In this document: positions 1 through 64,000 of the stretch, in pieces | Position numbering within the stretch: the first letter of the stretch is position 1 | How the letters are laid out: the number at the start of each line of letters is the position of its first letter | From: Haloterrigena sp. KLK7 | GTDB lineage: Archaea; Halobacteriota; Halobacteria; Halobacteriales; Natrialbaceae | Assembly: GCF_037914945.1 (NCBI RefSeq) | Contig: NZ_CP149787.1 | Coordinates: 186,001-250,000 of the forward strand | DNA: 64,000 nt | Direction of reading: 5' to 3' | The notes under the pieces: model-generated | Databases searched by the model: none | Told to the model about the DNA's origin: nothing | Seen by the model: the letters and a program-made list of their open reading frames with translations, nothing else | Made by a program: the position numbers and the translations under genes

Positions 1-95
1 ACCTAAAGCGGATATCTGTGGATATATTGAAACTGGGATGTGGACTGAGAGCCTATAGGCGCAGATAGATTTGAAATTTTCAAGCGATTCATCGG

Positions 96-617
96 CTACC
101 TTTGATCGGTGACCGACCCGTCGTCGGTGTCGTCGCCCTGATTCGCGTCGGGGCCCGTCCGTGGATAGAAGTGGTTCCACGACTGGACCTGCGTCTCGGA
201 GATAATCTCGGAGCTGTTGATCGTCATGCCCAAGTCCGCCAGTTCGTTGCGGATCTCTTCGATCTCTCTGACTGAGCCGGCGACGATCTCGACGTGGATA
301 TTCCGTTCGCCCCCAAGCAAATCGCGGGTGGTCACCACACCGCGAATGTCGAGGATCTGTTCGGCCAGCGATTTCAGGTCATTCGGATCGACCGTGCAGA
401 CGAACATGACGTGGAGGGGGTAGCCTGCTTTCTCGTAGTCGATCTCGGGGTAATAGCCGCGGATCACGCCCTTATCTTCGAGTTTGTCGAGGCGATTCCG
501 GACTGTCGTGGAGGTCACATCCACCTTCTCGGCGATCTCCGTATCTGTCTGGCGGGCGTCGAGCTGGAGTTGGTGCAAGATGCTCCGGTCCACGTCGTCG
601 AGTGGGCTGTCGTCCAT
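96..617 (-). CDS. Lrp/AsnC family transcriptional regulator
   Basis: The 173-residue product has the two-domain Lrp/AsnC layout. An N-terminal AsnC-type helix-turn-helix (about residues 6-65, with TTVRNRLDKLEDKGVI as recognition helix and wing) is followed by a ligand-sensing RAM domain (about 68-145). Family members bind DNA as oligomers and respond to amino acids; the ligand here cannot be read. I start at the ATG at 617 (MDDSPLDDVDRSIL), where family homology begins. An upstream in-frame start at 707 would add 30 atypical, non-acidic residues. The C-terminus is a short acidic tail. The gene is not obviously in an operon. Confidence 0.9.
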   Translation of the reverse strand: MDDSPLDDVDRSILHQLQLDARQTDTEIAEKVDVTSTTVRNRLDKLEDKGVIRGYYPEIDYEKAGYPLHVMFVCTVDPNDLKSLAEQILDIRGVVTTRDLLGGERNIHVEIVAGSVREIEEIRNELADLGMTINSSEIISETQVQSWNHFYPRTGPDANQGDDTDDGSVTDQR

Positions 618-767
618 ACGGTGTCCTTGGACGAGACGACTGAAAAGTCCGCATGGGCCCTTGACTAGCAGAGATTGAAGCAGTCCGTCCGATAACTCCG
701 CATGCATAGTTACCGCTCAGTACAGGCCAACTACTCAACACAGATCTGACATCCGCAAAAGGTGAAA

Positions 768-1226
768 TTATGGCGGAATCGGTGGGAGCCGTGCTTGCTC
801 AACCCAGAACTCCCCAAAAACATCTACAAGAGAGATGAACTCGGCAGGATCTGTTGGTTTTGTCAGATAAGCGTTAGCACGGGCATCATAGCACCGCACA
901 ATATCCTCCTCAGCCTCTGAACTCGTGAGCATAAGCACAGGTAGCGGTTTGAGCCGGGGATCATCCCGTATCACTTCGAGGACCTCGCACCCATCTCGAC
1001 CGGGCAGGTTCAAATCCAGCAGGATGAGATCGGGAAGCTCGTTATCCGAGAGCTCTCGTAATAACTCCACAGCGTCGTCACCGTTAGTGACTGACTGTAG
1101 TGCTATCTCTTGTTCGGCCGACCTGAAGGCTTCTTGAGTGAGCCGAATATCACCAGGGTTATCTTCGACAAGCAAAATGTCGATCTCATCGTCGGTAGAG
1201 GACTGGTGGGCCGGGGTATTGTGCAT
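768..1226 (-). CDS. Single-domain response regulator (Rcp1-like receiver)
   Basis: The 152-residue protein is a stand-alone CheY-like receiver. Acidic pocket E21-D22, phospho-acceptor D71 in LILLDLNLP, switch T101 and K123 in LTKPTDPAEF are all present, so it should be phosphorylatable. There is no output domain, so it probably acts by protein contact or phosphorelay, as Rcp1-type regulators do in phytochrome-like systems. No kinase gene adjoins it. It is a close paralogue of the regulator at 49171-49614; both end in a similar LPPxPP/S tail. Confidence 0.92.
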   Translation of the reverse strand: MHNTPAHQSSTDDEIDILLVEDNPGDIRLTQEAFRSAEQEIALQSVTNGDDAVELLRELSDNELPDLILLDLNLPGRDGCEVLEVIRDDPRLKPLPVLMLTSSEAEEDIVRCYDARANAYLTKPTDPAEFISLVDVFGEFWVEQARLPPIPP

Positions 1227-1506
1227 GGTAGATGGTCGAGAGTGAATTCGTGATACGCCCGTGACCGTTACACGACCCTTCTGCCGACGGACCCCCCTCT
1301 TCGGAGGGCGACGCGTAGTGCAAATCTCTCGTTATCAACAGAAGGGGTTGGAGACGTATATAGGCTGTTACTCATATTATCAAAACAAGCGAACGCCGAT
1401 CAGTTCGCACATGCAGTTACCGCGACCCTCGTGTCCGAGAAATCGAGTAGAGTTGGACGGACGATCTCGAGTCAGCGGTAAGTACAGGCGGAGCAGTGTG
1501 CACTCA
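1227..1506. other. Intergenic region, no gene seen
   Basis: I see no ORF with haloarchaeal protein character in this stretch between the response regulator and the dispersed repeat at 1507. It contains an AT-richer patch around 1360-1390 that could hold a promoter for the leftward response regulator, but no clear TATA/BRE pair. Confidence 0.4.
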
Positions 1507-1680
1507 CCGCGAGCGAACGGATGCGCGGCGCTTCGCGCCGCGGAAAGACGAGCGGCGCAAGCCGCGAGTCAGTGAGCGAGCGGGCCGACGACCGACCCGT
1601 CGGGGTGGGAGGAGTGCTTTTAATCAACATTTTGCCGAGCGACCGAGCGCTAGCGAGGGAGCACAGAGCAAAACGTTGGC
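1507..1680 (+). repeat. Dispersed intergenic repeat, copy 1, ending in a hairpin
   Basis: The stretch shares several blocks with 7535-7680 in the same order and orientation: CGCGAGCGAAC at the left, GAGCGAGCGGGCCGACGAC near 1574, and GGAGGAGTGCTTTT near 1608. It ends in an imperfect inverted repeat (arm 1625-1635 CAACATTTTGC, arm 1668-1678 GCAAAACGTTG). The stem sequence differs from copy 2 but pairing is kept. It lies upstream of the enoyl-CoA hydratase gene. Whether it works as DNA or RNA is unknown. Confidence 0.7.
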
Positions 1681-1778
1681 AGACGTAGTTGCCGAATCAC
1701 CCGATTCAGTCTCAGGGATAGTCCTGAATAGCGAAATCGTGCTCTACTGTTAAGGACGTGGTACTGGACACTACAACT

Positions 1779-2573
1779 ATGGAATCCGTCGGCAGCGGAC
1801 TCGCGGCCATCGACTGGAACGGCACTCGAGCGGACGTCTATCTCTCCCGGCCGGACAAGCGCAACGCGATGACCGTCCCGCTGATGCGTGACCTGATCGA
1901 GGCCTTCGAGCGGGTCGACGACGCCGACGAGGTTCGGGCGGCGACGCTGCTCGGCGAGGGCCCCGTCTTCTGTGCCGGGATGGACCTCGAGATGATGCGC
2001 GATCGAGTCGAACCCGATACCGAGATCGACCGCGACGTCTTCCCCGAGGTCCTCGAAACCATCGAGACGACTCGACAGCCGGTCGTCGCCGGGATCAAAC
2101 GCGCCGCGCCGGCGGGGGCGTTCGAACTCACGCTCCCCTGTGACTTCCGGATCATCGGCAGCGACGCGAAGTACGGCCTGCTCGAGGTGCGACTCGGCAC
2201 GTTCCCTCACGCGGGCGGCACCCAGCGTCTGCCCCGTCTCGTCGGACTCTCGAGGGCCAAGGAGATCGTCCTCACCGGCGAGTTCGTCGATCCCGAGGAG
2301 GCCGCCGAGATGGGACTGGTCCACGAGGTCGTCGACGCCGACAGCGGGGACGTCGACGAGCGCGCGAAGGAATTCGCTGACGACCTCTGTGAGAACGCGC
2401 CGCTCGGGCTCCGGAACGCGAAGCGAGCGCTCAACGCCGCCCTCGAGATGCCCCTCGAGCGGGGCCTCGACTACGAGCGCCAGTTGGCCTACGAGATCGA
2501 CGACACCCGCGACTACCGAGAGGGGTTCGAGGCGCGACTCGAGGACCGCGAGCCGGAGTTTCGCGGAGAATAG
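1779..2573 (+). CDS. Enoyl-CoA hydratase/isomerase family protein
   Basis: About 264 residues of crotonase fold, the usual family length. The oxyanion-hole segment GPVFCAGMDLEMM and the second conserved block (ELTLPCDFRIIGSDAKYG, then RLGTFPHAGGTQRLPRLVG) are intact, as is the C-terminal helical part. The family hydrates or isomerises enoyl-CoA thioesters, usually in fatty-acid or amino-acid breakdown; the substrate is not predictable. I prefer the ATG at 1779 (MESVGSGLAAI); a GTG at 1758 would add seven residues. The gene follows the dispersed repeat and stands alone. Confidence 0.88.
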   Translation: MESVGSGLAAIDWNGTRADVYLSRPDKRNAMTVPLMRDLIEAFERVDDADEVRAATLLGEGPVFCAGMDLEMMRDRVEPDTEIDRDVFPEVLETIETTRQPVVAGIKRAAPAGAFELTLPCDFRIIGSDAKYGLLEVRLGTFPHAGGTQRLPRLVGLSRAKEIVLTGEFVDPEEAAEMGLVHEVVDADSGDVDERAKEFADDLCENAPLGLRNAKRALNAALEMPLERGLDYERQLAYEIDDTRDYREGFEARLEDREPEFRGE

Positions 2574-2618
2574 CGAACGCCGAGTGGCTGGCGATATCGA
2601 ACTGAACGGGGCAGAGAG

Positions 2619-3518
2619 CTACCGCCGATCGTAGACCCGCACCGCTCTGTCGTGGCGTTTCGACAGCCCGTTCGGGTTCCGCTGGGACGACCGATCGGCC
2701 CAGCGGGCGCGGAGCCCGTCGCGGAGCCCGCCGACGGCGTTGGCGACGACGTCGGTCCCGTTTCCGACCCAGTCCGTCGGCGTCGCGTCCCCGGTGACGA
2801 CGTCCCGAACGCCGGCGGTCCCGTCGCGGAGGGCGCTCCCGACGATTCGGCCGACCGTCGACGGCCGCACGCCGTAGTTCTTCGCGAGTCGGTAGGCCCG
2901 GGAGCGATAGGTGTCGCCCCAGTCGCGGTCGGTCCGCCCGCCGTCGGTGCCGACCTCGCATCTGGCGGCCATCGACGCGTCCCAGTCGGTCTCGAACCCG
3001 AGACCGGCCACGCGGTGGGCGCAGTCGCGCTCGCCGCCGACCTCGAGGTACTCGTCGAACCCGTCCAAGGCCTCGAGGACGGTCCGATCGAACGCGACGT
3101 TGTTCCCGTCGAAGTGAGTGACGCTGCGGCCGGCGACGGTTCGCGGGTTCCGGAGGTCGTAGTCGAGTTCCCCGCCGGTCACGGGGCCGGTGACGACGTC
3201 GGTGCCGTCGGCGATCGCGCGTTCGACGGCGTCGTACCAGCTGTACTCGATCGCGTACTCGCCGTCGAGGAAGGCGACGACGTCACCCGTCGCGGCGCGG
3301 AGACCGGCGTTGCGCGAGACGTTCAGGTTCCGTTCGGAGATTTCGACGAGGACGTCGACGTCCGGGCGGTCGCGGACGACGCCGGTCGTCCCGTCGGAGG
3401 AGGGCCCGTTGACGACGATGATCTCCGTCGAGGGCGGCGTCCGCTCGGAGAGCGCGTCGAGACACGAGAGTAATCGCTCTCGGTCGTTGAGCGTCGATAC
3501 GACTACCGAGAGCTCCAT
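2619..3518 (-). CDS. Glycosyltransferase family 2 protein
   Basis: The 299-residue protein has a GT-A fold of family 2. It starts MELSVVVSTLNDRERL, followed by EIIVVNGPSSDGT (nucleotide-sugar binding) and ISERNLNVSRNAGL. The segment VAFLDGEY replaces the common DDD/DxD metal site with a single Asp. No membrane helix is evident, so it is likely cytosolic or peripheral, adding a sugar to a lipid or glycan carrier. Donor and acceptor are unknown. It shares orientation with the methyltransferase upstream (81 bp gap), so the two may be co-transcribed. Confidence 0.85.
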   Translation of the reverse strand: MELSVVVSTLNDRERLLSCLDALSERTPPSTEIIVVNGPSSDGTTGVVRDRPDVDVLVEISERNLNVSRNAGLRAATGDVVAFLDGEYAIEYSWYDAVERAIADGTDVVTGPVTGGELDYDLRNPRTVAGRSVTHFDGNNVAFDRTVLEALDGFDEYLEVGGERDCAHRVAGLGFETDWDASMAARCEVGTDGGRTDRDWGDTYRSRAYRLAKNYGVRPSTVGRIVGSALRDGTAGVRDVVTGDATPTDWVGNGTDVVANAVGGLRDGLRARWADRSSQRNPNGLSKRHDRAVRVYDRR

Positions 3519-3599
3519 ACGCGGTAGTATCGTCCACCGATAGTAAAAATACGGGGTTCGCTGCCGCGAGGGGCTCGCGGCCGGCGGCGGCGCGTTCGA

Positions 3600-4307
3600 T
3601 CACCGAACGCGGGTATTCCAGTAGGAGACCGACGCGAGGTGATCGGTCACCGGCAGCGAGCCGATCAGTTCGTCGAGCGTCCGGATCGGCGTGGCGAGCT
3701 CGTTGGGGATCGACCGGTAGAGCCCGTACGGGGCGATGAAGTCGTCCTCGACGTCCTCGAGCGTCAGGTTCGTCTTCGCCAGGAGGACGGCCACCTCGCT
3801 CTTCGAGTAGAGTCGCGACCCCATCGGCAGCGCCCAGTTGTAGATGCTGCGCGCGCTAAACCGGTTGAACGTGTCGAAGACGATCTGGTCCCGGGACACC
3901 CGGCGCATCTCCGCTAGGAACGCCTGCGGATCGTCCGCGAGGTGGAAGAATCGCATCGCGATGACGGTGTCGAAGTGATCGTCCGGAAACGGGAGTCGGC
4001 CCGCGTCCCCGCGAAGGAACTCCAGGGTCCCCTCGAGGGCCGCGTCCTTCGTCTTCTCCCGTCCCTGCTGTAGCATCGCCGCCGAGATATCGAGTCCCAC
4101 GACGTCGGCGCCCTGCTGGGCGAGCATCACGGTAAACCGCCCGGTACCACAGGCGATTTCGAGGATCTTCCGGTCCTCGACGGGCATGATCGCCTCGAGG
4201 ACTGCTTCCTTCTCCCGACGGTCGATCAGTCGACCGCCCCGGGAGAAGCGCTTGTCGTCGTACTCCTCGGCGACGTCGTCGGCTTGGTACCACTCCTGTC
4301 CTTTCAC
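3600..4307 (-). CDS. Class I SAM-dependent methyltransferase
   Basis: A 235-residue Rossmann-fold methyltransferase. Motif I is ILEIACGTGRFTVML, the acidic ribose-binding residue follows in VVGLDIS, then motif II GDAGRLPFPDDHFDTVIAM and FFHLADDPQAFLAEMRRV. This is the UbiE/type-11 arrangement; the methyl acceptor cannot be told. The C-terminal third (YNWALPMGSRLYS onward) probably forms the substrate lid. It lies head-to-head with the HTH gene at 4521 across a 213-bp AT-richer intergenic region that must hold both promoters. Confidence 0.88.
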   Translation of the reverse strand: MKGQEWYQADDVAEEYDDKRFSRGGRLIDRREKEAVLEAIMPVEDRKILEIACGTGRFTVMLAQQGADVVGLDISAAMLQQGREKTKDAALEGTLEFLRGDAGRLPFPDDHFDTVIAMRFFHLADDPQAFLAEMRRVSRDQIVFDTFNRFSARSIYNWALPMGSRLYSKSEVAVLLAKTNLTLEDVEDDFIAPYGLYRSIPNELATPIRTLDELIGSLPVTDHLASVSYWNTRVR

Positions 4308-4520
4308 ACTGGGCGAAACTACAGGAGCGGGAGGATAAAACGATACTGGAGTCTATCGACGCACCGGCGGGTCGGGCGCCGCCGAACCGGACGAGGGCGA
4401 GGCCCGAACCCCCCTATACTACGTCTGTGTTAATACCCCATTCATACCCCTTATACAAACTGAACTATTCGTATCCACATATAGGGAAGCTTTACCATCA
4501 CCGATTCCGCTCTCGTAGAC
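4308..4520. promoter_or_regulatory. Divergent intergenic region with likely promoters
   Basis: This 213-bp gap separates two divergently transcribed genes. The right half (about 4425-4500) is markedly AT-rich for this genome and holds repeated ATACCCC/TATACCCC-like words (CCCCTATAC, ATACCCCATTC, ATACCCCTTATAC) that could be overlapping core promoter elements or operator repeats for the HTH regulator. The call rests on composition and position only. Confidence 0.35.
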
Positions 4521-4799
4521 ATGAGCACGAGTACAGCCGAGGACCGAGGCGCCGCCGAAGAGACCCTGTCGGAGGACGAATACCGCGATCGCCTCCGCGA
4601 TCTGCCCCCGAGCGCGAAGCTCGTCGCGAAGGTGCTGGAAACGGACTCGCCGCTCTCGCAGGGCCAGCTCGCCGAGGAATCGCTGCTGCCCGACCGCACC
4701 GTCCGCTACGCGCTCAACCGACTCGAGGACGTCGGCCTCGTCGGCTCCCGCTACAGCTTCCGCGACGCCCGCAAGCAGGTCTACTTCCTCAAGCACTGA
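4521..4799 (+). CDS. MarR/TrmB-like winged-helix DNA-binding protein
   Basis: A 92-residue single-domain winged helix: LPPSAKLVAKVLETDSPL is helix 1, QGQLAEESLLPDRTVRYALNRLEDVGLV is the helix-turn-helix, and YSFRDARKQVYFL is the wing. The protein is a common small haloarchaeal regulator type with no ligand domain, probably acting as a dimer. Repeated words in the AT-rich region just upstream would suit autoregulation, but that is inference. Confidence 0.85.
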   Translation: MSTSTAEDRGAAEETLSEDEYRDRLRDLPPSAKLVAKVLETDSPLSQGQLAEESLLPDRTVRYALNRLEDVGLVGSRYSFRDARKQVYFLKH

Positions 4800-4908
4800 C
4801 GCCGGCGACCCGATCCGCGGCTCCCGGGGTGGGAGTGGGGCGGTCCGCCAGTGCCGTTCGATGCGACCTGCCGACACACACTTTTTCGATCGCTGAGACC
4901 CTCGAGGT

Positions 4909-5697
4909 ATGGACGTCACTCGCTGCGCCGTTCCGGTCGCGACGCGCGCCCCGACTGGGGAAACCAACGCCTATCTCCTCGGCGACGATCCGGCCGTACT
5001 CGTCGACCCCGCGGCGCGAACGGACGAACTCGATCGACTCGTTCGCGACCGCGCCGTCGCACACGTTCTCGTCACCCACACGCACCCCGACCACGTCGGC
5101 GCCGTCGCCGCCTACGCCGCCGAGACGAACGCGACGGTCTGGGCTCGATACGGCCGCACGGATCGCTTTCGCGACGCGACCGGGCGCGAGCCCGATCGGA
5201 CGATATCGCCCGGAACGACGATCCCGCTCGGCGACGACCGCGTCCGCGTCCTCGACGCACCGGGGCACGCGCCCGATCACGTCGCCCTCGAGGCCGGCCG
5301 CGGCGGGCCGATCCTGTGTGGCGACTGCGCCGTCCGCGAGGGCAGCGTCGTCGTCGGCGCGCCCGAGGGCGACATGCGCGCGTACGTGACGACCTTGCGA
5401 CGGCTGTGGGCGATCGACCCGCCGGCGCTCTACCCCGGCCACGGGCCCGCGATCGACGACCCGCGGGAGACCCTCGAGCGACTGCTGAATCACCGGCGAC
5501 GCCGGGAGCGGACGGTCCTCGAGGCGGTCGACGGCGGCGCCGACACGCTCGAGTCGATCCTCGAGTCGGCCTACGAGAAGGACCTCTCCGGGGTGCGCGA
5601 TCTGGCCCGGGCGACGGTCCGCGCCCACCTCGAGAAGCTCGCCGTGGAGGGGCGTCTCGAGTGGGACGGCGATCGCGCGGCACCCGTGGGAGAGTGA
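4909..5697 (+). CDS. MBL-fold metallo-hydrolase
   Basis: A 262-residue metallo-beta-lactamase-fold hydrolase. The zinc signature THTHPDHVGAV (HxHxDH) lies at about residues 61-71, followed by APGHAPDHV, a CGDCAV segment and YPGHGPAIDDP. The C-terminal 80 residues, from ETLERLLNHRRRRE to RATVRAHLEKLAVEGRLEW, form the small helical/winged module seen in LACTB2-like and glyoxalase-II-like members. Substrate unknown; candidates are thioesters or RNA. It is followed at 56 bp by the cysteine-cluster gene in the same direction. Confidence 0.87.
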   Translation: MDVTRCAVPVATRAPTGETNAYLLGDDPAVLVDPAARTDELDRLVRDRAVAHVLVTHTHPDHVGAVAAYAAETNATVWARYGRTDRFRDATGREPDRTISPGTTIPLGDDRVRVLDAPGHAPDHVALEAGRGGPILCGDCAVREGSVVVGAPEGDMRAYVTTLRRLWAIDPPALYPGHGPAIDDPRETLERLLNHRRRRERTVLEAVDGGADTLESILESAYEKDLSGVRDLARATVRAHLEKLAVEGRLEWDGDRAAPVGE

Positions 5698-5752
5698 TCG
5701 CTCGGTCGGCGCCGAGCGACTGACTTTTCCGCGCCGACGCCGAGTATCGGAT

Positions 5753-6427
5753 GTGCAATCGCTCGAAGCCGAACTCGAGGAGGCCCGCGCGCTGGACATC
5801 GACGACCTCGCGGACGCCATCGAGTCGATCGGCTTCGAGTGTACCCGCTGTGGCGCCTGTTGCAAGGGCGAGGACGAGGATGACCACACGGCGACGGTCT
5901 TTCCCGATGAGGTCCGGAGTCTCGAGGCGAGTGACAGCTACGACGGCGACTACGACTGGCGCGACGTCGCCCGACCGATGCCGTACGGCCTCTCGGAGAC
6001 CGCGGACGGCGACCTCGAGGGTGAGACCTTCGAGTGGGCGCTCCAGACCGACGACTGCGGCGACTGTACCTTCTACGAGGAAGACGAGTCTGGGACCGGT
6101 GCCTGCCTCGCCCACGACGACCGCCCGCTGATCTGCCGAACCTACCCCTTCAGCGTCGCGCTCGCGGGGACCAGTCAGCCGATGGGCGAGGCCGTCGACG
6201 AGGAGGGCGTCGTCCGCGCCCACGAGTGCGAGGGCCTGGGTCGAGACATCTCCCGCGAGGACGCCGAAGATCTCGCCCGAGCGCTGAAGGAGCGCGCCGT
6301 CCGCGAACTCGAGGAGGCCATCGCCGTCCGAGACGAGTACGCGCCCGCCGATCCCGGCCCCGGCGAGGTGGTCGTCCACGATTCCGAGGGCGCCAAACGG
6401 ATCGACGGGACGCCGCTCGAGGAGTGA
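5753..6427 (+). CDS. YkgJ-type cysteine-cluster protein
   Basis: A 224-residue member of the YkgJ/UPF0153 family. The N-terminal CTRCGACCKG motif (about residues 30-39), the CGDCTFYEE segment and the ACLAHDDRPLICRTYPF block match the family's eight-cysteine pattern, thought to bind zinc or an Fe-S cluster. Biochemical function is not established. Translation must start at the GTG at 5753 (MQSLEAELEEARAL), since no ATG is available in this frame before the cysteine motif. It probably shares a transcript with the MBL gene upstream. Confidence 0.85.
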   Translation: MQSLEAELEEARALDIDDLADAIESIGFECTRCGACCKGEDEDDHTATVFPDEVRSLEASDSYDGDYDWRDVARPMPYGLSETADGDLEGETFEWALQTDDCGDCTFYEEDESGTGACLAHDDRPLICRTYPFSVALAGTSQPMGEAVDEEGVVRAHECEGLGRDISREDAEDLARALKERAVRELEEAIAVRDEYAPADPGPGEVVVHDSEGAKRIDGTPLEE

Positions 6428-6516
6428 CGGCCGGATTCGAGTAGCGTTGTCGACGGACCGTCGCGGCCGACCGCGAAACCGATAGGAAGTTGAGACGGTT
6501 CGCCGAAGGGACCGGC

Positions 6517-7281
6517 ATGGATATCGACTGGGACGGGATCACTCACGTCACGAAAATCGATCCGGCCAAGTCGCTGCCGGCCGATCTCGAGGTGCTCGCG
6601 GAAACCGATCTCGCGATCGTCGGCGGCTCCGACGACGTCACCGAGGCCAACACGCTCGAGACGATCGCGGCGATCGACGACGCCGTGCCCTCACTCCCCG
6701 TCTTTCAGGAACCGTACAGTTCGAGTCACGTCTCCGAAGCGACGATCGAGGCGGCGGACTACCTCTCCGTGCCGGCGGTCTACAACGGCGATCGGGAGCA
6801 CTTCGTGGGGAAACACGTCGACCTCTTCACCGAGGTCGGTCGCAAACCCGAGGAGATCCTCGGTGCGAGCCTGCCGCTCGTCGGCGAGCTGCTCTCGTCG
6901 AAGGGGGCCGACGCGGTCGCGGACCTCGCGACGAACGTCGTCGGCGAGGGGTACGTGATCCAGCACCTCGAGTCCACGGCGGCGACGACCTCGGGAGTCG
7001 AGGCGACGTACTCGCCCGAGCAGGTCGCCGGCGCGGCCCTGGCGACGGAGACCTTCTACGGCTTTCCGATCTTCTATATCGAGTACTCGGGTACCTACGG
7101 CGGTCCCGCAGACGTCGACGCCGCCGCGCGCTACCTCGAGGAGACGGCGCTGTTCTACGGCGGCGGGATCGACAGTCGGACAAAAGCGACCGAGATCCTC
7201 GAGGCCGGCGCGGACGCGATCGTCGTCGGCGACTGTTTCCACGACGATCCGGAGACGTTCCTCGAGACGATTCCGAAATAG
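6517..7281 (+). CDS. Geranylgeranylglyceryl phosphate (GGGP) synthase
   Basis: A 254-residue prenyltransferase with a TIM-barrel fold of the PcrB/GGGPS family. It joins geranylgeranyl diphosphate to sn-glycerol-1-phosphate, the first committed step of archaeal ether-lipid synthesis. Diagnostic segments are HVTKIDPAK at the N-terminus, VGGSDDVT, FYIEYSGTYGGP and the phosphate-binding YGGGIDSRTKATEIL with DAIVVGDCFHDD. The ATG at 6517 (MDIDWDGITH) is chosen; the frame opens 27 bp earlier with residues not shared by the family. Expected to be essential. Confidence 0.93.
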   Translation: MDIDWDGITHVTKIDPAKSLPADLEVLAETDLAIVGGSDDVTEANTLETIAAIDDAVPSLPVFQEPYSSSHVSEATIEAADYLSVPAVYNGDREHFVGKHVDLFTEVGRKPEEILGASLPLVGELLSSKGADAVADLATNVVGEGYVIQHLESTAATTSGVEATYSPEQVAGAALATETFYGFPIFYIEYSGTYGGPADVDAAARYLEETALFYGGGIDSRTKATEILEAGADAIVVGDCFHDDPETFLETIPK

Positions 7282-7534
7282 GGTGCTTTCGGAGCAATCT
7301 AGACGTGCAAGACTAACATCAGTCGGCGTCTACTCGAGTTCGTCTCGACCGCTCTGCTATCGTGGCAACAGGGAATTGCCACACCCTCCCCAGCCGATTC
7401 GCTCGCTCAACTCACGGTTCCCTGCGGTCACCGTTCATACTGCTCGCTCATCCCTCGCGCGCTGTCGTCGGCCGTCCTCGCTTTCGCTCGGCCGGACCGA
7501 CAGCGCGCGCCACCGCAGGCGGACTACTTGCAAC
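7282..7534. other. Intergenic region, no gene seen
   Basis: Between the GGGP synthase stop and the second copy of the dispersed repeat no coding frame is credible. The stretch around 7440-7500 is rich in CGCTCG/CGGCCG words but shows no hairpin comparable with that at 7628-7678. Confidence 0.4.
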
Positions 7535-7680
7535 CGCGAGCGAACCCGAAGGGTGAGCGAGCGGGCCGACGACTGACCCGGAAGCCGCGCTACGCGCGGC
7601 TGGAGGGGAAGGAGGAGTGCTTTTCATCGAAGTTTTCCCGAGGGTGCGCCGAAGGCGCACCCGCAGAGGAAAACTTCGTT
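7535..7680 (+). repeat. Dispersed intergenic repeat, copy 2, ending in a nested hairpin
   Basis: This is the second copy of the element at 1507-1680, sharing GAGCGAGCGGGCCGACGAC and GGAGGAGTGCTTTT. The right end is a strong nested hairpin: outer arms 7628-7638 (CGAAGTTTTCC) and 7668-7678 (GGAAAACTTCG) enclose a perfect stem GGGTGCGCC-GAA-GGCGCACCC at 7642-7662. The hairpin ends 3 bp from the stop codon of the leftward TRAM gene, so it will lie in that gene's 3' untranslated region and may help terminate it. Confidence 0.75.
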
Positions 7681-7681
7681 G

Positions 7682-8083
7682 TTAGAACGTCTCTTCGATG
7701 ATCTCGCCGACGGCGAAGTTGGACTTGACCTCCGAGACTTCGACCTTGACGCGTTCGCCGACGTCGGCACCGGGGACGATGATGACGTAGCCGCGTTCGA
7801 CGCGAGCGATCCCGTCGCCCTGCTTGCCGATGTCCTCGATCTCGACGTAGCGTGTTTCGCCGACGTCGACCGGTGGCTGCGGTTCCGACGGTGCCGTCTG
7901 GGGCTGTGCCGTCGACTCCTCGGCGTCGTCCTCCTCGCGGGAGATGAGCGCGACGCGGTAGACCTCCTCCGGGTCGATGTCGCCGGTTTCGACTTCTTGA
8001 CGTGGTACCTCGATGACGTATCGGTCCTCCTCTGCCGAGACGTCCGCACTGAACAGACACAGGAGTTTTTCAGATATTTCCAC
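7682..8083 (-). CDS. TRAM domain-containing protein
   Basis: A 133-residue protein. The last 60 residues, from VDVGETRYVEIEDIGKQGDG to VGEIIEETF, are a TRAM domain, a small beta-barrel that binds RNA and is found alone in many archaea as a putative RNA chaperone. The N-terminal half (about 1-70) holds a VIEVPRQEVETGDI segment and an acidic, Q/P-rich linker. Translation appears to start at the GTG at 8083. The gene ends against the hairpin of dispersed repeat copy 2. Confidence 0.88.
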   Translation of the reverse strand: MEISEKLLCLFSADVSAEEDRYVIEVPRQEVETGDIDPEEVYRVALISREEDDAEESTAQPQTAPSEPQPPVDVGETRYVEIEDIGKQGDGIARVERGYVIIVPGADVGERVKVEVSEVKSNFAVGEIIEETF

Positions 8084-8246
8084 AGGTAGACCCTCAATTT
8101 CACCTCTGCGGCGCCTCCATAATAGAACTACCGACCGAGGACCGTTCGTTGCAGGGCCGACAGTGAAAAAACGTGGTCGAACGGGCTCGATTCTCGATCA
8201 GACGTCAGTCCGCGGGGGAGCGTGGTGGGGACAATTCGGGGACCGG

Positions 8247-9974
8247 TCAGTCCGCGCCCTCGAGCACCCGCGTCGTCGCGAACCCCTCGAGGTCGACCTC
8301 GGCTCCGAGGTCGGCGTCCGTGACCGACTCGTAGGGCCGGTTGACGACGATGTCGCCGGCGGTGCTGTCGCCGACGCCCGGGATCGCGGTGAGTTCGTCC
8401 ATCGAGGCGGCGTTTATGTCCAGCGGGTAGGGGACGCCGGTGACGGAGCGGTAGCCGTGGTCGACGACCGCGACGTCGATGGTCCGCCCGAGTTCGCGCT
8501 CGCCCGGGATGCCGACCAGCAGCGGGTAGGTGCCCAGCTGGCGGCCGAAGGTCCTCCCGTCCTGGTGGTACTCGAGGTGGACGTCGGGCAGGACGGTCCC
8601 CCGCGGCGCGACGCGCTCGAGCATCGGGTTATCGATCTCCTCGCGGACCTGCTTCTTGTACCGCTTGAACAGCTGTTTGTGCTCGTTGGCGATCTCAGCG
8701 CCGGTATCGCTCATGTCGGTGCCGTCGAAGGCCATCACCTGCCGGATGTTGATCCGCCGTAGCATGTAGCCCTCGTCGTAGACCCGCTGGAGGAACTCGC
8801 GGTTGCGCTCGTAGGTCTCCTCGCGCTCGCCCTTGAGGCCGTGCAGGAGGTTGATCCCGGGCAGGAGTTTGGGGAGCCGACGCGGCGCGTCGTCGCCGAA
8901 CGTGGGCGCGTCTTCGGGGTCCTCGCCGGGTCGCCAGCCGGCTTCCTCGTTGACGATCTTGACCGCCTCGAAACACTCCTCGGCGCTGACGTTGAGGTTG
9001 TTCGCCTCCTGGACGACGGGGTCGGCCGACTCGAGGCCGAAGGCGGCGGTGTCGCCGGGCGTGTTGTGCTCGGCGATGATCCGGATCCCCTCCCGGCTCT
9101 GTTCGGGCCAGTTGACGATCGTGACGGGGTTCATGTTGTCCAGGTGTAACGTCTCGAGGTCGGGCGCGACGTCGCGGATGCCGCCGTAGAGTTGCCGGAG
9201 GGCGTCGGGATTGGGCGCCTCGCCGTCGCCGCCGTAGGCGAGGATGTCGGCCTGCCGGCCGATTCGGAAGTGTTTGACGCCGAAATCCGAGAGGGCGTCG
9301 ACCTCGCCGACGACCGTCGGCGGCGGCCGGAAGGAGGGGTTGCCGTACAGCGGTTCCGTACAGAACGAGCAGCGATAGGCACAGCCCCGCGAGGTCTCGA
9401 GTTCGGCGATGAGGTGGTCGGGGTGGTTCGGGTGCTGTTCGACGATGAACGCGCCCTCCCGGGCCCACCGCGAGACCTCGTCGACGTCGCGCATCCGGTT
9501 GTTGAATCCCTCGAGGCCGTTTTCCACGAGGTCGTGGACGGCGGCCTCGACGTCGCCCTTGGCGACGAAGTCGAAGTCCAGGTCCTGCCGTTCGGTCTCG
9601 GTCGCGCCGGCGTTCTCGTTGCCGACGCCGAACTTGACGGGGCCGCCCATCAGGCTCGTGCCGTTGGCCGTCCAGGCGAGCTTTCGCACTTCGTCCGGTT
9701 CGGCCGGCGTGCCGCCGACGTACTTCCCGGGGACGGTCATCCCCCCGAGGTAGATCATGAGGTCGGCCTCGTCGACGTCCCGCCAGTAGTCGGGCTCGTC
9801 GCGAAGCCTGTCGATCGTGTGGTACGTGATCCGCTCGCGGGGGACCCCCGCGTCGACGAGCGCCCCAGCCGCGTAGCGGGGGTACGTCGAGATGTACGGC
9901 GGCACCCCGAAGTGTGCGGGCTCGTCGACGTAGCCGTCGACGATCGTCACCGACAGCGTCTCGGGGTCGATCAT
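8247..9974 (-). CDS. Radical SAM protein with C-terminal helix-hairpin-helix
   Basis: A 575-residue enzyme. The radical SAM [4Fe-4S] motif CAYRCSFC lies at about residues 198-205, preceded by a roughly 190-residue domain with the AGALVDAGVPRERI segment typical of B12-binding-like folds. The C-terminus carries a helix-hairpin-helix, LTAIPGVGDSTAGDIVVNR. This large protein is widespread in haloarchaea; its reaction is unknown. The ATG at 9974 (MIDPETLSVTIVDGY) is chosen, because the frame's extension to 10148 is arginine-rich and unlike the acidic remainder. Confidence 0.88.
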   Translation of the reverse strand: MIDPETLSVTIVDGYVDEPAHFGVPPYISTYPRYAAGALVDAGVPRERITYHTIDRLRDEPDYWRDVDEADLMIYLGGMTVPGKYVGGTPAEPDEVRKLAWTANGTSLMGGPVKFGVGNENAGATETERQDLDFDFVAKGDVEAAVHDLVENGLEGFNNRMRDVDEVSRWAREGAFIVEQHPNHPDHLIAELETSRGCAYRCSFCTEPLYGNPSFRPPPTVVGEVDALSDFGVKHFRIGRQADILAYGGDGEAPNPDALRQLYGGIRDVAPDLETLHLDNMNPVTIVNWPEQSREGIRIIAEHNTPGDTAAFGLESADPVVQEANNLNVSAEECFEAVKIVNEEAGWRPGEDPEDAPTFGDDAPRRLPKLLPGINLLHGLKGEREETYERNREFLQRVYDEGYMLRRINIRQVMAFDGTDMSDTGAEIANEHKQLFKRYKKQVREEIDNPMLERVAPRGTVLPDVHLEYHQDGRTFGRQLGTYPLLVGIPGERELGRTIDVAVVDHGYRSVTGVPYPLDINAASMDELTAIPGVGDSTAGDIVVNRPYESVTDADLGAEVDLEGFATTRVLEGAD

Positions 9975-10256
9975 AGCGGTCGGTAGCGTCCGGAGGGGTA
10001 AAACGGTGACTACACGATCGCTCGGCGCTCCGGTCCGTCGGGCGTTCCGGGAGGAGTCCGGCTCGCGATCGACATCCCTCGCGGCAGACCGCTCGCTCTC
10101 GGCCCCACCGGCGTCGATGTTACGGGGTCGAGTCGGGTAGCGAATCACGTTCGTCCGCCAGCGAAAGACCGACGCGGGGAACGTACTATCTTTCGTTTAC
10201 CTCGAGGCGGGGACGTTCGACCAGCTATTTCGTGCCGCGGGTGGTATCTCGTCACA

Positions 10257-10619
10257 ATGGACGAAACGCGTCTGGGAGCCGTCCTCGAGGCGATCGAAGC
10301 GATGGAGAGCGATGCCGCTCCGGACGTTCTCCTGGACGTGCTCTCGGATCGGTACGCTCGCTACGTACTGTCCCACCTCTCGGACGAATCGACCGCGACG
10401 CTCGACGCGCTCGCGGACACGGCGACCGGGCTGGCGGCGACCGAGACGGGATCCATCAAGACCCCCGAAGACCGCGAAGAGATACGCGTTCGGCTGTACC
10501 ACCTCGTGTTGCCGAAACTCGACGCTGCCGGGTACCTCGAGTTCGATAGCGAGACGCGGACCGTCGAACGGGACGAGATTCCCGACGTCCTCCGGAAACT
10601 ACTGCGGAACGGGGCGTGA
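10257..10619 (+). CDS. DUF7344-like haloarchaeal HTH protein
   Basis: A 120-residue winged-helix-like protein of the haloarchaeal DUF7344 type. The core LLDVLSDRYARYVLSHLSDE, a variable loop, then RVRLYHLVLPKLDAAGYLEFD is the family pattern (short conserved helices around a LYHxHLPxL-like segment). These are thought to be transcriptional regulators; no target is known. It ends 4 bp before the DICT-domain gene, so the two are almost certainly co-expressed and may act together. Confidence 0.8.
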   Translation: MDETRLGAVLEAIEAMESDAAPDVLLDVLSDRYARYVLSHLSDESTATLDALADTATGLAATETGSIKTPEDREEIRVRLYHLVLPKLDAAGYLEFDSETRTVERDEIPDVLRKLLRNGA

Positions 10620-10623
10620 GACG

Positions 10624-11352
10624 ATGGAGCGCCTTCGCGATCAGCTCGGCGAAATCGAAGCGCGGCGGAAGGTCCTCGAAGTGCATACGGACCGAGACCG
10701 AGTGGCGGCGGAGTTCGAGCGGCAGTTCTCGACGCGAAACGTTCGCGTGGTCCGAGAGCCGAGCCCGTCGAGCGGCGGTCGCGGCTTCGTGATCGTTCGA
10801 GACGCGGGTCACGAGTTCCGCGGGGCAGTCGGTATCGACCACTTCCACGCCATGCTCTCCCCGGAGATCCACCCGCCGTGGACGCTCGAGGACGCCGACG
10901 TGGACTACTCCGACCTCTTCGAGTTCCTCGAAAACACGCTCTTCACCTCGTACGATCGACGGCAGATGCTGGCCGCGAGTCGCGAGATCGAAGAGCGCGC
11001 GTGGCGAATCGACGCCGGAACGCTGTACGTCGGGTTTCAGAATTCGGCGGCCCTCGCCTCCCAGCTCAGCGTCTACGACCGTCTGATACGGGAGCGAGAG
11101 CTCGATATCACGGTCTTCGTCGAGGACGAGTGCGACGAGCGACCGGTCGACGGGATCGAGATCGTCTCGGACGCCGGCGGCGAGATCGGCGCGTTCTGGT
11201 TCGTGATCTACGACGGCGGCGGGAGCGATCTGAACAAGTGCGGACTGCTGGCCGAAGAGCGCGAATCCGATCGGTACTACGGGTTCTGGACGTACGAGCC
11301 CGAACGAATCGACGGACTCGTCTCGTATCTCCGTTCGCTCGGAGGCGCTTGA
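10624..11352 (+). CDS. DICT sensory domain-containing protein
   Basis: A 242-residue protein matching the haloarchaeal DICT family: an N-terminal helix (MERLRDQLGEIEARRKVLEV), the segment DLFEFLENTLFTSYDRRQMLAASREIE (given here only as a landmark at about residues 97-123), then GTLYVGFQNSAALASQ and YGFWTYEPERIDGLVSYL. DICT domains accompany diguanylate cyclases and two-component proteins, where they are predicted sensors or light-associated modules. The 4-bp gap to the DUF7344 gene implies translational coupling and a joint signalling role. Confidence 0.82.
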   Translation: MERLRDQLGEIEARRKVLEVHTDRDRVAAEFERQFSTRNVRVVREPSPSSGGRGFVIVRDAGHEFRGAVGIDHFHAMLSPEIHPPWTLEDADVDYSDLFEFLENTLFTSYDRRQMLAASREIEERAWRIDAGTLYVGFQNSAALASQLSVYDRLIRERELDITVFVEDECDERPVDGIEIVSDAGGEIGAFWFVIYDGGGSDLNKCGLLAEERESDRYYGFWTYEPERIDGLVSYLRSLGGA

Positions 11353-11477
11353 TCGCCGTTCGAGGCGGGCGTCCGATCGAAACGGTGCGAGTTAGCGTCG
11401 GAGTCCGAACCCGACGGCGTTCGTTCCGGGGTGCCGCAACCCCGACGTTGATGGTCGTCGTGACGCTAGTAGCGGGT

Positions 11478-11636
11478 ATGCCACCGACCGAGGAGATCGT
11501 CTGTACCGCGGAGGATTGTTTTCTCGACATCTTCGAGAACCACTACACGTACGACGTCCCCGACGACCTCGAGGTGACCGATCTCTCCTGTCCGGTCTGC
11601 GGGGGGACGGACTGCCTCGAGAAGGTCGAACTGTAG
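11478..11636 (+). CDS. Small zinc-ribbon protein (52 residues)
   Basis: The 52-residue protein MPPTEEIVCTAEDCFLDIFE... ends with CPVCGGTDCLEKVEL. Two cysteine pairs (C9/C14 and C41/C44) can form a single zinc ribbon. Haloarchaea keep many such conserved small proteins, most uncharacterised. The frame is open far upstream, but residues before 11478 are arginine-rich and lack haloarchaeal acidity, so the ATG at 11478 is chosen. Confidence 0.75.
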   Translation: MPPTEEIVCTAEDCFLDIFENHYTYDVPDDLEVTDLSCPVCGGTDCLEKVEL

Positions 11637-11802
11637 CGTGACGGGACCCCGCCAGCGACGGTCGACCCCGACGCCGTCTGACGTTTATTTTGAACCATCA
11701 AAAGAGATATGAATGCCGATCGTGTAACCGTTGGTAAGCCATGTCCTCGACGTACGTCCAGGTCTCCGTCGCCGCGACGAGCGCTCCCAGAGGTGAGTCA
11801 TC

Positions 11803-12237
11803 GTGGGTCTGAGTGACCTCCGCAAATCGGTCGGCAGCGTCCTCTACCGGCAGGTCGGCCGCGCGAACGGTCACGTCCAGAACCATCGAACGCTCCCCGT
11901 CGACGTGCTCGAAAACGAGACCGCCTATCAGGTCGTCTTCGACGCGCCGGGCGCCGAACCGGACGACGTGCAGGTGCGGTATCTCGGCGGCAACGTCAAG
12001 ATCCAGATCGATCGCTTCCGTCAGTACCACGAGGGCTACGAGATGCGGTTCCCGGGTCGCGGCATGGAACTCGACGGCGAAGCGGAGCTGCCCGACGACG
12101 CGATCGTCGACCCCGACGCGGGGACGGCGACGCTGACCGAGGCCGGCACGCTGCGGATCGACATCCCGAAGGACTCGGCCGTCGACGGCGACGCGACAGA
12201 CGCCACCGAAACGGGCGAACTCACCGCCGACGACTGA
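11803..12237 (+). CDS. Hsp20/alpha-crystallin family chaperone
   Basis: A 144-residue small heat-shock protein. The alpha-crystallin core runs from about residue 28 (RTLPVDVLENETAYQVVFDAP) through VQVRYLGGNVKIQID and the FPGRGMELDGEAELP segment to ATLTEAGTLRIDIPK at about 127. The C-terminal tail is acidic; no classical IxI/V motif is evident. sHsps hold unfolded proteins as oligomers. Start is a GTG at 11803. An AT-rich tract at about 11685-11710 upstream could hold the promoter. Confidence 0.85.
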   Translation: MGLSDLRKSVGSVLYRQVGRANGHVQNHRTLPVDVLENETAYQVVFDAPGAEPDDVQVRYLGGNVKIQIDRFRQYHEGYEMRFPGRGMELDGEAELPDDAIVDPDAGTATLTEAGTLRIDIPKDSAVDGDATDATETGELTADD

Positions 12238-12347
12238 TACCGTCGGACGGAACTACTCGGAGATCGGTCGCTCGTACTCGGCCGTCTCCGAAGGCGACGG
12301 CCCCTATCGCGACCGACTACTCGGTGACTTCCGTCCGGCGGTATGAC

Positions 12348-13580
12348 TCACTCCTCCGGTTCAATCGACATCCCGTCGGCGATCTCGAACGACTCGTCGC
12401 CGTCGAATCGAGTCGGATCGAACGCCGCGATTCCCTCGCCGCCCACGACCTGTTCCGCGAGTCGCTGCCCGATCGCCGGCGCGCGCATGAAGCCGTGACC
12501 CTGGAACCCCGTCGCGACGTAGATCCCGTCCTCGAGTTCGCCGACCAGTGGGTCGCGGTCAGGGGTCGCCGTGCAGAGGCCCGCCCAGGCCCGCTCGAGT
12601 TCGAGGTCGGCGTCGGGGAGTCGGTGACGCACGCGCTCGAGCAGGTCGTCGGCGAACTCGGGGTCGGCGTCGCGGTCGTAGTCGTCGGGGTCGCCCTCGA
12701 CGTACTCCGTGCCGTCGCCCGCGAGGAGGCCGTCGGGGTGGGGCCGCAGGTAGAACGAGTCGCTCGCGTCGTAACACATCGGTTCGTCGACGTCGGCGCC
12801 GGCGACCAGCGCCTGCACGCGGTAGGGCTTCATCGCGATCTCGATACCTGCGTCCGCGAGTAACTGCTTCGTGTGGGCCCCGGCGGCCACGACCACGGCG
12901 TCGACCTCGCGTTCGGTGCCGTCCCCTCGCGGGCTTCGCCCGCTCGAGTCGCCCGCGGAGCGTGGCTCCGCGCAGACGACTCGCAGGGGATCGGTTTCGA
13001 CTTCGACCGGCGTCTCGGGGGCGAGCGTCGCGCCGGCGCCGTCGGCCGCGGCGGCCAGACAGGCGGTGTATTTCGCTGGATCGGTGTAGCCCGCCGCGCC
13101 GGCGATCCCGGCGACGGCGACGTCGTCGGTTCGAAGCGCGTCGAAGCGGTCCGCAAGCGCGTCGCCGTCGGCCTCGAGGGCGACGACGCCGTTTTCCTGC
13201 ATGCGCTCGACCTGGTCGCGGATGGCGTCGGCGCGTTCCGTATCGCCCTCGCGGGCGAGCCAGACGTACGGGCACTCGGCGAACGGGAAGGTCTCGTCGC
13301 CCGAGAGCGCCCGGAAGCGTTCGATCGCGTCGCTGGCGATCTCGGCGTCGAGCGGGTCCGCGAAGGCGTCGTAGCAGATCCCCGCCGCCCGGCCGCTCGA
13401 GCCGCTCGCGATCTGATCCTTCTCGTAGAGGGTCACGTCGGCGCCCTCGCGGGCGAGATCGTAGGCCGTCGTCGCGCCGACGGCGCCGCCGCCGACGACG
13501 GCGACCTCGAGGCCGGCGCCCTCCCGCGTGAAGGCGTCGGCGCCGACCGCGATCTCCGGATCGTCGTCGATATCTGTCAT
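12348..13580 (-). CDS. FAD-dependent oxidoreductase (DAO family)
   Basis: A 410-residue flavoprotein of the D-amino-acid-oxidase/glycine-oxidase superfamily. The dinucleotide-binding motif VAVVGGGAVGATTAYDL lies at about residues 28-44 and is followed by YEKDQIASGSSGRAAG. The C-terminal FAD segment is GIYVATGFQGHGFMRAPAIG. The family oxidises secondary or primary amines or 2-hydroxyacids; the substrate is not predictable here. About residues 205-225 hold an arginine/serine-rich, less acidic insertion (SAGDSSGRSPRGDGTER). It lies 156 bp from the next leftward gene. Confidence 0.87.
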   Translation of the reverse strand: MTDIDDDPEIAVGADAFTREGAGLEVAVVGGGAVGATTAYDLAREGADVTLYEKDQIASGSSGRAAGICYDAFADPLDAEIASDAIERFRALSGDETFPFAECPYVWLAREGDTERADAIRDQVERMQENGVVALEADGDALADRFDALRTDDVAVAGIAGAAGYTDPAKYTACLAAAADGAGATLAPETPVEVETDPLRVVCAEPRSAGDSSGRSPRGDGTEREVDAVVVAAGAHTKQLLADAGIEIAMKPYRVQALVAGADVDEPMCYDASDSFYLRPHPDGLLAGDGTEYVEGDPDDYDRDADPEFADDLLERVRHRLPDADLELERAWAGLCTATPDRDPLVGELEDGIYVATGFQGHGFMRAPAIGQRLAEQVVGGEGIAAFDPTRFDGDESFEIADGMSIEPEE

Positions 13581-13736
13581 GGCCGATCACGCGTCGGGAG
13601 CGCGCGGGCTCGGCGCTGTTCTCGAGCGGCGATAGCGTCTCCGAAACTCGTCATAGCGGATACTGGGGATGGCTGATACTTACCCTGTGTGATCGACGGT
13701 CGCCGGTACGGAATCGGGTACTCGAAGAACGGGACG

Positions 13737-14516
13737 CTATTCGAGGAACGGTTCGAGGCCCCGCGCGGGGTAGCCGACGATCGTCGTCGCGCCGGCCTCG
13801 CGCAGGGCGTCGGTCTGTGCGCGGACCTCGTCGGGAGCGCCGACGAGCGCGTAGTCGGTGGCCGCCTCGAGCAGCACCTCTCGGGCGCGGCCGGTCGCGC
13901 TCGCGTCGGTCGGGGCGCCCTCGGGTAACGCCCGCGCGACCGGCCGGCGGCGGGCGACGTAGGCGCCGACGGCGTCGAGCACGGCGTCCCGGTCCTCGGT
14001 CAGGACGGTCGGGGCGTAGACGGAGACGTCACCGTCGAAGCCGGCCGCCCGCAACGCCCGCAGGTCGCGGTCGGTCGTCCGCGAGAGCAGTTCGTACTGG
14101 GTCGCGCCGGTCGCCATCGCGATCCGTTCGACGCTCTCGGTGCCGACCCAGGCGTCGGGCTCGGTCTCGAGGGCGGCGCCGAGCCGCGGCGCGACGGCCC
14201 GTTCGCGTTCCTCGGCGGTGAGGTAGGCGGGATGGCCCGCGACGAGGACCCGCCCGACCGCGTCGGGGAGTTCGGCGGTCAGCGAGTCGTCGCCCAGCGG
14301 ATCGAAGCCGTCGGCGCGGACGGGCGTCGTCACCAGGACGTCGGTCTCGCGCGAGAGGGCGACGAGCGTCTCGCGGGCGGGCAGATGGTCGCGGCCCTCG
14401 TAGTCGATCGCGATCGTCTCGACCGGGAGCGACGCGCCCTCCGAGACGTCACACTCAGCGGGTTTCAGCGCGATCGCGTCCAGTCCGGCACGGGTGACGG
14501 TACTCGAGGTCAACAT
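13737..14516 (-). CDS. Luciferase-like-fold protein (haloarchaeal DUF7388-like)
   Basis: A 259-residue conserved haloarchaeal protein. Repeating beta-alpha units (VLVTTPVRADGFDPLGDD, AVGRVLVAGHPAYL, DVSVYAPTVL) and the ending LVGAPDEVRAQTDALREAGATTIVGYPA resemble the C-terminal half of luciferase-like flavin/F420 monooxygenases, suggesting a diverged TIM barrel. No catalytic residue can be assigned, so enzymatic activity is uncertain; DUF7388 membership is from memory. It shares orientation with the FAD oxidoreductase downstream and may be co-transcribed with it. Confidence 0.72.
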   Translation of the reverse strand: MLTSSTVTRAGLDAIALKPAECDVSEGASLPVETIAIDYEGRDHLPARETLVALSRETDVLVTTPVRADGFDPLGDDSLTAELPDAVGRVLVAGHPAYLTAEERERAVAPRLGAALETEPDAWVGTESVERIAMATGATQYELLSRTTDRDLRALRAAGFDGDVSVYAPTVLTEDRDAVLDAVGAYVARRRPVARALPEGAPTDASATGRAREVLLEAATDYALVGAPDEVRAQTDALREAGATTIVGYPARGLEPFLE

Positions 14517-14765
14517 GGGGAGTCACTTCGCGCGACGCGGCGGCCCCGACGCGGCCGCCGTCGGTTCGAGCGACGGTGGCTGGGCGTCGGGTCGTCGTCG
14601 GCGCGGATATAGACGTGCTGTGCGGTCGGCGCGCAAAAAGCTGGCGTTCCGGGCCGGCGCCGTCGGCGGTCGATCGCGATCGCCGAGCGACGCGGTCGCC
14701 GGCCGTTTCGAGTCCACAATCTACTCATAGGTGGGTGCCCTGCCTTCGGCCGTGAACCAGGCCAC

Positions 14766-15461
14766 ATGAATTCGGTCAAAGCGGATTTCGGACGTGGCCT
14801 CATCGTCGTCGGCCCCGTCCTCGTGACGCTGTATCTCGCCCACTACCTCTACTCGTTCATCGCGGGCGTGACGCCGGGGATCCTGCTCAACGCGGAGACC
14901 CTCGAGGCGATCGCGCCCGGACTCGGCGAGTACGCCCGCGCGAGACTCGCCGGCTTCCTCCGCGTCGCGACGTTCGTCGGATTCCTCGCCGTCGCGACGT
15001 ACGTTATCGGACAGATGACGGACACGACGACCGGCGGCGTCCTCGAGGGCGTCGTCGACTACGTGGCGAACCGAGTGCCCGTCATCCGCGTCGTCTACAA
15101 CGCCTCGAAGACCGCCACCGAGACGACGTTCGGCGCGGGTGAGACCCTCCAGACGCCGGTCAGGGTCGAGACGTGGGACGGCGTGTGGATGACCGCGTTC
15201 AAGACCGGCCAGCGGACGCCCGACGGTCGAGCGACGCTCTTTCTGCCGACGTCGCCGAACGTCTCCTCGGGCTACGTCCTCGAGGTCCCGCCCGACGAGT
15301 TCACCGAACTCGACGAGACGCTCGAGGAAGCCCTCACGCGGGTAGTCAGCGGCGGCTTCGGCGACGCGGACACCGCCGAGACGGAGCTCGACGAGGGGTC
15401 ACTGACCGTCGTCGGACAACTCGAGGCCGACGGGACGAGCGAGCGCGACGAGCGACGCTGA
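14766..15461 (+). CDS. DUF502 family membrane protein
   Basis: A 231-residue protein with the DUF502 plan: helix 1 at about residues 11-31 (IVVGPVLVTLYLAHYLYSFI), helix 2 at about 67-85 (FVGFLAVATYVIGQMT), then the family block NRVPVIRVVYNASKTATET and a soluble domain with RATLFLPTSPNVSSGYVLEVP. The C-terminus is acidic. The function of DUF502 is unknown. Its stop lies 3 bp from the stop of the leftward NUDIX gene, a tight convergent pair. Confidence 0.87.
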   Translation: MNSVKADFGRGLIVVGPVLVTLYLAHYLYSFIAGVTPGILLNAETLEAIAPGLGEYARARLAGFLRVATFVGFLAVATYVIGQMTDTTTGGVLEGVVDYVANRVPVIRVVYNASKTATETTFGAGETLQTPVRVETWDGVWMTAFKTGQRTPDGRATLFLPTSPNVSSGYVLEVPPDEFTELDETLEEALTRVVSGGFGDADTAETELDEGSLTVVGQLEADGTSERDERR

Positions 15462-15464
15462 ACA

Positions 15465-16055
15465 CTACCGGGAGCGCTCGACTCGTTCCGGCGGCTCGAA
15501 GTCGGTCGTCAACTCGAGTAACTGGACGAGAATACGGCCGGTGGCCCCCCAGACGGTGTAGCCGTCGACGTGGAAGTAGTGGATGACGATGTCGCCGTAA
15601 TAGGGGTGGTCGCGCCGTTCGTACTCGTAGTTGGCCGGATCGAGCAGTCCGGACAGCGGGAGCACGACGATCTCGGCGACCTCGCGACCGTCGCCGACGT
15701 ACTCGCGGTCGGGGACCCGACCGACGAAGGGCGTGACGGCGTACTCCGTGATCGTCCGGATGTCGTCGAGTTGGCCGACGATCTCGACCTCGTCGGCCTC
15801 GAGCCCGATCTCCTCGTTGGCCTCCCGGAGCGCGGTCTCGAGGATGGTCTCGTCGACCGGTTCGGCGCCGCCGCCGGGGAAGCTCATCTGCCCGGGATGC
15901 TCGCCGAGGTGGTCTGCCCGGCGGGTGAAGAGCAGGTGGTCCTCGCCGTCGCGCTCGATGATCGGCGCGAGGACGGCCGCGTCGTGTTCCTGGTCGTCGA
16001 TCTCGAGGGGCACGTGGTCGGCGACCGGCTCGAGGGTCATCGTCGGCTGTGGCAT
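15465..16055 (-). CDS. NUDIX hydrolase, CoA pyrophosphatase-like
   Basis: A 196-residue NUDIX enzyme. The NUDIX box is GGGAEPVDETILETALREANEEIG in full; its key residues are the GGG at about 73-75 and the REANEE at about 90-95. LLFTRRADHLGEHPGQMSFP just before it is the signature of the NudL/CoA-diphosphohydrolase group (UPF0035), which cleaves CoA to phosphopantetheine and 3',5'-ADP. The start at 16055 (MPQPTMTLEPV) is chosen; a second Met lies six codons in. Confidence 0.87.
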   Translation of the reverse strand: MPQPTMTLEPVADHVPLEIDDQEHDAAVLAPIIERDGEDHLLFTRRADHLGEHPGQMSFPGGGAEPVDETILETALREANEEIGLEADEVEIVGQLDDIRTITEYAVTPFVGRVPDREYVGDGREVAEIVVLPLSGLLDPANYEYERRDHPYYGDIVIHYFHVDGYTVWGATGRILVQLLELTTDFEPPERVERSR

Positions 16056-16225
16056 ACGGGTATACGCTCACCTTCGTTCGCTGGGACGCGCTGACTGTCG
16101 ATACCGGACCATCGGTCCCGATCGGAATCTCCGTTTCGGTTCGCTCCGTCTCCGGTCGACGCGCCGTCGGTCCGCGCTCGTCTCGGTCGGGTCCGTTCGG
16201 GTTCGAAGCCGTCCGAGTCGCGGGC

Positions 16226-16705
16226 TCACTCGAGGGCGTCTTCCAGTCGCTCCCGCTCGGCCGCGAGGTCGACCGGCGCCCAGGCTTCGACGTCGTAGCT
16301 GACGTCGATCAGGTGTCGGACTCGGTCCTCGTCGTCGGCAGCGAGGGCCGCCTCGAGGGCGTCCGCGAACTGCTCGCGGGCCGTCTCCCCGAGGGCCTCG
16401 CGATCGAGCCGGCGACGGTCGACGTCGAGGATGTGCGGGACGTCCTCGGCGCCCTCGGGCACCGACGGGAACGCCGTCGGCCCGGCGACCAGCAGCGACC
16501 GGCGCTCGCCGTCGACGAGCCGGTCGTGGCGAACGAGCGCGAACGACTCGAGGGCGTCCTCGATCATCGGCTCGAGGGCGGCCTCGTCGACGGACTGGCC
16601 GTCCGCCCGGAACGCCGCCTCGGAGAGCGCCCGCTCGAGTTCCGATCGCGTCAGCCCGCCGAAGAGGTCGACGACGCCCGCCAGTTCGTCCGCAGTCGCG
16701 TCCAT
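16226..16705 (-). CDS. Conserved haloarchaeal protein (DUF7109-like)
   Basis: A 159-residue, mostly helical acidic protein: MDATADELAGVVDLFGGLT, then ELERALSEAAFRADG and, near the middle, LLVAGPTAFPSVPEGAEDV. I recognise it as a conserved haloarchaeal hypothetical, probably DUF7109, with no known role. The N-terminal helices could be a degenerate winged helix (DLFGGLTRSELERALSEAAF). I start at the ATG at 16705; the frame extends 16 residues upstream to 16753 without acidic character. Confidence 0.78.
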   Translation of the reverse strand: MDATADELAGVVDLFGGLTRSELERALSEAAFRADGQSVDEAALEPMIEDALESFALVRHDRLVDGERRSLLVAGPTAFPSVPEGAEDVPHILDVDRRRLDREALGETAREQFADALEAALAADDEDRVRHLIDVSYDVEAWAPVDLAAERERLEDALE

Positions 16706-16823
16706 ACACGCCACGACGGACGAAGGTCGGATTAGCGTTGTGGTCACCGACATCGGCGCCCGTGATCGTCGATGTCGGCGCCGGATCCGGACGACGGGGG
16801 CGCGTTGCGAATCCGTCGGTGCG

Positions 16824-17945
16824 TTACGCGTTTCGAACCGCCAGGGCGGCCGAGACGATCGCGTCGGGCGTCAGCGGCGCGTCCGTCCACGGGGGCAGCC
16901 GGCGGTCGGGACCGGGCGGCGCGATCGAGTCGGCGTAGCGGACGAGCTGGTCCCGTTCGGCCGCGGGATCGTACGTCAGGCCGTTGAACGCCGCGTCGGC
17001 GCGGTACTGCTCGACCAGCCGGTCGCCGGTCGCGAGGTACCGCTCCCGGAGGGTGTCGTAGTCCGGGTCGACGCCCCGTTCCTCGACGACGCGCAGCAGT
17101 TCCCCGGCCACCTCGCGGCTCATCCCCTCGAGGCCGGTCTCGCCGGCGACCGCGCGGTGGTCGTGCTCGTGGCGCCCGAGGTCCACCTGCGCGGCGCCGT
17201 CGAAGCCGGCCGCGTCGAAGGCGTCGCCGAGGGTCCCGACCTCGAGGCCCCAGGCCCGCGGCGCGCGGAGCCGCCGGACGAGGGCGGCCGTGGCGGCGAA
17301 CTCGCCGGCCAGCGGGTACCGAAAGGCGCGGAGGTAGTCGAGGATCGGCGCGTCGTGGCGGTCCGCGAGCGTCCGAACGAGCGGTGCGTAGAACAGCCGG
17401 AAGAGCCGCCCGTAGAGTCGGCCGTCCTCGATGCGGGCGTAGTACCCCTTCGAGAAGGCGTAGTCCATCGTCAGCGGCGCGAGCAGGCGCGGGACGTGGC
17501 CGGCCTCGTAGCTCCTGGCGTCGGCGTCGTGGACGACGACGTACTCGCCGGCCGCGGCGGCGGGACCGAGCGCGAGCCAGACGTCCCGTCCCTTACCGAA
17601 CTCCCCGTCCAGCCCCGCGTCGGCCAGCAGGGCCTCGACCCGGGGCGCGTTACACCACAGGACGCGGATCGGCAGCGAGAACGACTCGAGCCACCCGCGA
17701 AACGGACCGATCTCGTCGGCGCCGGCGCGGACGGGAACGAAGACGGCGGCCGGTGCGGGCTCGAGGGACTCGAGTTCCGAGAGAACGCGTTCGGCGGCGG
17801 GGTTCTCGTGTTCGCGGGCGGTCATCGGGACGACGACGGCCGTCTCGGCGACGGCGTCGGCGGCCGCGCGGGCGAGGTCGCTCTCGCGGCCGGCGGTCCC
17901 GCCGAACTCGTGGAGCGTCGCGATCCGCTCCTGAACGTACTCCAT
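16824..17945 (-). CDS. Glycosyltransferase, GT81 (glucosyl-3-phosphoglycerate synthase)-like
   Basis: A 373-residue protein resembling GpgS/MpgS-type glycosyltransferases, which make compatible-solute precursors such as glucosylglycerate. The N-terminal segment ETAVVVPMTAREHENPAAERVL, the metal-binding YVVVHDADARSYEAGHVPRLLAPL (about residues 157-180) and the acceptor/dimer region RAFRYPLAGEFAATAALV with WGLEVGTLGDAFDAAG are family landmarks. A role in mannosyl- or glucosyl-glycerate synthesis in high salt is inference. The ATG at 17945 (MEYVQERIATLHEFGG) is chosen over one 36 bp upstream. Confidence 0.82.
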   Translation of the reverse strand: MEYVQERIATLHEFGGTAGRESDLARAAADAVAETAVVVPMTAREHENPAAERVLSELESLEPAPAAVFVPVRAGADEIGPFRGWLESFSLPIRVLWCNAPRVEALLADAGLDGEFGKGRDVWLALGPAAAAGEYVVVHDADARSYEAGHVPRLLAPLTMDYAFSKGYYARIEDGRLYGRLFRLFYAPLVRTLADRHDAPILDYLRAFRYPLAGEFAATAALVRRLRAPRAWGLEVGTLGDAFDAAGFDGAAQVDLGRHEHDHRAVAGETGLEGMSREVAGELLRVVEERGVDPDYDTLRERYLATGDRLVEQYRADAAFNGLTYDPAAERDQLVRYADSIAPPGPDRRLPPWTDAPLTPDAIVSAALAVRNA

Positions 17946-18079
17946 CGGTGGAGTGTTCGACCGGACCGGTAAAACGGCCACGACTCCGGCCAGACCGTCC
18001 GGTCGTGACGGCGGAGTTACAGTATCGGCCCCTCAGGTCGTCACGACACAGAACTCGATAAAGCACCGGTCTTTTTCTA

Positions 18080-18095
18080 CCCTACGTTCGTAGGG
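18080..18095 (+). promoter_or_regulatory. Perfect inverted repeat in a gene leader
   Basis: CCCTAC-GTTC-GTAGGG forms a perfect 6-bp stem with a 4-base loop, placed 8 bp upstream of the start codon at 18103 and just before a run of six G residues that could serve as ribosome-binding site. It could be a leader hairpin or a repressor operator for the small zinc-finger gene. Confidence 0.4.
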
Positions 18096-18102
18096 GGGCA
18101 AC

Positions 18103-18273
18103 ATGAAATCAGTCCGGAAGGCGCTCCGCGACGGCGAACTCGAGAAGGACACCTACGATCGGCTCGTCTGTGGCGACTGCGAGAAGGCCCTGAAGACCGA
18201 AAACGACCCGGACCAGATCAAGACGGTCCGCATCTGTCCGGAGTGCGATGCCGAGTGGAAGGAGATTCGCTGA
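18103..18273 (+). CDS. HVO_0758-family zinc finger protein (56 residues)
   Basis: A 56-residue protein, MKSVRKALRDGELEKDTYDR at the start, then VCGDCEKALKT and RICPECDAEWKEIR. The two CxxC knuckles (C23/C26 and C46/C49) form one zinc ribbon. It closely resembles the conserved Haloferax HVO_0758 type of small zinc-finger protein. Function is unknown; many haloarchaeal CxxC microproteins are predicted regulators or nucleic-acid binders. It is a stand-alone gene with a hairpin in its leader. Confidence 0.85.
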   Translation: MKSVRKALRDGELEKDTYDRLVCGDCEKALKTENDPDQIKTVRICPECDAEWKEIR

Positions 18274-18435
18274 TCGCGTCCGGATCGCCCGCCCGAATCG
18301 GAGTCCCTTCTTCGGCCGCTGGTCGGGAGTGGAGACGCCGGATTGTAGCGTCGAGCCAATGGAGGCGCTGCGGCGCAGCGTCACGCCGACGGTGCTACGG
18401 CACAGCGTCGCTTCAGGGACGCCGTCGGGGCCGCG

Positions 18436-18990
18436 CTAGCCCGGCGTCGGACCCACCCGCTCGAGGGCCGTCCGAATCGGCCGCAGTCCGGGATAGCCGT
18501 GGCGACGCCAGTACGTGAACGCGACGGCGGCCAGGACCCACTGCGCGAGGAAGTACGGCTCGGTCAGCGAGTCCCGGAGGAGTCCGAGGACGGTCGGCGG
18601 CCCGCCCTCGTAGGGTTCGACCGGCGTGATCGGCCACAGCAACTGGTTCGGTCGGGTCTCGGCGTCCCAGACCATCGGGAGGACGTCGACGAGCGTGTGC
18701 GAGATCGCGCCGATCCCGAACGCGATCCCGCACTCGGTCCGGTCGTATCGGGCGGCGACGAGCGAGACGGCGATCGACAGCGGCACCAACAGGAGCAGCG
18801 AGTGGGCGAGCGAGCGCCCCGTCGGGAGGACCGTCAGGTACCACGCCAGCGGCTTGTCGACGAGGTCCGGGAACTGGCTCCCAAACGCGAGCAACAGCGC
18901 CGGGACGTGCGCCGGCGGCGCGTCGAATCGCGCTCGAGTCGCGATCGTATAACAGAGGTAGGCGACGGCGACGTGTCCGAGTGGCCACAT
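18436..18990 (-). CDS. DUF457/YdjM-like membrane protein (metal-dependent hydrolase type)
   Basis: A 184-residue protein starting MWPLGHVAVAYLCYTIATRA. It has four or five membrane segments and the family signatures GSQFPDLVDKP and SLAHSLLLLVPLS, in which His and Asp residues are thought to bind metal (the LexA-regulated YdjM/YfhO-like inner-membrane hydrolase family). The ATG at 18990 is chosen, because the longer frame to 19284 is arginine-rich. Paralogous to the gene at 21004-21561 and more distantly to 20381-20911. No substrate is known. Confidence 0.82.
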   Translation of the reverse strand: MWPLGHVAVAYLCYTIATRARFDAPPAHVPALLLAFGSQFPDLVDKPLAWYLTVLPTGRSLAHSLLLLVPLSIAVSLVAARYDRTECGIAFGIGAISHTLVDVLPMVWDAETRPNQLLWPITPVEPYEGGPPTVLGLLRDSLTEPYFLAQWVLAAVAFTYWRRHGYPGLRPIRTALERVGPTPG

Positions 18991-19103
18991 GCTGGTCGGG
19001 ACGATGCGAGGCCGAGGGATAACTGGTGCGGTTGGACTCGGGACCGCGAGACGCGGGATCACGGGACCGGCACCGACGAGCCGCGTCGGTCGCAGTGTAA
19101 GCC

Positions 19104-19571
19104 TTAAAATCGAACGTACCGCTCGGCGAGCGGGTACGCCGGTCCGACCAGCGCGCCGTAGACGAGCAGACCGGCGAGACTCTCCCAGTGGAGGTAGGGG
19201 AACGGTGGCGTCCAGCCGAGCAGTCCGAGCCACAGCGGCAACAGCAGCGCGACGCCGAGGAGCCACGCGACGAGGCCGAAACACGCGCCGAGCGTGATCC
19301 CCGTGATCGGATCGGTCAGGTCCTCCCCGAGGGGGCCCAGTGCGCCGAGGATCCGATAGGCGAACGCTCCGATCGCGCTGGCGACTAGCAGAACGGAGAG
19401 TCCCGGTAGCAGGCCGGGTCGGTCGACGAGGAAGCCGACCGACTCGAGCAGTCCGACCGCGTACAGGACGACCCCGAACCCCGTCCCGCCAGCGAGCCCG
19501 GCGATCGCGACTGCGGCCAGGCGTCCGACACCCCGATCGACGAACCGCCGCTGAACGAGTTCCCCACTCAT
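19104..19571 (-). CDS. Four-helix membrane protein, unknown function
   Basis: A 155-residue hydrophobic protein with about four membrane helices: LAAVAIAGLAGGTGFGVVLY, LPGLSVLLVASAIGAFAYRI, GACFGLVAWLLGVALLLPLW, and the final LAGLLVYGALVGPAYPLAER. Positively charged ends (RRFVDRGVGR, ERYVRF) fit a cytoplasmic N-terminus. No enzymatic motif is visible and I do not recognise the family. It sits between two DUF457-like genes. Confidence 0.75.
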   Translation of the reverse strand: MSGELVQRRFVDRGVGRLAAVAIAGLAGGTGFGVVLYAVGLLESVGFLVDRPGLLPGLSVLLVASAIGAFAYRILGALGPLGEDLTDPITGITLGACFGLVAWLLGVALLLPLWLGLLGWTPPFPYLHWESLAGLLVYGALVGPAYPLAERYVRF

Positions 19572-19868
19572 ACGCTCTCTATGGGAATCTCCATCAGTCG
19601 ATACTTATCTGTTTATGATTTTTCGGATCGATATCATATCGATGGCGACCGACCGTGAGCGAAACGAACGAGAAATGAACGAGGACGCGGTCGAGTCGAT
19701 CGACCCGACCGAGTGCAGACGGTTCACCCCCTCATCCGGATACGAGCGGTGAGGGCGCGCCCGACCTCACACGTCGAGTCGCGCGCCGAAACGAGACTCG
19801 AGTCGCGACTCGACTCGGCACGTGATGTTCTGCTGACTATTATCCGCGTCTCGTTCCAACTGCGGGGT
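19572..19868. other. Intergenic region between divergent genes
   Basis: A roughly 300-bp divergent gap. An AT-rich tract at about 19600-19640 (TTATCTGTTTATGATTTTTC) should hold the leftward promoter. The remainder is GC-rich with repeated GAGTCGCG words at about 19772-19812; no gene is visible. Confidence 0.4.
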
Positions 19869-20384
19869 ATGCACACCGGTCCGCTCGCTCGAGGGTTCGG
19901 AATCGCAGTTCTGACCGCAGGTCTCCTCGGGTGCCTCGTCCTGGGCGGCGCCGGCTGGTCCCTCGAGGCGGTTCAGACGGACGACTCGAGCGACGCGAAC
20001 GAGGTCGTCGTCCTCGACGGCGGCGACTACGACCTCGGTGCGGCGTACCGCGACGCCGGCCCGTCGGCGACTTCGGGGGCCGAGACGACCGGTCGAGCGG
20101 CGACCGCCGGCCTGTCGGCCGTCGCGTCCGAGCTCGGAGCCGCCCTCGTGGCGCCGGCGGACCGCAGCGAGGAGCGCCGGATCGGCGGCCTCCGCTACGC
20201 GCACGCGATCTCGGCCGTCGGCGCCGCGCTGGTCGCGGGCCGCGCGCTCGCCGGCTGGCGACTCGATCCCCGCCGGCGCTCGCTCGAGCCGACCGGTCGG
20301 CTGCCGTTCGGCGGCGACACCGGGTCGGAGCCGGTCGATCGAGGAGCGTCGGGGACGACTCGAGTCGCGCGAAGCGGGGAGTGA
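19869..20384 (+). CDS. Hypothetical protein with two membrane segments
   Basis: A 171-residue protein: the N-terminal hydrophobic segment GFGIAVLTAGLLGCLVLGGAGW (listed by its ends, about residues 9-30) could be a signal anchor, and a second segment AISAVGAALVAGRALAGW lies at about 118-135. The middle is acidic with VVVLDGGDYDLGAAYRDAG. No family recognised. Its stop overlaps the GTG of the next gene by four bases (GTGA), so the two are translationally coupled. The start at 19869 follows a frame-open but basic stretch. Confidence 0.68.
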   Translation: MHTGPLARGFGIAVLTAGLLGCLVLGGAGWSLEAVQTDDSSDANEVVVLDGGDYDLGAAYRDAGPSATSGAETTGRAATAGLSAVASELGAALVAPADRSEERRIGGLRYAHAISAVGAALVAGRALAGWRLDPRRRSLEPTGRLPFGGDTGSEPVDRGASGTTRVARSGE

Positions 20385-20911
20385 TCGACGTGGCCGACGG
20401 ACTCACGCACGTGCTGGTCGCGTACGCGCTCGCGACGCTCCTCTCGGTTCGGTACCCGTGGATCACGGCGCGGCTGACGACCGTCGCGATGGTCGGCGGG
20501 ACGCTGCCCGATCTCAATCGCCTGAAGTGGGTCGTCCCGCCGGAGACGATCGAATCGGTGATCGGGGCGTCGTTCTCCTGGCGACCGATGCACTCGATCG
20601 GCGGCGTCGCGGTCGCGATCTGCATCGCCTCGCTGACCGTCCGGGCGGAGTACCGACGGGCGGTCGCGCTCCTGCTCGCGCTCGGCGCGCTGTCGCACTT
20701 CGCGCTCGACCTCCTGCTGGTGCCGCCGGCGGGCACCTACCAGTACCTCTGGCCGCTCACCGATGCCGACGTCGTCTTTCCGGGGTTCTACAGCAGCCGG
20801 GATCGGTGGGTCGCCCCCGTCGCGATCCTGCTGGCCCTCGCGGCGCGATCGATCGCCCGGCGTCGATATCGGGCGCTCGAGCGGGGACCGGCGATACGGG
20901 CGGACGGGTGA
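20381..20911 (+). CDS. DUF457-like membrane protein (metal-dependent hydrolase type)
   Basis: A 176-residue protein beginning with GTG overlapping the upstream stop; an alternative GTG at 20390 gives MADGLTHVLVAYAL. Signatures are DGLTHVLVAYALATLL, MVGGTLPDLNRLKWV and SWRPMHSIGGVAVAI, the His/Asp pattern of the YdjM/DUF457 family, followed by further helices with LGALSHFALDLLLV. It is the third such gene within 3 kb. The catalytic role is predicted, not proven. The upstream coupled gene may be its partner. Confidence 0.8.
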   Translation: MIDVADGLTHVLVAYALATLLSVRYPWITARLTTVAMVGGTLPDLNRLKWVVPPETIESVIGASFSWRPMHSIGGVAVAICIASLTVRAEYRRAVALLLALGALSHFALDLLLVPPAGTYQYLWPLTDADVVFPGFYSSRDRWVAPVAILLALAARSIARRRYRALERGPAIRADG

Positions 20912-21003
20912 GGGGGTGAGTCCGTTTTCAGGTCGGATCGGCAGGTGGGACTCGAGCGGGAGTCGAGGAGGACGGCCGGTTCGATTTCGCTTGCACCGTT
21001 CCG

Positions 21004-21561
21004 TTAGGCCGCTTTTCGCGTGAGGAGCGCGGCGCTTCGGCGAACGTAGCCGGTTCCGGGCGTTCCGTCGCGATACCAGGCGAGGAGGGCGACGAGCACG
21101 AGGCCGAGCTGCGCCCACTCGTACCAGCCCATCGAGTAGCGCAGGAAGCCGGCGAGGATCCCGTCGACCGATTCGTACGGCGGCGGCGGGAGGAGCGGCC
21201 AGACGAGGAACGTCAACTGGGACGCGTCGGCCGTGAGGATCGCGTTCGGCGGGACGTCCGCCAGCAGGTGCGAGACGTGGCCGACGGCGAACGCGGTGCC
21301 GACGTCGGGTCGGTCGATCCGGAGCGCGACGAGATAGACCGTCGGAAGCAACAGCGCGGCGACGAAGACGGAATGGGTGAGCGTCCGGCCGCCGGGGAGG
21401 AGTCCGAACGACCACGCGAACGGCTTATCGATCAGATCGGGGAACTGCGACCCGATCGCCACGGCGATGACGGGAAGCGCACGCGGCGGACGGTCGCGGA
21501 GTCGATGCCGGGCGAACGAATAGCACAGGTACGCGACGGCGAGGTGTCCCCAGGGCCACAT
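21004..21561 (-). CDS. DUF457/YdjM-like membrane protein, paralogue of 18436-18990
   Basis: A 185-residue protein starting MWPWGHLAVAYLCYSFARHR. GSQFPDLIDKPFAWSFGLLP and GRTLTHSVFVAALLL match the paralogue at 18436-18990 almost position by position. It also shares the mid-protein HVSHLLADVPP with the other's AISHTLVDVLP. This fits a tandem duplication later separated by other membrane-protein genes. The C-terminal helix ends in basic residues (RRSAALLTRKAA). Confidence 0.82.
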   Translation of the reverse strand: MWPWGHLAVAYLCYSFARHRLRDRPPRALPVIAVAIGSQFPDLIDKPFAWSFGLLPGGRTLTHSVFVAALLLPTVYLVALRIDRPDVGTAFAVGHVSHLLADVPPNAILTADASQLTFLVWPLLPPPPYESVDGILAGFLRYSMGWYEWAQLGLVLVALLAWYRDGTPGTGYVRRSAALLTRKAA

Positions 21562-21843
21562 CGTCTCGAGGTTTCGTCGAAATCCGTAAAGGTACTTCGT
21601 TCGGGAGTCGCGCCCCGTTCGCGGTTCGGCGTTCGGTCGTCGCCGTCGGCCGAGCGCTCGAGAGGTCCCGGAGACCGGCTTCGTGCTCGGTCTGTGACTC
21701 GACGCGTTCCGCGCCGCTCGAGGACGTGAGCGACGACCGGTTCGGCGCTCCGGAACCGGAACCGCCGATGCGAGCGACTCGCGGTGAGAAGAACCTCTTT
21801 ACGTGAAGCTAAGTAGGAGTTTTACCTATCACTTATTCGCCAA

Positions 21844-22038
21844 ATGGAGGAGGAAACCACGGTGTCACTCGAGTTCACTGACGAAGAGATCGAGCGGATA
21901 CTGATGAGCCTCACGCTGGCTCGAAACAGTCCGCAGATGACCGGCTCGCTCGCGGTCGACGATCTCATCGCGCGGTTCGCGACCCACGCCGACGAGAGCG
22001 CTATTCCCGGCGTCGACGATCCCGCTACGGATCTCTAG
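21844..22038 (+). CDS. Small acidic protein, unknown function
   Basis: A 64-residue, strongly acidic protein, MEEETTVSLEFTDEEIERIL followed by MSLTLARNSPQMTGSLAVDD. Amphipathic helices suggest a small protein-binding or ribbon-helix-type fold, but no motif is decisive. The AT-richer stretch just upstream (about 21795-21838, with TTTTACCTATCAC) resembles a haloarchaeal promoter, supporting expression. I do not recognise a named family. Confidence 0.65.
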   Translation: MEEETTVSLEFTDEEIERILMSLTLARNSPQMTGSLAVDDLIARFATHADESAIPGVDDPATDL

Positions 22039-22196
22039 AACGACTCGTTCGGAGCGAGGCGTCTCGCTCCCCGACTCGGTGCCGGCGAACGGTCATGTAC
22101 TGATCGACCGTTCGTACTGAGAGGCCCCCTCGCGAGTCGTGAATCGGCATGCACGGGCAGGGTGACGGTAAAGCTGATCGCGGTCGTACGCAGCGC

Positions 22197-22322
22197 ATGG
22201 GCGCCACTGAGCCATGCCCGAACTGCGGCGAAACGGACGTCTGGCTCGAGGAGCGAGCCCGACACATCCAGTACGGCTGCAACCTGTGCGATCACACGTG
22301 GAAACAGGAGAAGGCGACGTAG
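22197..22322 (+). CDS. CPxCG-type zinc microprotein (41 residues)
   Basis: A 41-residue protein, MGATEPCPNCGETDVWLEER then YGCNLCDHTWKQEKAT. Two CxxC knuckles (C7/C10 and C28/C31) define a single zinc finger of the kind abundant in haloarchaea. An in-frame ATG at 22149 would add 16 basic residues; I prefer 22197 because homologous microproteins begin just before CPNCG. Function unknown. Too short for routine gene calling. Confidence 0.65.
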   Translation: MGATEPCPNCGETDVWLEERARHIQYGCNLCDHTWKQEKAT

Positions 22323-22798
22323 GACGGGACCGCGTCGGTACCGTGACCGAGGCGAGTCATCGAGCGACGGTGCAGGCATCGACGCGTGACTCGAGGCGTT
22401 CTCTCTCGTCTCCGTTGCATTACCGATCGAAGAGAGTCGCCGTGTCAGCATCGGCCTCCCAACGACTCACGTCTCGACGCCGTCCCGTTCTGGACTGCCG
22501 AGAGACCGACCTGCGCTCTCGAGTCTCGCTCGCGTCGCTCGCGAGGCCGCCGAGGACTGCTCGAGGCGGGGACCCGCGACTACCGACCCCGACGACCGAC
22601 GGGTCGTTCACCCGCGTCGGCGGCCGCTCGTGAGGGTTCGGAACGTCCGATCCGTGATGACTTCTTCACGTGCGTCGTACGGCCGTCTGACTGACGTTTT
22701 TACTTTCGACTGTTGATCCGGCTGGTATGGTAGCTCGACTCGCCGTCGAGACGTTCCGCATCGAACAGCGACCGTCGGCGTATCGGAGGCGATAATCC
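22323..22798. other. Intergenic region, no gene seen
   Basis: About 475 bp without a credible frame. The block near 22549-22588 shares a 22-bp identity and further similarity with 26209-26250, so a small repeat or gene remnant may be present. An AT-rich tract at 22693-22715 (GACGTTTTTACTTTCGACTG) may carry the promoter of the following gene. Confidence 0.4.
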
Positions 22799-23128
22799 GT
22801 GTCGTCAGCACAGTCCACGTCGCTCCTCCCGCTGGACGGGCGCGTGACGACGTGGCCGGCGTACCTGCTGACCGTCTGTTGGCCGGGCGTCGGGCACCTC
22901 TACGCCAGGCAGTGGCGCCGCGGCTGCTGCTGGGCCGCACTGTGCGGGGTCGCGCTCGTGTTTCTGAGTCCCGGGTCGCTGCTCGCCGCCGGCCCGCTCG
23001 TCGATCCGCTCGTCCTCTCCGTCCTCCGCCTCGAGGCCACCTCCTTCGCGGACGTGGCCTTCCCGCTCGCCGTCCTCGCCCTCAGCGCGATCGATCTCTA
23101 CTCGCTCGCGGTGCTCGAAGAAGTGTAG
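22799..23128 (+). CDS. Small membrane protein (DUF7575-like)
   Basis: A 109-residue protein with the segment PAYLLTVCWPGVGHLYARQW at about residues 20-39, which is the TM2-like Pro/Gly-rich hairpin (P-G-x-G-H-x-Y-x-x-x-W). Two or three membrane helices follow (AALCGVALVFLSPGSLLAAG, AFPLAVLALSAIDLYSLAVL). Similar short membrane proteins are common in haloarchaea, often with a zinc ribbon that is absent here. Start is a GTG at 22799. Function unknown. Confidence 0.7.
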   Translation: MSSAQSTSLLPLDGRVTTWPAYLLTVCWPGVGHLYARQWRRGCCWAALCGVALVFLSPGSLLAAGPLVDPLVLSVLRLEATSFADVAFPLAVLALSAIDLYSLAVLEEV

Positions 23129-23339
23129 GGCCTCGGACAAGCGCACGCGAACGGTTCGGTCTACTCGCTTCCCCCTGACCTACTCGTCGCGGGTCCGTCA
23201 CGACCTCGTCTGCCCGCGTCCCGTCGGTGACTACCCGCGGTCGCCTCCGCAGACCGGGTTCCGGCGCCCGCGACGGGTATCGCACTCGCCGATCACTCGA
23301 GAGACGAGGGGCTGTCGGCTACTGCAGGAGCGACGGCGC

Positions 23340-24191
23340 CTAGACCGGCTCGAACCGGTAGCCGTCCCAGTCCTGGCTCTCGGGTTCGCGGATGCCGGCG
23401 CCGGGTTCGCGGAGTTCCTCGACGTAGACGGGTTCGACCTCGTCGCCGGTCTCGATAGTATCGGTCGTCACTTGACCGATCGCGCGGACCGATTCGGGGC
23501 AGAGCAGGAGGGCGGCCGAGCCGTCGGTGATCGGACAGAAGTCGTACAGCCGCAGCGGATCGGCGATGATCGGCGACTCGAGGATCGTCTCGACGTCGAC
23601 CTCCTTCTGGAACTGCGCCTTCGGATTGTCGACGCCGTTCCGATGGTTCTTGGCGGCGACCTTCGCCAGACTGTCTCGGGGCGCGTCGAACCGCTCGAGG
23701 TAGTGGCGGGCGGTGAGCCCCGCGAACGAGGGGAGCGTGACGCCGTGTTTGTACTCGACGGGATGCCCGACGGAGGCGATGATGTCGGTCGTCTCGCCGG
23801 TCGACCGATGGGTCATCTTCTCGCCGCCGACGAGCAGCGTCATGTCGCTGGCGCCGCTGGCGATCGACTGCCAGGCGGCGTAGATCCCCGCGCCGCCGCT
23901 CGAGCTGGTCTGGTCGACGCGCTGGGTGTACGCCGGCATCGCGCCGAGGTCGTGAACGAGGGCGTTCATCACGCCCGTCATCCCCTCGAACTCGCCGCTG
24001 GCCATGTTGGAGACGTACAGGTGCTCGACATCGCCCGGGTCGGCGCCCGCGTCCGCCAGACACTCGAGGCCGGCCTCCGCGAGGAGGTCGAGGATCCACT
24101 CTCCCTCGCGTTGCCCGAACTGGGTCATCGACGCGCCGATCACTGCCACGCGATCCCCCGTCTCGTCGGCGGACTGGCGCCCGGACGGCAT
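23340..24191 (-). pseudogene. Thiolase (SCP2-like) truncated and fused to DUF35 OB-fold tail
   Basis: An open frame of 283 residues. Residues 1 to about 240 match the archaeal thiolase-domain protein (RVAVIGASMTQFGQREGEWI, VDQTSSSGGAGIYAAWQSIA, DPLRLYDFCPITDGSAALLL) but stop where the C-terminal thiolase half with its GHPxGA and C-terminal active-site motifs should begin. The last roughly 45 residues (GQVTTDTIETGDEVEPVYVE, QDWDGYRFEPV) instead look like the end of the Zn-ribbon/OB-fold DUF35 protein normally encoded next to this thiolase. A deletion joining the two genes explains this. The product should lack thiolase activity. The start is the ATG at 24191. Confidence 0.75.
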
Positions 24192-24252
24192 CACCGCTCA
24201 CCTCCCGGTGTCGACGAGCGGCGGCTTCGGCGTCGTGACGTCCGCGCGGCGG

Positions 24253-24819
24253 TCATCGCTGGCCCCCCAGTACCGGTGACGGGTCCCGCCCCGCGGCGGA
24301 CGCGTCGCGGTCCGCCGCGTCGGACTCGACCGCGGACAGCCACTCGTCGACGGTGTACGTCCGCTCGTCGGCGGTGTTCAGCCGTTCCGTATACGGGACG
24401 ACGCCGCGGAGCTCGGCCGGATCCGTCACGGTCCCGTCCTCGGACAGCGCGAGCGCCACGACCGGGACGCGAACGCGCTCGCGCGAGGTGGCCGACTCGG
24501 CGCCGAACGGTGACGCCGGGAGTTGGCGTCGGCGGAACCCCGGCTCGATCGAGTGTCCGTCTCGGTCGGCCCAGCGCTCGAACGCGGCCACGAGGTCACC
24601 CTTCGACGGTGCGCTCGCGGCGCTCGTTTCCGGCGGCCACGAGGTGACCCGGTACTCGTCGATCCGGCCGGCCTCGCAGAGGGACTCGAGTCGCTCGATG
24701 ACGCCGTCGACGGTCTCGGCGATCGGGGCGGGGACGTCGGATCGAACGTAGCAGTCGATCCGAAGGTCCGCCGACTCGAGCGCGACGTCGGGGGACGAAG
24801 CTGATTCACCGGCCGACAT
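24253..24819 (-). CDS. Haloarchaeal HTH-associated acidic protein
   Basis: A 188-residue protein. ADLRIDCYVRSDVPAPIAET, DEYRVTSWPPET, GFRRRQLPASPFG, RVRVPVVALAL and LRGVVPYTERLNTADERTYT mark a conserved haloarchaeal family usually annotated as HTH-domain or hypothetical. Its first 14 bases overlap the end of the upstream winged-helix gene, a tight coupling, so the pair probably forms one regulatory unit. The biochemical role is unknown. Confidence 0.78.
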   Translation of the reverse strand: MSAGESASSPDVALESADLRIDCYVRSDVPAPIAETVDGVIERLESLCEAGRIDEYRVTSWPPETSAASAPSKGDLVAAFERWADRDGHSIEPGFRRRQLPASPFGAESATSRERVRVPVVALALSEDGTVTDPAELRGVVPYTERLNTADERTYTVDEWLSAVESDAADRDASAAGRDPSPVLGGQR

Positions 24820-25021
24820 AGCCGTCCTCCGTTCGTCGAACGAGGTCTCGGTCGTTGAGCGATGCGAGCAGCGGCAAGAGCGTGAGTTTGGACAGCCCGA
24901 GCAGCGCTTGCAGCTGGGAGACTGTCGGTTCGTCCGTCACGCGGACGGCTAAATAGACGAGCTTGGCCTGCGGTGATGCAAGCTCGTCCGGAATCGTTAG
25001 TCGGTGTTCACTCGTGGACAT
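24806..25021 (-). CDS. Small TrmB-like winged-helix regulator
   Basis: A 71-residue protein starting MSTSEHRLTIPDELASPQAK. LVYLAVRVTDEPTVSQLQAL and LGLSKLTLLPLLASLNDRDL form a TrmB/MarR-like helix-turn-helix, with wing VRRTEDGYVGR. It overlaps by 14 bp the gene at 24253-24819, with which it is normally paired in haloarchaea. The ATG at 25021 is chosen; an upstream frame to 25075 lacks acidic character. Confidence 0.8.
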   Translation of the reverse strand: MSTSEHRLTIPDELASPQAKLVYLAVRVTDEPTVSQLQALLGLSKLTLLPLLASLNDRDLVRRTEDGYVGR

Positions 25022-25679
25022 CACAGCCATCTGCCACGGACGCCGGCATAAGCGTAGACTGAGACTGACACACACGGTCTCATGAAAATCAACAAATGAA
25101 ATTTGGATAATAAAGTGGTATTACTGGCAAATAGTCCGTGGCCGACTCCCGAATGCCGGGCCGCACTGCGTCGCAAGCCACCCTGCGACCGTCGGGCCAA
25201 CAACTATGCGAATGAGTAGCATAGATGTAGTCGGTCTGCGTCCGGTCGACGCTGGCCGGAGGCAGATCGGTATCGCTGAACCGGCACTCAACTAGAACAG
25301 CGCCCTGATCGGCTTTGACGTAGCATCTGGAGGGATTCATTCCCTCCGTTTCAGTACCGAACAGCCGCGCGAACGTCCGCAGACGAACGACAGCGGCTCT
25401 TCACCGCGGACGAGAACCACAGTCTGAGCGCGGCGATCGGCGAGACGGTCGCAGCGTCCGCGGACAGCGACCGCACGGACGGGAACGTCTCGACTCGGCG
25501 TCGTGCAGCGTGCACTCCCGTCCTCGAGTCGGCCGTACGAGCACTGGTACCGGGCTCGTGGCCCCGGGCGAGCCGTGCTCGGGCGTCGCACGGAGCGGTC
25601 CGTTCCGCCCAGACGGGCGGTGTCCCGACCGAACGTGGTTGAGGCAACATTTACCTGTGCCCGGCGACTGAATGCTCCT
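25022..25679. other. Intergenic region of about 660 bp, no convincing gene
   Basis: The left part (25080-25130) is AT-rich and contains likely promoter sequence for the leftward HTH pair. A leftward frame at 25089-25340 (83 codons) is not acidic and resembles nothing I know. The 25350-25650 section is GC-rich with overlapping shadow frames only. This is where gene density begins to fall. Confidence 0.4.
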
Positions 25680-26072
25680 ATGGACCGCGACGACCAACGG
25701 CCCGAACCCACCGAGCCCGCCGCAGCAGCGCTGTCCGACGCCGGGGTACCGGCCGACCTCCCGCTCGCACTCAGTGATCTGTTCCAGCTCCTCGCGACCG
25801 ACCGGACGCGGCAGCTGTTGTACTTCCTGACTGCCCGCGGGGGCACGGTGTTCGTCGACGAGCTCGAGGCCGCGTTCGACGACGACGCCGTGGTCGAGTT
25901 TCACCACATCCAGTTCCCGCGGTTGGTCGATTGCCACATCATCGACTACGATCGCGAGGCCGCGGCGATCACCCTGACGTCGATCGGTGACGACCTCCGG
26001 CCGGCCCTCGAGCTCATCAAGGCGATGGACGATCCCGCGATCGCCGCGGTCCCGGACCCGGCCGAGCGGTAA
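25680..26072 (+). CDS. DUF7344-like haloarchaeal HTH protein
   Basis: A 130-residue protein. LPLALSDLFQLLATDRTRQL, LYFLTARGGTVFVDELEAAF, then VVEFHHIQFPRLVDCHIIDY and REAAAITLTSIGDDLRPALE match the DUF7344 winged-helix layout, in which the FHHxxxPRL element is diagnostic. Predicted transcriptional regulator of unknown target. The ATG at 25680 is preferred to upstream frame extension. No partner gene adjoins it. Confidence 0.8.
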   Translation: MDRDDQRPEPTEPAAAALSDAGVPADLPLALSDLFQLLATDRTRQLLYFLTARGGTVFVDELEAAFDDDAVVEFHHIQFPRLVDCHIIDYDREAAAITLTSIGDDLRPALELIKAMDDPAIAAVPDPAER

Positions 26073-26363
26073 GCGACTCGCGGCGGGGGATCGCGTCGTG
26101 CACGCGGGCGTTCTGGAATCGAATCGACACCAGAGAGCGCTCCGCAGCGAGCAGTCCGTGGACAGCGGTCGTCGCCGGACACTCACTCGAGGCCGGCTCT
26201 ACACGGACTGCCGAGGACTGCTCGAGGCGGGACACCACGGCTACCGAACCCGGCTAGCCGACCGGTCGCGGCGGGGGTGGTGTGGGTCGCGTGAGAGCTG
26301 TGGCCGCTCTCGTGACAGAACTCGATCGCGATCGTCCACGGTCATCCGAGGACTTGACGTCCG
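26073..26363. other. Intergenic region, no gene seen
   Basis: GC-rich and lacking acidic frames. Positions 26209-26250 share a 22-bp identity and flanking similarity with 22549-22588. It marks the start of the pseudogene-rich section. Confidence 0.4.
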
Positions 26364-26537
26364 CCCACGGCCGAAGCCGTGGAATCCCGCCGGCGGGCTT
26401 CAGGCCGCATCCGAGTCCACGGCGGCAACTTTCCCCACGGTGGGGGTCCTCCGGTCTGTGCGGTCCTCTTTGGTATTTGTCCGACGGACCGTCGGGGCGG
26501 GTGTGGTCGGCCGCCACTCGTGATTGTTCCACTCAAG
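26364..26537 (-). mobile_element. IS1341-type (TnpB) 3'-end remnant
   Basis: Read leftwards, the frame ends LEWNNHEWRP...NTKEDRTDRRTPTVGKVAA and stops at 26400. The remnant at 45592-45711 has the same layout (LEWDDHRWRQ, STKEEPANRSTHGDMGKFAS). Just beyond the stop lies an inverted repeat at 26364-26382 (CCCACGGC-CGAA-GCCGTGG), the hairpin typical of IS200/IS605-group ends. The catalytic part of TnpB is absent, so this is a relic retaining only the C-terminal tail, guide-RNA region and right end. Confidence 0.6.
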
Positions 26538-26874
26538 GCAAGGCGCACGGGCCTCCCGATCCTGCGCCAAACGGGGACGGATCGCGAACGTGTTGACGCG
26601 TTTCATGGTGCTGGGAGCCGGCCGCTGGTGGAGTCACCCCTCGAGTCGCACGCTCTGTCGGCCGCGGTGCTGCCAGGTGTGCTCTCCCCGGGGAGACACA
26701 CACTCGTAGTTCCGCTGGAGTGGCTCGCTGACAGGGGGGTGGGCGCGCGGACGGTTCCCCCCGAGCCACGCCTCTGACGGGTGCGTAGCGCAGCGATCGC
26801 CACGCGTGTCCGCGTGCACACGGGGCGAGACGTTCTTTGCTGGCACGCCACTACCAGGGACAATCGCGAGCGTA

Positions 26875-27500
26875 TGAGTGAGTACGACGACCTCTTCGCC
26901 GAGACGGCGCCCGCCAACAGCGTCTTCGCCGACAAACGCGCGCTGGTCATCAACGGCGTCCATGACGGCTAGCTGCCGGCGACGGTCTCGATCTACGGGC
27001 CGCCCGGCACGGGAAAGACCCTGACGACGCGGCGGATCTGTCGGGCGTTCGCCGCCCGCCATGACGACCTTGCGGTGGAATACGTCAATCTCAAGGAGTG
27101 TCGGACGCTCTTTAGCGCGGCCACCAAATCCTGTTCGCGCTGACCGGCGCCAAGAAGGGCGCCTATGAGGAGTTGGATGGGGTCTTTACCGCCATTTGGA
27201 CGCCCCTCGAGGCCTACCCCGCGTGGACCGTGCTGGTGCTCGACGAGATCGACCACGTCCAACACGACACGAACTACGATCCCAGCGAGTTTTTCTACCG
27301 ACTGTTGTGGGCTCGCGCTCTCGGTCTGGCTCGTCAGCAACGAACTGCTCGAGGGCGATCTGCGGTTGGACAGTCGCGTCGAGAGCGCGATGAGCGACGC
27401 AGCCGTCTTCTTCCCGCCACACGACGGCGACGCCCTCGCGGCGCTCCGGGCTCTGCCCGTCCCGCCACTATGGCGGGGCAGCGGGGGCGACGACTTCGGC
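26875..27500 (+). pseudogene. Orc1/Cdc6 replication initiator pseudogene
   Basis: The nucleotide sequence follows the intact gene at 41014-42234: it begins MSEYDDLFAETAPANSVFAD, retains the Walker A GPPGTGKT and LDEIDHVQHDTNYDPSEFFY, and ends near the motif ESAMSDAAVFFPP. It is broken by an internal deletion of about 70 bp near 26940, an in-frame TAG at 26970-26972, a frameshift near 27123, and another deletion near 27305. The C-terminal winged-helix part is missing. It cannot make an initiator. Its upstream 26831-26846 motif matches that of the intact gene. Confidence 0.85.
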
Positions 27501-27953
27501 GGCTGGGGGCGTCCTGGCGGTAGCATCACAGTTGGACCCACCGCTGAGAGCGGCGACTCCAGTCGCAGCCGGTGGTTCGTCGGTGCGGGCGCCAAGCCGT
27601 CCACGCGCACCCCGGTGTCACCCTTGGCGTGACCAATTGCCGCTCACGGGCGACGGGGCGCTGCGTCCCAGCCAGACGGCGCGTCGATTCGCTGCTAGGC
27701 GATCCAGCGGCGCTCGGTCGAGACGCGCCCCGGCGTATCACCGCCGGCCCTCCTCGAGTATGCCTGCGGTTGACGCATCCATGGCGTCGGCACCCGGAGT
27801 GGGCGGGTCCCCGACACGCCCGCCGGACCCCGCTTTCGGGCACCCGTCCCAGCACCGCTCACGCCCGGGGACGGGGATGGTGGCACTGCTCTGTGGGGCT
27901 GGCCGTGCGTGGTGCAGGAACAAGGGTTTACGGCAGGCGGGCGAGCAGCTAAC
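27501..27953. other. Intergenic region, no gene seen
   Basis: About 450 bp of GC-rich sequence between the Orc1 and TFB pseudogenes. Frames on both strands are proline/arginine-rich and not haloarchaeal in character. It may contain decayed plasmid sequence. Confidence 0.35.
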
Positions 27954-28916
27954 ATGGAGCGTCCGACTCGCCAGCACGAACGTGACCCAGAGTCAGAGCA
28001 CCACACCGAGGCGGCTACCAGTGAGCGGACCTGCGATGAATGTGGCTCGAGTGAACTCGTCACGAGCGAGGATCAGGGCGAACTCGTCTGTGAGGATTGT
28101 GGTCTGATCAGCGAAACGACGAACATCGATCGCGGGCCGGAATGGCGTGCGTTCAACCCATTCCGAACGGGAGAGCAAGTCCCGCGTGGGGGCGCCGACC
28201 ACCAAGACGATGCACGACAAGGGGCTCACCACGCAGATCGACTGGAAAGACCAGGATGCCTACGGCCGTTCGATTTCATCGACAAAGCGCAGCCAGATGA
28301 ACCGCCTGCGCAAGTGGCAAGAACGCATCCGCACCAAAGACGCCGGCGAGCGCAACCTGCAGTTCGCGCTCAGCGAGATCGATCGGATGGCAAGCGCGCT
28401 CGGCGTCCCGCGCTCGGTGCGCGAGGTCGCCAGCGTCATCTATCGCCGGGCCCTCGACGAGGACCTCATCCGCGGCCGCTCGATCGAAGGGGTCGCGACG
28501 GGCTGTCTCTATGCGGCGTGCCGGCGGGAGGGCATTCCTCGCAGCCTCGAGGAGATCGCCGACGTCTCACGGGTCGAACGGAAAGAAATCGGGCGGACAT
28601 ACCGCTATGTGGCCCAGGAACTCTCGCTCGCGATGGAGCCAGTCGATCCCAAAGCGTACGTCCCCCGGTTTTGTTCCGAACTCGACGCGAGCGAGGAGGT
28701 CCAGGCCAAAGCCAGCGAGATCATTGACACCACGGCAGCGCAGGGGCTGCTCTCGGGGAAGTCCCCGACGGGGTATGCGGCCGCGGCGATCTATGCGGCC
28801 TCGCTGCTCTGTAACGAGACACGAACCCACACGACGTCGCAGCCGTCGCCCAGGTCACCGAAGTCACCATCCGCAACCGGTATCAAGAACAGATCGAGGC
28901 GATAGAACTCCCCTAG
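27954..28916 (+). pseudogene. Transcription initiation factor IIB (TFB), frameshifted
   Basis: All parts of a TFB are present in three frames. Frame 1 has the zinc ribbon ([40 protein letters not shown]). After a shift near 28160, frame 2 has the B-finger and cyclin repeats ([40 protein letters not shown]). After a second shift near 28822, frame 3 finishes with [20 protein letters not shown] and stops at 28914-28916. Two independent indels, if not sequencing errors, make it a pseudogene. Haloarchaea carry several TFB paralogues, often on plasmids. Confidence 0.85.
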
Positions 28917-29647
28917 CCATCGGTGCCAGCGAGTCACGGCCGCTCGGTGCCGTGCGATTGGCCGCGCCCGCCGAGCGGCTTGGGTGCTTTGCGTGCTAGA
29001 TTACTAGGTTCGCGCACCTCGGCCGCGTAGAGCTGGCTCGCTCGAGCCGTCATCTTCCCCGCGCTATCGGTGGAACCTGGTAGTGGACGCCCGTTCTGGC
29101 TTCAGTCCGTACAGGGACGAAGCTCCCGTCTCCGTGTCATGGCCCCGACTCGAGGGCGTGAGGCGTGGGCTCGCGCTGTCTGGGACCGTGTGCCCGGCGG
29201 CGTAGCCGAACGACGCTGGATGCCCCCATCGCAACGGCGTCCGTGACGGCGCTGCCGGCAGCTGGCAGCCCACGATCTCAGCGGAGACTGCAAGGCCGCC
29301 GATCAGACGGCTCACTTACAGCACACCTGAACGCAGTGGTCCACCGGCAGCCGGGCTTTCGCGCCGTGCGCGGCGGTGGATGGCAAGACGCCATCTCACT
29401 GAACCCGCTGATGACCGTTCCTGTCCCGGGCCGTCCGCGTCGACTGGACCGCTACCTCGGCTCAGCACCTGACCTGACGACAGTGAGGACGTGTGAGAGC
29501 GTAGTCACTGGGACAACTCCGGGCGGGGCCAGCCGTCGCTGCCATGGTTCCGTTCCTTCGGGTGGAATTATCGGCTGGGTCGTCGTTCTGCATTGGGTGG
29601 TATGATCCGGTAATATTATCAGCGGGCGTCTCTTGAGACGGGAGTAT
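28917..29647. other. Intergenic region of about 730 bp, no gene seen
   Basis: No credible frame. The final 60 bp (around 29590-29640) are AT-richer, with TGATCCGGTAATATTATCAG resembling a promoter for the following DUF7344-like gene. Confidence 0.4.
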
Positions 29648-29992
29648 ATGATAGGGAATACCACACGTGTCGGTGGAGACCGACAGGTTTCCAAGACGCT
29701 GCTCGTTGCCCTTCTCTCGCACGAACGGCGGCGATTTGCGTTGTACTGCCTCCAACGGTCTCAAACTCCGATGGCACTGGCCGATCTAGCCGCCGAAGTC
29801 GCACGATTGGCACACGAGAGCGAGTCCCGTCTCCCCCGGCCACGGAACGAGGAACAGGAGATCAATCGTGATCTCTATCAGTCTCATCTCCCGACGCTGG
29901 AAGACGCGAATCTCCTCGCGTATTCTCACGACAACGACACCGTATCGCTCACCGATGCCCTCTCGAAGTTACGACTAGAGGAGGTGATCTGA
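29648..29992 (+). CDS. DUF7344-like haloarchaeal HTH protein
   Basis: A 114-residue protein. LLVALLSHERRRFALYCLQR is the conserved DUF7344 opening (HERRRxxLxxL), LADLAAEVARLA follows, and INRDLYQSHLPTLEDANLLA is the diagnostic LYHxHLPxLxxxxLL-type element. Predicted transcriptional regulator. It precedes a bacterio-opsin-activator-type regulator (30167) in the same direction, 174 bp away. The ATG at 29648 is chosen over an upstream TTG. Confidence 0.82.
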   Translation: MIGNTTRVGGDRQVSKTLLVALLSHERRRFALYCLQRSQTPMALADLAAEVARLAHESESRLPRPRNEEQEINRDLYQSHLPTLEDANLLAYSHDNDTVSLTDALSKLRLEEVI

Positions 29993-30166
29993 ATCCTCCG
30001 GTTCCGCCGAGAGAGGTACTCGAGTCGCCGTGGCACGCCCGACTCACACCGTCTCGCGGTCCCTGCTCGCGTATTTTATTTTTTAGCAGCCAGTCCACCA
30101 AGAGCTAGCGTATTCAGATCAGTCACTGAGAAATGTTAGCAATGATGGGATCTCGGGAGAGGACCG

Positions 30167-30835
30167 ATGGCAACGATCGCTGAGTTCCGGATTCCAGCCA
30201 GTGATACCGCACTTGGCGCCACCTTTCACGCAGTTCCCTCACTCGTCTGTGAGATCGAGCCAGTGATCGCCGCGGATGAGTTCGGAATGTGGATGAGCGA
30301 TGTAGACCACGCAGCACTGAACGCTGCTCTCAGGGCGGACAGGACTGTCAGAGACCATTCGCTCATTACCCGTGAGGAAGCCGGGTGGTTGTACGCCATC
30401 GACTTTTCGACCGAGATAACAGAGAATTTCGCGATCGTTACTGAAGCGGGCGGTACGATGCTCGCGGCGTCAGCGCGAACTGGCATGTGGACGGTCCGGG
30501 TGCGATTTCCGGCCCGTGAGAACGCTAGTCGTGTCTATGAGCGCTTGGCAGCGCGTGATATTCAAATCGAGATTACGCAACTCCGATCACGCACACCACC
30601 CACTGCTGCTGCATGTGGCCTGTCACCTGAGCAATATGAAGCGCTCACTGCGGCGCTCACCGCTGGCTACTTCGAGATCCCGCGTGAGATTTCGTTAGGA
30701 GAACTCGCCGTGAACCTGGACATCTCACATCAAGCACTGTCCGAACGGCTTCGGCGCGCCTATCGGACCCTTGTCACCGAATCACTCGAGGTCGATACAC
30801 GAAGCGACTGCACTGGGGGAGACCCGCGCGAGTAG
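30167..30835 (+). CDS. HTH_10 (bacterio-opsin activator-type) regulator
   Basis: A 222-residue protein beginning MATIAEFRIPASDTALGATF. The N-terminal ~150 residues are the GAF/HTH-associated domain of the Bat family, and the C-terminus has the HTH_10 signature LSPEQYEALTAALTAGYFEI with LGELAVNLDISHQALSERLR and RAYRTLV. Such proteins activate genes in response to light, oxygen or other cues in haloarchaea. Paralogous to 44363-45028 and 49931-50584; unlike those, no HalOD1 gene follows. Confidence 0.87.
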   Translation: MATIAEFRIPASDTALGATFHAVPSLVCEIEPVIAADEFGMWMSDVDHAALNAALRADRTVRDHSLITREEAGWLYAIDFSTEITENFAIVTEAGGTMLAASARTGMWTVRVRFPARENASRVYERLAARDIQIEITQLRSRTPPTAAACGLSPEQYEALTAALTAGYFEIPREISLGELAVNLDISHQALSERLRRAYRTLVTESLEVDTRSDCTGGDPRE

Positions 30836-31272
30836 TCGGCTCTTTTGTGGCGACTGCGCGATGGACCCTCCAGCCGTCGCGGTCGCCTGGCCGCTCGAGT
30901 GGCAGCCGTTGGGTTCGCAACCGCGACGGCTGTGCGCTCGTCACAGCGAGCACCCCTCCACGCGTCGCCCACGCCACGTGGCGGGCGACTCGCCCCGCGT
31001 CGTCGGCCAGTGGGCCGGTTGGACTGCGCCATTCGGAGCCGCCCGCCCCGAATCGAGGCTCGGTCTACTGGCGGCCTCGCCAGCCGCCACCACCGCTTCG
31101 ATCGCTGCCCCACCCGAGTCCCCACCGCCCCGTCGGGCGGGGCGCTACCGTCGGCTTCGTCCGGGGGGTTCGTGATCGGTGCCTCCACTCACAGACGCTC
31201 TGTCTTCGAGCGACGGCGGACGGGCTGGAGGGTGGCTCCCAGGGATCGGAACGTGGCACCCACGGCCGGGGC
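30836..31272. other. Intergenic region, no gene seen
   Basis: About 440 bp of GC-rich sequence with only arginine/proline-rich shadow frames on both strands. Confidence 0.4.
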
Positions 31273-31467
31273 CTACCCGTTCGGTGGCGCGAGTTGCGTA
31301 TACAGGTCGTAGGTCTGCTCGAGTTCGGCAATCGAGTCGTTCAGGGTGAGCGGGTCGAGGAGCTGCTCGTCTATCTGCTGGACAGTCACGAGGAGCTCCC
31401 GCAGTTGGGCTGGCGTGATCTCGGTCGGACGCTGTTCGTTGCTCACTACCACGCTACTCGGTGGCAT
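31273..31467 (-). CDS. Small acidic protein, unknown function
   Basis: A 64-residue protein, MPPSSVVVSNEQRPTEITPA then QLRELLVTVQQIDEQLLDPL and a helical acidic end. Amino-acid composition and alternating hydrophobics indicate a real helical protein, unlike the surrounding shadow frames. No family recognised. The gene is isolated in the sparse region. Confidence 0.55.
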   Translation of the reverse strand: MPPSSVVVSNEQRPTEITPAQLRELLVTVQQIDEQLLDPLTLNDSIAELEQTYDLYTQLAPPNG

Positions 31468-31809
31468 TAATCATAACGCTTGGTTGGCGCTGGTGGGGAG
31501 CGCCAGGCGTCGCGGCCGAGAGTCCAGGGGTGCGGGCTGTGGTGGTGGCGGGCCACAGTGGCACAGGCGACAGTCATGGGGCGCGTGGCGGTGGGTCACC
31601 AGTCCGGGCATGAAATCGAGTTCTCGCTTTGGACTGGAACGTCACGCCGGCCTCGGCGCCCTCCACGGGTCGGTGCGGGCGGCCACTGATCCGGCCCCAC
31701 CTGCTGAAGCCCCGTGGGGCCCCACTACGACGGCTGTCAGGACTGCAGACTAGTCGCTGCTCGAGCTGGCCGTTCTCGCCGCTCGGGGCGCCCTGTCACA
31801 CCGGGATCG
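31468..31809. other. Intergenic region, no gene seen
   Basis: About 340 bp. No frame on either strand has haloarchaeal protein character. Confidence 0.35.
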
Positions 31810-31956
31810 TCACCACTCGTAGTACGCGATCTCTGTGGCCCGACAGGTCGGGCATTCCGCGGCGTCTGTCTCGAGTGTCTGGCCACAGTGGCGGCACTCG
31901 TAATGTGTGACCGTACTAGCCCCAAGGCTGGTTTTGACTGCGTCGAGCACTCCCAT
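31810..31956 (-). CDS. Small zinc-ribbon protein (48 residues)
   Basis: A 48-residue protein, MGVLDAVKTSLGASTVTHYE followed by CRHCGQTLETDAAECPTCRA and TEIAYYEW. Four cysteines in two CxxC pairs (C21/C24, C35/C38) make a rubredoxin-like zinc ribbon behind a short amphipathic N-terminal helix. This layout is common among haloarchaeal small proteins of unknown function. The ATG at 31956 is chosen; the frame extends 52 codons upstream without acidic character. Confidence 0.65.
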   Translation of the reverse strand: MGVLDAVKTSLGASTVTHYECRHCGQTLETDAAECPTCRATEIAYYEW

Positions 31957-32446
31957 CCGTCTCGAGACCCGCCGACCATGATGATTAATCTTACTCTTCG
32001 ATCTCGGTAGAGTGGTCGCCTCCCACCGCTCTGTCTCGGCCGCGAGGTCCTCAGCCGACGAGACGCTCCTGCCGTAGTGAGCGCATGCCTGGTGTACTTC
32101 ACCCAGGTGCATAACGAGGGTCGTACTCGCTCCTGTTCCGGGTCGACCGACAGACGTGGGTACCGGCTTCGGAGCCGATCACATCACAACGCGGTGTGAG
32201 GATGGGGAGACCGTCGTCCTCGAGGCGCCCGGCGCAAGATGGGTGTTGGCAACCGTCTCTGACTCACCGTGCCCCGTCGTATGCGACTCGAGAGGGTCCA
32301 GTGGGTCCACGCTCGAGAGGCCATGTCACGCAGATGGTTTTCAGTGTCCGCATTCGGTAGGCGGGTCTGGCGGGAGATGCCACCGCACTGACGAACTCAA
32401 ACGGGAAATCCGGTCTCGCAGCCAGTGCGAGACGCACAACGGCCCG

Positions 32447-32545
32447 AACGCGGCGCTCAGTGACGCCGGCGGCGTCTCCGCGACACCCAGTGGGCACCGA
32501 ATTGACGACCTCGAAGAACGAGGGGTTATCAAGATCTACCACACG
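32447..32545 (+). pseudogene. Lrp/AsnC helix-turn-helix fragment (tentative)
   Basis: One frame reads NAALSDAGGVSATPSGHRID then DLEERGVIKIYHTMV, which resembles the recognition helix and wing of an Lrp/AsnC HTH (compare RLDKLEDKGVIRGYYPEI in the gene at 96-617). Neither the first helix nor the RAM domain is present, so only a remnant can be argued. Short similarity like this could be chance. Confidence 0.35.
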
Positions 32546-33283
32546 ATGGTGCCGCGCGGCCCGCGTCGGCGACGCCACGCCGCGGCGGCGTGAGCCGACC
32601 ACGGTCCCAGAGGCACGACACGCGGGCGCCGCCGGCGTTCGGTGGTGACTCGCGGGCTCTGTCCTGGGACTCCAGAGTGTCCCGTCTGGGAAGAGACTCA
32701 CAGAGAAGTTCGTGATTTTCCTGCACTCGTAGGAGCTGTGGCGGCGGGAGACTGCGGACGGACAGCCACCGGCGGCGGCAGTCTCGGTCGTGTGTGCCTC
32801 CCGTGGCGCCCCGGTGGTCACCACGTCCTGCCATGCCAGCACGCACGAACCCGTCGTCCCGGCCGTCGAACGCTCGCGCGCCAGTCTCGAGGCAGGGGGT
32901 AGCCGGCACTCCCCGGTATGGCCGCCCCTGCGCTGCACTCGGTCGCGGGGCCATGTGTATCAACGGCGGCCGCCGACCACCACAGCGGTCGTGGGGCGGC
33001 CCGACCGCGTCGGGACTCGGCCCCCGGTCGCGACCACCACAGCCCTGCGGGAGCCGAGACCCCGGGCGGCTGAGCGCTGGCCGCACCTGGACCGGTCCAG
33101 CAGTCGTGCGGGCGAGTCTCGGCCTAGAATGCCTCGGTCATGGCGGGACGTCCGCTCCGCCAGGCCACCCGTCTCTCCCAGTCGCTCTCCAGTTCCACGT
33201 GGCGCCGAAAAGGGCAGCCGGGAAGGGGCTGTCAGAGGCACCTCCTACCCATCAGTGCCGATTTTACGCGCAACTAAAGAACT
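32546..33283. other. Intergenic region of about 740 bp, IS-end-like segment inside
   Basis: No convincing gene. Positions 32665-32720 resemble 54230-54290 (shared CCAGAG-GTCCCGTCTGG and GTGATTTTC blocks), so an IS end or MITE remnant is possible. The remainder is GC-rich shadow frame. Confidence 0.4.
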
Positions 33284-33438
33284 TTGGGTAGGTTTCAGAG
33301 GGTTTTCAAATTCTAGGGGAACAACGATCCGTGATAGTGGCCGTTTGGACTGATCAGCAACTACGTCTCTGGACAGACCGGTGCGGTTCTTGCCAGTTTT
33401 CACTAGTGTCCAGCGAGTCATGCTGAAGACAGGGCGCA
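33284..33438 (+). repeat. 155-bp direct repeat, left copy
   Basis: Closely matches 38740-38894 in the same orientation, including the identical block CAGTTTTCACTAGTGTCCAG and CGAGTCATGCTGAA. Read leftwards both copies hold an open frame with MTRWTLVKTGK at the start and VADQS plus EFENPLK later, so the repeat may include a small or degraded coding segment. The copies bracket 5.3 kb carrying the amine-oxidase-like gene and the TnpB element. Confidence 0.75.
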
Positions 33439-33556
33439 TATCGGTCACGGGGTAGGTCGAATCTTCCCATACTGAGACGAGTGGCAAATCAGAAGGTGCA
33501 CTCGCCCCGGTCGCCACTGCCATTACATTTTCAGGACACAGCGGAAATGGAGAAAC

Positions 33557-33742
33557 ATGGGCGTGATGAACAAGCTCCGGCAGCTACTCGGACTCGTTGA
33601 GGGCCACGAAGAGAAGATAGCTAAGCAGATCAGTAAGCGAACTAGCGTGAGTGAGAAGCAGGCCAAAGAAGGAATCAAGAAGGTCCAAGAGGTGGTCAAC
33701 GAGGACTCAAGTACCACCGTCGAAGACCAAAACCATAGCTGA
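33557..33742 (+). CDS. Small helical protein, unknown function
   Basis: A 61-residue protein, MGVMNKLRQLLGLVEGHEEK then IAKQISKRTSVSEKQAKEGI, rich in Lys and Glu, probably two amphipathic helices. Composition fits a real gene, and the surrounding sequence is AT-richer than the shadow frames nearby. No family recognised. It sits just upstream of the amine-oxidase-like gene, with that gene's probable promoter in between. Confidence 0.55.
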   Translation: MGVMNKLRQLLGLVEGHEEKIAKQISKRTSVSEKQAKEGIKKVQEVVNEDSSTTVEDQNHS

Positions 33743-33779
33743 CGACGATGACTCCATATTTTATGTAATACCCTGTCAA

Positions 33780-33796
33780 TTTCATATATTTTATAG
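33780..33796 (+). promoter_or_regulatory. Putative TATA-type promoter of the amine oxidase-like gene
   Basis: TTTCATATATTTTATAG, the most AT-rich tract in this area, lies 48-64 bp upstream of the ATG at 33844, the spacing expected for an archaeal TATA box with a 20-30-nt leader. No transcript evidence is available; the call is by composition and position. Confidence 0.4.
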
Positions 33797-33843
33797 CAGG
33801 TGTGTACAACCATTACATTGTTTGGTGTGGTAGAATTTGTGCC

Positions 33844-35730
33844 ATGTCATACAGAGACATGATCGGTGACTCGGAGTGGTATCGGCGGGGGGTCATGCAG
33901 GCGGCCGGAGCAGCCACGGTACTCGGGCTCCAAACCGGCGTCGCCGGCGCACAGGAAAGCGAAACCGGCTCAAGTCAGGACGCACCAAACGCAACGGACC
34001 GCATCTCCGGGGCCGAACGGCTGTCGGTGCGAGACTTTCACAAACCGAACTACGAAATCACCCACACGCATCGTCGGAAGGAGGCGATTGAAACCCTTCT
34101 GAAGGACCCAGAGGCCAATAGTGTTGCCCGAGAGTGGATTGCCCATTTCGTCGGGTACGAACCGCTCTCGAATCACCTCGACGCGATTAGCATTCAGGGA
34201 CCGACGGATTACACCGTCGAAGGCGGACTCGACCAGGGTGGCTGGGAGATCACAGCGCGGAATCGACAGACGGTATTCGGCCTCGTCGACCGGCAGCACA
34301 ACGAGCTAGTCGCATTCAACATCTCCGACCCGATGGACGTGCCCTGGCAGGAGGAGTATTCACAAGAGGAGCTCCAGCGGGTACGGGTTATGCGCGAACA
34401 CCCGGATGTCCAAGCCTTCGTACAGAACAGAGACACGTGGCCGGTGTTCAAGGTCGCTGAGGAGATCTTCGCCTGGAAGGACAGACCGCATGGGGAAATT
34501 TCGTCGCTGATCTTCTACGGCGTCGGTGACGACGAGGTTTCGGTCGCGATTGGCTATCTCGACGTGACCGATCCGGAAAACCCCGAGTTGGTCGATCTGC
34601 ATTTCGTCGAGGACTTCGTCCGCTACCCGGTTCAGAAGATGGCCCGGCAGATCACACCGGCTGAGCAAACCGTCCTCGGGGAGGTGCCGGCCGTTCCGTT
34701 CGAGCAGCGCCCGCTCAAGACGGCCGAAAACGGGTTCCATCGCTACGATCTGATCCCGGAGCAATCGTTCGCGCAGGACAATTGGCAGATCGAGTGGGAA
34801 CCGCCCGAAACAATGGGGGTGACGTTCAACGGCCAGTACAACGGGACGCCCGTGTTCCGGACGATGAACGCGATGGCGACCCCAACGGGCTATAACTTAC
34901 CGCCGCGAGAGGGGCGCAACACGGTCGACTGGTTCTTCCCCGATCACGAACCCGTCTTCACCGGCCATCACCTGTACTGGGACATCCACAGTATCCCGTT
35001 CGGTGGGCCGGGCCAGCTCGGCAAGATCGACTATCCCGAACGCAGAGGGCATCCGTCCGGGTTCCAGTTCCGGACCCATTACCATACTGGGGCCCAGGGC
35101 CGAGGGAGTGTCGACTTCCACTCAGGCGCCCAGTTCGGTCCGTACAACTACAATATCTCCTACGAATTCTTCAGCGACGGCCGACTCGTCCCGATCTGGC
35201 GCCGCCATGGCCCGGGCCACGAAGTGGAGTCACTGCGAACCTATGGTGCGACGGAGAACTGGGACGGCGAAGAGAACGTGACAATGCAGTACCTCCATTA
35301 CACGGCCCTCGAGGTGACTCCCGGGACGACCGAGGGCGTTGAAACCCGCATCTTCGACGGCGACCAGTGGCTCACCCCTGACCAGGAGTTCTACCTCGAG
35401 GGCGAACCCGGCCAGAAGGTACGTTTCTCGAACCCCAACGGGAGCGAACAGATCGACGTCCCGATGGATCGGAGCCTGGAACTCGTCGTCGTCCCGGTCA
35501 ACGCCGACGAGATCGGGCCGGCGGACTCCCAGAAAACGCGGGTCAACGACTTAGAGACCGAACTCGAGTTCTACCATCCGGCACAGTACGTCGATGGAGA
35601 CGCGATCCAAAATCAACGCGTGATCGCCTGGCTCATCATGGAAGGGACCGTGGCTGAGGTCCCCCATCCGGCTGCTGTGAGCGGCTACGTCGCGCAGGCC
35701 GAACTACAGATTTCCGGCTATGAGGACTGA
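33844..35730 (+). CDS. Copper amine oxidase-like protein, Tat-exported
   Basis: A 628-residue protein. A Tat signal (YRRGVMQAAGAATVLGL, about residues 13-29) directs folded export. HKPNYEITHTHRRKEAIETL begins an N-terminal domain resembling the CuAO N-domains, and GPYNYNISYEFFSDGRLVPI (tyrosine 436) resembles the topaquinone segment NY-[DN]. Where amine oxidases have an HxH copper site some 50 residues later, only QYLHYTALEV is present, so one ligand seems replaced. Amine oxidation is therefore doubtful. Start is ATG 33844. Confidence 0.65.
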   Translation: MSYRDMIGDSEWYRRGVMQAAGAATVLGLQTGVAGAQESETGSSQDAPNATDRISGAERLSVRDFHKPNYEITHTHRRKEAIETLLKDPEANSVAREWIAHFVGYEPLSNHLDAISIQGPTDYTVEGGLDQGGWEITARNRQTVFGLVDRQHNELVAFNISDPMDVPWQEEYSQEELQRVRVMREHPDVQAFVQNRDTWPVFKVAEEIFAWKDRPHGEISSLIFYGVGDDEVSVAIGYLDVTDPENPELVDLHFVEDFVRYPVQKMARQITPAEQTVLGEVPAVPFEQRPLKTAENGFHRYDLIPEQSFAQDNWQIEWEPPETMGVTFNGQYNGTPVFRTMNAMATPTGYNLPPREGRNTVDWFFPDHEPVFTGHHLYWDIHSIPFGGPGQLGKIDYPERRGHPSGFQFRTHYHTGAQGRGSVDFHSGAQFGPYNYNISYEFFSDGRLVPIWRRHGPGHEVESLRTYGATENWDGEENVTMQYLHYTALEVTPGTTEGVETRIFDGDQWLTPDQEFYLEGEPGQKVRFSNPNGSEQIDVPMDRSLELVVVPVNADEIGPADSQKTRVNDLETELEFYHPAQYVDGDAIQNQRVIAWLIMEGTVAEVPHPAAVSGYVAQAELQISGYED

Positions 35731-35960
35731 ATAGGCCGCCACTCTCCGTTTTCTCGAGTGTGTCACTCAGTTCAAATCCGGTTGACTGCAATACCAAGGC
35801 GCCAGCTGAGAACGCCGCTGACCAGCACCGCCGTCTGCGAGTTGCGCGCGTCAGTTATCCCAAGTATCTGACCAATCACATAAAAGAGGGAGAGAACGCA
35901 CACGTGGGTCGCATTGCCGGTTTCAGTCACCACAGCAGTCACTTCTCTCAGACTCGGTTT

Positions 35961-36215
35961 TCAAATTTTGAGTTCATCTTCTGATACCGTCGTGTGATCG
36001 GGTGGGGGATGTCTCTGCACACAATCGATGAGATCACTCCGGAGAAGGTTCATTGCTTGCTTGTGGGCTTCTTTCCTCCGATGGAGGTGCGTGGGGCGGA
36101 CCGGCTGTGAGTCGTAGGCGTCAAATGCACCAGCACGAAGCGTCTCTTCCCGATCAAGATCTCTCCGTATTTCCACCAGCAATGCATGCAGATGGATGAG
36201 TTCTTGTTGGTCCAT
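35961..36215 (-). CDS. UPF0058 family protein
   Basis: An 84-residue helical protein, MDQQELIHLHALLVEIRRDL then FDAYDSQPVRPTHLHRRKEA and HKQAMNLLRSDLIDCV. The segments ELIxLH and the P-x-H-x-H-x-x-K/R-x-x-H motif are diagnostic of UPF0058, a haloarchaeal and archaeal small family of unknown function. The ATG at 36215 matches the family start; another at 36230 would add MVYGT. Both start codons lie inside an inverted repeat. Confidence 0.85.
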   Translation of the reverse strand: MDQQELIHLHALLVEIRRDLDREETLRAGAFDAYDSQPVRPTHLHRRKEAHKQAMNLLRSDLIDCVQRHPPPDHTTVSEDELKI

Positions 36216-36232
36216 GGTACCATATACCATGG
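36212..36232 (-). promoter_or_regulatory. Inverted repeat over the UPF0058 start codon
   Basis: CCATGGTA-CCATA-TACCATGG is a perfect 8-bp inverted repeat with a 5-bp spacer. Each arm contains a CAT that reads as ATG on the leftward strand, so both candidate start codons of the UPF0058 gene sit in the stem. It could be an operator or a start-occluding RNA hairpin. Confidence 0.45.
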
Positions 36233-36300
36233 CAGATCGTCTTAGCGCTTTTTGAGCCTACCGCTAGATGTGATGATCTGGGACACAAGTACCGCTATGA

Positions 36301-36682
36301 TTTTAATTGGTACTAACTTTTGGTTCATTTTATGAGATTATATTCTATTCTCTGGCCTGTACTGAACGGGAACTATCTCTGTAGACTAATCAGACTTGTA
36401 TTTCATCAATATGGAGCTTTTCGAGTGAACGACCAGTTTTCGCCGCTCCACACGGCTCCAATGAGCAGGACAGCCGCTCTGATCTCTGCACTCGCAGAGA
36501 AAGCGGAATCCGAGCCACTTGCAAAATAAATATACTGCCTCTCGGAAGCTACTCGTTCCTGGGTGAGCGATTCACTAGTCGTAATCTCGACTCGAGCACC
36601 GTCGGCTGCACTAGTAGTCCCCCACACTAACCCTGGTAGCAGGCGGTGTCCCGCGTTCGTTATAGAAAGTGCGAGGCGAAAA
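36301..36682. other. Intergenic region, no gene seen
   Basis: AT-rich at left (36290-36410) and without an acidic frame. It may include target sequence for the TnpB element that begins near 36683. Confidence 0.35.
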
Positions 36683-38045
36683 CCCACGGCTTTAGCCGTG
36701 GGATGAAGCCGACAACGGGGTATCAAACCACGCTATGGTGGCAGGCCGACTCCCCCACACTTAAGAAATACCACCACTACATATAAGATATGGAAGTGCG
36801 GCGTACTGTCCCCGTTGCGCTCGACGTGGACAGCGATGACACCGCACTCCTCGAAGACACCGTCGATACCTTCCTCTGGTCGGCACAATACGTCGTTGAT
36901 CACGCCTTCAACGGCGAGTACGTTACCACCAGCAAAACCACGCTCGACGACGAAACCTACGACGACGTTCGAGAAGCCACGGACGGCTTCAACGGTGGCC
37001 TCGTCCAAGCCGCTCGGAACAAGGCCGCCGAAGCCTGTAAGAGCGTCGTCTCCCGCTGGAAGAACGGGAAGAAAGCCAGCAAGCCACGGTTCACCAGTCC
37101 GCACGTCGTCTACGACAAGCGTACGGCGACGTTCCACGACGACTACGTGACCCTCGCAACCACAGACGGTCGCATCGAAGCCGACTACATCCTGCCCGAC
37201 AAGGACAGTGATACACCGCACTCGGCGTACCTGTTTTCAGACGACTCTGAGGTTACGGGTGCGGAACTCCACTCCCGTGACGGCAACTGGGTGCTTCACG
37301 TCCACTGCAAGATGGAGGTGGAGTCTGACACGTCGGCACAGCCAACCACTGAGAACGGAACGGTTCTCGGGGTTGACCTCGGCGTGAACACCCTCGCCGT
37401 CACCAGTACGGGGACGTTCTGGACAGGCGACGAATTCGACCACTGGTGGCGCGAATACGAGTACCGCCGTGGCTCGCTCCAGCAATGCGGGACGCGCTGG
37501 GCACACGAGAACATCCAATCCGTCGGACGGAAAGAAGAAGGACGGTTCAGCCTGATGCTGCATCGCATCAGCAACGAGTTGGTCGCCGAAGCCCGCGAGA
37601 ACGGCTGTTCGGTCATCGCGTTCGAGGACTTGACCGGCATCCGCGATCGACCTGACGCCTCGTGGGGGCACAAATGGGCGTTCGACCGCCTGTACGAGTA
37701 CGTCGAATACAAGGCCGAGGAGTACGGCATCGACGTGGAGCAGGTTGACCCGGAGAACACATCACGGCGTTGCTCGCACTGCGGGTTCACCCACCCTGAC
37801 AATCGTGACGGTGAGACGTTCGAGTGCCTGAAGTGTGGATACGAGAATCACGCGGACTATAACGCCGCGAAGAACATCGGCTTGCGGTATCTCCGTCGCA
37901 ACCAAACTGGCGGTGACGGAGGCGCACCCTTGGGCGTGCGCTTGAACAGCGGGACGGTGAACGTGAACGGCGGCTATTCTCCTGCCTCAGCGGAGGCCAG
38001 AACGGGAGTCCACGCTGAATCCCACCGCTGAAGCGGTGGGTAGCT
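36683..38045 (+). mobile_element. IS1341-type TnpB element (IS200/IS605 group, no TnpA)
   Basis: The element is bounded by hairpins typical of single-strand-transposing IS200/IS605 relatives. Left: 36683-36702, CCCACGGC-TTTA-GCCGTGGG. Right: 38021-38040, CCCACCGC-TGAA-GCGGTGGG followed by TAGCTCAAG. It contains tnpB only, so mobility would need a TnpA in trans. The 3' end of tnpB and right end are where the guide (omega/re) RNA is expected. Exact cleavage sites are not determined. Confidence 0.8.
36790..38031 (+). CDS. tnpB: TnpB family RNA-guided endonuclease
   Basis: A 413-residue TnpB/OrfB. The RuvC-like catalytic triad is complete: D196 in GVDLGVN, E279 in IAFEDLTG and D356 in [10 protein letters not shown]. 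The zinc finger C328/C331/C346/C349 (CSHCGF and CLKCGY) is intact. TnpB proteins cut DNA using a guide RNA from the element's 3' end, helping the element persist. Its TGA stop (38029-38031) lies in the loop of the right-end hairpin. Length and motifs indicate a functional copy. Confidence 0.93.
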
Positions 38046-38275
38046 CAAGCTGCTTGCTCGAGTGAGTGGGCTGTGTCCGATTGAACCCAGGCACCTGGAT
38101 TTTGCTGGTCGTAGACAAACGTCTCGTCCTCGGCGAGACTGAGCGCCGCATATCGGTCGGAGACTGCAGGTAACTTTTCGCGTTGCGACTGGTTGCTTGC
38201 CCGCTGCGTTCTAGATCGCTCGTCAGGAGTCTGTTCTAGTTCCGTCTGCTTCGAAGACGTCTCATGCGGTTCCAT
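38045..38275 (-). CDS. DUF7331-like haloarchaeal protein
   Basis: A 76-residue protein. The C-terminal half, KLPAVSDRYAALSLAEDETF and VYDQQNPGAWVQSDTAHSLE, matches the haloarchaeal DUF7331 pattern (YAxLxLxxxxxVxYDxxxPxAWVQSD). The N-terminus is a charged linker. Its stop codon (38045-38047) overlaps the TCAAG just outside the TnpB right-end hairpin, so the element inserted at or inside the gene's 3' end and may have shortened it slightly. Confidence 0.65.
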   Translation of the reverse strand: MEPHETSSKQTELEQTPDERSRTQRASNQSQREKLPAVSDRYAALSLAEDETFVYDQQNPGAWVQSDTAHSLEQAA

Positions 38276-38739
38276 CTGTCTTTGCGGTGTGTGCCACCGG
38301 TGTGTGTCACTGACTACCGTGTGGTGTTAAGTCTTCCCTTCATCTGAGCCTAGTTGTATTAGGTAATACTAGTGGGCGACTCTGACGGAGGAACTACGGG
38401 AGAGGTGAACGACACGAGACATCCAACTGAAGAGCGGCTGCCCTCTCCCAGGCACGTCTATTCTCCATCCAGTCCTACTCCTCCGGGAACGCAGTTCCAG
38501 TAGTAGCCGTACCCGTTGTTCGAGAGGCTGATACGATACCAGATGTCTGTCGTAGCGGCGGACTGCGACCAGTGGATTGGTTGCGGACGAACAGGCCCAT
38601 GCCTTTCGTGGTACCACTGGCGTCTGTCAACTGAGCATCCGCGAGTCCGTTTACGATGCTGGTAGAGACACCGCTCTCTGCCGGGAGATTGGAGAGGAAC
38701 TACTCCCTGAACGATGCGAGTGAAATCACCGATGCCTTC
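38276..38739. other. Intergenic region of about 460 bp, no convincing gene
   Basis: Contains an AT-rich tract (38330-38370) that may be the promoter of the leftward DUF7331-like gene. No frame elsewhere has clear coding character. It ends at the right copy of the 155-bp direct repeat. Confidence 0.35.
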
Positions 38740-38894
38740 TTTGGATAGATTTCAGAGGATTTTCAAATTCCATTGGAACAACGAACCGTGATAGTGGCCG
38801 TCCGGACTGATCAGCAACTACGTCTGTGGATAGACCGGTGAGCTTCTTGCCAGTTTTCACTAGTGTCCAGCGAGTCATGCTGAATACAGGGCGC
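38740..38894 (+). repeat. 155-bp direct repeat, right copy
   Basis: Second copy of 33284-33438, same orientation, with scattered substitutions but no large gaps. It sits just downstream of the stop of the leftward histidine kinase. Read leftwards its frame runs from MTRWTLVKTGKKLTGL through VVADQSGRPLSRFVV. Confidence 0.75.
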
Positions 38895-38951
38895 GAATGT
38901 AGCACGAGATCCGGCTTGATTTGGAAGTGGTACTCACTCAGTACAGTGCGC

Positions 38952-40523
38952 TCAGTTATCAGACTCGTCTGCTACCGGCAGCGTAAAAGCAAACGTTGTT
39001 CCATCGCGAGGGTCGGACTCGACCCAGATGTCGCCGCCGTGGCGCTCGATGATGCGCTCACACAGCGCCAGCCCAATTCCCGTCCCCGCGCCTTCCTCTT
39101 GCGTGTGGAGGCTCTGGAACACCTTGAAGACACGGTCGGCGTCCGCAGGATCGATACCGACACCCTCATCGCGAACCGAGATCGTCCACTCGTCACCCGC
39201 TTGCTCGGCTGAGACGTGCACTCGTGGTGGCTCGTCGCCACTGTACTCGATAGCGTTGTCGAGCAGGTTTTGGAACACTTCCCGGAGTTGGTCGGCGTCG
39301 CCTTTGACGCGAGGAAGTGTCTCCGTGACGATCTCCGCATCCGTCTCCTCGATTTTTAACTGGAGGTCCTCGCGAACGTTTTCGAGAACGGTGTTCAACT
39401 CGACCGGCTCTAAGGGGTCCCCACGCGTTTCGACCCGCGAATACTCGAGTAATCCATCGATCATGTCGTGCATCCGGTCGGCACCATCGACCGCAAACTC
39501 GATGAACTCCCGGCCGTCCTCGTCGAGCTCGTCGGTATACCGCGACTCCAACAACTGGAGGTAACTCGTCACCATCCGCAGGGGCTCTTGGAGGTCATGC
39601 GAGGCGGCGTAGGCGAACTGCTCCAAGCGTTCATTGGACTCCTCGAGTTCCTGCTTATACACCTTGTGCTCGAGTTCATTGCTCACCCAGTTGCTGAGCA
39701 GACCAATGAACGAGACTTCCCAATCGGAGAACGCCTCGGTCCGCGCCTCCATCCCGTAGAAGCAGAACGTCCCGTACACTTCTCCATGGACGATGACCGG
39801 GGTCCCGAGATAACAGGCGATACCCCATTCGGGGTCGACCAGTTCCGGTGCCTCGGACTTTACGTCCTGTAGGACGAGCGTCTCCGCAGTCTCGACGACG
39901 CGTGAGCAGTTGGGCAGGGTCTCCAGCGGCGTCGTGTCACCCGGTTCGGGGTCCACAGCTTCCGGCGCGGCCACGTGTTCAAAGATGTATTCACCAGCAT
40001 CTTCATTGACACGTGAGAGGGTCGCAAACTTGGTTCCGACTGTCGTCCGGACTACTTCAAGGAGCGAATCTATCTGCTGGGAGAACGGCTGGTCTGTGGC
40101 TGCCATTACCTCATTGGCACGTCGGAGAGCTTGCTCCCGTTTCTCGATTTCTTGCTGACGGTCATCCGGGTCAGTGATGTCGCGTACGTACACTGAAAGT
40201 CCGGTTTCAGAGGGATAGGCATGGATTTCGAACCAACCGTCCTGTGGCGGATAGTGCGTCTCAAATGTGACAGCTTCTTGGGTCTCCATCGCACGTTCAT
40301 GCTCCCACTGGAACGGCGAGTCGGTCAACATGGGAAACTCCTTCCAGATAACTTCCTCACGGAGCTCCGCTTGGTCCCGCTGGAACAGGGTTTCAGCTTG
40401 GTCGTTACAATACGTGAACCGCCAGTCTTCGTCAAGCGCGAAGACAGCGTCGGTTACGCGCTCCAAGACCTCTTCTGGAGAACTGTGATCGGGGGGTTCA
40501 CTCGGCATCTCCGGGTCCGTCAT
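38952..40523 (-). CDS. PAS-GAF sensor histidine kinase
   Basis: A 523-residue soluble kinase. A PAS domain (about 20-120, VTDAVFALDEDWRFTYCNDQ) is followed by a GAF domain (about 135-285), a HisKA dimerisation domain with phospho-acceptor H309 (FAYAASHDLQEPLRMV) and a HATPase domain with N box (QNLLDNAIEY), DEGVGI and GTGIGLALC. No membrane helix, so it senses a cytoplasmic signal through PAS/GAF cofactors. No response regulator is adjacent, but the orphan receivers at 768 and 49171 are possible partners. ATG 40523 is preferred to the GTG at 40532. Confidence 0.92.
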   Translation of the reverse strand: MTDPEMPSEPPDHSSPEEVLERVTDAVFALDEDWRFTYCNDQAETLFQRDQAELREEVIWKEFPMLTDSPFQWEHERAMETQEAVTFETHYPPQDGWFEIHAYPSETGLSVYVRDITDPDDRQQEIEKREQALRRANEVMAATDQPFSQQIDSLLEVVRTTVGTKFATLSRVNEDAGEYIFEHVAAPEAVDPEPGDTTPLETLPNCSRVVETAETLVLQDVKSEAPELVDPEWGIACYLGTPVIVHGEVYGTFCFYGMEARTEAFSDWEVSFIGLLSNWVSNELEHKVYKQELEESNERLEQFAYAASHDLQEPLRMVTSYLQLLESRYTDELDEDGREFIEFAVDGADRMHDMIDGLLEYSRVETRGDPLEPVELNTVLENVREDLQLKIEETDAEIVTETLPRVKGDADQLREVFQNLLDNAIEYSGDEPPRVHVSAEQAGDEWTISVRDEGVGIDPADADRVFKVFQSLHTQEEGAGTGIGLALCERIIERHGGDIWVESDPRDGTTFAFTLPVADESDN

Positions 40524-40970
40524 TAGATGCACTCAGTGCTTTGAGAGACATGGGCATTACGCAAGATCTAGTGAGCGGATGGTTCACCGGTTTCGGCGTG
40601 AAACAAACGAAGCCGTCGTGCTGCATACATTCTCTGTATTCAGCACGCCGTTTCTGGCAGCCAGCAGAGCGGTAGCTACCCGCTCTGGTACCGCCTTCGT
40701 CTCTCCTTCCCGCGGGGCACGGTCGGCTGGTTCCCACCCTGGCGTGGGCAGTGATGACGTCTGCGCCGGTTAGCGATACGGACAGCAGTCACGACAGGCG
40801 TGTCGTCGCGAGCCACCCTGCACGCGAGACGGCCGCCAGCATCACGTCTGAGACGGTGCTCCAGGACGTGCCCCTGCCGACCGTCTAGGCGTGATCGCCG
40901 CGCCGAGACTGTGTCGGGGCGACCGGCGGTGTCCCCCACCGCGACCGACGCGACCCGAATCCAGGCGACA
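40524..40970. other. Intergenic region upstream of orc1/cdc6
   Basis: About 450 bp between the divergently oriented kinase and the initiator gene. In haloarchaeal replicons origins usually lie next to orc1/cdc6, so this and the region after 42234 are the natural places for an origin. I see no strong AT-rich unwinding tract here. No gene is visible. Confidence 0.4.
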
Positions 40971-40986
40971 CGTTCATTGCTGGCAC
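40971..40986 (+). promoter_or_regulatory. CGTTCnTTGCTGGCAC motif upstream of orc1
   Basis: CGTTCATTGCTGGCAC lies 28 bp before the start codon of orc1/cdc6. The same motif with one base changed precedes the Orc1 pseudogene (26831-26846) and occurs after the intact gene (42272-42287), all in the same orientation. It could be an origin-recognition box or a promoter element of this paralogue group. Confidence 0.45.
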
Positions 40987-41013
40987 GTGAGTATCATGGA
41001 CAATCGTGATCGC

Positions 41014-42234
41014 ATGAGCAAGTATGACGACCTCTTCGACGCAACGGCGCCCGCCGACAGCGTCTTCGCGGACAAAGGGGCACTGGATCCACTCGCCGAA
41101 CCGGAGGAAATCTACGCGCGCACCGGTCAGGAACGCGAGCTCGCGACGATTCTCAACGGCGTCCATGACGGCTATCTGCCGCCGACGGTCTCCGTGTATG
41201 GCCCACCGGGGACGGGCAAGACGCTGACGACCTGCCGCGTCTGCCGGGCGTTCGCCGCCCGCCATGACGAGGTTGCCGTGGAGTACGTCAACCTCAAGGA
41301 GTGTCGGACGCTCTTTAGCGCGGCCAACGAGATCCTCGCTGAACTCACCGGCGAGCGCAAGAAGGCCTACGCCGGCCTCGATGGCGTGTTCGCCGCCATC
41401 TGGGAGGCGCTCGCGGCCTATCCGGCGTGGACCGTGTTGCTGTTGGACGAAATCGACCACGTCCGCCACGACACGAACTACGACCCCAGCGACTTTTTCT
41501 ACCGGCTGTTGCGCGGCGAGGGGAAACTCGCCCGCGACATCCAGTTGTCGGTCTGGCTGCTGAGCAACGAGCTCCTCGAGGTCGATCTCCGCCTCGATAG
41601 CCGCGTCGAGAGCGCGATGAGCGACGAGGCCGTCTTCTTCCCGCCCTATGGCAGCGAGGAGTTGACCGCGGTCCTCGCGCCCCGGTTGGAGCGGGCGTTT
41701 CGCAATGCGGCCATCCCCGCCGCTGTCCGTGACTACGGCGTCCGCGAGGCCGCCCGGCGCTGGGGTGACGCCCGGAAGGCGCTGACGCTCTTTCGCCAGG
41801 CCGGTGAGACGGCCATCGAGCGCGAGCGCGACCAGGTGACCGAGGCCTGTATCGACGCGAATCTCGAGACGACCGAGCGCGAGGCGACCATCGACAAGCT
41901 GCTCGACCTGCCGATCAATCACTTTGTGGTGTTGATGGGCGTGACGTGCTGGTCCCGCGGCTCCGAGATCGAACAGCCGGTGACGACGAACGAGATCCAG
42001 ACGTTCCTGCACAACGATGAAACTCCCGCCGAACTGCGTCTTGGGGAGCGAACCATCCGTGACGTCGTCACCGATCTCGAGACGATGGGCCTCGTCGACA
42101 CCTGGATCGACGCCCGCGGGGATGGGGGCCGAGTCAAACAGATCGAGACGACCTTCGATCCGCAGTGGGTCCGCGACGCGGTCAAGCCGTACGGAGCGGA
42201 CGCGACGTATCTCGGGACCGTGCTCGAGGAGTAA
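41014..42234 (+). CDS. Orc1/Cdc6 replication initiator
   Basis: A 406-residue AAA+ initiator with Walker A GPPGTGKT (residues 63-70), Walker B LLLDEIDHV (about 142-150), a sensor/arginine region near WLLSNELLEVDLRLDSRVES and a C-terminal winged helix (about 300-400, NHFVVLMGVTCWSRGSEIEQ onward). Orc1/Cdc6 proteins bind origin-recognition boxes and load the MCM helicase. The ATG at 41014 is chosen, because the upstream ATG at 40996 is GGG in the 26.9-kb paralogue. The only intact copy in the window; probably from a plasmid-type or secondary origin. Confidence 0.92.
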   Translation: MSKYDDLFDATAPADSVFADKGALDPLAEPEEIYARTGQERELATILNGVHDGYLPPTVSVYGPPGTGKTLTTCRVCRAFAARHDEVAVEYVNLKECRTLFSAANEILAELTGERKKAYAGLDGVFAAIWEALAAYPAWTVLLLDEIDHVRHDTNYDPSDFFYRLLRGEGKLARDIQLSVWLLSNELLEVDLRLDSRVESAMSDEAVFFPPYGSEELTAVLAPRLERAFRNAAIPAAVRDYGVREAARRWGDARKALTLFRQAGETAIERERDQVTEACIDANLETTEREATIDKLLDLPINHFVVLMGVTCWSRGSEIEQPVTTNEIQTFLHNDETPAELRLGERTIRDVVTDLETMGLVDTWIDARGDGGRVKQIETTFDPQWVRDAVKPYGADATYLGTVLEE

Positions 42235-42807
42235 TGCAGGGCTGCTCCCCCCGAGATCCGGGCGGGCGTTCCGTTCGTTGCTGGCACACCATTCCCACGG
42301 CCGACTGCAATCGCCTGCGCACGGCCGACGGCCGCTGTGCCGACGCCGCCCGCCCGCCAGCGTCGCCGTGCCGGCGGCGCTCCACGCCCGCGAGCCAGGC
42401 GAGCCCTGGCGCCGAGCTGCACGAGCACCGCCGCCGGCGCTCTGCCGTCGCCGGTCTCGGATCGCCGGCTCTGGGGCGGCTGCTGCACCGGCGGGTGCCC
42501 CTTCGGAGTAGCGCCCGGGCCCCCGGTGGCCCCGTCTGGCAGTTGAGCAGGTCACCGGCGAGCGCCTCGGTCAGCCCGGGGCCGTCACAAGCAGCGTCAG
42601 CCACCCCCAAGCGCTCCCCGAGCGCCAGCGCGGTCCCCGCGATGAACGCCTCCCGGGCCGCTGGTAACAGGCGGCGTGCAGTGCGGCGGTGCGGGCATGC
42701 GCGGCCGTCGTGTCGACAACGGGGAGCCACTCGAGACGCTGTGAAACGGGGGCACCCCATCCGCTGCAGGCGGTCGGATTTTCCGGCTCACGGCCGTTGG
42801 ATCAGCT
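42235..42807. other. Region downstream of orc1, possible origin side
   Basis: About 570 bp, GC-rich, without a credible gene; the long frames on both strands are arginine/proline-rich. It contains the third CGTTCnTTGCTGGCAC motif (42272-42287). No AT-rich unwinding element stands out, so an active origin here is not shown. Confidence 0.4.
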
Positions 42808-42978
42808 ATGGCCGGATTGATTCAGCGCACGGCACAGGCGATCGATGAGATGTGGCAGTCGATCTGGCATGAGTCGAGTCGCGCCGAGAAAATCGTGATC
42901 GCCATCCTGCTTCTGGTCACCGGATTGGCCATCCCGGTGCTCCCGATCGTCTGGCTCGCCCGGCTTCTTGCCTCCTAA
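42808..42978 (+). CDS. Small membrane protein (56 residues)
   Basis: A 56-residue protein, MAGLIQRTAQAIDEMWQSIW then a hydrophobic span IVIAILLLVTGLAIPVLPIV ending LARLLAS. An amphipathic N-terminal helix plus one or two membrane passes (a Pro-hinged hairpin). Composition is unlike the surrounding shadow frames and supports a real gene. No family recognised. Confidence 0.6.
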   Translation: MAGLIQRTAQAIDEMWQSIWHESSRAEKIVIAILLLVTGLAIPVLPIVWLARLLAS

Positions 42979-43406
42979 GCACTGATGTGGCGCGGCGAGA
43001 GACGCGCGTGGCTGTGGCAGCTCCTCACCGACCTGCCGCATCGCAGCCCCCCGCTCCGGACGCGATGCGACGGCTGTCTGTCTCGAACTTGGCAGGTGGC
43101 GAGTCGGGGACCCACCCGACAGTGGGCACGCCACGTCTCTCACGCACGGCTCGCCCTGCCCGGCCGCGACAGCGACCGCTTCGACGCCGATGCGGTGCCC
43201 GCCGCCGCGGTCGTCGCTGGGGAGCAGCACCTCCAGCTCGGGGCGACCGCCGCGGACGAGCTCGCGGGCGGTGGACCACACGGGTGTCTGCGTGGTCGGT
43301 CAACCGGCCTGTGCCCACTCGCCGACCTGTCGTGTGCGCGAAGCGACCGCTCGCCGATCTCTCCCGGAACTGACTATTTTATACACCGGGACCGTAGCGC
43401 CAGGTG

Positions 43407-43838
43407 ATGCGTATCAGTGCCACCCATCATGTTGGCGTCGTTGTCACGGACCTGGACGCGGCCCTCGAGTTCTATGGTGAGACGCTCGGGCTCGAGGTGG
43501 TCGACGAGTTCACGCTCGCCGGCGAGGGGATCGCGACGGCGATCGATGTCGACGGCGCGACCGGCCACTTCGCCCACTTGACGGCCGGGACCGACGGGAC
43601 ACGCATCGAACTCATCGAATACGAGCCGGCCGGTGCCGACGCCCACCCGACGGCGATCAACCAGCACGGCGCCATCCACATCGGGTTCGCAGTGGCGGAT
43701 CTCCAGGCCTTCTACGAGGCGCTGCCCGCGGACGCCGACCCCCTCAGCAAACCCCAACAGGTCGAGCTCGGTCTCGAGATCCTGTTCTTCCGCGATCCCG
43801 ACGGGAACGTCATCGAAGTCGTCGAAACCGAGGGCTGA
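43407..43838 (+). CDS. VOC (glyoxalase/dioxygenase fold) family protein
   Basis: A 143-residue protein with two beta-alpha-beta-beta-beta modules. THHVGVVVTDLDAALEFYGE is the first, AIHIGFAVADLQAFYEALPA the second, and the end ILFFRDPDGNVIEVVET gives the usual metal-ligand Glu. Metal ligands (H9, E64-like in RIELIEYEP, H91-like, E139-like) appear retained, as in methylmalonyl-CoA epimerase or lactoylglutathione-lyase relatives; substrate unknown. ATG at 43407 is chosen over the adjacent GTG. Confidence 0.88.
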   Translation: MRISATHHVGVVVTDLDAALEFYGETLGLEVVDEFTLAGEGIATAIDVDGATGHFAHLTAGTDGTRIELIEYEPAGADAHPTAINQHGAIHIGFAVADLQAFYEALPADADPLSKPQQVELGLEILFFRDPDGNVIEVVETEG

Positions 43839-44362
43839 CTCGGGCGCGGCCGACGCCCTCGGGCCGGCCCCCCAGCCCGGATGTCCTGGCGTTGTGCGAC
43901 CGTCGCGTTGAGACGCAGGGCCGGCGGCAGCGCCACGGTAGTGGCAGATCGGTTCGCTGTCCACTTCCGGGTCGACGCGCGTCGGCAGGACGGCCCCTCT
44001 CCTCCCGCACTTGCCTCGCTGTAGTGGCCCGCGAACCGGTGTGCCAGCGGATAGGGTCATCGGCTGCGCGTCGTCTTCCCCGGTGTGGCCGTGGACGTGG
44101 GGTTCGAGTCCCAACGGTCCTGCGCGTTGCGGTCGGTAACGCCTGTGCGGGCTTGTGCGGCGTGGACGCCCGCGAGGATGGCAGCACGCCCCCAACGAGT
44201 GTGGGCACGACCATCGGTAGCGACGCTGAACGGGACGTGCGTCTGCGACCCGATTATAGGAGACTCGGAGGCCAGTAGCCGGATCCCTATTTTCCGTCGG
44301 GTTCCCTCTCACAGACTGGCTAATCCGAACAAATAACACTGAAACCCCATGAATGTGGGCTA
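43839..44362. other. Intergenic region of about 520 bp, no gene seen
   Basis: GC-rich, with shadow frames only, except an AT-richer end (44285-44360) that probably holds the promoter for the HTH_10 gene. A T-arm-like sequence near 44100 is not part of a complete tRNA. Confidence 0.4.
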
Positions 44363-45028
44363 ATGGCACTCATTGGGCGGGTAAAAATTGGACTTCTGTT
44401 CCTTCACGCGACATTCGAAGCAGTGCCCGATATCGTCCTCCAGCAAGAGGAGTTCCGCATTGTGTCAGGCGAACCCCGGCTGGCAGTCTGGGCATCGGGT
44501 GGTGATTTCGAGGCCTTCGAAGCCGCACTCGCCACTGATTCGACGGTTGCAGACGTCCAGCATCTCAGTGATCTCCACGAGAAACGATTGTATCAGATTA
44601 TCTTTCCGGAGGAGCGGGCACCGGACCAACTCTACCCGATTGCGCTGGAAGAAAATATCATTCCAGTTCGGTCGACGATAACGCGTGATGGAATCCATCT
44701 CACAGCCCGTTTTCCATCCCGTGAAGCGGTGGCCACCTTCCGTGACGCCTGTCGCGAGCGCGAGATCTCGTTTACGTTACAGCAGCTCTATCGCGAAGAA
44801 GGCGCGATGAACGACGGTGGGCTTGATAACCCGTTTGGCGTGACGGACCCACAGCGCGAGGCGCTTTTGCATGCCTTAGAAGCCGGGTACTTTGCCGTCC
44901 CACGCCAGACGAAACTAGGAACGCTTGCCGAGGACCTCGGGGTGTCCTCGGCAGCCTTATCGACACGGCTTCGGCGGGGGCAGCAGAACCTGCTTCAGCA
45001 GACGCTCGCTCAGGACGCGTCTACTTAA
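44363..45028 (+). CDS. HTH_10 (bacterio-opsin activator-type) regulator
   Basis: A 221-residue protein beginning MALIGRVKIGLLFLHATFEA. The N-terminal associated domain runs to about residue 150; the C-terminal HTH_10 is VTDPQREALLHALEAGYFAV, LGTLAEDLGVSSAALSTRLR, RGQQNLLQQTL. Predicted transcription activator of the Bat type. It is followed after 56 bp by a HalOD1-domain gene in the same direction, an arrangement repeated at 49931-51026. The paralogue at 30167 lacks the HalOD1 partner. Confidence 0.87.
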   Translation: MALIGRVKIGLLFLHATFEAVPDIVLQQEEFRIVSGEPRLAVWASGGDFEAFEAALATDSTVADVQHLSDLHEKRLYQIIFPEERAPDQLYPIALEENIIPVRSTITRDGIHLTARFPSREAVATFRDACREREISFTLQQLYREEGAMNDGGLDNPFGVTDPQREALLHALEAGYFAVPRQTKLGTLAEDLGVSSAALSTRLRRGQQNLLQQTLAQDAST

Positions 45029-45084
45029 AGCCCTAAGTAGAGTTAATCTGAGCTACTTCCCGCCGGGACAGCGAACGCACTCAC

Positions 45085-45387
45085 ATGGGACCGACTCAAC
45101 AAGCGACGGACCAAACGCCAGCGATGGCCGTTATTGAGGCCGTTGCATCCGTTTCTGGACGGCGTATTCGTTCACGACGCGACACTGACGGGGCTGAACA
45201 CGACGCACTGCCGCCCCTCTATGAGACGATCGATCCCGATGCCTTGAATGCGCTCTTTGACTCACCCGACGCTGCCAGCCACTCGGCAGTGACGGTCACT
45301 TTCAGGTATTGTGGCTATGACGTGATCGTTGAGGGGCCGGGGCAGGTAACAGTCACCGAGCGAGAGCGGCCCGAACGCGAGACGTGA
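45085..45387 (+). CDS. HalOD1 output domain protein
   Basis: A 100-residue protein. The core LPPLYETIDPDALNALFDSP followed by VTVTFRYCGYDVIVEGPGQV is the HalOD1 domain, a haloarchaeal predicted output module of two-component systems. It lies just downstream of an HTH_10 gene and is probably co-transcribed with it. Paralogue of 50673-51026. No kinase or receiver domain is attached, so it may receive its signal from a separate protein. Confidence 0.85.
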   Translation: MGPTQQATDQTPAMAVIEAVASVSGRRIRSRRDTDGAEHDALPPLYETIDPDALNALFDSPDAASHSAVTVTFRYCGYDVIVEGPGQVTVTERERPERET

Positions 45388-45591
45388 GGTGGCTGTACAC
45401 GTTATCGTCGACCCCATGTCGTGACCGCACGCTGCCGCGAGGGCGTCGGCGGTCGCCTCGAGGTTCGGTACGCGGATGACTTGGCGGCATCCGAGAACCT
45501 GCTGATGGAACACGCAGAGGATGGGTCGATGACTCGGCCCGCGGTCTCCCGAGAGAACACGACGGAGAGCGGACACCGCGAGGTGCCGCGC

Positions 45592-45750
45592 CTCGAGTGG
45601 GACGACCACCGTTGGCGACAACGGGGTCGCTCGACCAAAGAGGAACCCGCAAACCGGAGTACCCATGGCGATATGGGGAAATTTGCCTCCGGTGGCGCAG
45701 GCACGGCCTGAATCACCCACGCGGAGGAATCCCACCCTTTCAGGGGTGGG
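45592..45750 (+). mobile_element. IS1341-type (TnpB) 3'-end remnant
   Basis: The frame from 45592 reads LEWDDHRWRQRGRSTKEEPA then NRSTHGDMGKFASGGAGTA and stops at 45709-45711; this is the C-terminal tail of a TnpB subfamily distinct from the complete one at 36790. A hairpin follows at 45731-45750 (CCCACCC-TTTCAG-GGGTGGG). The catalytic region is absent. The part upstream (45421-45591) is open but not recognisably TnpB. Confidence 0.65.
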
Positions 45751-45771
45751 AGGAAGTCAAACTCGAGAGAG

Positions 45772-46746
45772 CTACGCCTGGGACTGTGCCGCTTGGATCC
45801 AATCGGATGCGCGATCCTCCGAGATCTCCGCGGCGGACGCCACGGTGTGTGCTTCCGTGCTCGCGAGGTCGGCAACGGTCTCGATTCCCGCGTCGGCGAG
45901 GCGCTCGGCGTAGACCTGGCCGACTCCTTCGAGGTTCTGCAGGTTCTGCTCCGCGGCGTCTGGTCCCTCTTCGCTTGCGTTTTCGATCGCGTCGGTGGTT
46001 TCGTCGACGACGTCTTCGGTCGCGTCGGCGGTTTCGTCGACGAGAACCTGCGCTTCCGCCTGGCTCGTTTCGGCGACTGCTTGGGTCTGCTGCTGGACAG
46101 TCTCGGCGACGTCTTCAGTCTGCTGCTGGACAGTCTCGGCGGTCTGTTCGGTGCGCTTGATGCCCTCGACGGTCTGCTGTTCGGTTTCCTGCTGTGCTTC
46201 GAGGAAGGACTCGGTGGATTCCGCGAGCACTACTTTCTGCTGATCGGAGAGTTCGCTGACCGCTTCGTGAATCTCCGCCTCGAACTCATCCCAGGCCTCG
46301 TCCTGGGTTCGTTCGAACTCGTCGAACTGCTGATCGACGGCCGAGCGGATGTCGAACTCGTCCTCGTCGAGCGCTGACTCCAGCGCGTCGAACTGTGCGT
46401 GCAGCATCTGCTGGAACAGGTCGGCGCTCTGCTCGAACCCCTCGTTCAGCAGCTTTTGGGTCTGGTCGGCCCCTTCCTCGAACTGATCGTCGACGGTCGA
46501 TCGAACGTCGAACTGCTCCTCGTCGAGCGCCGATTCCAACGCGTCGAGCTGGGCGTCGAAGAGCTTCCGCGCGAGTTCGGTACCCTGGCGCTGTGCGCTT
46601 CGCTGCACTGCGAACCCGTTTTGCAGGAACGATTCGGCCGCATTCTCCTGGAACTGGAGCCCCTGCTCGAAGAGCTGCTGGCTCTGTTTGATCGACTGTC
46701 GTTGCAGTTCGAACGTCGCTTCGATTGGCGTGGTTGCGTTAGTCAT
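45772..46746 (-). CDS. Phasin-like coiled-coil protein with C-terminal HhH
   Basis: A 324-residue protein, very rich in Gln, Glu, Asp and Ala. Residues 1-150 (ATFELQRQSIKQSQQLFEQG, then two related blocks LDALESALDEEQFDVRS and FDALESALDEDEFDIRS) resemble a phasin-like helical bundle that coats polyhydroxyalkanoate granules. A coiled-coil stretch with QQQTEDVAETVQQQTQAVAE follows, and the C-terminus has a helix-hairpin-helix (LEGVGQVYAERLADAGIETV). The phasin assignment is tentative. No PHA synthase is nearby. Confidence 0.62.
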   Translation of the reverse strand: MTNATTPIEATFELQRQSIKQSQQLFEQGLQFQENAAESFLQNGFAVQRSAQRQGTELARKLFDAQLDALESALDEEQFDVRSTVDDQFEEGADQTQKLLNEGFEQSADLFQQMLHAQFDALESALDEDEFDIRSAVDQQFDEFERTQDEAWDEFEAEIHEAVSELSDQQKVVLAESTESFLEAQQETEQQTVEGIKRTEQTAETVQQQTEDVAETVQQQTQAVAETSQAEAQVLVDETADATEDVVDETTDAIENASEEGPDAAEQNLQNLEGVGQVYAERLADAGIETVADLASTEAHTVASAAEISEDRASDWIQAAQSQA

Positions 46747-47050
46747 GGGTCTGATTGGTGACAGTGACGAGGGCTTCGGATCCCTCGTTGCTGTTTCCTA
46801 TCCAGACGGAACGGACCGACACGCATAAACCGTACCCTTGCATGGTTTTGAGAGACAATAGATGGTATCAGAATACATCAAATAACGATAGTTTCCACCA
46901 GTTCGATAGTCAAGAAAAGAGGATACGAGCTATCTGTAGGCTTTCTTTAGATACGATAAAACCTATGCGACGCAGACGAACGACCAAGGAAACGAGGACG
47001 AATCGGGAGGTTTGATCGATTAAGTGAGACCGGATTCAAAAGAACCAGCT
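46747..47050. other. Intergenic region between divergent genes
   Basis: About 300 bp, AT-richer than the surroundings (around 46850-46970), likely containing promoters for the leftward phasin-like gene and the rightward small membrane protein. No gene is visible. Confidence 0.4.
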
Positions 47051-47224
47051 ATGGGCGATTCGGGAAGTTTGTTCGATCGAGCGAGAGCGAAGTACGGGCT
47101 CGGTGCGCTACTCATTGCTACGGAGGCAGTCCTATTTTTCTTCCCTGAGCCCATTACATCGACCGTAGGTCTCGCATTGATTGGTATGAGGGCGCTCATC
47201 TGGCTCGTCAGTTGGCTCCGATAG
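47051..47224 (+). CDS. Small two-helix membrane protein (57 residues)
   Basis: A 57-residue protein, MGDSGSLFDRARAKYGLGAL followed by LIATEAVLFFFPEPITSTVG and LALIGMRALIWLVSWLR. Two hydrophobic helices separated by a Pro/Glu loop form a hairpin in the membrane. Conserved-looking haloarchaeal small membrane protein; function unknown. The ATG at 47051 is chosen over an upstream GTG at 47024. Confidence 0.65.
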   Translation: MGDSGSLFDRARAKYGLGALLIATEAVLFFFPEPITSTVGLALIGMRALIWLVSWLR

Positions 47225-47759
47225 AAAAGCAGGTCTATTGATCGGCTGATTCGGTGCAAATCACTCGGAACACATGATGCTGGTTTTGTAAATAGTTGAT
47301 ATTAAAAGTCACCTTGGAGTGACTTTAGCTCCGGAGCGGAGCAGCGTGAGGGACGGGAGACACTGCTCGTCACGAGCATTCTCCCCCCGTCGCGCGGTGG
47401 ATGCACACCGAATCGTCACCCCCCTCGTCTCGTGTGATATCCGTTTGGCCAGTTTGAGCAACTGTCATTCGATCCTGCAGAAAACGGTGGGCTGGAGGTC
47501 CTCACGCAGGGGACCACGGCCCACGACTTCTCACGGCGACCAGTACGTCCGGCTCGTCGGGACTCCACGCCTGCAGTTCGACACTCGGCACAACGGCCGG
47601 GCCCGGCCACGGGCCAGCCGGGGCTGGCTCACCGATCACCCCTCCGCTACCGGCCGCGACTCGCCGACAGCGGCAGCTGACTACCAGCTGTCTGGACCGT
47701 CTGTGTCTGCTGACAGTCCGGAGCGGATGCTTTTATTCCCGGAGGTTGAGCCTGTCGGT
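47225..47759. other. Intergenic region of about 535 bp, no gene seen
   Basis: AT-richer at left (47225-47320), then GC-rich shadow frames. The sequence just upstream of 47760 (47728-47745, GCTTTTATTCCCGGAG) may be a promoter for the following gene. Confidence 0.4.
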
Positions 47760-48083
47760 ATGGCAGACGACGCGCACCCAACGATGCAGTCTCAGTTCAC
47801 CGGCGGTCTCGACCTGTGCGGGGCGCTCGCCGCCCTCAACATTGAGTTTCTCGACGTCTCGTCCGAGCGCGCGATTGCGATCGACGGCCGCTCGATTCTC
47901 AATCTCGAGGTCGTTGACGGCCACCTGACCGACACGTGGACCGTCGAGATCGGCCTCCTCGATCAGCCGCCGACCGCGTCCGCGGCGCCACACGCCTGCC
48001 TGGAGGCGTTTGCGCACCGTCTCGAAACAGCGGCCGCGACCGAACAGCGCGGGATCGACGGGTCGGGCGCGAGTCCGTCGTGA
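47760..48083 (+). CDS. Conserved-looking hypothetical protein (HalOD1-like?)
   Basis: A 107-residue protein, MADDAHPTMQSQFTGGLDLC then GALAALNIEFLDVSSERAIA and ILNLEVVDGHLTDTWTVEIG. It alternates short beta-strand-like segments and ends in a helix (LEAFAHRLETAAATEQRG). The acidic composition supports a real gene. Resemblance to HalOD1 is weak and not relied upon. No operon partner. Confidence 0.55.
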   Translation: MADDAHPTMQSQFTGGLDLCGALAALNIEFLDVSSERAIAIDGRSILNLEVVDGHLTDTWTVEIGLLDQPPTASAAPHACLEAFAHRLETAAATEQRGIDGSGASPS

Positions 48084-48876
48084 ACCGACGCACTCGCCCA
48101 GGCCAGTGTGGCCGCTGTGGCCCGGCCACGATGCCCGCTGTCCAGTCGCTGCAGTCGGTCCAGTCTCCCGTTGCGGGGCGTCTGGGCGCGGGTGCTGCCT
48201 GTCGGCGGAGGTGCGTTCCAGCACCCGCGCCGCGCGGAACGCGACCACTCGCCGGTGCCCTGGCTGCCGGGATCGGTAGCTGCCGCAGCGTTCGGTTCGC
48301 CGCCGCTTGTCGCTGCTAGCGGGTGCCACGCGTCGGCCGCGAGTGACCCGGCCACAGGCCAGGACCGAATCCGCGTCGCCTGGAGGTGTCGGCCTCTAGG
48401 TCCGACACGCGTCTCACGTCGCTGACCGACCACCTGGCAACCGGCTGCACGACTCGCGACTCCGTCCACAGCCCTCCAGCTTCTCGTGGCCCGTCACGCA
48501 GGCGTCGTGGACGGCTCTCTGCGCTGGTGAGTCGGAAGCGGCGGGTGGTCGACGACCCCTGCAGGGAGCAGGCTCACGGACACGGTAGTGTACTGGCTGG
48601 TCGTTCTGAATGCGTCCCTCTTGGCTGCCGGGCGTTCCCCTCACCGTCGAGCCCCGAGGCACTCGCCCTAGTCGTCCTGGAAAAACGGTCTGGGGGGTTT
48701 GAGCGTAGGGGTGGGGGGGAGGGGGGAGGGGAACCACTCGCGGCGTCGCCACAGAGCATGGTGTAACGCTGGGGGTGGCGCGGTGTCTCACAGGAGCTCA
48801 TTCCTTCCCGTGGGCCGCGAGTGTGCATGAGAGTATCACCCGTTGGCATATAAAACTAATTTGAACTCATCGCTAG
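48084..48876. other. Intergenic region of about 790 bp with a G-rich tract
   Basis: No credible gene. At 48692-48731 four or more runs of G (GGGGGG, GGGG, GGGGGGG, GGGGGG, GGGG) lie close together, a strong candidate for quadruplex formation on the plus strand. The part around 48840-48860 is AT-rich. Confidence 0.45.
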
Positions 48877-48904
48877 TTGTCGCGTCACTGCTGGCACTCG
48901 CGGA

Positions 48905-49125
48905 CAGCGGACGGGGTCGTCGGCGTCCCGCTCACACTCGAGGCGTGTCTCGAGCTGGTCGCCGACGCCCATCCCCAGTCCGCGTGGGCGACCGCGCGTG
49001 AGCGCCTCGCGGGGGTGGTGGAGACGCTGCCGTGGGCCCTCGAGTGGCCGTGGCCGGGCGCCGAGTCCACCCTCGCGGACGATGCGGAACGAGAAATCCT
49101 CGCAGCTGACGCTCGCAGCCGACAC
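48905..49125 (+). pseudogene. Remnant of an LEACLxxV-motif protein (tentative)
   Basis: The frame reads GVPLTLEACLELVADAHPQS then AWATARERLAGVVETLPWAL. A second fragment at about 52100-52200 reads RFTPDQLEACLGVVDDARGQ PVWSAEWERR. Both share LEACLxxVxDA and a Trp-containing helix, so they look like pieces of one plasmid-type protein family that I cannot name. Neither has a clear start or complete length. Confidence 0.35.
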
Positions 49126-49170
49126 GGACTGAAACCTGCCAGATTGGAGTCCCCTGTTCGCTGCGTGAGA

Positions 49171-49614
49171 CTACGATGGGACTGGGGGTAACTCGACCGC
49201 CTGGATCCAGAACCGTTCAATCGATTGGACGAGTGAGATAAACTCAGCGGGGTCAGTCGGTTTCGTCAGGTATGCATTCGCCGCTAAGTCGTAGCTTTTG
49301 CTGATATCCCCCTCGTCTTCCGAGCTTGTGAGGACAAGAATCGGTAGATGCGAGAGGTCTGGATCATTCCTGATATGCCTGAGTACATCGTATCCATCCT
49401 TCTTTGGGAGATTCAAATCCAGCAGGATGAGTTCCGGATACGCGGATGTCCCCGTTTGCTCTTCCTGAGCCAGCACCTCCAGGGCCTCAACGCCGTCCAT
49501 AGCGATCTGGAGTGCGACCTCAATATCTATCTCTTTGAACGCCTCCTCGATCAGACGGACATCGCCGGGATTGTCCTCAACAAGGAGAATCTCAATTGCG
49601 GTCGAGCTGGTCAT
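49171..49614 (-). CDS. Single-domain response regulator (Rcp1-like receiver)
   Basis: A 147-residue receiver: acidic pair in LLVEDNPGD, phospho-acceptor D66 (LILLDLNLP), switch T96 (LTSSEDEGD) and K118 (LTKPTDPAEF). No output domain. Close paralogue of 768-1226, sharing the unusual end ELPPVPS. An orphan receiver; possible phospho-donor is the histidine kinase at 38952-40523. Probably acts in a phosphorelay or by protein contact. Confidence 0.92.
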   Translation of the reverse strand: MTSSTAIEILLVEDNPGDVRLIEEAFKEIDIEVALQIAMDGVEALEVLAQEEQTGTSAYPELILLDLNLPKKDGYDVLRHIRNDPDLSHLPILVLTSSEDEGDISKSYDLAANAYLTKPTDPAEFISLVQSIERFWIQAVELPPVPS

Positions 49615-49930
49615 TGGCGCATCGCCTTCCCTGTCAATCCGGGTATCTGATTCTGCACGATCTTACGCTGGCCCACCACCTGCCAATACGGCCAATCCAT
49701 GTCGGTGTTGGGCCGTCTAGTCCTGTCGTGTAGGTAACGGACGGGGTTCCATGTGGTAGGGGTTTATACAACCGGCTAATAGCAGTCTGGAGAGTGTTGT
49801 CTTCGGGGAAGGGGCCTCCGGCCGGGCGTCCAGGCGATCCCCGCTCCTGTCAGAACACCTATTATCCCACAATCGATTTCATTTCCTCCCCTGATTCCTT
49901 ATGCGGCGGGATCGTAGCAACCGGTATCCC
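49615..49930. promoter_or_regulatory. Divergent intergenic region with a TATA-like element
   Basis: A 316-bp gap between divergent genes. GGGGTTTATACAACC near 49766-49780 resembles an archaeal TATA box reading rightwards, but it lies about 150 bp before the HTH_10 start, so a longer leader or another promoter must be assumed. No gene is visible. Confidence 0.35.
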
Positions 49931-50584
49931 ATGAGTGTGGTTGCTGAATTTACCATTCCCCCAGAGGTACTTCCATTCGGCGAGACGCTTGTCACAACAC
50001 CGAACACAGAAATCGAGGTCGAACGGATTGTCCCGACGCAGGAATCTGCGTTACCGTTTTTTTGGGTGTGGGGGTGTGAACCAGAGATCTTCCTGGAGGA
50101 CGCTGAAACAGAACCAAACGTTTCAAACATCAATTTACTGTCGCAGGTTGAAGACGGTGCGTTGTTCCAGGCTGAATGGGCGCCGGATGCACATTTGATC
50201 AACGGAATCAGACAGCTGGATGCGACCATTATTGAAGCGGTTGGGACCGCTGACCACTGGCGGTTCGAAGTGCGGACTCAGGACCAATCGGCATTCAGTG
50301 ACTTTCAGGACATCTTCGAGGAAGAGGGGGTTTCTATCGAGTTGCAGCGACTTTATGACCTTGAACAGCTCGTGGAGGGGAACTATCAGTCATTGACGCC
50401 AGAACAGCGCGAAGCGTTGATCGCAGCCTACCAGGAGGGCTATTACGACCAACCGCGCCAAACCACGCAAGAAGAACTCGGTGAGCAGTTCGAGATCTCT
50501 CATCGCGCTGTCTCGGATCGAATCCGACGTGGGACGCAGAATCTGATTGCTGAAACATTGCTGCCGTCGGCAAAACAAGAATGA
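49931..50584 (+). CDS. HTH_10 (bacterio-opsin activator-type) regulator
   Basis: A 217-residue protein beginning MSVVAEFTIPPEVLPFGETL, the canonical family start. The N-terminal domain is followed by the HTH_10 TPEQREALIAAYQEGYYDQP, EELGEQFEISHRAVSDRIRR, GTQNLIAETL. Third paralogue with 30167 and 44363. The downstream HalOD1 gene (50673) and zinc-finger gene (51023) follow in the same direction, so the three probably form an operon. The upstream ATG at 49901 is not favoured. Confidence 0.88.
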   Translation: MSVVAEFTIPPEVLPFGETLVTTPNTEIEVERIVPTQESALPFFWVWGCEPEIFLEDAETEPNVSNINLLSQVEDGALFQAEWAPDAHLINGIRQLDATIIEAVGTADHWRFEVRTQDQSAFSDFQDIFEEEGVSIELQRLYDLEQLVEGNYQSLTPEQREALIAAYQEGYYDQPRQTTQEELGEQFEISHRAVSDRIRRGTQNLIAETLLPSAKQE

Positions 50585-50672
50585 CGTCTCATTGCTGCTT
50601 GGCATCACTCGACGTATAAACCCGTTCCATGTGGAATCCGGTTCGTTACCCGTCAAACCGGATTAGACGAAG

Positions 50673-51026
50673 ATGAGAACCCACATGGATCTGTACAAAC
50701 CACAGGACGAGAAGCCGCTGTACGCGTTTACCTGGTCAGAGTCGGAGCAACCGAGTTCCGCTCTCGTCATCGCTCTCTCTGAAGTTAACGGGACCGATCC
50801 CATGGATCTCGAGCCGCTCTACAATGTTCTAGATCCCGATGCACTGAACAGTCTCTTCGACTCAACAGGATCTTCACGGCTTGCTGGGAGTGTCTCATTT
50901 GAGTACTGCGGGTACCAAGTCACCATTGAAGCAGATGGAGGCGGATGCATCTCTGAACTGGCTGACAGTGATACCGCCTCGCTGTCGATGCAATCGGTTG
51001 CTGGACAGCTGGAGGGGAATCTATGA
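50673..51026 (+). CDS. HalOD1 output domain protein
   Basis: A 117-residue protein with the HalOD1 core LEPLYNVLDPDALNSLFDST followed by GSVSFEYCGYQVTIEADGGG. It is paralogous to 45085-45387 and occupies the same position after an HTH_10 gene. Its stop overlaps the ATG of the next gene (ATGA at 51023-51026), so the downstream zinc-finger protein is translationally coupled. Start is ATG 50673; a second Met lies four codons in. Confidence 0.86.
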   Translation: MRTHMDLYKPQDEKPLYAFTWSESEQPSSALVIALSEVNGTDPMDLEPLYNVLDPDALNSLFDSTGSSRLAGSVSFEYCGYQVTIEADGGGCISELADSDTASLSMQSVAGQLEGNL

Positions 51027-51241
51027 AGTCGCCGTCGATCCAGTGGAACAAAGAGAGTGGTGCTGACAGCACCGGGGAAGAGAGGGCGCAGACCGTGCTC
51101 TCACAGGACACGACGATCAACTATTGTCTCCACTGTGACTGGCAGGCCCGTGCGTCAAACGGGCAGACGAAACAGGAGCGCTCGCAAGAGGCAATTGATC
51201 ATCACGTAGAGACAGGCCATCCGATCGATTCAATCAGATAG
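51023..51241 (+). CDS. Small C2H2-type zinc protein, coupled to HalOD1
   Basis: A 72-residue protein. INYCLHCDWQARASNGQTKQ ERSQEAIDHHVETGHPIDSI contains CxxC followed at a distance by H and H (HHVETGH), a C2H2-type finger that could bind zinc and nucleic acid or protein. It begins on the ATG overlapping the HalOD1 stop. Cotranscription suggests a role in the same HTH_10/HalOD1 signalling unit. No family name recognised. Confidence 0.7.
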   Translation: MKSPSIQWNKESGADSTGEERAQTVLSQDTTINYCLHCDWQARASNGQTKQERSQEAIDHHVETGHPIDSIR

Positions 51242-51378
51242 AGTCCAGTTGTCCGTGAGACCGGTGCCGGATCGATAGCGGTCTGCCGTGCCTCGTTTTG
51301 CGTATCTGGTCTTCTGCCAGCTGTGGCGCTCTGGCTGGTGATCGGCCGTCCCCGGCTGCGCTTCAGGCGCTGTGAGCA

Positions 51379-51735
51379 ATGAGGGGGGTGGTCGATGAGC
51401 CGGCGGGGAAGATCGAGAACGTGCTGTGGGCGGCGGCCGTGCGCCGTGACCGGTCCCACCGGTTCTCCCAGTGGTACGAGCGGCCGGTGCAGCAGATCGA
51501 CACGCGGGCCGCGCAGTACGACTGGGAGTACTCGTTCCCTGTATCTGATGGCGGGTTCTGGCTGGGCACGGATCCTGAGGGGCATCCGGTTGGGGTGACG
51601 GACGAGCAGTTGACAGCGCACCTGCTGGCGGTGGGGCGGGCCGGTGCCGGACAGACGACGCTGTTCTCCACTCTGCTGGAGGAGTGTGTCCGCGCCGAAT
51701 TGCCGTGCCTCGTCTTTGAGTTCAAGAATATCACC
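51379..51735 (+). pseudogene. ATPase N-terminal fragment (HerA/TraC-like), truncated
   Basis: A frame of about 119 codons: KIENVLWAAAVRRDRSHRFS, then GFWLGTDPEGHPVGVTDEQL, and GRAGAGQTTLFSTLLEECVR. The last resembles a Walker A (GRAGAGKTT) in which lysine is replaced by glutamine, and it is followed by PCLVFEFK where the sequence abruptly joins the 325-bp repeat at 51737. The remainder of the ATPase is missing. It is thus a truncated and probably inactive gene. Confidence 0.65.
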
Positions 51736-51736
51736 G

Positions 51737-52060
51737 GCAGTCGCCAGTGGTGTGTTACTTGTCCCCACATCACATACACAGCTGTATGGATCGCCGAAAG
51801 CGTCTGGGGCTTCGGCTGCATCGAGCGCTGCTCTACTGGGGTCTCCTCCACCATCCGGGCGGGCGCGCGCGGGCGAAAGCGCAGTATACGCCGCTGGGTG
51901 GGACCCGGACGCCTGAGGCTGACGACGTCCCTGCTCCCAGCGACCAGTCCCACCCCTCCCACTGACACGGACCGTGTGGGCCACCGGCCGCTCGCTGTAG
52001 ATTCCGGCGTTAGCTCGGCGTCGGCCGTCACACGTGGGACGGCTGGTTGGATCATGATGG
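51737..52060 (+). repeat. Direct repeat of about 325 bp, left copy
   Basis: Matches 54285-54620 in the same orientation over its length, from CAGTCGCCA--GGTGTGTTACTT to the GTCGGCCGTC area. Each copy contains one member of the small-protein family (51786 and 54352). The two copies bracket the partial pyruvyl transferase and the flippase gene. The left copy directly abuts the truncated ATPase. Confidence 0.8.
51786..51965 (+). CDS. Unrecognised 59-residue protein family, copy 1
   Basis: A 59-residue protein, MDRRKRLGLRLHRALLYWGL then LHHPGGRARAKAQYTPLGGT. The first half is a basic amphipathic helix with aromatic LLYWGLL. The copy at 54352 is nearly identical, while the one at 57621 is diverged in DNA but keeps RKRLGLRLHRALLYWGLL, HPxGR and YTPLGG, which argues that selection acts on the protein. 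Location inside a direct repeat. Function unknown; possibly a membrane-associated or RNA-binding small protein. Confidence 0.65.
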   Translation: MDRRKRLGLRLHRALLYWGLLHHPGGRARAKAQYTPLGGTRTPEADDVPAPSDQSHPSH

Positions 52061-52229
52061 GCGTGCCACGCCGTGGTTCGCGGGGTGGGGCTCGTGGGCG
52101 GCAGAACACGGTTTACACCGGATCAACTTGAGGCGTGTCTAGGCGTGGTGGACGACGCCCGCGGCCAGCCTGTTTGGAGTGCCGAGTGGGAGCGTCGGCG
52201 GCCGACACGATCGCCTAGAGAAAGACGAT

Positions 52230-52667
52230 ATGTCGAACGACGCGCCGAAGCAGTACTTTGGATACACGGAATTGGAGGGTGCCGCGGAGCGCTTCATTAG
52301 AAACGCCCAGCAGATATGCGAGAGTATCGAGAACTCGGTATTCATACCGTTCACGCCAAAAGACGAGAAATTCGCGCAGAAACATCTCGATATCCCGATC
52401 TTACCGTATCAGTTCTCTGTAGAGATGACGCTCAAGAGAGTATCAAGTGTCGACCAAATGGTTGCAGCGCGGTACCACTCGCTCATTTTCGCCGCGATCT
52501 GCGGAAAGCCAATACTGCCACTTACCTATGAGCCGAAAGTAGAGCAGGTAGCGGAACGACTCAATTTATCATACTACAAACCCCATAAAGACATTGAGGT
52601 CAAATTCTCGATACCATCTAATGTCGATCAGCTTCAGAGATACACGAAAAGAGCTTCGATCTATTAA
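52230..52667 (+). pseudogene. Polysaccharide pyruvyl transferase, C-terminal part
   Basis: A 145-residue frame beginning MSNDAPKQYFGYTELEGAAE. The segment VDQMVAARYHSLIFAAICGK then PILPLTYEPKVEQVAERLNL is the conserved C-terminal core of the PS_pyruv_trans (CsaB/WcaK-like) family, which adds pyruvyl ketals to exported polysaccharides. The family is normally over 300 residues, so the N-terminal half is missing. Its AT-richer composition matches the following flippase. Confidence 0.7.
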
Positions 52668-52751
52668 TTCAGGCTATGGAGTAGATTTGTGGATGATTCC
52701 CCGTCACAGAACCGTTTGAACTAAGTTCTGAAATGGGATAGGTCCTATATC

Positions 52752-54212
52752 ATGGCATCACTCCTTCGATCGATTATTTCTATTTTTTTCGGGAAGTTTG
52801 CTGGGCTGATCATCAGTATACTGTTCACCCCCATTCTCGTCCGAGTTATCTCACAATCTCAGTACGGGGTATACGCAACCGTACTGGCCGGATTTAGCAT
52901 TATCACACTCATATCTAAGGGGGGGCTATTCGATGCGACGAGGAAAGTAGTTGGAGATGGGAAAGACGACAGCCACAGAGTATCGAAAGTCGTCTCAATT
53001 TCGTTGCTGATCGGCATAGTTTACGCACTATTGGCCGGAATTGCTGTCCTGTTATCGTCTAATTTGGGCGTCCTACCCGCAACGTATGTACCATACACTT
53101 GGGCGATTATTCTAGTAGTCTTCTTCGGCAATGTGTATGCCGTTGCCAGAGCTGCTTTCTACGGTATACAGCGAGAGTCAATCGCTGAAGCGCTTAATAT
53201 TGGTCGCCAGCTGGTGTACACCTCTGTTGCACTGCTATTGGCGTACATTGGGTATGATGTGGTCGGTGTATTTACCGGGTACGTATTTTCATTCGTGCTC
53301 CTATGTATCCTTGGATTGCTCGTTTTGCGGAGGTCTATCCCCATCGAGATGCCATCGAGGGATGACGTTTCCGAATATGGTCGAGAAATCATCTCGTTTG
53401 GCGGATACCAGCTCATCGGTGGTGTGAGCGCAATGTTGCTGTACAAGGTAGATCTTCTTCTCGTCGAGTCCTTTCAGGGTCAGACCTCGGCTGCCCTCTA
53501 TCAGAGTGCTATCGTTCCAGCGGAGATGATTTGGTTCGTCCCATCGGTTATTCAGGCTGCATTCTTACAGCACACGGCTCACTTATGGTCAAACGGCGAT
53601 ATTGATACAATAAACAGTAATCTAAAAGAAGGGTTTAAATATGCCGTTCTAGCATTATCACTATTTGGTATTGGTCTCTTCACCCTTGCAGACTCGTTTC
53701 TCAGTGTTTACTTTGGACCGAGCTACTCCGCGTCATCTACAACATTGCAAATCCTGCTCATCGGGACGTTCTTTTTGGGGACCACCCGAGTCGTAACGCC
53801 GGTGCTACACGCGACGGGATGGGTTCGGGAATCCGAAGCTATCACCGTCGCAGGATTGTGTATCAACTTGGTGTTGAATGTTCTCCTAATACCTAAGTAC
53901 GGCATCATCGGTGCAGGTATCGGGACTGGTGTCTCTTATGTCGCGATATTCGCAGGGAACACCTTGCTCTGGAAGCGATCCCCACTTCGGATCGTTTCCC
54001 TCCGCTGGGTAGTCAGACTGATCGCGGTTCAGCTGATATTCCTTGCTGTGTTCTACATGACTGTCTCGTCCTTCAGCTACTCGCCGCTGGTATCGCTACT
54101 CGTATTCCCACCATTCGGACTACTGATGTTCTTGTCTTTAAACGTTACAGCGGGCTACATTCCGGTTGAACTGATCAGAGAGTTTTTGCACAAGGTACAA
54201 CTAGACAGGTAA
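52752..54212 (+). CDS. Polysaccharide flippase (Wzx/MATE-like)
   Basis: A 486-residue integral membrane protein with about 14 helices (e.g. AGLIISILFTPILVRVISQS, GIVYALLAGIAVLLSSNLGV), the pattern of Wzx-type oligosaccharide-lipid flippases of the MATE/MOP superfamily. The opening FFGKFAGLIISILFTPILVR with SQYGVYATVLAGFSII is diagnostic. It would move a lipid-linked glycan across the membrane for S-layer or exopolysaccharide glycosylation. GC content is lower than in the backbone, indicating a horizontally acquired glycan gene. It follows the pyruvyl-transferase fragment by 84 bp. Confidence 0.9.
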   Translation: MASLLRSIISIFFGKFAGLIISILFTPILVRVISQSQYGVYATVLAGFSIITLISKGGLFDATRKVVGDGKDDSHRVSKVVSISLLIGIVYALLAGIAVLLSSNLGVLPATYVPYTWAIILVVFFGNVYAVARAAFYGIQRESIAEALNIGRQLVYTSVALLLAYIGYDVVGVFTGYVFSFVLLCILGLLVLRRSIPIEMPSRDDVSEYGREIISFGGYQLIGGVSAMLLYKVDLLLVESFQGQTSAALYQSAIVPAEMIWFVPSVIQAAFLQHTAHLWSNGDIDTINSNLKEGFKYAVLALSLFGIGLFTLADSFLSVYFGPSYSASSTTLQILLIGTFFLGTTRVVTPVLHATGWVRESEAITVAGLCINLVLNVLLIPKYGIIGAGIGTGVSYVAIFAGNTLLWKRSPLRIVSLRWVVRLIAVQLIFLAVFYMTVSSFSYSPLVSLLVFPPFGLLMFLSLNVTAGYIPVELIREFLHKVQLDR

Positions 54213-54284
54213 CCGACAACGAGGCTACTGGTACTCCAGAGCGTCCCGTCTGGAAATGACAACAAACTATGATTTAGTGATTTT

Positions 54285-54620
54285 CGTGAGGTGTTCTCAC
54301 CAGCAGTCGCCACCGGTGTGTTACTTGTGCCCACACAACATATACGGCTGTATGGACCGCCGAAAGCGTCTGGGGCTCCGGTTGCATCGCGCGCTGCTCT
54401 ACTGGGGTCTCCTTCACCACCCGGGCGGTCGCGCGCGGGCGAAAGCACAGTATACGCCGCTGGGCGGGACCCGCACGGCTGAGGCTGACGACGTCTCTGC
54501 TTCCAGCGAACAGTCCCACCCCTCCCACTGACGCGAGCCGTGTGGGCCACCGGCCGCCCGCTGTGGATACCGGCGTTCGGCTCGGCGTCGGCCGTCCCCC
54601 GTGTGATGGCTGGCTAGGCG
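54285..54620 (+). repeat. Direct repeat of about 325 bp, right copy
   Basis: Second copy of 51737-52060, same orientation. It begins about 70 bp after the flippase stop and contains the second small-protein copy (54352-54531). An IS-end-like segment (about 54230-54290), similar to 32665-32720, immediately precedes it. Confidence 0.8.
54352..54531 (+). CDS. Unrecognised 59-residue protein family, copy 2
   Basis: A 59-residue protein nearly identical to 51786-51965: MDRRKRLGLRLHRALLYWGL, LHHPGGRARAKAQYTPLGGT, ending SASSEQSHPSH. Four or so substitutions separate it from copy 1. The 57621 copy shows the family is conserved beyond this duplication. Whether this copy is expressed is unknown. Confidence 0.62.
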   Translation: MDRRKRLGLRLHRALLYWGLLHHPGGRARAKAQYTPLGGTRTAEADDVSASSEQSHPSH

Positions 54621-55267
54621 GGCGTGGTGTGGGCGTTCGCGTATCCCTGGGACCGCGTGCGTGAGCCGGGCCGCCGGCATGCGGTCCTCGAGGCAGATCC
54701 GCCACCGCTGCGCGTTCAGGCGTTGGTCCGCTTTCTCGAGGACCGCTGTCCCACCTGTGGCGCACACCGGGGTTCCCGCTGCAATGACTGGTGTCTGACT
54801 GGTGCGTACCTCGGGTTGAGCGCGAACGCGAAGTGCTCACGGATAGAGAGGGTGACGACCGATTGCGAGCACAAAAGGCAGCAACGGTCCGGCGGCGGAC
54901 GTTTGGTAATCTCGCAGCGACTGTCGCGGTCCTTGCACACCACCCGGCGGTACTCGCCGAGAGCGAGCGAGTCTCTGTGACGAGGTCGACCCAATGTAAG
55001 CGGAGGGTGGGGGTCATCAATACCGTCTGGCCGCGTCTCGTCCATCCTGCCCAATTCGCGTCTCCCGTCCCTCGAGTTGTGCACTGTGCCGACCTTGGCG
55101 CTGCCAGTTGTGCTCCCCTCAGTGTCGAGCGCACGCAGCACGAGCCACGCGGTGCTGGCAGCGACGCTGATCCCATTCTGGTGCCGACGAGGGTTGCAGT
55201 ACAGTCTCGGCGGGCGTGGCACGCGGTGCGGGTCCACGTACCGTGACCGACCGCGATCGCCGTGGTC
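54621..55267. other. Intergenic region of about 650 bp, no convincing gene
   Basis: A rightward frame near 54624-54800 contains the cysteine-rich piece DRCPTCGAHRGSRCNDWC, possibly a fragment of a zinc-ribbon protein, but it has no acceptable whole. Elsewhere only shadow frames. Confidence 0.4.
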
Positions 55268-55504
55268 TCAGGCGTCGCGGGGATCCTCAACGAATTCGTA
55301 GAGTCCGCGTGAGACACGTTTGATCCAGCCGGCATCGCGAAGACTCCGGAGGGAAAACTCGACGTTGCCTTTCTCAAGGTCGGTTTCGTCCATCAACCAT
55401 CGTGGATTGGCCCGGCCCCACGGATCGTTGTTCTCACGCCCTTGTTTCAGCGCGTTCAAGACGAGCTCGTCGTTCTCAGTCGGTTCATATCGCTCATTGA
55501 CCAT
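55268..55504 (-). CDS. Small winged-helix protein
   Basis: A 78-residue protein, MVNERYEPTENDELVLNALK QGRENNDPWGRANPRWLMDE as first half, then VEFSLRSLRDAGWIKRVSRG LYEFVEDPRDA. This is a winged helix (helix-turn-helix with wing WIKRVSRGLYEFV), a small DNA-binding regulator. A frameshifted paralogue lies at 61604-61860, ending VDAGWVKKTSRGLYRFIFGP. Its target is unknown. Confidence 0.75.
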   Translation of the reverse strand: MVNERYEPTENDELVLNALKQGRENNDPWGRANPRWLMDETDLEKGNVEFSLRSLRDAGWIKRVSRGLYEFVEDPRDA

Positions 55505-55708
55505 ATCTTAGGCCATACTTCACGTCCGTCCCCATAGTAGAATATCCTTCGTAATGCACCTTCGTCTGCGATTTGCTTTCCACTTTGCTTTGCAAAGTTA
55601 TATGGTGCTGGCTGGTGAAGATCCTTTTAGAGAAGCGCGAAGCGTCACGGAAAGACAGTGGCTCGGTGCTGGCACACCGAACCGCGCTTCTCAGAGGCTC
55701 GAGAAGCA
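55505..55708. promoter_or_regulatory. AT-rich divergent promoter region
   Basis: A 204-bp gap between the leftward winged-helix gene and the rightward HNH operon. An AT-rich tract with GCTTTGCAAAGTTATATGG lies at about 55588-55606; TTTGCAAAG within it is a short palindrome that could be an operator, and TTATATGG a TATA box for the rightward operon. Confidence 0.4.
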
Positions 55709-55858
55709 ATGTTAGCTACGGATCCCATCACTGAAAGCGACCCGGTTGACGAACTGTGTGATCACGACTGGTGTGACGGTCCGACTATGGACCGACTCCC
55801 CTGTTTTGCGTGCTTCAACGCGACGCGCCATCCGGAGGCGAGGTCCGATGCCCAGTAA
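55709..55858 (+). CDS. Small Cys/His-rich protein, first gene of HNH operon
   Basis: A 49-residue protein, MLATDPITESDPVDELCDHD then WCDGPTMDRLPCFACFNATR. Cys and His residues (C17, H19, C22, C32, C35) can bind a metal. It ends overlapping the next gene (55848) by 11 bp, so the three genes to 57001 form a tightly coupled operon. No family recognised. Confidence 0.6.
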   Translation: MLATDPITESDPVDELCDHDWCDGPTMDRLPCFACFNATRHPEARSDAQ

Positions 55859-56252
55859 CGACGCTTGTCGACATCGGTCGGCGATCGATGACGCCCACAA
55901 TGACGAGCCCACGGTCATCGCGACCCTGGAGGCGGTGTTAGCCGGCCACCCCATTGGGCCGCGCTCGAATGGCGCCCTCTGCATTGGCTGTGGGGCAGTC
56001 CTCCACGAGACGGATATCGTGTTCGCATATGCGTATCGCTGCGCTGAATCAGTACAGTGGAATGTCCCCCGACTGTACTGTTATAGCTGTACGCCCAGCA
56101 CGATTAAGTCGCCGACGCTTGGCACGACAGAGGTCCTAATGGGTGGCCGCCTTGGAGCGATCGCACTGCCAACGTCGCGGACACATCAACTCTGTCTCAC
56201 TGAATTGGCAGTTCGAGCATACAGTAATCCTACGGAGGGGCGTCCGCCATGA
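55848..56252 (+). CDS. Zinc-ribbon protein, second gene of HNH operon
   Basis: A 134-residue protein. VIATLEAVLAGHPIGPRSNG precedes a two-knuckle ribbon: ALCIGCGAVLHETDIVFAYA YRCAES, then PRLYCYSCTPSTIKSPTLGT. Four Cys in two CxxC pairs suggest one zinc ribbon. Similar proteins occur on haloarchaeal plasmids. Its last four bases overlap the ATG of the HNH gene (ATGA), so the products are made together. It may be a DNA-recognition or inhibitor partner of the nuclease; that is inference. Confidence 0.72.
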   Translation: MPSNDACRHRSAIDDAHNDEPTVIATLEAVLAGHPIGPRSNGALCIGCGAVLHETDIVFAYAYRCAESVQWNVPRLYCYSCTPSTIKSPTLGTTEVLMGGRLGAIALPTSRTHQLCLTELAVRAYSNPTEGRPP

Positions 56253-57001
56253 GTTCTCAGTGGGACCTGTCGGATATTCTTGACGAAGATCAAGAGACAG
56301 ATACTAGTCCTGTTGAGTTCGACGCTCCAGCCTCGCGCAGCTCCGACTGGAAAAATCGCGCAACCGAGATTAAAGAGCGCGACAATTATGTATGCCAACG
56401 CTGCGGCGACCACAACGGGAATCACGAGCAATCTCCACTCTCGCTGGAGACCCACCATATCGTTCCCGGGAAGTATCTACCAAAGTCAGATGCCCGCGTT
56501 GGGCTTAACCTCGTAACCGTCTGTGAGTCGTGCCATGGATTTCTCGAAGGGTCTCATGTCGAATGGCAGTTGGCTGAGATCGGACGCGATGATGCACTTC
56601 AAATTCTTACGGTGTTGAAGGAGCGAAGACTTACTCCGCACCATCTCTCACGAAAATTGGATATTTCGGAAGACCGTATCCGATCGCTCGTCTCTCTGCT
56701 CGAACGGATGAACTGCTTGACTACACAGGGCGATGGACGGTATCGGACAGTGTGTCCTGCAACATCAAAATCAAGAGTTAGAAAAGCCCGATTTCGATGG
56801 AAGCAGAAGCACGCAGTCCGGCAGCCACTCGAAGAGATGCTGACCGAGCTTCAGCGGACTATGACGACTAGTCTCGATGAATTAGAGTACGCACTCGAGG
56901 CTGGTGATCGAGACCAAGTTGAGTCGATGCTCGAACGGATGCGAAACACGATTACAGAAGCTGATTTCGAGGAGGCAGTCTCTACGAATGATGACAGATA
57001 A
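56249..57001 (+). CDS. HNH endonuclease with C-terminal HTH and coiled coil
   Basis: A 250-residue protein. The HNH domain has zinc knuckles CQRCGDH (C49/C52) and CESCHGF (C92/C95), and catalytic-type H69-H70, N87 and H96 (ETHHIVPG, GLNLVTVC). Residues about 120-165 (LTPHHLSRKLDISEDRIRSL VSLLERMNCLTTQGDGRYRT) form a winged helix, and the rest is a helical coiled coil. HNH nucleases of this type act in phage or plasmid biology, defence or homing. A decayed paralogue lies at 58282-58945. Confidence 0.85.
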   Translation: MSSQWDLSDILDEDQETDTSPVEFDAPASRSSDWKNRATEIKERDNYVCQRCGDHNGNHEQSPLSLETHHIVPGKYLPKSDARVGLNLVTVCESCHGFLEGSHVEWQLAEIGRDDALQILTVLKERRLTPHHLSRKLDISEDRIRSLVSLLERMNCLTTQGDGRYRTVCPATSKSRVRKARFRWKQKHAVRQPLEEMLTELQRTMTTSLDELEYALEAGDRDQVESMLERMRNTITEADFEEAVSTNDDR

Positions 57002-57092
57002 GTCACTATTTTGCTATATGAGGACTGATAGACGAGCCGTCATCCACTAGTGATGCTATCCTCGCTATTCACCCATTTCAGTAGTGCCGATA

Positions 57093-57431
57093 TTAATCGG
57101 TAACCGTCCTCATAACTGAATACGTTCGGTATTTGAGACCGTTCTTGCACGGGGTGTGTTTGCGGACCGCCAGCCGATGTTTGGAGAGCTCGAGGGCCGC
57201 GTCGATCGCGCGGGAGACGAACTTCTTTGCGTAGGTCTCGCTGACACTGTCCTCCTGGCGGCGGATCCAGTGTTTCAGGTCGGAGGCAGTGACGTACTCG
57301 TTGACGGACTTGCAGTCGTCCGTCAAGGAATCATCTCCGACTGTTGGGTCGGTTCTGGCCGCCCAGAGTTTGGCGGCCAGTCGGGTGCTTACGTCGTTTC
57401 GCACCTCGAGCCCGTCACCCCTTTCAGTCAC
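57093..57431 (-). CDS. Hypothetical protein
   Basis: A 112-residue protein, MTERGDGLEVRNDVSTRLAA, later YVTASDLKHWIRRQEDSVSE and AKKFVSRAIDAALELSKHRL. Helical and mildly basic, perhaps nucleic-acid binding. Composition supports coding. It lies downstream and convergent to the HNH operon. No family recognised. Confidence 0.55.
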   Translation of the reverse strand: MTERGDGLEVRNDVSTRLAAKLWAARTDPTVGDDSLTDDCKSVNEYVTASDLKHWIRRQEDSVSETYAKKFVSRAIDAALELSKHRLAVRKHTPCKNGLKYRTYSVMRTVTD

Positions 57432-57620
57432 ACCTGCGGTGGTCTAATCGGGAAGCTATCGATAGCGGTTACAGAGTACTAGTACTAGCATCGAACTAGG
57501 TCATCCGTTCGATGAGAGTTCAGGTAACTGTGTTCGACTCTGGGTTTTCGTCTGTCGAGTATAGTTATTGGATATAATAGTTGGCGTCATCCGTATTAGG
57601 AGGGTTGTCGAGGTAGCCGT

Positions 57621-57803
57621 ATGAGTCTCCGGAAGCGACTAGGATTACGACTCCACCGGGCGCTCCTCTACTGGGGGCTCTTGGACCATCCGTACGGTCG
57701 CGAGTACACGAAAGAACGATACACGCCACTCGGCGGGGAACGCGAAGAATTTGCGATGAACGAAAACGACGATTCGGCGGGCCTGAACAAGGAAGATAGG
57801 TAA
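57621..57803 (+). CDS. Unrecognised 60-residue protein family, copy 3 (diverged)
   Basis: A 60-residue protein, MSLRKRLGLRLHRALLYWGL then LDHPYGREYTKERYTPLGGE, ending acidic (FAMNENDDSAGLNKEDR). Its DNA differs from the copies at 51786 and 54352 at many third positions, but the protein is conserved in RKRLGLRLHRALLYWGLL and YTPLGG; this indicates purifying selection on the peptide. An AT-rich tract upstream (57565-57590, ATAGTTATTGGATATAATAG) provides a plausible promoter. Function unknown. Confidence 0.7.
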   Translation: MSLRKRLGLRLHRALLYWGLLDHPYGREYTKERYTPLGGEREEFAMNENDDSAGLNKEDR

Positions 57804-57825
57804 TCTCTGACGGGAGACGCAGCTC

Positions 57826-58028
57826 CTACCAGTTGCCGTCAATCGCCCGCCGGTAGCACTGCTCCGCCTGCTCTGCGACGGAGTCCCAGTCGTATTGCTG
57901 GGCTCGAGTCGTCGGCTCCGTAGTCGGTCGTTCACCGGAGAGTGCGCGCTCAAGGGTATCGGTTACGTCGTCAATCGTCAGTGACATGAAGAATCCGACG
58001 TCATCGATCACTTCGGAAGCGGCGGACT
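57826..58028 (-). pseudogene. Glycosyltransferase family 4 C-terminal fragment
   Basis: The leftward frame reads AASEVIDDVGFFMSLTIDDV TDTLERALSG, then QYDWDSVAEQAEQCYRRAID and stops. This is the ending of GT4-type glycosyltransferases (a GxxSEVI-like donor motif, then FSWxxxAxxxxxxY near the C-terminus). Everything upstream is lost: at about 58035 the sequence switches to Orc1-derived DNA. It is the tail of a gene cut by recombination. Confidence 0.68.
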
Positions 58029-58034
58029 CTGGAT

Positions 58035-58281
58035 GCAATCTGCCGCCGACAGTCTCAGTGTACGGGCCGCCCGGCACGGGGAAGACCCTGACGACACGGC
58101 GGATCTGCCGGGCGTTCGCCGCCTACCATGACGACGTTGCGGTGGAGTACGTCAACCTCAAGGAGTGTCGGACGCTGTTCAGCGCGGCCAACGAAATCCT
58201 GTTCGCGTTGACCGGCGACAAGAGGGACGCCTACGAGGGATTAGTGGGGTCTTTACCGCCATTTGGACGGCCCTCGAGGCC
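58035..58281 (+). pseudogene. Orc1/Cdc6 fragment (third copy)
   Basis: The sequence matches the intact gene around residues 55-135, including Walker A GPPGTGKT and VEYVNLKECRTLFSAANEIL. It begins with LPPTVSVYGPPGTG and ends mid-gene (GSLPPF), after a one-base deletion near 58243 relative to the 27.1-kb copy. It is open into the HNH fragment that follows, forming a chimeric frame. Confidence 0.85.
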
Positions 58282-58945
58282 CGACGCTCCAGCCTCGCGC
58301 AGTCTGACTGAGAAAAGCACGCAACTGGGAAAGGAGCGAGACAAGTATGTATGCCAACGCTGTGGCGATCACAACGGGAATTACGAGCAATCTCCACCCT
58401 CGTTGGAGACCCCATCATATCGTTCCCGGAAAGTATCTACCAAAGTCAGATGCCCGCTTGGGCTTAACCTCGTAACCGTCTGTGAGCCGTGCCACGGATT
58501 TCTCGAAGGGGCTCATGTCGAATGGCAGTTGGCTGAGATCGGACGCGACGATGCACTTCGAATTCTTACGGTGTTGAAGGAGTGGAGACTTACTTCGCAC
58601 CTCTTCTCACGAAAACTGGATATCTCGGAAAACTGTGTCCGATCACTCGTCTCTCTGCTCGAATGGATGAGCTGCTTGACTACACAGGGGGATGGATGGT
58701 ACCAGACAGTGTGTCCCGCAACATCAAAATCAAGAGTTGGAAAAGCTCCATACTGATGGAAGCAGAACCATGCAGTCCGACAGCCACTTAGGGAGATGTT
58801 GAACGACCTTCGACAGACTATGATGACTGGTCTCGATGAATTAGAGTACGTACTCGAGGCTGGTAATCGAGACCAAGTTGAGTCGATACTTAAACAGATG
58901 CGGAAAACGATTACTGCAGATGATTTCGAGCCGGGGAGCTGGGCT
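58282..58945 (+). pseudogene. HNH endonuclease pseudogene (second copy)
   Basis: The sequence matches 56320-57000. It begins DAPASRSLTEKSTQLGKERD. A one-base insertion near 58408 and a one-base deletion near 58452 put the segment ETHHIVPGKYLPKSDAR out of frame, so the copy reads ETPSYRSRKVSTKVRC there, destroying the catalytic histidines. The frame stops at 58756, but similarity runs to about 58945. It is open from the Orc1 fragment, so a 256-residue chimera could be made. Confidence 0.8.
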
Positions 58946-59003
58946 TGCCTCTACAGGACGTAAACCTTATTTGTAGACAGAGAATTTTCAATCTATACAA
59001 ACT

Positions 59004-60740
59004 ATGACGGTCTCGCGTAGGGTGAAAGTTTCAATAGTCGGTCTTTCTGGTATCTTCTCGCTTGCAGTTCTTGGCTATCACCATACGAGCCAATTTTGGC
59101 CGAGTTGGCCGCTTGCAGGTGGTCTTTCTGCTCTCGTCTTAGTATACCTCATTGTATCAAAGATCCACAGGGTACAGCATCATGTAGTCCCTACCCTCGT
59201 TCTCGTGGTAGCTTTCGGGATTGCGTACCGGGCTGGTCTCTTTGCTCTCCCTCCTTCCTTGATGTATATCGATCCTCAAGCATACGCTGTCCAAACACAG
59301 TGGATTCTAGAAACGGGTTCAATTGACGAACTCTCGATTGGATTCTATGACAGTGCTGCTCTCTTCACTACATTTGGCGCGATGGCCGCGGAACTGTTGG
59401 GAACGTCCCCCCGTCATGCATTCATCATTTTTCCAATCGCTATTGGTGCTATCATTCCCTTGGTAACATTCATCATCACTCGACGTGTTCGATTTTCTGG
59501 ACAGGGCGCAGCCCTACTTGCAGCCCTCCTATCTACCCTCGCGTTCGGATCAATCCACTTCGCCACTACTCCTCGACCATACACCTTATCACTGCCATTT
59601 TTCGCCGCCGCTATATTCCTCTCAATTCATTATCTATCCTCTTCGTCCAAGCGCGTCTTGGTTTTGCTTGGTGTCCTTGGCTTCGCGATGGCAGTCACTC
59701 ATAAACTTCCATTGGTAGTCTTTGTCGCGGTTCTGTTCATCACATTTAGTTACCTCTCCGTAGTTCGGAACGACGCAGTTACCAACCGACGAGGGTGGCG
59801 ATTGGCCGGCTTTGCAAGCACTCTGTTGGCTCTCCAGTGGCTGTTTATCACTGATTACTTCCAATCAGTTTTTGAGATCGGTGTGAGTACAGTCATAGCC
59901 TTACTAACCGGACAAACAGGAATTGGAAGTAGTAGTAATCCGACTCATGCTGTCCCAGCAACTCCCTCCCTGATCGGTCGTGCTCTTCATCATATGGAAC
60001 TGCTGCTCTATTTAGCAGCGTTTATTAGTGGCCTTGTCTTGTGTTGGCGGCTATATAAGTCAGAGCGGTCAGACTATGTCTTAGTCACGGTTTTGTCTGG
60101 GACTGCGATTCTTGGCGTCTTTGTAGGACTCGGGATTATGACGCCAATTGTCGGCGGATTCCTTCGCCCGCTTCTATTTGGAGAACTATTCTTCGCGATT
60201 TCAGTGTCGCTTGTCGTTGCTCCGCATCTTATAGCCCTTCGAGAACAATTTGGTACGCGATCGGTGCGAACGATTGCAAGAAGCGGAATTATAGTCGGTA
60301 TACTCTGTCTCGTGCTCCTTGCCCAGTTCGGTGCAGCTGGGCTCGTTCCTGATCATCCAGATAGGACGCGGCTAGTATTAACTGAGGGTGAAGTTGAAGG
60401 TCAATCTTGGGAAGCCAAGTATATTGAAGGTCCAGCATACAGTGATCCATATTACGCTGATTTCGTATCAAACCCTGAACATGCTGTCAGTCAGGGGCGG
60501 GAGTACGAGATGAAAACGGTGTCTCAGCCCTATGATCCAGGTGTGATTCAGGACCGTGAACTATTCAATGCGACTCTACTAAATCAAGATTACAGGTATT
60601 TTGCGTATCGAACGAATGTAGAGGTGTATAGCCTTGGTGGCTACAGACTTACGTGGGATCTACAAGAGGCATTGAAACAGAAATATAACAAAGTATACGC
60701 AAATGGAGATGTTGAAATGTATCATAATGAAAGTAGATAG
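59004..60740 (+). CDS. Multi-spanning membrane protein, GT-C-like, glycan locus
   Basis: A 578-residue protein with about 12 membrane helices and a C-terminal soluble domain of roughly 120 residues (SWEAKYIEGPAYSDPYYADF onward, later YFAYRTNVEVYSLGG). The luminal loop after helix 3 contains YIDPQAYAVQTQWILETGSI, reminiscent of the acidic first loop of GT-C glycosyltransferases or oligosaccharide polymerases. AT-rich and flanked by glycan genes, so a role in surface glycan synthesis is likely; the reaction is unknown. No close family name recognised. Confidence 0.75.
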   Translation: MTVSRRVKVSIVGLSGIFSLAVLGYHHTSQFWPSWPLAGGLSALVLVYLIVSKIHRVQHHVVPTLVLVVAFGIAYRAGLFALPPSLMYIDPQAYAVQTQWILETGSIDELSIGFYDSAALFTTFGAMAAELLGTSPRHAFIIFPIAIGAIIPLVTFIITRRVRFSGQGAALLAALLSTLAFGSIHFATTPRPYTLSLPFFAAAIFLSIHYLSSSSKRVLVLLGVLGFAMAVTHKLPLVVFVAVLFITFSYLSVVRNDAVTNRRGWRLAGFASTLLALQWLFITDYFQSVFEIGVSTVIALLTGQTGIGSSSNPTHAVPATPSLIGRALHHMELLLYLAAFISGLVLCWRLYKSERSDYVLVTVLSGTAILGVFVGLGIMTPIVGGFLRPLLFGELFFAISVSLVVAPHLIALREQFGTRSVRTIARSGIIVGILCLVLLAQFGAAGLVPDHPDRTRLVLTEGEVEGQSWEAKYIEGPAYSDPYYADFVSNPEHAVSQGREYEMKTVSQPYDPGVIQDRELFNATLLNQDYRYFAYRTNVEVYSLGGYRLTWDLQEALKQKYNKVYANGDVEMYHNESR

Positions 60741-61104
60741 GAATGGCTCAAATTTTCCACTCTCTCGCTCCGAACTTGTAATATCGATAGCCAGCACAGT
60801 AGCTATTCAATTGACACCGTGATATAGTGTTAAACTCATTTCCATCTCAACGTTTTATGATTCAGTGCTTGCGTTTTGCACACTCTGGATTTTTCGTTGC
60901 AATGGGCATCGTCTTCTACAACGGAACAATCGGTAAGGAATGACTGTCGCGTTACCGTTGTTCGCTATGCAGAGTTGGCTTGAAAAGAAGTATGGCTGTA
61001 TTTGGGGCATTGTTCAGATCAGCTAGCTTCAACAGTATGTATATCCCTATGTTATGTTTCGGCGGTTTTTGGCTCGACATTTCTAAACTGATAGGTACGT
61101 CATT
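60741..61104. other. Intergenic region of about 360 bp, no convincing gene
   Basis: AT-rich, without a clear coding frame. A rightward frame at 60980 gives a hydrophobic peptide (SMYIPMLCFGGFWLDISKLI) of uncertain reality. Possible terminator and promoter DNA lies here. Confidence 0.4.
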
Positions 61105-61531
61105 TTATCTCCTGAAGAGTGATGCTATCACACCGAATCCGTATTTCGCGTGCGTCCCGAAGCGCGTTATCGCGCTCTCCGCCGTTTCGACCGGTCTACC
61201 ACACGTGTACGTGGCGACTTGCCCGCGGTCAATGGTTTCACACTGATATGTCCTCGACCCCTCAACGACATGCTCCTCTCGATGCCGAAGTTCACGCTTG
61301 CCAAAACCACCACAGCACGCCAACGTCGTTCGTCTCGGGATACTCTGAGCGCAATACCAAGGGCGTGACGAGTTCGAGGATGCGCTTCTCGGCGTCTTTG
61401 AGTCGGATCTGGTCAAGATCGTCTAATTCCACTACTTGTGTCGCTTTCAGTCGCGTCGTGCCATACCCGTAGTTCCACTGTCCACCGAACTGGAGGCCGT
61501 CGGGCACATCGTTTTTTGACCGGGAGGACAT
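61105..61531 (-). pseudogene. Frameshifted gene of unknown function
   Basis: Two leftward frames look like one broken gene. The first begins MSSRSKNDVPDGLQFGGQWN and reads DLDQIRLKDAEKRILELVTP to DVGVLWWFWQA. The second frame holds TYQCETIDRGQVATYTCGRP and VETAESAITRFGTHAKYGF. Both have haloarchaeal composition and abut. I do not recognise the family. A single indel near 61300 would join them. Confidence 0.5.
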
Positions 61532-61603
61532 CTGGGTCTTCTGCGTGGAGATGCACATGTACGAACCACGTCGTCCTCTGAGACACTGGTGGTCGTCCGA
61601 AAT

Positions 61604-61860
61604 GTGCTATGTACCTACGCGACGACAGATGACAGGGTGTTCGAATCTGATGAATGGCAGGAGGCGATCCTCGACGTCCTCAAAGAAGGTCGTGAAGAGG
61701 GTGCCCATGGGGCTATGGGAACTCAAAACGCCTCGAGGATGCACTCGAGATTTGGCGCCAGTACGTAAACCGAGCGGTGCGCGGACTAGTCGACGCCGGG
61801 TGGGTAAAGAAAACGAGCCGTGGACTCTATCGGTTCATCTTCGGTCCCAGAGAAGCGTGA
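61604..61860 (+). pseudogene. Winged-helix protein, frameshifted paralogue of 55268
   Basis: The first frame reads DDRVFESDEWQEAILDVLKE and the second PWGYGNSKRLEDALEIWRQY then VDAGWVKKTSRGLYRFIFGP, ending at 61860. Together these match the small winged-helix protein at 55268-55504 (LVLNALKQGRENNDPWGRAN, AGWIKRVSRGLYEFV). The one-base shift near 61705 breaks it. The start is uncertain (GTG at 61604 or lost). Confidence 0.7.
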
Positions 61861-61888
61861 CCGAGGTAGAAGCCAACCGCACTGCGTT

Positions 61889-63355
61889 TCAGATGTAGCC
61901 CAAATCCTCCAATCTCTTCTTCGTCCCCTCACTCATCTCTTCGTCTCTTCCCGTTGCTGAAGTCTGTTCAAAAGAGTCTAGCCATGCATCGAGGCGCTCG
62001 ACCAGTTCGTCTCTGATATCGGGTTTTTCGCTCGAGATATCCGTCTGTTCACCGGGGCCATCCTCGACATTATAGAGCGAGATTTCCCCTCCAGATTTCC
62101 TGATCAGTTTGTACTCTGTGGTCCTGATCGATCTAATGGATTGACCAAATGCTTCAAGTTCTTCTTCGGGTACATCTGTCTGATTACTCAGACTTGCTAT
62201 ACTCGGTTGTGGTGCAAGATATTCTCCGATAGCCTCATTACGCGGCGCTGTGGACGACTTCGGATAGAACGAAGTTCCTTGTGCGTGCTCCGGAATCGTG
62301 TGTCCTGCAATATCCAGAATCGTCGGGAAGAGATCCAATGTTTGAATCAACCTGTCTGAGTCACCTACCTGATTGAATTGTCCACCGTGAATGATGAGGG
62401 GCACGTGCAGAAGAGTATCGTGCAACGAATATTGGTGATCCATCAGGCCATGATCGCCGATGTTTTCTCCATGATCACCCACAATTATGAGTACTGTATC
62501 GTCCCATTCGCCATGTTGCTCAAGTGTCGAGCGTAATTCTCCAATTTGTTCGTCGAGATATGCAATCTCCGCACGATATAATGCTCGTAGTAGTTCAAAA
62601 TCGTGGTCGGACATATCAAGGACACCCGCAGTATATTCCCACGGTTTCTGTGGAACTGCCATCGCTTCGCGATACGTACTCCCTTCTGGCAAGAACTGCT
62701 CCACGAGTCTCTTTGGGGGCTGATAATCTAAGTGGGGCTCAAGATAGTTTATGAACATAAAGAATGGCGAGCTTTGATCTCTATTCTTGATCCAATTCTC
62801 AACTAGTGTATTCGTTCGCTTCGCTCCGTAGTCATTTCGCCGGTAGAAAAACTGGCCATAGACAGCATTAACAAAATTCGCAAGGATATCACCACTAACG
62901 AGCCCCGAGATACCCTCTCTAACCAGGCCCCCTCTACCTTCCGATGTAAGTTTGATCTTGCCAAAGTCTGTGTCTGATTGTATATACTGCCACACTTTGC
63001 TCATGTTCTCGAATCCACTAGCTAGCCCAAATTCGTCTGTCACCCACGCGTTATTGGTGAAACCGACAGTCTGATATCCGTCGTCGGAGAGTAGATCGGC
63101 AATAGTCGGGAACTGTCCATCATAGAACTTGCTACCTGCGTGTGTCCCATGTTTGGATGTGTATGTACCTGTGAACATCGACGTGTGAGACGGGAGTGTC
63201 CATGGAGCATTTGCGAACGCATGGTTGTACTCCGCTCCCGTCGTAGCTAACTCCTCTAAACACGAATTGTCAACCGCATTTCGAGCATAGGTTGTATCGA
63301 TCTCACGCGCGGTATCCATTACGACGAGAACGATATTTTTCTTCCCGTTGGTCAT
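61889..63355 (-). CDS. Sulfatase-fold (alkaline phosphatase superfamily) enzyme
   Basis: A 488-residue protein. It opens MTNGKKNIVLVVMDTAREID with the metal-binding Asp, then FANAPWTLPSHTSMFTGTYT, and later VLIIVGDHGENIGDHGLMDH, the metal-binding DHG segment. The nucleophile segment reads T-L-P-S-H rather than the C/S-x-P-x-R of formylglycine sulfatases, so Thr may be the nucleophile, as in phosphotransferases. It lies among glycan genes and may sulfate, desulfate or decorate a surface glycan. ATG 63355 is chosen; the frame extends to 63523. Confidence 0.85.
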   Translation of the reverse strand: MTNGKKNIVLVVMDTAREIDTTYARNAVDNSCLEELATTGAEYNHAFANAPWTLPSHTSMFTGTYTSKHGTHAGSKFYDGQFPTIADLLSDDGYQTVGFTNNAWVTDEFGLASGFENMSKVWQYIQSDTDFGKIKLTSEGRGGLVREGISGLVSGDILANFVNAVYGQFFYRRNDYGAKRTNTLVENWIKNRDQSSPFFMFINYLEPHLDYQPPKRLVEQFLPEGSTYREAMAVPQKPWEYTAGVLDMSDHDFELLRALYRAEIAYLDEQIGELRSTLEQHGEWDDTVLIIVGDHGENIGDHGLMDHQYSLHDTLLHVPLIIHGGQFNQVGDSDRLIQTLDLFPTILDIAGHTIPEHAQGTSFYPKSSTAPRNEAIGEYLAPQPSIASLSNQTDVPEEELEAFGQSIRSIRTTEYKLIRKSGGEISLYNVEDGPGEQTDISSEKPDIRDELVERLDAWLDSFEQTSATGRDEEMSEGTKKRLEDLGYI

Positions 63356-63455
63356 AGATGTGAAGTCATTTCGTTCACAACTCTTAAAACTGCGCTGTTT
63401 CGTAATTCTTTGTTCTCGAAGGGTATATCCGAATTGACGAGATATCCTATCTAAC

Positions 63456-64000
63456 GTGGTCGAAAAAAGGTCTTCAACCGAGGATGAATCAGGTCCACCT
63501 CTACGGGTTCTAGCTCTGAACAAGCGGAGCTGGCATCACTCACAGGCCGGTGGCTCCGAGCTAAACCTGGAGGAAACGATGAAAGGTCTTGCCCAGCGTG
63601 GCCACGAGGTTCACCTTTTGACCGGCTCCGATGAGGGTCGATCGCGGGCGGAACTCGACGGCTCTGTACGCATCCACCGGGTCGGATTCGACGAGAAGGT
63701 TCCTGCACCGTGGGACGTTGTGCTTTCGTACCTGACTGTCTCGTTGTACTTCTACTGGTATCTATACAAGTTATCTCCCGACATCGTCTATACTGTGAAT
63801 ACGCCACTACCGTGGCCCGTTATTACTCGCAAACCGCGAGTCTCTATCTTCCATCATATCGCGATTGACTCGTTCTTCGATACACATCCGTTCCCCCAGA
63901 ACGTCCTGGGGTACGTTTCACAGTCACTCGGCGTGTTCCGTGAACGCCGGAATTTAACTGTAAGCGTTAGTCCGAGCACGACGGAAGAACTAGTGAACCG
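63456..64000 (+). CDS. Glycosyltransferase family 4, N-terminal part (runs off the window)
   Basis: The frame runs to the window end, so only the first roughly 180 residues are seen. RVLALNKRSWHHSQAGGSEL then ETMKGLAQRGHEVHLLTGSD is the classic GT-B N-terminal Rossmann domain with the HxxQAGGSE donor loop, followed by SPDIVYTVNTPLPWPVITRK and VSVSPSTTEELVN. A GTG at 63456 (MVEKRSSTEDESGP) is the likely start, since a stop lies at 63435. Divergent from the sulfatase gene across a 100-bp gap. Probably extends a surface glycan. Confidence 0.82.
   Translation, partial: MVEKRSSTEDESGPPLRVLALNKRSWHHSQAGGSELNLEETMKGLAQRGHEVHLLTGSDEGRSRAELDGSVRIHRVGFDEKVPAPWDVVLSYLTVSLYFYWYLYKLSPDIVYTVNTPLPWPVITRKPRVSIFHHIAIDSFFDTHPFPQNVLGYVSQSLGVFRERRNLTVSVSPSTTEELVN

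Follow-up and report, generated by a model that had tools for sequence, protein, structure and literature searches.

Motility genes of Haloferax volcanii are controlled within the CsmR motility and cell-shape regulon, in which ChIP-seq located the CsmR site TATCA(N4)TGATA at motility promoters, and EarA is reported in the same source to be absent from haloarchaea (PMC13286277). Haloarchaeal zinc-finger micro-proteins such as HVO_2753 and HVO_0758 are shorter than 70 aa, and several of them are reported to influence swarming and biofilms (PMC6562870, PMC10716476). The small-protein family described here is likewise below 70 aa, but it lacks the C(P)XCG pair of the micro-proteins, and its core is basic and helical. 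One of its branches, type B, has a promoter element in common with ArlC, ArlD and ArlE (PF05377, PF04659), whereas the ArlCDE proteins are large and acidic and have no sequence similarity to it. In another branch, the tail-anchored genes of genus g95, the operator resembles the CsmR site and has the same place as in archaellum and chemotaxis genes. The corresponding element of Natrialbaceae, ACTCACNNYTCGAWACGCSG, has another sequence, and neither of the two is carried by the copies in the window. The main text of PMC13286277, as far as searched, does not mention the family. With Pfam DUF6980 (PF22400), copy 1 gave 13.1 bits (E 0.12), a chance-level score below the cut-off of 27 bits, and it is thus not a member.

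The window, i.e. the whole stretch of 64,000 nucleotides of Haloterrigena sp. KLK7 that was analysed, includes the following features.

51786..51965, + strand: copy 1, type C, 59 aa, protein beginning MDRRKRLGLRLHRALLYWGLLHHPGGRARAKAQYTPLGG; relatives of type C are found in Natrinema
54352..54531, + strand: copy 2, type C, 59 aa, core protein identical to that of copy 1
57621..57803, + strand: copy 3, type A, 60 aa, protein beginning MSLRKRLGLRLHRALLYWGLLDHPYGREYTKERYTPLGG; orthologues are found elsewhere
51731..52046, + strand: first unit of the direct repeat, holding copy 1 (repeat comparison)
54297..54613, + strand: second unit of the direct repeat, holding copy 2 (repeat comparison)
57588..57600, + strand: CATCCGTATTAGG, conserved TATA-like block (comparison of type-A upstream sequences)
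52752..54212, + strand: polysaccharide flippase (PF01943) between copies 1 and 2, with a homologue directly 3' of type A in G003
57826..58077, - strand: 3' remnant of a family-4 glycosyltransferase gene that converges on copy 3 (relatives compared)

The three small open reading frames with common motifs, all on the + strand, were present as the original prediction had described them, and they share a 41-residue core with RKRLGLRLHRALLYWGLL, HPxGR and YTPLGG. Within the 41 core codons, copies 1 and 2 differ by ten synonymous and no non-synonymous changes, for which the neutral probability is approximately 4e-6. Every core change between the two copies is silent, and thus the peptide is the thing preserved. 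Full conservation (0 residue changes) was seen in the annotated + frame only, the other five frames having 2–9. The core DNA is identical at 113 of the 123 positions, and the flanks of the repeat are somewhat more diverged (47/55, 40/46 and 30/34 identical). The direct repeat carrying copies 1 and 2 was recovered, its length being approximately 316 bp (281 nt at 90% and 34 nt at 88%) instead of the predicted 325 bp. Copy 3 has a DNA identity of 72% (123 nt compared) and, as had been noticed earlier, its differences from copy 1 are mainly at third codon positions (8, 8 and 22 at positions 1, 2 and 3, respectively) while the peptide is kept. The acidic C-terminus, which had been considered special to copy 3, is not: the net tail charge is -4 in copy 1 and -5 in copy 3.

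Upstream starts that would give longer copies 1 and 2 were rejected. The upstream DNA is 47/55 identical and its in-frame changes alter residues, and the shared ATG is therefore preferred. In types A and B, comparison of the upstream sequences revealed TATA-like blocks approximately 30 nt 5' of the ATG that the members have in common. The position of the type-A block, CATCCGTATTAGG, about 30 nt 5' of the ATG, suggests that type-A genes may have a leaderless transcript; a second occurrence of this block was not found in the window with up to two mismatches. A bacterial promoter and terminator scan gave nothing beyond chance, its models being bacterial and not relevant to archaea.

Homologues were found in many other haloarchaeal genomes, but their distribution within Halobacteria is patchy, including 16 of the 125 Natrialbaceae genomes and six of the 170 genomes of a second family. 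They form four branches: type A (copy 3), type B, type C (copies 1 and 2 with their Natrinema relatives) and the tail-anchored branch of genus g95, which belongs to another haloarchaeal family and joins the same core to a C-terminal hydrophobic, transmembrane segment. In G460 and G461 the tail-anchored genes are arranged as tandem pairs. The orthologues of copy 3, from other Haloterrigena-type genomes and Natrinema mahii, have 74–87% identity. Among 18 diverse members R10, W18, H23, P24, G26 and G38 (type-B numbering) are invariant, and R4, G19 and Y34 nearly so. In the Haloterrigena sp. KLK7 genome four copies were detectable, all inside 27 kb, and no further copy was found. The fourth, more diverged one is of type B and lies outside the window, 20.7 kb beyond copy 3 (C1:264365-264593). 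It has lost the YSPTG motif of the C-terminus, its TATA-like block is lost or altered, and judging from this it is probably decaying. A frameshifted type A was also observed in a Natrinema relative (G419:C1:2885821-2885918), in the usual place beside a winged-helix gene.

Selection analysis agreed with the original prediction of a real protein under purifying selection: in addition to the silent changes between copies 1 and 2, dN/dS of orthologues is well below 1, mostly 0.05–0.25. Type A has a pooled pN/pS of 0.17 and dN/dS of 0.04–0.25 for pairs with estimable dS, type C 0.25 and 0.02–0.25, respectively, and type B a pooled pN/pS of 0.36. In type A the tail is relaxed and the core held. As dN/dS is well below 1 and the start is conserved across species, the family consists of real coding genes. 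Neither of the outcomes named beforehand as refuting the prediction, a lack of homologues elsewhere or dN/dS near 1, was observed. The expectation that the motif belongs to no known family also held, no Pfam, NCBIfam, PHROGs or PADLOC model matching these proteins. Two plasmid records contain the gene and list no feature at its position, in a gene table known to be incomplete. A viral or mobile-element origin was rejected as there were no homologues in IMG/VR, phages or PHROGs, and a defence protein as there was no PADLOC match. The PDB profile search for a known structure gave chance-level matches only, and weak profile matches in long frames of four genomes (G408, G209, G233 and G302) were taken as chance or unproven. 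By the sequence comparisons, this is a real, unannotated and strongly conserved haloarchaeal small-protein family, and a new one.

A conserved upstream element was found before type-B genes from four genera. When ACTCACNNYTCGAWACGCSG was searched in the 125 Natrialbaceae genomes, 37 exact matches were found, while the reversed element used as a control had 0 matches in each genome. The 37 matches were divided among 25 archaellum loci (archaellin or ArlCE, the latter identified by Pfam PF05377 and PF04659), seven type-B genes, two RHH/KaiC-like loci and three others. In addition to the seven exact matches, the element stands before type B with one mismatch in G005, G242 and the Haloterrigena sp. 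KLK7 genome. Its distance to the ATG is 68 nt in type B and 71 nt in the archaellum gene, and in both a TATA-like block is present 28–31 nt 5' of the ATG. Also ACTCACNNYTCGAWACGC stands before both arlCE and type B. These positions make ACTCACNNYTCGAWACGCSG a candidate archaellum operator of Natrialbaceae. It was not found in the window with up to three mismatches, and so not before copies 1–3 either; according to the window search and the comparison of upstream sequences, types A and C are without both the archaellum element and the CsmR-like element.

In many Natrialbaceae ACTCACNNYTCGAWACGCSG was observed between the archaellin genes and arlCE (L114–L123, L124–L149 and L205–L210), and several genomes have, in addition, an inverted second half (CGTATCGAG) directed towards the archaellin side. 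Inverted ACTCACNNYTCGAWACGCSG is also present before an uncharacterised gene with an RHH-like N-terminus and a coiled coil, located beside a KaiC-like ATPase (L115, L117, L120, L121 and L210), and this gene is a candidate member of the motility regulon.

Tail-anchored genes of g95 have an operator of their own. The pattern TATC-N6-GATAT-N14-TTAT, with up to one mismatch, is located directly before the leaderless ATG in all six of them, and it was matched 58 times in four genomes against three for the control. The matches read include ArlCE, ArlD/E, CheY, protoglobin transducer and KaiC-like genes. The operator resembles the CsmR site, and CsmR itself may bind it. With type B behind ACTCACNNYTCGAWACGCSG and the tail-anchored genes behind a CsmR-like operator, two lineages attach different motility operators to the family. 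The proteins could then represent an unseen motility component, a membrane-surface protein expressed together with the archaellum in two families under two operators, with paralogues recruited to a glycan island; this is a tentative reading, and the chances lie somewhat against it. Archaellins are encoded in 10/10 genomes with type B, but they are common anyway (101 of the 148 relatives), and the co-occurrence is therefore weak by itself. The family is wholly absent from many motile haloarchaea, which was counted against the motility reading, and types A or C are present in three genomes without archaellins (G089, G205 and G421).

The genomic-context survey that had been proposed associated the small-protein genes with surface-glycan genes. 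Types A and C are located at the edge of, or within, a surface-glycan gene island. Type A is found at one edge of the island in Haloterrigena-type genomes and in several Natrinema, on the 3' side of a winged-helix (wHTH) gene, and a family-4 glycosyltransferase gene often converges on it. The usual place of type B is after or next to a block of NAD-epimerase, zinc-ribbon, GT2 and nucleotidyltransferase genes, and in four relatives types A and B are 15–20 kb apart. A zinc-ribbon protein of 55–60 aa (CxxC...CxxC; L025 10589-10768 and homologues beside the epimerase) was observed to be conserved in the glycan block, and it has no Pfam match.

Another explanation is that the proteins assist surface-glycan biosynthesis alone, for instance as scaffolds for glycosyltransferases or for the flippase at the membrane, and that the co-regulation of type B with archaella reflects the need of archaellins for glycans. 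In the Haloterrigena sp. KLK7 genome none of the four copies is farther than 27 kb from a single glycan cluster, the occurrence of types A and C in archaellin-less genomes fits such a role, and so does the flippase, which is found between copies 1 and 2 in the window and, in G003, directly 3' of type A. The tail-anchored genes of g95, however, are situated between idi and an Lrp-type regulator gene, beside carA, with no glycan genes nearby, and yet they have the motility operator; also the type B of G020 is outside a glycan island. A role in glycan synthesis alone is regarded as rather unlikely.

AlphaFold models of seven sequences have helices at 3–21 and 24–33, predicted with low confidence (pLDDT 58). 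In the core, a predicted helix (3–21) is followed by HPxGREY and a second short helix, and these by Y[ST]P[TL]GG. The core is strongly basic, with a charge of +5 to +9 and a moderate helix hydrophobic moment (0.28–0.58), while the tails are acidic, or transmembrane in g95. A basic aromatic helix had been taken as a sign of contact with either membrane or nucleic acid, and the comparison leans towards the membrane because the relatives in another haloarchaeal family have a C-terminal transmembrane segment. That segment and the lack of a match to any DNA-binding family make it improbable that the proteins are small nucleic-acid-binding regulators that act on the glycan island or the archaellum through contact of the basic helix with DNA or RNA, even if so positive a core is found amid an acidic haloarchaeal proteome and regulatory wHTH genes are near.

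The layout of the island is broken in the window: the flippase separates copies 1 and 2, and beside copy 3 only the 3' end of the family-4 glycosyltransferase is left; in G001, G005, G403 and Natrinema sp. SYSU A 869 this position is occupied by the intact gene. An HNH-type gene (56249-57001) was observed to have a 90% identical, frame-broken copy 1.96 kb downstream (58331-58757), fused to an Orc/AAA-like fragment. The duplicated HNH gene and the cut glycosyltransferase mark past insertions. The small genes might be genetic hitch-hikers, marking the edges at which a glycan island was swapped by recombination and having no role there, and copies 1 and 2 as a direct repeat flanking the flippase, the broken glycosyltransferase and HNH/Orc-like fragments, and the patchy distribution of the family are all consistent with this. 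It is made very improbable by the strong purifying selection acting on the protein and by the dedicated promoters that the genes have in two haloarchaeal families. A toxin-like or secreted cationic peptide is scarcely credible: the proteins are small, basic and helical, but no PADLOC or PHROGs model matched, a signal peptide is not evident, and the relatives appear to be controlled together with motility genes.

The reading preferred here is that of a real family of membrane-surface accessories, working with the archaellum and chemotaxis apparatus (type B and the tail-anchored proteins) or with surface glycans (types A and C), and it is given about an even chance of being correct. Counted against it are also the low confidence of the AlphaFold models, the moderate hydrophobic moment of the helix and the type-B gene of G020 outside a glycan island. 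In such a mechanism the basic helix would lie on the acidic (anionic) inner face of the membrane, and the HPxGREY region would recruit or dock a partner from the archaellum or glycan machinery. At the membrane surface, type B and the tail-anchored proteins would then assist the archaellum or chemotaxis apparatus, and types A and C, including the three copies of the window, the decoration of the cell surface with glycans. Types A and C are without the motility elements and are present in archaellin-less genomes, and therefore the link of the window copies to motility is by homology only. What is best supported for the window copies is a probable role at the cell surface, next to the glycan island, with a link to motility through homology.

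The finding adds to haloarchaea an unannotated, conserved small-protein family with a testable job. If the motility-component reading is true, ACTCACNNYTCGAWACGCSG would be a hitherto unknown archaellum operator of Natrialbaceae, and as a candidate operator it bears on how motility is controlled in haloarchaea without EarA.
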